The notes under the pieces: model-generated | Databases searched by the model: none | What the model was told of the DNA's origin: nothing | What the model saw: only the letters and a program-made list of their open reading frames with translations | In this document: one piece after another, positions 1 through 33,602 of the stretch | How positions within the stretch are numbered: position 1 is the first letter of the stretch | Layout: each line of letters begins with the position of its first letter | Program-made: the position numbers and the translations under genes | Source: Nitrospinae bacterium RIFCSPLOWO2_12_FULL_45_22 | GTDB taxonomy: Bacteria > 2-12-FULL-45-22 | Reading direction: 5' to 3' | Assembly (NCBI GenBank): GCA_001803565.1 | Contig: MHDQ01000011.1 | Location: 1 to 33,602 of the forward strand | DNA: 33,602 bases

Positions 1-2212
1 AGAGGTCTTCTTTATTGCCGTTAAAAAAACTCTTACCAGCATAGTTATTAACATCACCATAAATATTTATATAATTAGAGTTAGGGTCTGGCTTATCAGA
101 GAGGGATAAACTTACAACAATCTTTTCCTTACCCTCTATCAGCCTTCTGTCTATAGGTATCTTATGCCAGGCGAGTATTTCTGGTATGCCTCCCTGGTAG
201 GTTTTCACAACCCTATCACCTACCTTTACTGTACAATTATATGTATGCACTGCCTTGGTTCCCATGAAGCTTGCCCCCTTCATCAAGATATTCAAGCTGA
301 CCTTATTGTAATTGCCGATATTATTGGGAAGAGACAGAATTTTCTCTATCCGGTCAGTAGTCTTAGAGATATAACAGCGCCAATCCTGGATACCATCGTC
401 ATCGCTTATAACAAGAGAGTTATCAGGCTTTTTTAACCAGGATAAGATGTCTTTAAAGCCTTTGAGGCTGTTAACCTTGTTGGATACTCTAATATCTTTA
501 TTTTTTGTCTTCTGTTGATTGTTATTTGGTTGAGTATTAAAGATATACCAATAATAGCCGAAGTCGGGCTCAGTTATGAATACCAGCCGTAAAGAGTCTT
601 TATTCAAGTAGCGTGGTCCGGCAAATGCTTGAGTGACGGCCTCCGTTCCCGCAGAAGGATTAATCTCTAAATAATCGGTAAGATATTTTATACCTTGAGA
701 CTTTACATAATCGGCTATGTTAAAACTCTGCATGACTTTAAAAAACATTCGATTATTTACTATTCCATCCAGGTTTATCACTTTCCTTTCTGAGAAATAT
801 CCCACTACACCGGCATTCCATGCGCCAATAATATCCTGCGGGTCAGTGTTGTTTCGCAACCATTGGGCTACATAATAAGAATTTAGATAAGTATAAGACG
901 TACTTGAATTTTCTCCCCGGTAAGAGTAGGTATAAAAACCTGAGAGTTGATAGAGTAATGAATAGAGGAAAGCTGCTAGCAAAACTCCTGCTGGCCATAA
1001 GGTCTTTTTGAGTATGGGTGTAAATATGGTCTCTATCAGAGAAAATAGCGCATAAGGAGCTAGCATCGCAAGAAGAAGATATTCGGGAACAAAGTAATAA
1101 CCCCGGCCTACAGCAATTACAAATTTTGTAGAATAGAGGAAATAGTGGATTGTTACAAAGAGGATAAAAAATCCGGCATGGCCGAAAATCTTAGCGGGTG
1201 GATGTTCTGTCTTTTTATTCGCACCGAATAGTTTCTCAATAAACTTTAATAAGGCTAATAGTACCGCGGCCAGGAAGATAAAAACCCAGATCTTATATAA
1301 GGTGTCAAGCGATAGATTATTGTTAAAGGGCCGGATAAGATCGCAAAGATAGGTAAAGACATCATTGATAGGGTCATCCCATAAGAGAGATTTCAGCGCA
1401 ACCTTGGCTGCCCCTGAAGAGAAATATCCACCCAATCCACCAACTGTTCCCCTGCCGAGCCAGAACTTTACCTGGCCGCTTATGGGAGTTAAAAGGCCGA
1501 AACCAAGCCAATTCCAACAGAGATAAGGCAATACCGTTACAAATGATGCTATAGCAAACGAGGTTAATTTCAGTATACGCTTGTTTAAAGGTTCTTCTGT
1601 CTTCTGAAGGGCTAAGCATAAAAAGGCGGTTATGAAAAGAAAAAAGGCATCCACCCGTGCCAGGAAGGTAATGCCTACCAAGAACCCGAAAAAATAAAGA
1701 GAGGGAGAACTCCGTTGAGAAAAAGGTTTAAATTTTAAGTAATATAATAGGGTAGCGGAAAGGGTAAAGGCATAGATACTATTTTCCATGCCAGAGATAC
1801 CCAACATCATTAGTCGTGGGCTGAGTAGCCACAGGGCAGCAGCGGCCAGGGCAACCATCCAATGACTGACGGATATGACAATACGATAAAGGAAATACCC
1901 GACAAAGACATGAAATAATGCAGCCAGGGTGAGGGCCAGATGGACAAACTGTTCTTTGTCAGAGCTAATCCACCATAAGGGTACTAATAGGAACTGCCAG
2001 AGGGGTTGATAGCCATTGGTTTCATTTATACCATCAAAGCTGCTACCCTGGCCTGAAGCCATGTTATATGCGATCTGGAAATAGTAGTAGCTGTCATCTA
2101 AGGTTATATCCCGGACCAGGATCTCTATATCTGACCAGGCAAAAAAAAGCTGACTGGCCAACCCCAGGATTAAAATAGCACTAAGTAATATTCTCTGGAA
2201 GCACTTGTTCAT
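1..2212 (-). CDS. Polytopic membrane glycosyltransferase, GT39/ArnT-like (dolichyl-phosphate-mannose mannosyltransferase-like), C-terminus cut by window edge
   Basis: Minus-strand frame open from ATG at 2212 to the window edge (so missing from the ORF track): MNKCFQRILLSAILILGLASQLFFAWSDIEILVRDITLDDSYYYFQIAYNMASGQGSSFDGINETNGYQPLWQFLLVPLWW... Acidic DD motif after TM1, NGYQPLW motif, many TM stretches. Confidence 0.85.
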   Translation of the reverse strand, partial: MNKCFQRILLSAILILGLASQLFFAWSDIEILVRDITLDDSYYYFQIAYNMASGQGSSFDGINETNGYQPLWQFLLVPLWWISSDKEQFVHLALTLAALFHVFVGYFLYRIVISVSHWMVALAAAALWLLSPRLMMLGISGMENSIYAFTLSATLLYYLKFKPFSQRSSPSLYFFGFLVGITFLARVDAFFLFITAFLCLALQKTEEPLNKRILKLTSFAIASFVTVLPYLCWNWLGFGLLTPISGQVKFWLGRGTVGGLGGYFSSGAAKVALKSLLWDDPINDVFTYLCDLIRPFNNNLSLDTLYKIWVFIFLAAVLLALLKFIEKLFGANKKTEHPPAKIFGHAGFFILFVTIHYFLYSTKFVIAVGRGYYFVPEYLLLAMLAPYALFSLIETIFTPILKKTLWPAGVLLAAFLYSLLYQLSGFYTYSYRGENSSTSYTYLNSYYVAQWLRNNTDPQDIIGAWNAGVVGYFSERKVINLDGIVNNRMFFKVMQSFNIADYVKSQGIKYLTDYLEINPSAGTEAVTQAFAGPRYLNKDSLRLVFITEPDFGYYWYIFNTQPNNNQQKTKNKDIRVSNKVNSLKGFKDILSWLKKPDNSLVISDDDGIQDWRCYISKTTDRIEKILSLPNNIGNYNKVSLNILMKGASFMGTKAVHTYNCTVKVGDRVVKTYQGGIPEILAWHKIPIDRRLIEGKEKIVVSLSLSDKPDPNSNYINIYGDVNNYAGKSFFNGNKEDL

Positions 2213-2225
2213 AATGATAAGATTA

Positions 2226-2359
2226 TATAGTAAACGACCAAATAAAGTTGTCATTTCGACCAAAGGGAGAAATCTTCTATACCGTTAAAATGCAAGCTTC
2301 CTCGTTTCGCTCGGAATGACAGCTTACAAATGTCAACTTACTTAATTCGTTCACTATAG
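2226..2359. repeat. Intergenic inverted-repeat element E1 (GTCATTTCGACC...GGAATGACAG type)
   Basis: Left TATAGTAAACGACCAAATAAAGTTGTCATTTCGACCAAAGGGAGAAATCTT; right arm reverse-complements to ACTATAGTGAACGAATTAAGTAAGTTGACATTTGTAAGCTGTCATTCCGAGCGAAACGAGGA. Confidence 0.65.
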
Positions 2360-2537
2360 TTACGATAGCCCATTTTGTGCTTATCCTATGCCTCATTATA
2401 TCTGGACTGAAGGGGACTCTTCAAGTAACATTATTTATTCTCCTTTTCAATTTGCTTGAAAATCATCCCTTAGAGAGTTAAATTACCTTTGAGATTATGC
2501 ACGAGGATAGACTAACTATTCAGGAGGAGAGATACAG

Positions 2538-3116
2538 ATTAAAGCCAGCTCAAACAGAGAAAACAAGATAATCCTTTCACTAATTATATTTGCCGTCCTT
2601 CTATCCCTCTGGCTGGCAGGACAAGGTAATGAAATTATTGCCCCCGCAGAGGTACGAACAGACGATGGCGCTCATGAATGGGCTAGTTATTTGGCAGATG
2701 CCAAGAATACTATACAAAAAGAACTTATCCTACTGGACCATGTAGTAGAATACCACCGGGTCTTTCTCAAGATCTTTATGAATGGGGCTAACGGATACAA
2801 TCCTGAACAGAGACATACTTATGACCTTGTTGTTAGGGTAGATGACCGAATAGTGAAAGTTTTTTTCGGAGGGGTACCACCTATCGCTGACTGGTACCTA
2901 ATACCCCTTCCGTTGGATATTATCCAGGGTAAGCAAAAGATAGTTGTTTCCCTCTCGGTAACAGGTAGTCCAGATGCAGGCCATAATTATGCTGTTATCT
3001 ATGGTGATGCCAATGCGGCCACCCGCTTTAGCAGCTTCAATGGCCAAAAGGCTGATTTGTCGCTCTATGACGGGATACAAACCGGCGAATATATGATCAG
3101 ATTGGAATATCAATAG
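2538..3116 (+). CDS. Small exported/anchored protein with a domain homologous to the C-terminal domain of the adjacent GT39-like protein; probable non-AUG start
   Basis: Frame open from the stop at 2508-2510. AGGAGG at 2522-2527, then ATA(2532)/ATT(2538). N-terminus KASSNRENKIILSLIIFAVLLSLWLAGQ is signal-anchor-like. The ORF track begins only at TTG 2691, but homology to the GT39 C-terminal domain starts upstream (DDGAHEW). Confidence 0.7.
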   Translation: MKASSNRENKIILSLIIFAVLLSLWLAGQGNEIIAPAEVRTDDGAHEWASYLADAKNTIQKELILLDHVVEYHRVFLKIFMNGANGYNPEQRHTYDLVVRVDDRIVKVFFGGVPPIADWYLIPLPLDIIQGKQKIVVSLSVTGSPDAGHNYAVIYGDANAATRFSSFNGQKADLSLYDGIQTGEYMIRLEYQ

Positions 3117-3142
3117 CTTTTGTCTTCAGAAGGGGCAATAAC

Positions 3143-3289
3143 TTGACTTTGTCACATTTGCCATGCCATTCTGAGCGAAGCGAAGAATCTTGTTATCGAA
3201 AAGCTAAGACCCTTCGCGGAGTTTACCATGAGCACAGTGAAGGGCTCAGGGTGACAAACGTGGCATCCAAATTAATGTGACTAAGTCAA
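3143..3289. repeat. Intergenic inverted-repeat element E2 (ATTCTGAGCGAAGCGAAGAATCT core)
   Basis: Left tip TTGACTTTGTCACATT (3143-3158), right tip AATGTGACTAAGTCAA (3274-3289), 15/16 complementary. Core CCATTCTGAGCGAAGCGAAGAATCTT...AAGGGCTCAGGGTGACA. Confidence 0.8.
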
Positions 3290-4732
3290 AATAAGGTTTT
3301 TCCTAAAATATCCTTTCAATTTATACCAGAGCATCTGCAGGCCAGCCCGGGCCTGGCGTTTGAACTCAGACCAGGACTTGACCTTCTTCAGCCTTTGCCA
3401 GACATATTGTGGTCTTAGGTAAAAGGAGTTATAGGCACGGGTTAAGAGGGTTACCATCTCTTCACGAGAATAGAGATCAGAGGCTATGGGTACAGGTGCT
3501 TTATAGTCCGGATTTTGGGCAAATCTTTTCCATAAGTCTTCAACCCTTCCTTGTTCTACTGCTTCCTGATAGATTTTGGTAGCCGGATAAAAGACGGTAA
3601 TGGCGTACTGGACAAAATCTGGATGGAGTTTTTTTGCTAGCTCTATAGTCTTTTGCATCTGTTCCCTGGTTTCGCCGGGATAACCCAGCATAAAATCGGC
3701 CAGGGTAGCCAATTTATATTTTTTGGCCAGCTTGAATGCCTGATATACCTGCTCTAAAGTAATCTTTTTATTCATCGCCTGAAGTATCTCCGGAGAGGCA
3801 CTCTCCACGCCAAATTGTATCCGACTACAACCAGCCTCTTTCAGGTGCCGGATAACCTCTTCATCAATGGTATCCACCCGCGAGCGTATATCAAAGATAA
3901 TATCCAGTTTTCTCTCCATTATTTCCTGACATATTGCTATCACCCTCTCTTTATTGACCGTAAAGATCTCATCAAAAAAGAAAAATTCTTTAATGCCCAT
4001 AGCTACACAGGCCTGGATTTCGTCTATTATATTAGCAACCGACCGCAACCGGAGCTTACCATCAAAGGGTATATAGCAAAAGGTGCAACGATAAGGACAC
4101 CCCCGGCTGGCCATAAGGGTAGTACTGATATTGTCTTTCCCAATAAGGGAATGGTATTTATGAAAAGGGGTAAGGTAACGGGCCGGGAAAGGTAGGGCAT
4201 CTAAATCCTTTATCCAGTTGATCCGTGGTGAGACAATAATTTCTCCGTCTCGCTGAAAGACAATCCCGTCAAGGCATGCAGGATCACTATCCTGTTCCAG
4301 ACAATGGAGAAGGTTAACCACATTCTCTTCGCCTTCCCCCAGGATCACATAATCTATCTCAGGCAAAGCGGCGGTCTCCTGGGGATAGATCTGGGCATGG
4401 GGTCCACCAGCAATAACCAGGATATTGATATTCACCTCTTTTACCGCCTTAGCCGTCTTGTAAGCCATACTCAGGGCTACAGAAGAGGTATAGATCCCTA
4501 CCAGGTCAGGATTCTTCTGCCTAACTTCTTGCTGGATCGCCTCATAGCTCATCCCCTCCACATCGGCATCTAACACCTCTACCTTATGCGAAGAGTTTGC
4601 CTCTACTGCTGCAGCCACATAAAGTAACCCCAATGGGGGGTAAAAGCCAAACGCTATATCTTTAAGGAAGTCGGCTGCCACCAGAGAAAACATAGACCTT
4701 TCATAAGGCGGATTGAGCAGCAGCAGATACAT
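3281..4732 (-). CDS. B12-binding domain radical SAM protein
   Basis: N-terminal cobalamin-binding-like region (LLLLNPPYERS...YPPLGLLYVAAAVE), radical SAM motif MASRGCPYRCTFCYIPF, LGYPGET motif. Confidence 0.9.
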   Translation of the reverse strand: MYLLLLNPPYERSMFSLVAADFLKDIAFGFYPPLGLLYVAAAVEANSSHKVEVLDADVEGMSYEAIQQEVRQKNPDLVGIYTSSVALSMAYKTAKAVKEVNINILVIAGGPHAQIYPQETAALPEIDYVILGEGEENVVNLLHCLEQDSDPACLDGIVFQRDGEIIVSPRINWIKDLDALPFPARYLTPFHKYHSLIGKDNISTTLMASRGCPYRCTFCYIPFDGKLRLRSVANIIDEIQACVAMGIKEFFFFDEIFTVNKERVIAICQEIMERKLDIIFDIRSRVDTIDEEVIRHLKEAGCSRIQFGVESASPEILQAMNKKITLEQVYQAFKLAKKYKLATLADFMLGYPGETREQMQKTIELAKKLHPDFVQYAITVFYPATKIYQEAVEQGRVEDLWKRFAQNPDYKAPVPIASDLYSREEMVTLLTRAYNSFYLRPQYVWQRLKKVKSWSEFKRQARAGLQMLWYKLKGYFRKNLILT

Positions 4733-5104
4733 TTATATGCTCCCCCGATCTTTTTTCTCCATTAGAATCTCTATCTCTTTCTCCAATAAGGCATACCTCT
4801 GGGTTAACTCTCTATGTCTTTCCGAGAGTCGAGAAAAGCCTACCGTGAGCATCAAGAGCAACGAAAGGATAAATATTATCCCTAATAGAAATAAGGCATT
4901 AGAGGGGGCCTTTATCCCCATAGCATAGGCTATCCCCCTGGCCACTGGCGGGAAACAGGCTACCAGGAGAAAGATAAGACTGGTAGCCAGCCAGAGCAGG
5001 GCATAGCGCAAAGAGAGATGCTCATTCCTTACCAGGTATATTATAATAGTCAAAAAGCCCACACCTAAAAGAATAGAGAAGATATATAGTTTGAGATCAA
5101 TCAT
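4733..5104 (-). CDS. DUF2304 family small membrane protein
   Basis: MIDLKLYIFSILLGVGFLTIIIYLVRNEHLSLRYALLWLATSLIFLLVACFPP...; three hydrophobic segments; next to a GT2, as is usual for DUF2304. Confidence 0.75.
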   Translation of the reverse strand: MIDLKLYIFSILLGVGFLTIIIYLVRNEHLSLRYALLWLATSLIFLLVACFPPVARGIAYAMGIKAPSNALFLLGIIFILSLLLMLTVGFSRLSERHRELTQRYALLEKEIEILMEKKDRGSI

Positions 5105-5113
5105 CTTCGCCCA

Positions 5114-5809
5114 TTACCCTCGCATTTTGTCAATAATAATAGCTAGAGTAACCTTTATCATATAATAGATGGCTGACATGGGATTGATAGAGGATTTACC
5201 CAAGGCCCTTTCTTTCATTTCCACCGGTATTTCTTTAGTGATAAAACCCTTCCGGGCGAGCATAACCAGGGCTTCTGGCTCGGGGTAGTCTGGAGGATAT
5301 CGCTGGGCAAACAAGGCAATAACTTCCTTATTTACGGCCCGGAATCCCGAGGTAGGATCAGTGAAGCTCTGCCCGGTAGTTAATCCTATCAACCAGGAAA
5401 GATACCTGATCCCCATCCTCCGAAAGAAACTAGACTGGAATCCGCTTTTGTTGATATAGCGTGAGCCGATAACAACCTGGGCCTCACCTGCCAATATAGG
5501 TTCTACAAGGCTTTTGATATAACTGGCATCATGCTGCCCATCGCCATCTACCTGAACCGCTATCTCATACCCTTTACTGGCAGCATATTTATACCCGGTC
5601 TGGACTGTGGTTCCAATCCCCATATTATATGGCAGATTAATATGCGGGATATGTCTCTCTTTCAGGATAGCAAGGGTATGATCCGAAGAGCCATCATTAA
5701 TTACCAAAACATCGTCAGAAGGGGCTTCTTTCTTTAAGTTATCAATTACCGAGGCGATATTTTCTTGTTCGTTATAGGCGGGAATTATTATCAAGATCCG
5801 TTTCGACAT
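5114..5809 (-). CDS. Glycosyltransferase family 2 (DPM1/DPG synthase-like)
   Basis: ILIIIPAYNEQENIASVIDNL...VLVINDGSSDHT...VQVDGDGQHD...SGFRAVNKEVI. Confidence 0.9.
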   Translation of the reverse strand: MSKRILIIIPAYNEQENIASVIDNLKKEAPSDDVLVINDGSSDHTLAILKERHIPHINLPYNMGIGTTVQTGYKYAASKGYEIAVQVDGDGQHDASYIKSLVEPILAGEAQVVIGSRYINKSGFQSSFFRRMGIRYLSWLIGLTTGQSFTDPTSGFRAVNKEVIALFAQRYPPDYPEPEALVMLARKGFITKEIPVEMKERALGKSSINPMSAIYYMIKVTLAIIIDKMRG

Positions 5810-5847
5810 TGCTCTGAAAGCCCTTTGACTAGGTTAGAAAACCCTAC

Positions 5848-6858
5848 TTATCTATTGGCGGTACATTCCTGTCTAGGCGATTTTCTTTTTTGTCTATCCA
5901 ATAGCCAGAATCGCAGAATCCCTACTGCCATCCCTAAGCTCCGGGCAAACCCCCGGGAAAAATTTATGGGTATGATCATAAGATATTTGTATTGCCTTTT
6001 GCGGGCGGCTATTTTAGCTGCTAGGGGGATTTGAAAAATTAGTCCGAGGGTAGAAAGTATCAATAAAATTTGATCAACAGGCGATAACCAAACAAAAGGA
6101 ACCAGCCCAAAAGTTAACAAAAAGCAGGGGGGTTGGATAAAATCAAATAAGCCACTATAATCATCCCCTCGCATCATCCCCGGATGGTCTTGGTAAAGCT
6201 TCACTCGCCAATAACCATGCCAGAATTGATGTCTTAGGTACCGGAGAAAATTGCTTGGGTGATAGTGAAAAACCAGGGCCTCCTTTTCAAAATATAAACT
6301 ATATCCTGCTTTAATTAGTCTATAGCACAGGTCATTATCTTCTCCACTGGCCTGGGTATACTCTTCATTAAAGCCTCCTATTTTTTCTAGTAATCTTTTA
6401 GGCACTGAAAGGTTATATGATCCGAGGGCCTTGGCCCTTTTAGGCATTTGTTCATGCCTTAATAAAATTTCTTGATGGATACAGGCAGCTAATAAGTTCT
6501 CTTCGTTAGCTATGCTATAACTCCCCCCAACCGCACCAACATCTTTAGCATTAAAATTCCTTACCAGCTTCTGTACCCAATCGTTATGAGGAATACAATC
6601 AGAGTCAGTAAAGCAGATGATATCTCCCTGGGCAGCTTCCCAGCCAGTATTTCTAGCTTTTGCCGGGCCACTGTTTTCCTGAAAGATGTATCCCACTGGA
6701 TAACTTCTCACTATTTTTTGTGTATCATCCGTTGAGCCGTCGTCTACTATAATTACTTCTATTTCTCCCTGGTCATATATTTGTTGCAGGCATGCTTCTA
6801 TGGCTTGGGCAATGGTCTTTTGAGAATTAAAGGCTGGAATGACAATAGAAATATTCAC
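5848..6858 (-). CDS. Glycosyltransferase family 2 with C-terminal membrane segments
   Basis: ISIVIPAFNSQKTIAQAIEACLQQ...VIIVDDGSTDDT...FTDSDCIPHNDWV...GEDNDLCYRLIKAGY. Confidence 0.9.
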   Translation of the reverse strand: MNISIVIPAFNSQKTIAQAIEACLQQIYDQGEIEVIIVDDGSTDDTQKIVRSYPVGYIFQENSGPAKARNTGWEAAQGDIICFTDSDCIPHNDWVQKLVRNFNAKDVGAVGGSYSIANEENLLAACIHQEILLRHEQMPKRAKALGSYNLSVPKRLLEKIGGFNEEYTQASGEDNDLCYRLIKAGYSLYFEKEALVFHYHPSNFLRYLRHQFWHGYWRVKLYQDHPGMMRGDDYSGLFDFIQPPCFLLTFGLVPFVWLSPVDQILLILSTLGLIFQIPLAAKIAARKRQYKYLMIIPINFSRGFARSLGMAVGILRFWLLDRQKRKSPRQECTANR

Positions 6859-6860
6859 TC

Positions 6861-8270
6861 TTATTTTTGAATTAATAACCTAATCAGTTTAGTTAAATTG
6901 GCCCAGAAGATACGGGGCTGGAAAAAAAATTCTTTCAAGCCAGTAATAAAATATCCGGGCCTAAAATAAAACTTGCGGTAAGCTGTTCCCACTGAATTTT
7001 TCATTTCTTCAGCCGATAAGTTTTCATATTCAAAAATAGGCTGCATCGGCATAAAATCTGACCAATCTCTAGTTAATAATCTGTTTTCTCGGCTTAGAAT
7101 TTCATAAAATTTTGTCCCGGGGAAAGGGACTGCACTACTGAACTGAACGGTAGTTGGGTTTAATCTTTTGGCAAGATCAATAGTTTCCCGGATAGTCTCC
7201 TTTGTTTCCCCCGGCAGGCCAAAGACAAAGGTAGCATGTACATGAAAACCTATTTTTTTCATTAGTGAAATTGCTTGCTTTACCTCAGAGAGGGCATACC
7301 CTTTTTTTGTCTTATCTAAAATTTGTTGGCTACCGCTTTCTACCCCAACCTTCAGGAGATAACACCCTGCTTTTCTGAGCTTATGCAAAAAGTCTTCACC
7401 CCTATCATCCGCCCTGGCATAACACGCCCAATCCAGCTTCAATCCACTGTTAATCATCTCATCACAGACTTCTAAGGCATGTTTCTTGTCGGCAGTAAAG
7501 GTATCATCATTGAACAGTATACTTCTAAAGTTGTATTGCTGGATGATATTTTTTATTTCCTCTGTGATATTTTTGGCTGACCTTAGCCGATATTTCCTTC
7601 CGGTTAAGACTTGAGGCCAGTTACAGAATATGCACTTATAGGGACATCCCCGTCCACCCAAAATAAAGGTAAAAGGGTTTTTTAAAATAGGATCAAAATA
7701 TTTATAGTTAGGCAAGAGGTCCCGGGCTGGAAAAGGTAGGAGGTCCAGATTTTCCAAATATTCCCTGTTTTCATTTCTTATAATTACTCCATTATCAGCA
7801 CGGTAAGCAATACCTTTAGTGCCATTAGGCCCTTTAGAAATATATTCTTCTAAAGAAATTTCATACTCCCCTATTACCACAGCATCGAGGGGTTCTTGGG
7901 TTAAAGACTCTTCTGGTAAGGCTGACACATGGGGCCCTAAAAAGATTATTTTAGCTGCCCCTAACCTAGACTTTATCAGTTTGCTAACCTCGGCATCGTT
8001 ATAAAACGAAGGGGTAGAGGTTTCAAAGACTATACATTGTGGGTTTATGGCTGTTATTTCCTCCAGGAAAGCATCAACCGCCTTCCTCTCTACTACGGGA
8101 TCAAGCAGGAATATTTCGTGCCCTTTTGATCGGAGATAAGAAGCCGCATAAGCTAACAACAACGGGGGATGCAGAACCGGCGTAGCATAATTAAAGGTAG
8201 GGAACCGAATCGGCCGATTAAAGCTTCCTATGTTTTTAAATGTTGGAGGATTAGCCAATAAAACTTTCAT
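6861..8270 (-). CDS. B12-binding domain radical SAM protein (paralogue of 3281..4732)
   Basis: MKVLLANPPTFKN...HPPLLLAYAASYLRSKGHEIFLLDP...LGGRGCPYKCIFCNWPQ...FGLPGET. Confidence 0.9.
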   Translation of the reverse strand: MKVLLANPPTFKNIGSFNRPIRFPTFNYATPVLHPPLLLAYAASYLRSKGHEIFLLDPVVERKAVDAFLEEITAINPQCIVFETSTPSFYNDAEVSKLIKSRLGAAKIIFLGPHVSALPEESLTQEPLDAVVIGEYEISLEEYISKGPNGTKGIAYRADNGVIIRNENREYLENLDLLPFPARDLLPNYKYFDPILKNPFTFILGGRGCPYKCIFCNWPQVLTGRKYRLRSAKNITEEIKNIIQQYNFRSILFNDDTFTADKKHALEVCDEMINSGLKLDWACYARADDRGEDFLHKLRKAGCYLLKVGVESGSQQILDKTKKGYALSEVKQAISLMKKIGFHVHATFVFGLPGETKETIRETIDLAKRLNPTTVQFSSAVPFPGTKFYEILSRENRLLTRDWSDFMPMQPIFEYENLSAEEMKNSVGTAYRKFYFRPGYFITGLKEFFFQPRIFWANLTKLIRLLIQK

Positions 8271-8319
8271 TATAGGTTATCAGCCTCACTTGTTCTAATT
8301 CTAATGCTCTACTATTAGG

Positions 8320-8385
8320 TTAAAGTTTTTTTAAATCGTCTTTATCAAAGAGAGCAACTAAAGGGCCTGTATCAATGGCAATCAC
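8320..8385 (-). pseudogene. Truncated PIN-domain (VapC-like) toxin N-terminus
   Basis: GTG ATT GCC ATT GAT ACA GGC CCT TTA GTT GCT CTC TTT GAT AAA GAC GAT TTA AAA AAA CTT TAA = (M)IAIDTGPLVALFDKDDLKKL*; overlaps the preceding TGA (GTGA). Confidence 0.6.
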
Positions 8386-8572
8386 AGATCATGTCTCTCC
8401 TTTATTCGTTTGATGAGCTCTTCTCGGTGGTTAAGGGATAGATTACCTTTACCGCTACCAGATATCTCAGAATAGTTTCTGGCATATATTTCAATTTGTT
8501 CACCTTCAGCCGTTTTGCCACCTGGTTAAGCTGCTCCCCTGTCTCTTTATCCAATCGGATACTAACAGGCAT
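8382..8572 (-). pseudogene. Frame-disrupted RHH-type antitoxin relic
   Basis: ATG at 8572 gives MPVSIRLDKETGEQLNQVAKRLKVNK, then a second frame gives EQIEIYARNYSEISGSGKGNLSLNHREELIKRIKERHDL* ending at 8382. Confidence 0.6.
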
Positions 8573-8740
8573 TGATCCTTCCTCCTCCTTTATCTTGCTT
8601 GATTGCTGCTCCTTTGACCTTCATCCCATCATTCATAACGAGGCTATTTTTTTTGTATCCCAAAATTGTATTACAAAGCAGGCCTGTTTGCCAATCCCGG
8701 AAACCTATAAAGATGTATACGATCCCTTGAAAACAAAGAA

Positions 8741-8821
8741 TGGTCTGGATAGGCAAAAGCGGAAACTTTAGGTTTTCCTTAAAATTTAATCCGAAGGTTA
8801 TGATAAACAATATCCAGACCA
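8741..8821. repeat. Inverted repeat, 11-bp arms
   Basis: TGGTCTGGATA (8741-8751) and TATCCAGACCA (8811-8821), perfect complements. Confidence 0.6.
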
Positions 8822-8942
8822 CATTAAAATTTTTAACCGTAAATATCATTGGAAGTATACTCTACAGGATATAAGGCAACCTTGTTAATTTATTTAGGTA
8901 TGCACTTGACTCCAGTAACCATCCCGTGTATAACCTCCATGT

Positions 8943-9026
8943 ATGGAGGACTACCCGAAAACCTTGCTGGAATTTGCAGAACGCTTTGCCACTGAAAAGG
9001 CATGTGTTGAATATGTAGGGTTAACC
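8943..9026 (+). pseudogene. N-terminal fragment of IS1595/ISXO2-like transposase, in frame with glgB
   Basis: [28 protein letters not shown] resembles IS1595-type N-termini (M-E-[DE]-Y-P-[KR]-T-L-L-E-F-x-x-R-F-x-T-E-x-A-C-x-x-Y); then changes abruptly to GlgB-type sequence. Confidence 0.65.
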
Positions 9027-11039
9027 ATGCCCCAACAAGACACGAAAAGAGCCGAAATGAACGGACCTCATGCAAGTCTCCTTACGGATCATGATGTCTA
9101 TCTCTTTAAAGAAGGGAGTCATTTTAGACTTTACGACAAACTGGGCTCCCACCCCGTGATCCTCGATGGAACCCAAGGCACCTACTTTGCTGTATGGGCC
9201 CCTAATGCCGAGAGTGTCTCCGTCATAGGGGGTTTTAACAATTGGGAACCAGAAAAAAACCGCTTAAAAGTAAGAGGGGATGAATCGGGCATATGGGAAG
9301 GTTTTTTCCCTGCTATAGAAAAAGGGACAACCTATAAATATCATATAATATCGCGATACAATAACTATAGGGTTGATAAAGGTGATCCCTATGCCTTTTA
9401 TTGGGAAACACCTCCTCAAACGGCTTCCATTGTATGGGACCTGGGTTATGAATGGAAAGATGATGAATGGATGAAAAACAGGCATAAATCCAATGCCCTT
9501 GATGCCCCCATTGCCATTTATGAAGTTCATCTCGGCTCGTGGAGGCGCGTTCCTGAAGAAGGAAACAGGTCTCTCACCTATAGAGAAATGGCACCTTATC
9601 TGACAGACTATGTCAAGGAGATGGGGTTTACCCATGTAGAGTTTTTGCCCATTATGGAGCATCCCTTCTATGGCTCATGGGGATATCAGACCATAGGTTA
9701 TTTTGCGCCCACCAGCAGGTATGGTTCCCCCCAGGATTTTATGTACCTGGTTAATTATCTGCATCAAAATGGGATAAGTGTTATTCTTGACTGGGTGCCC
9801 TCTCACTTTCCCTCTGACGAGCATGGACTTGCCTATTTTGACGGCACATATCTCTATGAGCATACCGACCCAAAGAAGGGATATCATCCAGAGTGGAATA
9901 GTTATATTTTTAATCATGGCAGGTATGAGATAATGGCATTTCTTATCAGTAGCGCCATTTTCTGGCTTGATAAATACCATATTGATGCCCTCAGGGTGGA
10001 TGCCGTAGCGTCAATGCTCTACCTTGACTATGCCAGGAAAGAGGGTGAGTGGATACCCAATAAATATGGTGGTAGGGAAAATATAGAAGCCATAACCTTT
10101 ATAAAAAGATTAAATGAAGCAATCTACGGAAGCTATCCTGATGTTCAGACTATAGCCGAAGAGTCAACAGCATGGCCCATGGTCTCGAGACCAGCATATG
10201 TTGGTGGCCTTGGTTTTGGTATGAAATGGAATATGGGATGGATGCACGACACCCTGGATTATTTTTCCACAGACCCTATTTACAGAAAGCATTATCATAA
10301 CCAGCTTACCTTTAGCATATGGTATTCTTTTTCAGAAAATTTTATCCTCCCCTTCTCTCACGATGAGGTGGTTTACGGAAAAAGTGCCCTCATAGGCAAA
10401 ATGCCCGGAGATGAGTGGCAGAGCACTGCCAATTTGAGGCTTTTATATGGATATATGTATGGCCATCCGGGGAAAAAACTCCTATTTATGGGAGGGGAAT
10501 TTAGCCAATGGAGAGAGTGGAATCACGATGAGAGTTTGGAATGGCATGTCCTCCAATATCCCTTTCATCAAGGAATACAAAGATGGCTCAGAGACCTAAA
10601 CCACTTCTATCGAACCGAGCCGGCGCTGTATGAATTGGATTTCTCAATGGAGGGTTTTGAATGGATAGACTTTTGTGACTGGGAACATAGCATCATAAGC
10701 TTTTTAAGAAAAGGGAAAGACCCCCGTAGCATAATCCTTGTTGTTTGCAACCTCACACCGGTTCCAAGGCATAACTACCGAGTTGGGGTGCCGCTGGGCG
10801 ACTTCTGGAGAGAAGTTCTAAATAGCGATGCTAAAATATATGAAGGAAGCGGCCAGGGAAACTTTGGTGGTGTTGAGGCAACTCCCATACCAGCTCATGG
10901 AAGACACCACTCCCTGTCTTTGACCCTACCTCCCTTAAGTGTCTTATTCTTTAAAAATAAAGAAAGTTGCCTCGTGAGACCTATCCCCACCCCAAGGGAC
11001 GGGGTATTACGGCCTCACGAAAAGACGGCAACTTTCTAA
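8943..11039 (+). CDS. glgB: 1,4-alpha-glucan branching enzyme (ORF as called; native start probably ATG 9027 or 9057)
   Basis: CBM48 [22 protein letters not shown]13 motifs [35 protein letters not shown]. Confidence 0.95.
10961..11037. repeat. REP-like palindrome R1 overlapping the 3' end of glgB
   Basis: AGAAAGTTGCC (10961-10971)/GGCAACTTTCT (11027-11037), TCGTGAG/CTCACGA, inner CCCC...GGGG. Confidence 0.7.
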
Positions 11040-11097
11040 AAAGGCTAATCGTGCAGAAGATAGTGTTATGCCCTGGTAACATATTTTTTTTGAGAGG

Positions 11098-11146
11098 ATG
11101 CCATTCCTCCCCGCCGCAAGCAACGGGGTATCCTGGCATATTCTCA
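11098..11146. repeat. REP-like palindrome R2 abutting the malQ start
   Basis: ATGCCA (11098-11103)...CCCCG...CGGGG...TGGCAT (11134-11139); right flank GGGGTATCCTGGCATATTCTCATGAAAAGA resembles R1 GGGGTATTACGGCCTCACGAAAAGA. Confidence 0.6.
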
Positions 11147-12675
11147 TGAAAAGAAGAGCGAGCGGTATCCTGCTACATATCACCTCCCTCCCTTCACCTT
11201 ACGGGATAGGCGATCTCGGACCGCAAGCGTACCGCTTTACGGATTTTCTTGCGGAGACCCAGCAGGGATTCTGGCAGATTCTTCCCCTAAATCCAACCAG
11301 AATCGAGTTTGGCAATTCACCCTATAGCAGCCCCTCAGCCTTTGCCGGGAATCCGCTACTCATCAGTCCCCTACTCCTCGCAGAAGACGGTCTCTTATCT
11401 AAGGCGGAGATCAAAGAACCCCCTCCCCTTCCTGGGAATCGGGTTGATTACCCGTCCGTCATCAAATATAAAGAGGAACTCTTCCAGAAGGCCTATACAA
11501 ACTTTAAAGATAAAAGGAAAGAGGATGACGAATTTGAGCGCTTCTGCAAGGAAAACGACTACTGGCTCGAGGAGTATGCCCTTTTTTTAGTATTAAAGGA
11601 GCATTTTAAGAAAAAAATTTGGCATAGATGGCCCCGATTACTAAGGGACCGGGATTCAAAGGAGCTATCCCAATGGAAGGAAAGGCTGAGGAGCCAGATA
11701 GAGCGGGAAAAACTCCTCCAGTATCTCTTCTTTAAACAGTGGTTTCTCCTTAAAGCATGCTGCAACCGCAAAGGCATCCAGATAATTGGTGATATCCCCA
11801 TATATGTCAGTTACGACAGCGCTGATGTCTGGTCAAATCCTGATCTCTTCAAGTTAGATGAAGAAAAGAGGCCCCTCGTTGTTGCTGGAGTCCCTCCCGA
11901 TTACTTCAGTTCTACAGGACAACTCTGGGAAAATCCTATCTATCACTGGGAGGTCTTAAAAGAGAGGGGATACGACTGGTGGATAAGGCGCGTGGCCCAT
12001 AACCTGATGCTCTTTGACATCGCCCGATTAGACCACTTCAGGGGCTTTGCGGATTACTGGGAGATACCAGCAACGGAACCGAACGCCATAAAAGGGAGAT
12101 GGGAGAAAGGGCCGGGAGATGACTTTTTCAACGCCCTCCAGAAATACTTTCCCTCCCTCCCTTTTATCGCCGAGGACCTGGGAATAATTACAGACGAAGT
12201 TCATGAATTGCGCGACCGCTTTGGATTTCCTGGTATGCGTATACTCCAGTTTGCCTTTGCAGACGACTCTCCGACACATCCCTATAAACCCATCAACTAC
12301 ATCGAAAACTGTGCCGCCTATACCGGGACGCATGACAACGATACCTTTATAGGCTGGCTTTATGGAAGCAAGGACTATTCTGCCAGGAAGCCCGAGGCCG
12401 TCTGCCGGGAGAGGGAAAACGCTTTACGTTACCTGGGGTATAAAGGTAAAGAGAGAAAAGATATCCATTGGGAGTTTATCCGCCTACTGATGGCCTCCAG
12501 GGCTAACCTGGTCATGTTCCCTATGCAGGACCTACTAGGTCTGGGTGAGGAAGCAAGGATGAATCGCCCGGGAGAGGCTGAAGGGAATTGGGAGTGGCGG
12601 CTCATGCCCGAACAGTTAAGCCCTTCTCTGAGAAAAAAACTCTCGGAAATGACTGAAGTTTATGGAAGGCTATGA
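11146..12675 (+). CDS. malQ: 4-alpha-glucanotransferase (ORF track start 11098 lies in the R2 hairpin)
   Basis: MKRRASGILLHITSLPSPYGIGDLGPQAYRFTDFL...QILPLNPT...GDIPIYVSYDSADVWSNPDLF...RLDHFRGFADYWEIP...AEDLGIITDEV...TGTHDNDT. Confidence 0.95.
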   Translation: MKRRASGILLHITSLPSPYGIGDLGPQAYRFTDFLAETQQGFWQILPLNPTRIEFGNSPYSSPSAFAGNPLLISPLLLAEDGLLSKAEIKEPPPLPGNRVDYPSVIKYKEELFQKAYTNFKDKRKEDDEFERFCKENDYWLEEYALFLVLKEHFKKKIWHRWPRLLRDRDSKELSQWKERLRSQIEREKLLQYLFFKQWFLLKACCNRKGIQIIGDIPIYVSYDSADVWSNPDLFKLDEEKRPLVVAGVPPDYFSSTGQLWENPIYHWEVLKERGYDWWIRRVAHNLMLFDIARLDHFRGFADYWEIPATEPNAIKGRWEKGPGDDFFNALQKYFPSLPFIAEDLGIITDEVHELRDRFGFPGMRILQFAFADDSPTHPYKPINYIENCAAYTGTHDNDTFIGWLYGSKDYSARKPEAVCRERENALRYLGYKGKERKDIHWEFIRLLMASRANLVMFPMQDLLGLGEEARMNRPGEAEGNWEWRLMPEQLSPSLRKKLSEMTEVYGRL

Positions 12676-12858
12676 TCCCATTGCCCTTAGCCTAGCGCCC
12701 ATCGCCCAGGATGCCTCTTGCCTCATCCAAAAGATATTGCGATAACCCCTTTCTGCTTCTACGGCTATAAAAGAGAAAGGGGACTCACCTCCCTTTACCG
12801 TCCTTAACTGATCCAAATTTATACCTTCCTTTGCTAATCCTATTACCGGGAATGACAC
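12670..12858 (-). pseudogene. Possible remnant of a PfkB-type carbohydrate kinase
   Basis: MSFPVIGLAKEGINLDQLRTVKGGESPFSFIAVEAERGYRNIFWMRQ resembles the KEGI(D/N)...G..TPFSF..V....G.R.I PfkB segment; no intact gene around it. Confidence 0.35.
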
Positions 12859-12944
12859 CGATCGCTCCTTGAAAACCGCTAGTAACTGTGTTAATTATTA
12901 ACTCTGGATTAAGATGGCGTGGTAAAAAGGTTAATTTCCTTTTT

Positions 12945-13002
12945 GGACGCAGATAAGCGCAGATTTTTAGAAGAGTAAGCCGTGAGGAGTGGCGAATCTG
13001 CG
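12945..13002. repeat. Repeat fragment E10 (GGACGCAGATAAGCGCAGATT ... AATCTGCG)
   Basis: Tandem CGCAGAT units with a short inverted AATCTGCG; runs into the called lnt start. Confidence 0.5.
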
Positions 13003-14593
13003 GCCTAAATATAATTTAACGATGCGAATACGAGATATAGTCTTAGCCGCCATAACCGGGATAATATTAGTCCTTCTTTTCCCTAAATTCAATAGGGAGC
13101 TTTTAGCCTGGGTAGCGCTAATTCCTTTACTTTATGCATTATGGGACAAGCCAGTTGTCCAGTCTTTCTGGTTGGGTTGGTTAGCCGGGGTCATCTATTT
13201 CGGAGGGGTTCTATATTGGGTCACCAATACCATGGTGAATTATGGCGGGTTACCCATCGTGATTAGCTTCCTGCTTTTACTCCTCCTGGTAACCTATTTA
13301 GGGCTTTATGTAGCTCTATTTAGCTTGTTACTGAATTTTTTGGTCCGTAGGATATTGCTCTTCTATGCTATTCTTCCACCCTTCCTTTGGACTTCGTTGG
13401 AGCTGATAAGGGCACATTTTCTCACAGGTTTTCCCTGGGCTAGTTTAGGTTACAGTCAGTTCTTAACCCTACCTATCATCCAGATAGCCGATATTACCGG
13501 GGTGTATGGGGTATCTTTCTTGATTGTCTGGATCAATGCGGCCCTGGCGGCCCTGGTAATTGGGTTAAAAGAGAAGCAATTGTCAGTTCCCCGGGCACTG
13601 TTCCTGGGGCTAGCACCCCTTTTGGTATTGCTCTCAGCCCTGGTTTATGGACAATGGACGATAGGGCAATACCCTCTTCCAGGGGGCAGAGATAAGGGGA
13701 TAAAGGTCGCTATTATTCAGGGCAATATTGAGCAGGATGCCAAATGGGACCCGGCATATCAGGATCAGGTGGTTAATATTTATGAAGGGTTGAGCCTGGC
13801 TTGTTCAACGGCTCAGCCCCACCTTATTGTCTGGCCAGAGACCGCCACGCCATTTTTTTATCAGTCGGATACTAAGTATGCCCCTGAGATGGTTGCTATC
13901 GCCCGTCAAAGCCGTAGTTATTTACTTTTTGGCAGCCCCGCTTATCAGACTGCTGGCAAGGTGATAAAGATGTTTAATCGGGCCTATCTCCTCGCACCCC
14001 AGCAAGGGCTACTAGCGCAGTATGATAAGATTCATCTGGTGCCTTTTGGCGAATATGTGCCTGTGAAAAAGCTCCTACCGTTTGTCCAGAAGATGGTAGA
14101 GGGCATAGGCGATTTTTATAGCGGACAGGAGTTCACGGTTATGGCTATCCCCCAGGGTAGATTCAGTGTCCTAATTTGTTTCGAGATCATCTTCCCTGAT
14201 CTGGTACGCCAGTTCGTAAAGAGGGGGGCGCAGTTTTTGGCTAATATAACTAATGATGCCTGGTTTGGCCGCAGTGCAGCTTCTTATCAGCATATATCTA
14301 TAGGGAGCTTCAGGGCCGTCGAGAACCGGGTCTGTATTGTTCGGGCAGCTAATACCGGCATATCGGCTATCATAGACCCTTTAGGTAGGATTGGTAATGC
14401 CACTGAACTCTTTGTTCAGACTATGATCCAGGGGACTATATGGCCCAAAGGTAATACTACAACTTTTTATACTGCTTATGGTGATGTATTCGCTTATCTA
14501 TGCACCATTATAGTAGCTATTGCCTTAATTGCAAAAGCCATTAAAATAAGAAGCAGTGTTTTAATAGTTCAGCCACGAAGTGACACGAAGTAA
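12989..14593 (+). CDS. lnt: Apolipoprotein N-acyltransferase (alternative start ATG 13022)
   Basis: FLTGFPWASLGYSQF, VIWPETATPFF, DKIHLVPFGEYVP, LICFEIIFPDLVRQ, NITNDAWFGRSAASYQH. Confidence 0.93.
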   Translation: MANLRPKYNLTMRIRDIVLAAITGIILVLLFPKFNRELLAWVALIPLLYALWDKPVVQSFWLGWLAGVIYFGGVLYWVTNTMVNYGGLPIVISFLLLLLLVTYLGLYVALFSLLLNFLVRRILLFYAILPPFLWTSLELIRAHFLTGFPWASLGYSQFLTLPIIQIADITGVYGVSFLIVWINAALAALVIGLKEKQLSVPRALFLGLAPLLVLLSALVYGQWTIGQYPLPGGRDKGIKVAIIQGNIEQDAKWDPAYQDQVVNIYEGLSLACSTAQPHLIVWPETATPFFYQSDTKYAPEMVAIARQSRSYLLFGSPAYQTAGKVIKMFNRAYLLAPQQGLLAQYDKIHLVPFGEYVPVKKLLPFVQKMVEGIGDFYSGQEFTVMAIPQGRFSVLICFEIIFPDLVRQFVKRGAQFLANITNDAWFGRSAASYQHISIGSFRAVENRVCIVRAANTGISAIIDPLGRIGNATELFVQTMIQGTIWPKGNTTTFYTAYGDVFAYLCTIIVAIALIAKAIKIRSSVLIVQPRSDTK

Positions 14594-14784
14594 TTGCTGA
14601 ATATCTTGTGGGGAATTAATATCACCGCAGAAACGCAAAGAACGCAAAGAGGTTATTGGGTCATTGGGTGACTACGTTATTGCGCCATTACTTAATAACC
14701 CAATAACCCAATAACGTAATGACCTATTGGGGGTCTTTGCGGCTCTGCGGTTTAATGGTATTTTCCACAACTTATTGAATAATT
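14567..14784. repeat. Long imperfect inverted-repeat element E3
   Basis: Left GTTCAGCCACGAAGTGACACGAAGTAATTGCTGAATATCTTGTGG...ACCGCAGAAACGCAAAGAACGCAAAGA; right ...GTCTTTGCGGCTCTGCGGTTTAATGG...CCACAACTTATTGAATAATT; inner GGTTATTGGGTCATTGGG/CCCAATAACCCAATAACG. Confidence 0.8.
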
Positions 14785-14870
14785 ACGACACGAGTGGTCG
14801 CTAAAAAACTAATAAGCCTTCATCCGTCAGCAACAAGACGCTGAACAATTAACCTAGGAGAGGAGAAGAT

Positions 14871-15969
14871 ATGTTAGAAGATTTGAGTAAAAGGCTTTTT
14901 CCGTTAAAAGACAAATTAGAGGACTTGCGGGACTGTCTTTGACCTGGGAGGTAAGCAGATAGAGATAGATAAACTCAACCAGAAAATCTCCCGGTCGGAT
15001 TTTTGGATAGATAATGCACAGGCCCAGATAACCCTTAAGCAAAGGGCTGTCCTCTCAGATACTGTAGGGCAATGGGAAAATTTGGCTAAGCAACTAGAAG
15101 AGTGCCAGCTCATGATAGAACTAGCCCAGGAAGAAGGGGATTTGTCCTTAGGACTGGAGCTAGAGGAGGGAATCGGAACTTTAGAAAAAAAAGTACAAGA
15201 GATGGAGTTGGAAACTCTCCTGCCAGGGCCGCAAGACCTCAACAATGCAATCCTCTCTATCCATCCCGGCGCCGGAGGGACAGAATCGCAGGACTGGGCA
15301 GAGATCCTTTATTATATGTATTTGAAGTGGGCGGAAAAGAGGGGTTTTAAACTCGAGATTATTGACTGGCAGAACGGTGAGGAAGCGGGGATCAAAAGCG
15401 CCACTTTTTCTATTGCCGGTAGATATGCCTATGGATATCTTAAAGGCGAGACCGGCGTTCATCGCCTGGTGCGTATTTCCCCCTTTGATTTTAACCGGAG
15501 ACGTCATACTTCCTTTGCTTCAGTATTTGTCTATCCCGAGATAGATGAAGAAATAAAGATTGAGGTAGACGAGACGGACCTGCGGGTGGATACATTCAGG
15601 TCCAGCGGTGCAGGTGGGCAGCATGTTAATGTAACAGATTCGGCTGTAAGGATAACCCATCTCCCTACCGGGATTGTGGTTCAGTGCCAGAATGAGCGCT
15701 CCCAGCACAAGAATAAGGCTATGGCTATGAAGGTCTTACGGGCCAGACTCTACCAACTGGAGTTACGCAAGCAGACCGAGCAGATGGAGGAGAGGCATAA
15801 AAATAAGAAAGAAATTGCCTGGGGTAATCAGATCAGGTCTTATATCCTCTACCCCTATCGCCTGGTAAAAGACCACCGCACCGGTTTAGAAAAAGGGGAT
15901 GTAGATAAGGTCTTGAATGGTGAAATTAATGACTTTATTGAGGCATATCTGAAAAAGAGACTACCTTGA
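14871..15969 (+). CDS. prfB: Peptide chain release factor 2, programmed +1 frameshift at CTT TGA C
   Basis: ATG 14871 MLEDLSKRLFPLKDKLEDLRDCL then CTT TGA (TGA 14940-14942). +1 frame from GAC 14941: DLGGKQIEIDKLNQKISRSDFW... to 15969, with RSSGAGGQHVN GGQ motif. Confidence 0.95.
14940..14942 (+). promoter_or_regulatory. prfB: prfB autoregulatory frameshift site (in-frame UGA)
   Basis: CGGGAC TGT CTT TGA C, same layout as canonical AGGGGG TAT CTT TGA C. Confidence 0.9.
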
Positions 15970-16020
15970 CGCTGAGGGGCAATTTGATTATACTGGTCAC
16001 TGATTATTTAAACTGATTAT

Positions 16021-16224
16021 TTAATTTGACATTGTTACATTAGGTAGATAAATCCTAATTTCGAAATTTTAAATCCTAAACAAATTCAAATGACCAAAAT
16101 TCAAAAGTTTAAAATGGTTTTGACATTTGGATTTAGGATTTTGATATTGTTTAGGGTTTAGTGCTTGGGATTTAGAGTTTGTTAAGCCGGGTTGCTCTCA
16201 GTAAATGTGACAATGTCAAGTTAA
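16021..16224. repeat. Inverted-repeat element E4 (AAATCCTAAA/TTTAGGATTT core)
   Basis: Left TTAATTTGACATTGTTACATT; right AATGTGACAATGTCAAGTTAA (19/21 complementary). Core AAATCCTAATTTCGAAATTTTAAATCCTAAACAAATTCAAATG...TTTGGATTTAGGATTTTGATATTGTTTAGGGTTTAGTGC. Confidence 0.85.
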
Positions 16225-16237
16225 GAGGGGGATATTA

Positions 16238-17722
16238 GTGGAGGAAAGCAACGTCCTGATTTCTCAACGTATAGAGAAGCTCAAGGAATTAAAAGGAGCG
16301 GGTATAAACCCCTACCCTAATAGATATAAGGTAACTGACTCTATTCAGGAAATGATTGAGAAATATGGTCCTCTTAACCAGCAAGAGCTTGAAGGGCAAA
16401 AAGATAATCACTGCCTGGCAGGTAGAATCATGAGCAAACGGGAGCATGGCCGTACCTCGTTCTGCCATATCCAGGATGGTAGTGGTAGGATTCAGATCTA
16501 TGTCAGGAAGGAGGATTTGGGAGAAAAGCAATTCGACATTTTCTCAAAGTTTGATGTTGGCGATTTTATTGGGGTAAAAGGCCCTATCTTTAAGACCAGG
16601 ACCGGCGAGTTGACTCAGTGGGCGAATGATATTACTCTCTTGTCCAAGTCTTTACGTCCCTTACCGGAAAAATGGCATGGATTAAAGGATATTGAAATTC
16701 GCTACCGCCAGAGGTATGTGGACCTCTTGATGAATCCTCAAGTTAAAAAGGTATTTCTGATCCGTAGTCGAATCATCCAAACGATCAGGGATTTTTTCAA
16801 TAAAAGAGGCTTCATAGAAGTAGAAACGCCTATGATGCAGCCCATTCCTGGTGGGGCATTAGCCCGGCCTTTCGTTACCCATCATAATGCATTAGATATG
16901 GACCTTTACCTTAGAGTAGCCCCAGAACTCTATCTGAAGAAGCTAATTGTGGGTGGCATGGAGAGGGTATATGAGATCAATAAAAACTTCCGTAATGAAG
17001 GACTCTCACGGGAACATAACCCCGAATTTACTATGTTAGAATTTTATATGGCCTATGCTGATTATAATGATCTTATGGTCCTAACCGAAGAATTACTATC
17101 GGGCTTAGCCCACCAAACCATGGGAAGCCTACGGATAAAGTTCAATGAACAAGAGATTGATTTTACTACTCCCTGGCTTAAGTTAAGTTTCTATCAGGCC
17201 CTTAGAGAAGTGGGCCAGGTAGACCCAGAGGTTTTACAAGAACGGGATGCGGCTTATAGATTCGCCGAGAATTTATCTCTCCATGTTCGTCCGGGCGATA
17301 ATCATGGCCAGATATTGGATAAGATCTTTGCCGAAATCGTGGAGCCCAAATTAATCCAACCTACTTTTATCCTGGATTATCCTAAAGAACTCTCCCCACT
17401 CTCTAAGTCTAAGGAAGACGATCCTAACCTGGTAGAGAGGTTCGAGTTCTTTATAGCGGGGAAAGAGATTGCCAATGCCTATACGGAATTAAATGACCCT
17501 CTTGACCAGAAGGAGAGGTTTATAACCCAGGCCCAGTCCCGGGAGTATGAATATGAAGAGTGCTTATGGATGGATAAAGATTTTATCTGGGCCTTAGAAT
17601 ACGGTATGCCCCCTACAGCGGGTGAAGGGATAGGGATTGATAGGCTGGTGATGGTCTTTACTGATTCTCCTTCAATCAAAGATGTAATCCTTTTCCCACA
17701 ATTGAAACTTGAAACTCCATAA
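16238..17722 (+). CDS. lysS: Lysyl-tRNA synthetase, class II
   Basis: [78 protein letters not shown]. Confidence 0.97.
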
Positions 17723-17730
17723 TTTAGGTT

Positions 17731-18960
17731 ATGCCTTACGAGCTGGATATAGGCCTTAGATACTTGAAGGCCAGAAGAAAACAGACTTTTATTTCCCTCA
17801 TTACCTGGATCTCTATTGCGGGGGTAACAGTAGGGGTAATGGCCTTGATCATTGTCCTGGCAGTAATGGCTGGGTTTGAGGAAGATTTGCGCAATAAGAT
17901 CCTGGGTACTAATTCCCATATTGTTATCTTAGAGCCTGGCAGCCCCGGCATGGCCCAATATCAAGGGGCCATTGATAAGGTGGAAAAGGTAGATCACGTC
18001 ATATCGGCTACCCCCTTCATTTATAGTCAGGCTATGCTCACCAGCACTGGCAGTGTTTCCGGAGTAGTTATTCGGGGAATAGACCCTTTACGGGAGGCCA
18101 GGGTTACTAATCTGGCAGAGAATTTAAAAGAAGGGTCTCTAACCGACCTTGAGAAAAACAATGGCGTAGGTGGAGGGGTAATCATAGGCCAGGAGTTAGC
18201 CCGTAATCTTGGGATATCTTTGGGGGAAGAGATTACCATCATATCACCTCTAGGGAAAATGACCCCCATAGGCATGGTGCCTCGAATGAAGAAGTTTTGG
18301 GTGGCAGGTATTTTTGATTCCGGTATGTATGAATATGATACTGGTTTAGCTTTTATCTCCTTGAAAAATGCCCAAAATTTCTTTAACATGGGAGATAGGG
18401 TAACGGGTATCGAAGTAAAAGTGGATGATATCTACAAGGCAGATAAAATAGCCAATAATATCCAAAAACTCTTAGGGGTACCTTATTGGGTCAGGGACTG
18501 GATGGAGATGAATAAAAACTTATTTTCTGCCCTAAAATTGGAGAAGGTGGTAATGTTTGTAATCTTAACCCTGATTGTCTTAGTGGCCGCCTTCAATATT
18601 ATCAGCACCTTAATTATGGTGGTTATGGAAAAGGGGAAAGATATAGCTATCCTGAAATCTATGGGCGCTACCAATAAAAGTATCATGAAAATCTTTATGC
18701 TGGAAGGTATAATAATTGGTGTAGCCGGGACTATTATCGGTGTCATAGGCGGTTATTTGGTATGCCACTTATTGGAAACTTACCATTTCATTAAACTCCC
18801 TAGTGATGTATATTATTTAGATACTCTTCCGGTAAAGATGGAAGGGGGGGATTTCCTGGTAGTAGCCTTAGCGGCTATTACTATAAGCTTCTTAGCTACT
18901 CTTTACCCTTCCTGGAATGCGGCCAGACTTAATCCAGTAGAGGCTATCCGGTATGAATAG
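17731..18960 (+). CDS. lolE: Lipoprotein-releasing ABC transporter permease (LolC/LolE)
   Basis: MPYELDIGLRYLKARRKQTFISLITWISIAGVTVGVMALIIVLAVMAGFEEDLRNKILG; C-terminal YPSWNAARLNPVEAIRYE. Confidence 0.92.
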   Translation: MPYELDIGLRYLKARRKQTFISLITWISIAGVTVGVMALIIVLAVMAGFEEDLRNKILGTNSHIVILEPGSPGMAQYQGAIDKVEKVDHVISATPFIYSQAMLTSTGSVSGVVIRGIDPLREARVTNLAENLKEGSLTDLEKNNGVGGGVIIGQELARNLGISLGEEITIISPLGKMTPIGMVPRMKKFWVAGIFDSGMYEYDTGLAFISLKNAQNFFNMGDRVTGIEVKVDDIYKADKIANNIQKLLGVPYWVRDWMEMNKNLFSALKLEKVVMFVILTLIVLVAAFNIISTLIMVVMEKGKDIAILKSMGATNKSIMKIFMLEGIIIGVAGTIIGVIGGYLVCHLLETYHFIKLPSDVYYLDTLPVKMEGGDFLVVALAAITISFLATLYPSWNAARLNPVEAIRYE

Positions 18961-19649
18961 TGATAAAGGAAGAATCCTTGCTAATTCAAGCGGTTGATCT
19001 TCATCGGATATTTTTTGTGGGCCAGCAAAAGCTGTATGTGCTAAAAGGCATTAATTTAGAGGTGAAGGTGGGGGAGATGTTGGGCATAGTGGGCGCTTCG
19101 GGGGTAGGGAAGAGCACCCTTCTCCACCTTATGGGTACCCTGGATCGTCCTAACCAGGGTAAAGTCTTCTTTAATGGTTTTGACCTATTCTCCCTGGCTG
19201 ATGAAAAATTAGCCCATTTTAGGAACCAAAAAATAGGGTTTGTTTTTCAATTCCATCACCTATTACCAGAGTTTAGTGCCTTAGAAAATACCTTGATACC
19301 TGCCTTGATCAAGCGGGAGGACAAAAGAAAAGCACGGGAAAGGGCGGTAGAGCTCCTTACTGAGATAGGGTTGGGGCAGAGGTTACATAATAAACCGGGG
19401 GAGTTATCTGGTGGTGAACAGCAGCGGGTAGCAGTAGCCAGGGCCTTAATGAATGACCCAGAAATTATCCTGGCTGATGAACCGACCGGCAACCTTGACC
19501 GGCAGACCGGGGAAGCTGTTTTTCAGCTCCTATGCCGTTTAAATAAAGAAAAAGGTAAGACTTTTGTTATTGTCACCCATAGCCAGGAGATGGCTTTAAA
19601 GATGGATAGGGTATTAAAGTTAGTAGATGGTTCAATTTTAGCTGATTGA
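18960..19649 (+). CDS. lolD: Lipoprotein-releasing ABC transporter ATP-binding protein
   Basis: Walker [10 protein letters not shown], signature LSGGEQQR, Walker [13 protein letters not shown]; overlaps the permease stop. Confidence 0.92.
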
Positions 19650-19661
19650 TGGGGGGGTAAG

Positions 19662-22100
19662 ATGTTTAAGAAATTTACCGAAAGAGCCAGGAGGGTGATT
19701 ATCTTAGCAAGAGAAGAGGCAGAGCGTTATAACCATGAATATTTAGGAACCGAGCATATCCTTCTAGGGGTACTGAAGGATGGTGGGGGGATTGCTATTA
19801 CCGTCCTGCAAAAGAGCGGAGTTAATCTAGATCGCCTTAATTTGGAGATAAAGAAAACTCTTCCCCATAGCTCTCCCCATACTGTAGGTACTGAGATACC
19901 CTTTTCGCCTCGGGCTAAAAAGGTGTTAGAATTCGCTGTCGAAGAAGCCAAGGCCATGGGGCATAACTATATCGGTACCGAGCATATATTGCTAGGGCTT
20001 ATTAAAGAGAAAGATGGCATGGCATCAAAAGTACTGATCAGTATGGGGGTAAAATTTTCTCAGGCCAGAGAATATACCTTGAATCTCCTGCAGGAGCCCT
20101 TTAGTCCCTCTAAGGAACGGGAAAAGACCCCGGCTTTGGATGAGTTTAGCCGGGACCTTACTGAATTAGCCATGGAGGGTAAGCTTGACCCGGTCATTGG
20201 CCGAGAAAAGGAAATAGAACGCGTTATCCAAATACTTAGCCGGAGGACCAAAAATAACCCGGTCCTTATCGGGGAACCAGGCGTGGGAAAGACGGCTATT
20301 GTAGAGGGACTGGCCCAGATGATCGTCACTAAAGACTTGCCTCAGTGCCTATACGATAAACGGGTAATGGCGCTGGACTTAGGGGCCCTCGTGGCTGGCA
20401 CTAAGTACCGGGGCCAATTCGAGGCCCGGTTAAAGGCCATAATGAAAGAGATAACCCAGGCAGAAAATATTATCCTGTTTATTGATGAGCTCCATACCCT
20501 GGTAGGAGCAGGAGCAGCCGAAGGGTCTATTGATGCCTCCAATATGTTGAAGCCAGCTTTGTCCAGGGGGGAACTACAATGTGTAGGGGCTACTACCCTT
20601 TCGGAATATAGAAAATATATCGAAAAGAATGGTGCCTTAGAAAGGAGGTTTCAGCCTATCATTGTAGACCCACCTACAGTAGAAGAGACCATAGAGATTA
20701 TAAGAGGGCTAAAGAATAAGTATGAAGAGCATCATCAAGCCAAGTTTATGGATGAGGCTGTTGTAACCGCCGTGCGCCTGGCGGATAGATACATCTCTGA
20801 TAGGTACTTGCCCGATAAAGCTATTGATGTGGTAGATGAAGCAGGGTCCAGGGCCCGGCTTAACCGCTCCACCCTGCCTCCCGAGATTCGGGGAATCCAG
20901 CGGGAGATCGAACAGGTGGTATGGGAGAAGAGAAGGGCTATTGAAAAACAGGAGTTTGAAAAGGCCGTAGAGCTGAGAGACAACGAAGAGAGACTGAGGA
21001 GACAATTGCAGGTCTTGAAGGAAGAATGGGATGAAAGACAAGACGATTCTATACCGATTGTTAGCTGCGAAGATATGGCCTTTGTAGTTGCCAGGATGAC
21101 TGGCATACCGGTAACTAATATAAAGGAAGCCGACTCCCATCGGCTACTAAACATGGAAGAAGAATTACATAAAAAGGTCGTGGGGCAGGACGAGGCTATA
21201 GAGATTATTACTAAGGCTATCAGGCGCGCCCGGGCGGGCTTCAGAGACCGTAATAAACCCATCGGCTCCTTTATGTTCCTGGGGCCAAGTGGTGTAGGGA
21301 AGACCCATCTGTCCCGTATCTTAGCCCAATTCCTCTTTGGTAACGAAAACGCCTTGATACGGCTGGATATGTCGGAATATATGGAGAGGTTCAATATTTC
21401 CCGTTTAACCGGGGCACCCCCGGGCTATGTGGGCTATGACGAAGGTGGGCAATTAACTGAGCAGATTCGACGAAAGCCTTATTCAGTTGTGCTCCTTGAT
21501 GAGATTGAAAAGGCCCACCCTGATGTATTCAATATCTTACTCCAGGTAATGGATAATGGCCGGCTGACTGATAGTTATGGGCGGGTAGTAGACTTCAAAA
21601 ACACGGTAATTATTATGACTTCTAATATCAGTGCCCGTAACATAGAGAAAGGGGCCTCTTTAGGCTTCCAAAGGACTGAGGAAAAAGATAGCCTGGATAG
21701 GATGAAAGAAAATATCAACTCTGAATTGAAAAAAATGTTCAACCCTGAATTCTTAAACCGGTTGGATGGTACAGTAGTTTTCCACCCCTTGAATAAAGAA
21801 CATATGATCAAGATCGTAGAGGTTATGCTGGGCGAGGTAGAGAATCAACTGAAAGAACAAGGTTATTCCCTAGAGGTTGATCAGGTGGCTAAGGAGTGGT
21901 TAGCTACCGAAGGTTATTCCCTCACCTCGGGTGCTCGGCCCCTTCGGAGGGCTATCCAAAAATATATCGAGGACCCATTAGCAGAAGAAGTTTTGAGAGG
22001 TAGGTTTAAAGAAGGGGATATAGTATATATTAGGCTCGAGGGCGACCGACTGGTCTTTGCCGAAAAGGAAGAGCCGGTTTTGTCCCCCTCCGATTTTTAA
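19662..22100 (+). CDS. clpC: ATP-dependent Clp protease ATP-binding subunit ClpC-type, with central UVR motif
   Basis: Clp_N repeats ([38 protein letters not shown]), two AAA modules ([18 protein letters not shown]), UVR-like [19 protein letters not shown]. Confidence 0.95.
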
Positions 22101-22125
22101 CCAGTAGAACGTTTCTTAATTAGCA

Positions 22126-22151
22126 TGTCATCTCGACCGAAGGGAGAGATC
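22126..22151. repeat. Half-element of the GTCATnTCGACCnAAGGGAGAnATC family
   Basis: TGTCATCTCGACCGAAGGGAGAGATC, close to E1's TGTCATTTCGACCAAAGGGAGAAATC. Confidence 0.6.
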
Positions 22152-22220
22152 AAGGTGTTATGGACAGGGCAAAGCGATCCGTGTCCCTACATCTTTGCAG
22201 AAATTAGAATCAGTTTGGTA

Positions 22221-22447
22221 TAAAACACTTTGTAACCGTTCAGCCACCAAGGCACTAAGTCACCAAGGCATGAAGGGAGTCGAGCAAGCTCGACCACTAC
22301 AAGCTTTTTTGTAGGCTGTAGTGGCAGAGCTTGCTCTGCATAGGGCCTGCAGCGTATGTCATACACCGGATAAATGATCGTATCTCTTGGTGCCTTCGTG
22401 TCTTTGTGGCTGATAAAGCTTAGCCGGGTGAACGGTTAAAACACTTT
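22221..22447. mobile_element. MITE-like inverted-repeat element E5 with candidate 11-bp target duplication
   Basis: TAAAACACTTT at 22221-22231 and 22437-22447. Between them AACCGTTCAGCCACCAAGGCACTAAGTCACCAAGGC...TTGGTGCCTTCGTGTCTTTGTGGCTGA...GTGAACGGTT, with inner hairpins CGAGCAAGCTCG, CACTACA/TGTAGTG and GCAGAGCTTGCTCTGC. Confidence 0.65.
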
Positions 22448-22463
22448 TTAGGAGGAAGGTCTT

Positions 22464-24818
22464 ATGAAGATAAGGGGGTTGGGTAGTAAGGGTATCTTTT
22501 TTGTATTTATTTTAGTTATAAGCCTACTGATACAGACTATCAGTGTCAAATCATCTGAACCACCAGAAATAACCAGCATTGAGATTAAGGGGAATAAGAG
22601 GATAGAAGACTCGGCCATCAAATATATGCTGGAGAGTAAGGTAGGGGATAGTTATTCTCCGGCAAAAGTCCGCAAGGACATTGCTAAGTTGTATGACTCA
22701 GGCTATTTCGCCGATGTGAAGATTGATCTTGTTTCTCAGGGACAGGGGATACAATTGGTCTATTCTGTAGCAGAAAGGGCTATTGTAGAAAGGGTTGTGA
22801 TTATCGGGAATAAAGATGTAGAGAGTAAGGATATAGAAGAGAAATTAGGTGTTGAGCCCCATTCAGTCCTGGATCAGGCCAGTATTAGCACTGGTGTCCA
22901 AAACATAAATAACCTATATCAGGAGAAGGGGTTTTACCTGACAGAAGTAGCGCCCGTAATAAAAGAGATGGTGGGGAATCAAGTAAGGCTGGAGATAAAA
23001 ATTATAGAAGGAAAGAAGTTTAAGATAGGCAAGATAGAATTCGTGGGTAATAAAGTCTTTTCGGACAAGAAGCTGAAAAAAGCTATCGAGACCAGGGAAA
23101 AAGGCCTGATCTCTTCTATCTTTGGCCGGGACCTTTATCGGCCAGCCCTGATTAAAGACGACCTTTTGCGGCTACAGGTCTTTTATGGTGACCATGGCTA
23201 TATAGATGCCCGGGCAGAACTCCTCCCGATGAAAATCGACCGCACTACGGAAAAGGTAAATCTAAAGATATTGGTTAAGGAGGAGGAGCAATACCGCATA
23301 GGCAAAATAGATCTTCAGGGTGAAGATGGTGTATATACCACTAAAGACCTGGCCGTGGGGTTAAGATCTAAATCCGGTAATATCTTCAGCCGGGCTAACC
23401 TCAAAGACGATGTGCAGTTTTTAACCGACGCTTATACCTTAAAAGGTTTTGCCTTTACTGAGGTGGAACCCCTCACTAACATTGATAAGCACAAAAAGAG
23501 AATAAATATAGCCTTTACTATTGATAAAAGCGAAAAGATGTATATTGGCCAGATAAATATTAAAGGAAATACCAAGACCAGGGATAAGATCATCAGGCGA
23601 GAGATACCTTTGAATGAAGGAGAGATATATAATAGCCAGCTCTTGACGGCCAGCAAAGAGAGGCTGAAGGCCCTCGGGTATTTTGAAGAGGTAGAGGTAA
23701 AGAATGAGAGGCGTAGGGGAGGAGATAGATTAATGGATATAGATGTTGACCTGACAGAAAAACCTACGGGCAACCTCTCTTTTGGGGGTGGTTTTAGTAC
23801 CAGCTCTAGCCTCCTGGGGACGGTTGGGATTGAGCAGAACAACCTCTTTGGTACCGGCTTGCGGGCCAATATAGGGGGACAGCTCGGCGGTTATCGAAGC
23901 CGATACGGTATCGGCTTGACCCAGCCCTATCTATTCGATTATCCGGTCTCCAGCTCTCTGAACCTGTATAACCGTATCTATGGCTATCCCAATTATGATG
24001 TGGACCGTAAGGGGAGCGAGGTTTCCCTGAATAAGAATCTGTTCGAGTTTGTTAGTGGCAGTATTGGAACCAAATACGAATGGGTAAACCTAAAAGATAT
24101 AGAGCATGATGCCCCGGCCTATATTAGGGAAGAGAATGACCGGAATAGCGTTAGCAGCTTAATCCTGGGCCTTAGCCGTAATACCTACGACAATCCTATG
24201 TTTCCCGAATTCGGTAGTAATATTTTTGTCTCTACTGAGTTAGCTGGCGGACTCAGCGATGATTCTTTTTATAAGAGCGATATAGGAGTCAGTAAGTTCT
24301 TCTCCTTATCCCCTATGAAAAGAGTCCTCCCCCTCTTACTAACCGAGAACCTTACCTTAAGGTTACGAGGTAATCTAGGTTATGCCTCAGGCTGGGGCCA
24401 GGATTTACCGGTTTATGAACGTTACTATCTGGGTGGTGATACTTCCTTGCGGGGTTATGATTTCCAGGAGGTTGGCCCCAAAGGAGAGAATGGCGATGCT
24501 GTGGGTGGTGATGCTTCATTCCTGGGCGGTGCGGAATTATACTTCCCTATACCCATGAAGCTGCCCTATGTAAAGGTCTTGAAAGGGGTTGGCTTCTTCG
24601 ATGTAGGTGATGTGTTTGCCCGAGGAGATGTGGCAAAAGCCATTGACCTATTCTCTCAGAGGAAGAGCACCGGTTTAGGTATAAGGGTAGGGACCCCTAT
24701 GGGCCCAGTACGGCTTGATTGGGCCTATAAGCTGGATAAAGGAGATCAAAGAGATAGGTATGATGAGGAGGAAGATAAGAGGACTAGGTGGCATTTTGGC
24801 TTTGGATCATCTTATTAG
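22464..24818 (+). CDS. bamA: Outer membrane protein assembly factor BamA
   Basis: Signal peptide, POTRA repeats (ITSIEIKGNKRIEDSAIKYML...), beta-barrel with LRGYDFQEVGP and C-terminal WHFGFGSSY. Confidence 0.95.
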   Translation: MKIRGLGSKGIFFVFILVISLLIQTISVKSSEPPEITSIEIKGNKRIEDSAIKYMLESKVGDSYSPAKVRKDIAKLYDSGYFADVKIDLVSQGQGIQLVYSVAERAIVERVVIIGNKDVESKDIEEKLGVEPHSVLDQASISTGVQNINNLYQEKGFYLTEVAPVIKEMVGNQVRLEIKIIEGKKFKIGKIEFVGNKVFSDKKLKKAIETREKGLISSIFGRDLYRPALIKDDLLRLQVFYGDHGYIDARAELLPMKIDRTTEKVNLKILVKEEEQYRIGKIDLQGEDGVYTTKDLAVGLRSKSGNIFSRANLKDDVQFLTDAYTLKGFAFTEVEPLTNIDKHKKRINIAFTIDKSEKMYIGQINIKGNTKTRDKIIRREIPLNEGEIYNSQLLTASKERLKALGYFEEVEVKNERRRGGDRLMDIDVDLTEKPTGNLSFGGGFSTSSSLLGTVGIEQNNLFGTGLRANIGGQLGGYRSRYGIGLTQPYLFDYPVSSSLNLYNRIYGYPNYDVDRKGSEVSLNKNLFEFVSGSIGTKYEWVNLKDIEHDAPAYIREENDRNSVSSLILGLSRNTYDNPMFPEFGSNIFVSTELAGGLSDDSFYKSDIGVSKFFSLSPMKRVLPLLLTENLTLRLRGNLGYASGWGQDLPVYERYYLGGDTSLRGYDFQEVGPKGENGDAVGGDASFLGGAELYFPIPMKLPYVKVLKGVGFFDVGDVFARGDVAKAIDLFSQRKSTGLGIRVGTPMGPVRLDWAYKLDKGDQRDRYDEEEDKRTRWHFGFGSSY

Positions 24819-24836
24819 AGAAAGGAGTAAAAAAAT

Positions 24837-25394
24837 ATGGGGGGCTTAATCAAATATGCTAAACCAATAACATTTCTGCTGATTTTTCTATTACCGAATG
24901 TGTATTGGGGGATAAAATATGCCTCCAGTACAGAACCGGTACCATCTCTTAAGCTGGGTTATGTGGACCTGCAACGGGCAGCCCGCGAGTCTATTGCTGG
25001 TAAAAGGGCCTTTGATGAATTAAAAGGCGAGTTTACGAAAAAACAGTCTATTATTGATAGCAAGCAGCAAGAGATCGAAGCCCTCCAGAATGAGATCACT
25101 AAAAAGGCATCAGTCCTGGCGGAAGAGAGTAAGAAAGAAAAAGAAGAACTATATATGAGTAAAATGAAGGACTTGAAAAGGTTTGTAGATGACTCTAATC
25201 AGGAGCTGGATAACCAGGAGAAGGAGTTGACCAAGAAGATACTGATCGAGTTGATAAAGGTTATTGATAAACTGGGTCAAGAACAGCAATATACCTTGAT
25301 TATGGAACGGCAAGAAGGTTTGTTGTATGCCTCTAAGAGTATAGATTTGACCGAGGAAGTTATGAAACGATATGACCAGTTGAAACGGAATTAG
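24837..25394 (+). CDS. OmpH/Skp-family periplasmic chaperone
   Basis: Signal/TM N-terminus, LKLGYVDLQRAARESIAGKRAFDELKGEFTKKQSIIDSKQQEIEALQNEI coiled coil; between bamA and lpxD. Confidence 0.9.
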   Translation: MGGLIKYAKPITFLLIFLLPNVYWGIKYASSTEPVPSLKLGYVDLQRAARESIAGKRAFDELKGEFTKKQSIIDSKQQEIEALQNEITKKASVLAEESKKEKEELYMSKMKDLKRFVDDSNQELDNQEKELTKKILIELIKVIDKLGQEQQYTLIMERQEGLLYASKSIDLTEEVMKRYDQLKRN

Positions 25395-25517
25395 TAAGCG
25401 TTCAGCAATCAGCAAAATTAGGTGATTACGTGATTAGGTCAGGGGGTCATTACGTAAACCGATAACTCAATAACCTAATGACCCAATGACCTAATAACCG
25501 TTGTTGCTGAAAGCTTA
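25395..25517. repeat. Inverted-repeat element E6 filling the ompH-lpxD gap
   Basis: TAAGCGTTCAGCAA (25395-25408)/TTGCTGAAAGCTTA (25504-25517), 13/14 complementary; inner GGTCATTACGT...AATAACCTAATGACCCAATGACCTAATAACC. Confidence 0.8.
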
Positions 25518-25524
25518 TCAGATT

Positions 25525-26547
25525 ATGAAATTAAAAGAGATAGCAGATTTTTTGGCGGGAGAGCTAAGAGGGCATCCAGAGATAGAGATTTCTAGTGTTG
25601 CCAGTATCACGGAAGCCCAATCCCACCAAATAACCTTTCTTGCCCATAAGAAACACCTTGATCGCCTCTCCCATTGCCAGGCCGGTGCCATTATTGTACC
25701 AGACGGGATAGAACCAGCACTGCCCCATATAAAAGTAAAAAATCCTTATTTAGCCTTTGCCTATCTCCTGGAGCTTTTCTATCCAAAACCCAGGCCAATG
25801 CCGGAGATAAGCCCCTTGTCTTATATCGGACCAAATACTCTGATAGGGGAAGGGGTTACTGTCTTTCCCTATGTCTATATCGGGGAAGAGGCAGTTATTG
25901 GACATCACTCCATCATTTATCCTGGCGCCTTTCTCGGAGACCGGGTAAAGATAGGATCGGAAACCACCATCTATGCCAACGTAAGTATCTATGATGCTGT
26001 GTCTATAGGTAATAATGTAATCATCCATAGTGGGGCAGTTATAGGCAGCGATGGTTTTGGCTTTGTAAAAAAAGACGATGGCACCCACCATAAAATTCCC
26101 CAGATAGGTAGCGTAGTCATTGAAGACTGGGTAGAGATTGGGGCTAATGTCTGTATAGATCGGGCCAATCTGGGGCAGACGGTCATCAAGTCAGGCACAA
26201 AATTCGATAACCTGAGTCATATTGCCCATAATGTAGTAATTGGTGAAAACTCTATCATTGTTGCCCAGGTAGGTATCTCAGGTAGCTGTACTATCGGTAA
26301 GAACGTAACCCTGGCCGGTCAGGTAGGTATGGTAGACCACATAAATATTGGCGATAACGCCATCGTCATAGCCCAGTCTGGTTTAACCCAGGATGTAGAG
26401 GCTAATGCTGTAGTCTCAGGCTCACCCGCTGTACCTCACCCGGTATGGCTTAAGATACATGCCAGTCTCCCCAAATTGCCAGAATTGATCAGAACTATCC
26501 GGCAATTAGAGAAGCGGATAGAAGCACTAGAAGGCGAGAGGAGGTGA
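25525..26547 (+). CDS. lpxD: UDP-3-O-acylglucosamine N-acyltransferase (ORF track start TTG 25501 lies in E6)
   Basis: MKLKEIADFLAGELRGHPEIEISSVASITEAQSHQITFLAHKK, hexapeptide repeats, GSDGFGFVKKDDGTHHKIPQIGSVVIED, SGLTQDVEANAVVSGSPAVPH. Confidence 0.95.
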   Translation: MKLKEIADFLAGELRGHPEIEISSVASITEAQSHQITFLAHKKHLDRLSHCQAGAIIVPDGIEPALPHIKVKNPYLAFAYLLELFYPKPRPMPEISPLSYIGPNTLIGEGVTVFPYVYIGEEAVIGHHSIIYPGAFLGDRVKIGSETTIYANVSIYDAVSIGNNVIIHSGAVIGSDGFGFVKKDDGTHHKIPQIGSVVIEDWVEIGANVCIDRANLGQTVIKSGTKFDNLSHIAHNVVIGENSIIVAQVGISGSCTIGKNVTLAGQVGMVDHINIGDNAIVIAQSGLTQDVEANAVVSGSPAVPHPVWLKIHASLPKLPELIRTIRQLEKRIEALEGERR

Positions 26548-26553
26548 GGGAAA

Positions 26554-26616
26554 ATGAAGATTAAGAAGGTAGTTAAAACTTCCAATGGCCTTTGTAAGTG
26601 CAAGAGCTCCTGTTAA
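26554..26616 (+). CDS. 20-aa Cys-rich ORF, candidate RiPP precursor: MKIKKVVKTSNGLCKCKSSC
   Basis: ATG 26554 to TAA 26614-26616; AGGAGGTGA at 26538-26546, 7 nt before ATG, overlapping the lpxD stop; C-terminal CKCKSSC; upstream of a radical SAM/SPASM gene. Confidence 0.65.
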   Translation: MKIKKVVKTSNGLCKCKSSC

Positions 26617-26620
26617 CTTA

Positions 26621-26714
26621 GCCACAGAGGGCACAGAGAATAAATTTAGAGTGTTTCGCCACTAATGCTCCTCTTATTTTCTATCATCTCTGTGCTCTCT
26701 GGGTACTCTGTGGC
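26621..26714. repeat. Inverted-repeat element E7 (GCCACAGAG type) between the 20-aa ORF and the Cys-rich/rSAM genes
   Basis: GCCACAGAGGGCACAGAGA ... TCTCTGTGCTCTCTGGGTACTCTGTGGC. Confidence 0.8.
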
Positions 26715-26761
26715 AAGAAATTAAAGGTATTTCTACAAAAGAATAATTAATAAAGTTTCCT

Positions 26762-27136
26762 ATGCGAGCGCAGAAAAAGCTGAGAAATTTGGTCTGCCAG
26801 AGATATTGCTTCTTTTTTAAACCTGATAGAAAAGAGGATTTGGCCTGTGAAGGCATTCTCTTCCTGGAAAAAGGTTTAGAGAAGGGGTTACTAAGCTGGG
26901 AACTCCTATCCGCCCTATATTATCCTATCCCATTCCTTCAAGAATACCCTTTTGACTCGATACTAAAGACAAGATTATGTCACTTATGTCCATTCTTACC
27001 GGATGGGTGTGATTTTAGAGATCAGACCTCATTGACCAGCGCCCCTCCTTGTGGTGGATATTTGATCCTACAAAATTTAATACAACTGGGTTTGCTTGAC
27101 CCCGCCCTACTTATGCTCATCAGGCCCACAGAGTAA
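26762..27136 (+). CDS. Cys-rich 124-aa protein of unknown family, coupled to the radical SAM gene
   Basis: LVCQRYCFFFKPDRKEDLACEG...LCHLCPFLPDGCDFRDQTSLTSAPPCGGYLILQNL; overlaps the next gene by 1 nt (TAATG). Confidence 0.8.
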   Translation: MRAQKKLRNLVCQRYCFFFKPDRKEDLACEGILFLEKGLEKGLLSWELLSALYYPIPFLQEYPFDSILKTRLCHLCPFLPDGCDFRDQTSLTSAPPCGGYLILQNLIQLGLLDPALLMLIRPTE

Positions 27137-28284
27137 TGGATGGGTTTATCCGTATAGCAGATCATTGCACCCTGAAACAACTGGAAGATTTCTATCTGTA
27201 TGATATACGGGCGGATGATTTATACCAGTTGGATCAGGAAGCAGCAAAATTCTTACTACTTTGTGACGGGACTAAACGGCTTGCAGAATTAAAGGCCGAT
27301 CCCGAATTTATCAGATATTGTCTGGAAAATGGGTTAATAGAACTCCATCCTGCTCCTCAGCCTAAAACTATAAGAATTTCCCCATCGCCTAAGCCTTCAT
27401 TACGTTATCTAGAACTGCAACTAACCCATCGCTGTAATCTCCAGTGTCACCATTGCTATTTAGGAGAGTCTCGCCCTATAGATTTAGATTTTAGTTTAGC
27501 AGTGAATATTATGGAAGAATTTCAGACTATCCAGGGCCTACGGATTATCCTCTCTGGCGGTGAGCCGCTCCTCTATCCCCGTTTCCGGGAACTTAACGAA
27601 CTATTACCAGCTTATGCCTTCCGGAAAGTCCTCCTGAGTAATGCCACCCTACTAACACCTGAGCTGACCCGAAGTTTAAAGGTAGATGAAGTGCAGATAA
27701 GCTTAGATGGTCTGGAGAGAGGGCATGAAGCCCTCAGGGGTTACGGGACATATAGTCGCACTATGAGGGGGTTGCAAGCCGTCCGATCTGCCGGCCTAGA
27801 CCTTTCTGTAGCTACTATGCTCCATCTTTATAATCTGAATGAAATCCCAGCGCTAGCTAAAAAGTTAACTACCTATGGTATAAAAGAATGGGGTATTGAT
27901 TTGCCCGTTGTTAAGGGGAGATTAGAACATAGCAAAGACCTAGCCTTGTCGGCCGAACAAGCGGCCCCTTATCTTAAATATCGCTTTGGGGAGAGTTATC
28001 ATAGCGATGCCGGGGGATACGCTTGTGGATATCATCTTTGTACCATTATGCCCGATAGCCGTGTGTGCCAATGCGGTTTTTATATGGATCGAGCTGTAGG
28101 CCATATCGAGGAAGGGTTAGCGAATTGCTGGCAGCGCATTGACCATATATCCTCAGCAAACCTGGAGTGTAAAGATTGTTCCTTTTTACCGGAATGTCGG
28201 AGTGGATGTCGCTACCGGGCTCCTAGCCCCAGCGGTCCCGACCCTCTGATGTGTGCCTTTTTTGGGGTAAGGAGTGATATTTAG
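27136..28284 (+). CDS. Radical SAM/SPASM protein with PqqD/RRE-like N-terminus (putative peptide maturase)
   Basis: N-terminus FYLYDIRADDLYQLDQEAAKFLLLCDGTKRLAELKADPEFIRYCLENGLIEL (PqqD-like); LTHRCNLQCHHCY; SGGEPL; SPASM-like CGYHLCTIMPDSRVCQCGFY...CKDCSFLPECRSGCRYR...C. Confidence 0.9.
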   Translation: MDGFIRIADHCTLKQLEDFYLYDIRADDLYQLDQEAAKFLLLCDGTKRLAELKADPEFIRYCLENGLIELHPAPQPKTIRISPSPKPSLRYLELQLTHRCNLQCHHCYLGESRPIDLDFSLAVNIMEEFQTIQGLRIILSGGEPLLYPRFRELNELLPAYAFRKVLLSNATLLTPELTRSLKVDEVQISLDGLERGHEALRGYGTYSRTMRGLQAVRSAGLDLSVATMLHLYNLNEIPALAKKLTTYGIKEWGIDLPVVKGRLEHSKDLALSAEQAAPYLKYRFGESYHSDAGGYACGYHLCTIMPDSRVCQCGFYMDRAVGHIEEGLANCWQRIDHISSANLECKDCSFLPECRSGCRYRAPSPSGPDPLMCAFFGVRSDI

Positions 28285-29543
28285 CTAGCCATATTGTTTC
28301 GGTAAAGATTGCTCTCCAAGAGTAGGGACTTCAATACTCTTCGTCTGGCTGTCCTCCTCTGATTCTCTTTATACCGGGGATAAGATTTTTGATACTGCTC
28401 ATAGGCTTCTCTATCCATTATCTGGATCTCGAAGGGATAGTAAAAAGATATATAGCGGCTCATCCGGGACAGGGAACCTTTAATATTCTGGATAACCTTT
28501 TTGTGGTAAGAAATTAGCTCCCGATGGATGGGGGGAGCTGCATCTACTTTCTGCACTAAATCTTTATGCTGCTTTTCTAACTCCTGGAGGAGTTTGAACT
28601 GGGTCTGATACTCCGGATTTTCGATCTCTATCTTTTCGCGGCTGGTGAAATTCATAGCTCGATAGTCAACAGAATGCGGGTTATCATTCTTGCTCTTATC
28701 CACTATTACTACTCCTTCTTCTAGCAGGCGAAAATAACCCCCAAGTTGCTTCTTGTCCCCCCGCTTTAAGACTTTTTCTAGCTCATCTAAAGGCATTAAG
28801 GTATTCTTGGTCCTCCCCGGAATGCTATTAGGATAGGAGAGGATATTTTCCTTGACTAAAAAATTGACAATTTTTAGGGCATCCAGCTTGGATTTTGCTA
28901 TAAGCCTCACCCCCACTACATCGGTTATTTCGGTGACGATATTCTCTCTTTTATGCAGGAGCTTCACGATGATACTCTCTCGTTCCTTGATCCTCTTAAG
29001 GTCAAGGGCCACCAGGGGGATAATATCATTCCCCTTTTGCCCTAGGTACATCTGTCCGCCCTCATCATACTGGATATATCTTTTTATCTTGGCCAGGATC
29101 TTTTCTTGAATATGGTGGATGTATTTAAAGCGGATATCGTCTTCTAGATGATAAATGGTATGCATAACCCGCAATAGGGCACAAGCCCATTTCTGCTGTA
29201 AATTGCCATCTTTCCTACGCGGGGGAGAGGTAGCCATTTGTAATAGGGAATAGATATCTGTCTGGGGGGAGCGGATCTCTTCTGGAATTTCCAGTTCCTC
29301 GTCTTTTAACAAGTGGGTTTGGATGAATTCTATAGCCTCTGCCTTAATCCTATCAACCTTTGCTAGATCCTCTAACGAAATGCCGTATGAACAGAGGAAA
29401 TTTTCTATTGCTTCCCGGCTCCCTCCCTCTAACCGGAGCCTCTCTAAATCAATAGGTGATTCTCCTTTTAAGATAGGGCCAATGTTGCGTAAGAGCCGGT
29501 AGAGTTCGTGCTTAGTTACGGCTGGATATGCCTCTTTCTTCAT
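28281..29543 (-). CDS. Uncharacterised protein with divergent RelA/SpoT-like segment (TIGR04552/TIGR04562-like)
   Basis: NIVTEITDVVGVRLIAKSKLDALKIVNFLVKENIL...DNPHSVDYRAMNFTS...YPFEIQIMDREAYEQYQ, cf. RelA/SpoT D-x-x-G-x-R, YR(S/A)x(H/N), EIQI motifs. Confidence 0.6.
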   Translation of the reverse strand: MKKEAYPAVTKHELYRLLRNIGPILKGESPIDLERLRLEGGSREAIENFLCSYGISLEDLAKVDRIKAEAIEFIQTHLLKDEELEIPEEIRSPQTDIYSLLQMATSPPRRKDGNLQQKWACALLRVMHTIYHLEDDIRFKYIHHIQEKILAKIKRYIQYDEGGQMYLGQKGNDIIPLVALDLKRIKERESIIVKLLHKRENIVTEITDVVGVRLIAKSKLDALKIVNFLVKENILSYPNSIPGRTKNTLMPLDELEKVLKRGDKKQLGGYFRLLEEGVVIVDKSKNDNPHSVDYRAMNFTSREKIEIENPEYQTQFKLLQELEKQHKDLVQKVDAAPPIHRELISYHKKVIQNIKGSLSRMSRYISFYYPFEIQIMDREAYEQYQKSYPRYKENQRRTARRRVLKSLLLESNLYRNNMAS

Positions 29544-29691
29544 AATCTGACCCTAGAACTTTTGAAATCAGAAAATATACGGAACTGCCGGCTAGAAAAA
29601 TTCACCATAAAATTTTATATTTTTGTTTATTAGCATATATACCACTCTATGTCAATAAACCCAGTAGATCATCTCGCAAAATACAAATTAC

Positions 29692-29769
29692 AACCACAAA
29701 GTCACAAAGGTCACAAAGAGATAAAAAGTTTAGACTTTGTGTTCTTTGTGTCTTGGTGTCTTGGTGGTT
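29692..29769. repeat. Inverted-repeat element E8 (ACCACAAAGTCACAAAG type)
   Basis: AACCACAAAGTCACAAAGGTCACAAAGAG ... CTTTGTGTTCTTTGTGTCTTGGTGTCTTGGTGGTT. Confidence 0.8.
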
Positions 29770-29856
29770 AGTATGAGATTTTTTCTAGTATTGCTTTCCA
29801 AGCAGGGCCTATGATATGCTGATAATAAATTTCACGGACAGATAAAGGGTGACAGA

Positions 29857-30321
29857 ATGATTATTTTATCCCAGGAAGAAGAAAATGAGCTTAGGCAAAT
29901 AGCCCTTTCTTATCAACTTATCCTGGAGATAAACGAATCCCTGCCTAATGGTACTCTGGCAAAGTTGTTTATTGATATGTCCAATAATGGCTATCGCTAT
30001 ATGGAGATGAGGCGCTTTATTGACCCGATGCAGTTTTATAGGCGCTACACCCAGGTGATTAGAGAGGAAGATATTTTCCGCTTTCTTCTTTATCATGAGA
30101 TTGGCCATAAGTTATATGATGATTGCCCCATCAGATTCTATTTAGAACATGGCCAGAAAGGAGATTTTGGCTGGCAGTGGCTGAGAAGGTTTCTGGAGAA
30201 CGAAAAGAAGGCCGATCTCTTTGCAGTAGAAAAGCTGTTTAATAAACTTTTAGCCGAAGATATTTGGACAGAGAATTTTTTGAAGGGCTTAAACCAGCTA
30301 GTAAAAAATACTAGAAACTAA
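29857..30321 (+). CDS. Small putative zinc metallopeptidase (HExxH, ImmA/IrrE-like)
   Basis: FLLYHEIGHKLYDD followed by ENEKKADLFAVEKLF. Confidence 0.6.
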   Translation: MIILSQEEENELRQIALSYQLILEINESLPNGTLAKLFIDMSNNGYRYMEMRRFIDPMQFYRRYTQVIREEDIFRFLLYHEIGHKLYDDCPIRFYLEHGQKGDFGWQWLRRFLENEKKADLFAVEKLFNKLLAEDIWTENFLKGLNQLVKNTRN

Positions 30322-30323
30322 AA

Positions 30324-30638
30324 TTAAGAAGCTATTCTGGTAATACGTTTTAGCCTTTTGAGGGTTTTTCTTATCTCCTTGAGCCTGGTTCGTTCGCGGT
30401 TATTTATCACCTGATCCCTTTCGGCCTTTAACATCCTTATTTGCTTTTTAACCGTACTAATATCAATATCTAATTTGGCTTTTTGAGGTTTTTCTTGTTC
30501 TATTCCCTGGGCAGCCTTGATAGCTTCAATAAGCTGCTGCTTGGTCATCCCATGGACCCCCTCGAGATCAGGGATATTTAAGGCTATTTCCCTTAATTTA
30601 GTCACGGGTAGTTTGGTAATATCTTTTTTTTCAGCCAT
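30324..30638 (-). CDS. Rho termination factor N-terminal-like (Rho_N/SAP-like) small basic protein
   Basis: ITKLPVTKLREIALNIPDLEGVHGMTKQQLIEAIKAAQ, then a basic coiled-coil tail. Confidence 0.65.
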   Translation of the reverse strand: MAEKKDITKLPVTKLREIALNIPDLEGVHGMTKQQLIEAIKAAQGIEQEKPQKAKLDIDISTVKKQIRMLKAERDQVINNRERTRLKEIRKTLKRLKRITRIAS

Positions 30639-30646
30639 TGTACCTC

Positions 30647-31444
30647 CTAGTTCGACCTTTCTTTCTGTCCCTTCAGCATATCCCTTAGCCGGGCAGCCTC
30701 TTCATAATTTTCTTGCCGGATAGCAATCTCAAGCTGCTCTTCTAAAGAAAGCTCGGTGGTTGAGAGCATGCTGGTATCATTTTCCCATTCCTTCCGTAAT
30801 TGTTTCTGCCATTGCTTTAGAAACCTAATCTGCTGGCATTTATTCACAAAATCTTCCCGGTTATACTCTTTATAAAAATTGATAATTTCCTCAATCCCTT
30901 GTTGGATAGCCCTTAATGTACTGGTATAATCCTTCCTTTCCAGTAAATGTAGTCCTATAGCCCTGGTTTTTTCCCCGATCATATAAGGGCGGTACTGCTC
31001 AAAATGGAACACTGCCAGCTTGCTAATAGAATATTTCTTTACCAAATCCATAATCATTAAAGTATGCTCTGCATCTTTTCTGGCCAGCTCAAACTCTTTC
31101 AGGGTAAAGAGACATATGCGACGGTGATAGTATTGTAATGACTCGCGGTAAAGATTAGCAATATCCTGCTCATTAAGCTTGATGTTACCTTCCGCCCCAA
31201 ATTTGATTTGCTGTTCCTGGGCTTTTGCGAGGTAGTAAGCTAAAAGGGATTCATTGCCCCCAGGCCTTTTGCCATCTGGCCTCCCGGTTGTCTCCATCTG
31301 ATAAACCCCTAGGTCAGTTCTCAACTGGATTCTCTCCTGGCAATCCTTGCCTATAATTTTCCTTACATTGTTAAGGAAGTCATCCGGGTCATAATCCCAG
31401 CCCTCAATGATACAAGAAAGGTCCTTCTCCATAGCTATCACCAC
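30647..31444 (-). CDS. UvrB/UvrC (UVR) motif-containing protein
   Basis: C-terminal LEEQLEIAIRQENYEEAARLRDMLKGQ is a typical UVR motif; helical N-terminal region. Confidence 0.75.
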   Translation of the reverse strand: MVIAMEKDLSCIIEGWDYDPDDFLNNVRKIIGKDCQERIQLRTDLGVYQMETTGRPDGKRPGGNESLLAYYLAKAQEQQIKFGAEGNIKLNEQDIANLYRESLQYYHRRICLFTLKEFELARKDAEHTLMIMDLVKKYSISKLAVFHFEQYRPYMIGEKTRAIGLHLLERKDYTSTLRAIQQGIEEIINFYKEYNREDFVNKCQQIRFLKQWQKQLRKEWENDTSMLSTTELSLEEQLEIAIRQENYEEAARLRDMLKGQKERSN

Positions 31445-31608
31445 CTTATATCTACCCTATATCTCAGGCCTCTTCAAAAAGGCTATCTGGGAAGGGCGAT
31501 TGGAAAAATCTATTTTTATTATATATATTTTTTGATTGAGTTACAATCATTTTTTGCATGGCATTAATTAGGACACAGGTTTTCATAGATACATACAGAT
31601 AACTTATA

Positions 31609-33600
31609 ATGTTTAGATTAGCATCGTCTTTTAGACCTAAAGGGGATCAACCACAGGCCATTGAGAAGCTGCTTAGAGGGGTTCAGGATGGCCGTAAGCA
31701 TCAAGTCCTCCTGGGAGTCACGGGGTCGGGGAAGACTTTTACTATGGCTAATGTGATTGCCCGGGTAAACCGCCCCACCCTGGTCATAGCCCCTAATAAG
31801 ACCCTGGCTGCCCAACTCTATACCGAGTTCCGGGAGCTTTTCCCCACGAATGCAATAGAGTATTTTGTCAGCTACTATGACTATTATCAACCAGAGGCCT
31901 ATATTCCAAGAACGGATACTTATATAGATAAAGACGCCTCTATAAACGATCAGATAGATAAGATGAGACATTCAGCTACCCGCTCATTGCTGGAGAGAAG
32001 GGATGTAATAATTGTTGCCAGTGTTTCTTGTATATACGGTTTAGGTTCTCCTGTAGAATATCGGAACATGCTCTGTCTGTTCCAGGACCAGATGAGGATA
32101 TCGAGAGATTATGTTACCCGGAAACTGGTAGAGATCCAGTATGAGCGGAATGATCTGGACTTTCACCGGGGGACCTTCAGGGTACGAGGGGACATAGTAG
32201 ATATCTTTCCGGCATATGAGGCGGACAGGGCTATCAGGTTAGAGTTTATGGGCGATACTATTGAGAGGATCTCTGAGATAGAGCCTTTACGGGGTGAGGT
32301 AATAAGGCAGTTGAATAGAGTAAATATCTATCCCGGTAGCCATTATGTTACCAGTCAGGATAACTTATTGCGGGCGATAGCCGATATAGAGGAAGAGTTA
32401 GACGAGCGGCTGGCAGAATTTATTAAACAGAACAAGATATTAGAAGCACAGCGCCTGGAACAGCGTACCCGGTTTGATTTGGAGATGCTCAGGGAAATGG
32501 GAACTTGCCCGGGCATAGAGAACTATTCCCGGCATTTGGATGGCCGGATGCCTGGTGTGCCACCAGCCGTCCTACTGAACTATTTCCCTGAAGACTTTTT
32601 ACTCTTTATTGATGAGAGCCATGTAAGTGTCCCCCAGATTGGTGGCATGTATAATGGTGATCGCTCCCGGAAAGAGACCCTGGTAGAATACGGTTTTCGC
32701 CTCCCCTCTGCTTTGGACAATAGGCCCCTAAATTTTTTCGAGTTTGAGGCCTCGGTTAATCAGGTAATTTATGTCTCGGCTACCCCGGCCGAGTATGAGT
32801 TAGAAAAGGCCGCTGGTGCCCTAGTAGAGCAGATCATACGACCGACGGGATTGACTGATCCAGAAGTCCTGGTAAGACCCGCCAAAAAGCAGGTGGACGA
32901 TCTATTGCATGAGATCCGCCATCGCATAGACCAGGGAGAGCGGGTACTGGTAACTACTTTAACTAAACGGATGGCTGAAGAACTTACGGAATATTACCTG
33001 GAATTGGGGATAAAGACCAGGTATCTCCACTCGGATATAGAAACTTTAAAAAGGAGTGAGATTATCAGGGACTTAAGGCGAGGGATATTTGATGTCTTGA
33101 TAGGAATAAACCTGTTGCGCGAGGGGCTGGATATCCCTGAGGTCTCTCTGGTAGCCATTATGGATGCAGATAAAGAGGGATTTTTACGTTCCGAGAGGTC
33201 CCTTATCCAGACTATTGGCCGGGCTGCCCGCAATGTCCATGGCCAGGTCATCATGTACTGCGATGCGATGACCCAATCGTTAAAAAAGGCTATTGATGAG
33301 ACCAGCAGGAGACGAGAGACCCAGAAGAGATATAACGAAGAAAATAATATTACCCCAGAGACTATAGTAAAATCCATCCACGATCTACTGCAATCGGTAT
33401 ATGAGGCAGACTATGTTACTATTGCCTTAGCAGCGGAGGAAACAGAGGAGTATGTGCCGCTGAAGGATATACCCAAACTTATCAAACGCCTGAAAAAAGA
33501 GATGCGGCGAGAGGCCGCCCGCTATAATTTTGAAAAAGCAGCGCAATTACGGGATAGGATATTTCAGTTGGAGGCCAAAGAGTTGGAACTAAGGTTATAG
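31609..33600 (+). CDS. uvrB: Excinuclease ABC subunit B
   Basis: [119 protein letters not shown]-terminal UVR. Confidence 0.98.
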
Positions 33601-33602
33601 AG

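Follow-up and report, generated by a model that had tools for sequence, protein, structure and literature searches.

A 20-residue cysteine peptide that co-occurs with a radical SAM/SPASM protein in diverse genomes

Bufferins are copper-binding RiPPs modified by MNIO (DUF692) enzymes, and MNIO precursors can be long, the majority having a Sec signal peptide (PMC12452194). CruR is a copper-responsive uORF in Bordetella; it encodes a 145-aa DUF2946 protein bearing the motifs CXXC and RAPP and is systematically first in its operon (PMC9426467). The locus examined here lies in a window (the whole stretch of DNA that was analysed) of 33,602 nucleotides and encodes a 20-aa Cys peptide, a Cys-rich protein and a radical SAM/SPASM protein (rSAM). 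It resembles the sactipeptide and ranthipeptide systems (SkfB; SCIFF/CteB) in combining a SPASM radical SAM protein with a Cys-rich candidate precursor, but that precursor is 20 aa long with a C-K-C-x3-C motif, export and immunity genes are absent, and cross-links are only proposed. SCIFF/ranthipeptide precursors hold six Cys in ~45 residues and form Cys thioethers, whereas the 20-residue peptides described here have three Cys and, in rare cases, four. With PQQ (PqqA/PqqD/PqqE) and mycofactocin (MftA/MftB/MftC) the locus shares a very short precursor, a SPASM rSAM, a small binding domain (here a candidate) and a seemingly housekeeping distribution. It differs from both in having Cys and Lys in place of Glu/Tyr or Val/Tyr, and in the absence of cofactor-processing genes.

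The peptide gene and its relatives

The peptide MKIKKVVKTSNGLCKCKSSC, an ORF read from the window at 26554..26616 on the forward strand, is the putative substrate of the rSAM. Its gene lies directly 3’ of lpxD (25501-26547), and its Shine-Dalgarno sequence, AGGAGGTGA (26539..26547, forward strand), overlaps the lpxD stop codon; the peptide gene therefore looks co-transcribed with lpxD, the single transcript being predicted from coordinates. A sequence-only reading of this DNA had described the Shine-Dalgarno as a strong match with 7-nt spacing. The match is strong and is the sole exact copy in the whole window, where 0.3 would be expected, but the spacer to the ATG is 6 nt, not 7. Comparably strong Shine-Dalgarno sequences were found 5’ of nearly all relatives of the peptide. 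The ORFs proposed in that reading for the 20-aa peptide, the Cys-rich protein and the rSAM are all present where it placed them, and the TAATG coupling of the 124-aa Cys-rich ORF to the rSAM ORF was confirmed as a one-base overlap. The region between the peptide gene and the Cys-rich gene holds an inverted repeat of the CCACAGAG..CACAGAG type (26621-26714), which looks like a dispersed intergenic palindrome.

Using a motif that fixed CKC...C near the end and permitted 20-21 aa, we collected 66 distinct peptide coding sequences from the loci, every one of which encodes 20 aa, with the consensus M-K-I-K/R-K-V-x-K-x5-C-K-C-x-S-S-C. A looser C-terminal motif, C.C(2-4)C, applied near the rSAM recovered the same peptides and practically no others, and wider scans added one 19-aa variant and a few other variants outside this set. 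K5, C14, K15, C16 and C20 are invariant among the 66 peptides, and conservation spans the full length, including the N-terminal half, which holds no metal ligands. The peptides lack a signal peptide. Codons at the invariant residues vary (TGC or TGT for Cys, AAA or AAG for Lys), Ser19 draws on both TCN and AGY codons, and each of the three stop codons is used; the third-position variation at invariant residues, together with the use of all three stops, therefore indicates selection on the protein. A conserved regulatory DNA or RNA element was ruled out by the silent codon variation. With 66 relatives and free third positions, the peptide is real and conserved at the protein level, as had been supposed. 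The sequence-only reading was to be given up if orthologous rSAM genes lacked an adjacent C-terminal Cys peptide; that search was run, the peptide was found, and the claim survives.

A terminator-like hairpin, scored with a home-made detector, was present within 130 nt 3’ of the peptide in 17/66 cases, compared to 3/194 control stretches. Searches of the Pfam and NCBIfam libraries gave no family for any of five peptides. We found no paper naming the peptide in a search that did not extend to subscription journals (the JACS atlas of rSAM RiPPs among them), and an earlier mention is possible.

The radical SAM/SPASM protein and its pairing with the peptide

The rSAM (27136..28284, forward strand; 382 aa), a putative peptide maturase, matched PF04055 with E=1.2e-17, and the same family was matched by 16/16 members; the SPASM family PF13186 was matched weakly, by 6/16. 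The CX3CX2C motif and seven SPASM Cys are invariant in 16 orthologues, and these features, with the GGE motif and the seven-Cys SPASM region, place the protein among radical SAM/SPASM proteins. Its best NCBIfam score was 86.6 bits; the families among the matches listed have cut-offs of 265-725, and within those matches none of the named rSAM-peptide systems (SbtM, GeoRSP, ACGX, SynChlorMet, mycofactocin, PqqE and others) was reached. The earlier impression that no named class fits this cassette holds, with the rSAM under the curated NCBIfam cut-offs listed and the peptides without a family. The closest solved structures were SkfB and PqqE by sequence, and SkfB, anSME and SuiB by fold, making SkfB the best match in both respects; the structural neighbours are mostly peptide- or protein-modifying enzymes. 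In the fold model, for which distant rSAMs from viral contigs were used only to deepen the alignment, the radical SAM core was confident and the N-terminal domain was of low confidence. This N-terminus had been read as PqqD/RRE-like, by eye a plausible candidate assignment: PqqD (PF05402) reached only E=0.14, in 1/16 members, and a PDB profile search gave nothing significant. Whole-chain fold matches to SkfB and SuiB cover the entire rSAM and do not isolate its N-terminal ~75 residues.

The rSAM is single-copy in the source genome, where the remaining matches are distant. Scanning genome contigs with the window rSAM alone gave only paralogues (~27-30% identity); true orthologues came from a search across genomes, and 97 diverse genomes held two, at 42-44% identity, at loci L009 and L010, each of which also encodes the peptide. 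The window falls together with G096, G142, G277 and G266 in the rSAM tree (support 92), and these lineages and the window share the gene order peptide, Cys-rich, rSAM. At its 3’ end the rSAM gene is convergent, with a 4-base overlap, with a gene for a 420-aa TIGR04552/TIGR04562-type protein that has a weak RelA/SpoT-like stretch (28281-29543, reverse strand). Elsewhere in the window, ORFs at 3281-4732 and 6861-8270 (both reverse strand) resemble, by eye, B12-binding-type radical SAM proteins and lie near glycosyltransferase-like ORFs.

The sequence-only reading had tied the peptide to the rSAM, and we surveyed 386 diverse genomes for both, with a profile of three rSAMs (E<=1e-60) and a DNA pattern for the peptide (K5-[VI/M]-x7-C-K-C-x3-C-stop). 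The rSAM profile matched 17/386 genomes and the peptide pattern 18, namely all 17 rSAM genomes and G174, whose match was dismissed for its in-frame stops. The Fisher probability of this co-occurrence is 5e-30, a value in which the relatedness of the genomes overstates independence. In a second survey, of 246 genomes from the phylum of G262, 80 had the rSAM, 76 the peptide and 75 both (Fisher 6e-56, kinship ignored). A reversed-pattern control gave 1 match per survey. Five genomes in this phylum had the rSAM only: G503, G544 and G626 have an rSAM-adjacent peptide that departs from the pattern at position 5 or 6, and the rSAM of G427 and G432 sits at a contig end, both genomes being pattern-negative for the peptide. 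The sole peptide-only genome, G622, has two peptides of a paralogous type, described below. The rSAM reaches about one third of the genomes sampled from this phylum (80/246) and 48/116 genera, and at least seven families, f126, f207, f265, f273, f277, f279 and f281, each contain double-positive and double-negative genomes. The pairing was kept even where the two genes are ~840 kb apart (G245) or on different contigs (G127). Found in 17/17 and 75/80 carrier genomes, spread over many unrelated bacterial lineages, the peptide is functionally tied to the rSAM; the co-occurrence does not by itself show that the peptide is the substrate of the enzyme. The genetic side of a RiPP, a precursor gene linked to an enzyme of modifying type, is present.

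The third member, the Cys-rich accessory protein (26762..27136, forward strand; 124 aa), has the core C-x2-C-x-F-Y ... CDF ... PCGG. Homologues of it are encoded next to the rSAM in many lineages, in some cases on the opposite strand. They include a short form, ~78 aa long and reduced to the C-x2-C-x-F-Y-K ... (A/E)CG core, and in one case the domain is naturally fused to the rSAM (L009/L033; L033:910-2343). No Pfam or NCBIfam family was found for the window protein, and the accessory proteins tested gave none of note. A single-sequence fold reached a pLDDT of 42.6, too low to use. The three parts thus form a recurring cassette, as had been proposed, in which the Cys-rich protein recurs as the third member, once fused.

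Gene neighbourhoods and the CKCH branch

The peptide-first order noted in the window is not general: in most lineages the peptide is 3’ of the rSAM or elsewhere in the genome (neighbourhood counts are based on scripted ORF calling). The peptide ORF precedes the operon in the window clade and at most loci of the CKCH type described below, and at L009 MKVKKVVKKSSGLCKCGSSC lies directly 5’ of the fused Cys-rich/rSAM protein. At L010, MKIRKIAKSASITCKCKSSC lies directly 3’ of the rSAM and is followed by a terminator-like hairpin, and two more members of that phylum have the same peptide-after-rSAM arrangement. Many other lineages have the peptide gene at the end, followed either by a terminator (as at L034 and L035) or by unrelated genes. 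In the neighbourhoods examined, no transporter, protease or immunity gene recurred beside the rSAM, which argues for an internal role, and a bacteriocin was ruled out, there being no export or immunity genes; no MNIO (DUF692) gene recurred in them either. In one small phylum, genes for DsrE-like, IscS, IscU and TusA proteins lie directly 5’ of the rSAM-peptide pair in 3/3 carriers (L034:6031-8325, L035, L036). In G127, a rubrerythrin gene adjoins the Cys-rich gene (L039:6985-7455), and the distant peptide gene (L208) has SOD/nitroreductase-like and rubrerythrin-like ORFs nearby; these neighbours hint at a possible link to oxidative stress.

The peptide pattern also recovers paralogous peptides in which residue 17 is His (CKCH), and one CKCY. 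A heavy-metal P-type ATPase lies near the CKCH-type peptide at 14/16 fetched loci, and its CPC or CPH motif is intact at 12 of the 14; such an ATPase was found at 0/16 control loci, where a CKCK-type peptide lies apart from the rSAM (Fisher 5e-7); control locus L204 has a P-type ATPase without a CPC/CPH motif. CKCK-type peptides beside the rSAM are not near metal genes. The ATPase often comes with metal domains of the YHS, HMBD or HMA kind, and often with genes for a YHS-FAD oxidoreductase and a secreted Met-rich protein. The last is small and, at L182:6093-6656, L190:5201-5842 and similar loci, lies directly after the CKCH peptide and before the ATPase; one member searched had no Pfam family. 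The CPC-ALGLAT sequence is a hallmark of Cu(I) pumps, and copper is therefore, on sequence grounds, the likely metal of the CKCH branch. The sequence-only reading had offered thioether formation or a metal-binding product, and the CKCH peptides at ATPase loci favour the second. In G520 and G584 the peptides that accompany the rSAM are all of the CKCH type, which suggests that the rSAM serves this branch too. In G622 (93% complete), both CKCH peptides lie in one heavy-metal ATPase locus (L186:1875-1937, 3602-3664) and the orthologous rSAM was not found, so the branch may be independent of the rSAM.

Proposed role and related systems

The reading we favour, and consider somewhat better than evenly probable, is a two-to-three-gene system in which the rSAM modifies the 20-aa peptide to give an intracellular thiolate ligand for a soft metal, suspected to be copper. 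The stand-alone peptide would be translated from its strong ribosome-binding site, and the rSAM, through its N-terminal ~75-residue domain (possibly an RRE), would recognise the basic N-terminal half (I3, K5, V6, K8), with the Cys-rich protein joining recognition or modification in many lineages. We infer from this a leader/core division in which the C-terminal C-K-C-x-S-S-C segment, the putative metal-binding part, would be modified. Since the solved structure closest to the rSAM is that of a sactisynthase, SkfB, the modification would most likely be thioether cross-linking via Cys sulfur. The product would be retained in the cell as a small thiolate ligand or carrier, and the CKCK branch may handle the same metal, another metal, or an Fe-S/sulfur pool.

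Three conserved Cys, with a His in the CKCH peptides, would be enough for metal binding, and the peptide could act unmodified as a mini-metallothionein or metallochaperone that the rSAM product needs, or as a metal or sulfur donor. The heavy-metal ATPase loci, the CKCH peptides of G622 without an rSAM and the IscS/IscU/TusA neighbours in one phylum would suit such a role, which we nevertheless regard as unlikely, given the near one-to-one pairing with a SPASM enzyme resembling maturases and the conservation of an N-terminal half devoid of metal ligands. Less likely again is a precursor of a small redox cofactor, made as PQQ is from PqqA or mycofactocin from MftA. The peptide’s short fixed length, usual single copy, wide and vertical-looking distribution and lack of export and immunity genes are consistent with this, as is the place of PqqE among the solved structures closest to the rSAM; however, the conserved Tyr, Glu or Val-Tyr of PqqA and MftA is absent, conservation centres on Cys and Lys, and neither a protease nor an oxidoreductase recurred as a partner in the neighbourhoods examined.

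The position of the peptide before the operon in the window clade and at most CKCH loci, as well as a terminator-like hairpin between peptide and rSAM at L033, would fit a regulatory leader (uORF) that senses metal or cysteine through the translation of its Cys/Lys codons and controls the genes that follow it. We consider this quite improbable: in many lineages the peptide comes last, no conserved downstream target was seen, the pairing is kept across hundreds of kb, and residues are conserved along the whole length with free codons. Open reading frames of 20 aa are frequent in any sequence, but a chance ORF beside an unrelated radical SAM gene has almost no probability left and is refuted by the pairing (p ~5e-30 and 6e-56), the single control match per survey and the silent codon changes at invariant residues.

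The peptide-modification system we favour looks undescribed and is probably for metal handling. The peptide is under normal gene-calling limits and would be missed by most annotations, and a 20-residue putative substrate is readily synthesised, making the rSAM chemistry directly testable. CruR is the closest regulatory alternative: both have a short Cys-containing ORF, with copper genes downstream in the CKCH branch, but the peptide here is 20 aa, is often last or alone rather than first in its operon (the CKCH branch alone would fit) and is tied to the rSAM. By analogy, bufferins would be the closest known system in proposed role. They too have peptides with a conserved Cys motif, served by a modifying enzyme and a partner protein, are widespread and are linked to copper (here a genomic hint, in the CKCH branch), but their enzyme is an MNIO rather than a radical SAM/SPASM protein, and the precursors here are 20 aa without a signal peptide. 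A tentative extension, to which we give rather less than even credence, is a widespread and so far unannotated class of 20-residue metallopeptides made by radical SAM enzymes, among the smallest stand-alone gene products conserved in bacteria, that would serve as intracellular ligands for copper or soft metals in CKCK (rSAM) and CKCH (ATPase) branches, as a radical-SAM counterpart of bufferins. If the product binds copper, radical SAM would be a second route, beside MNIO, to peptide metal buffers.
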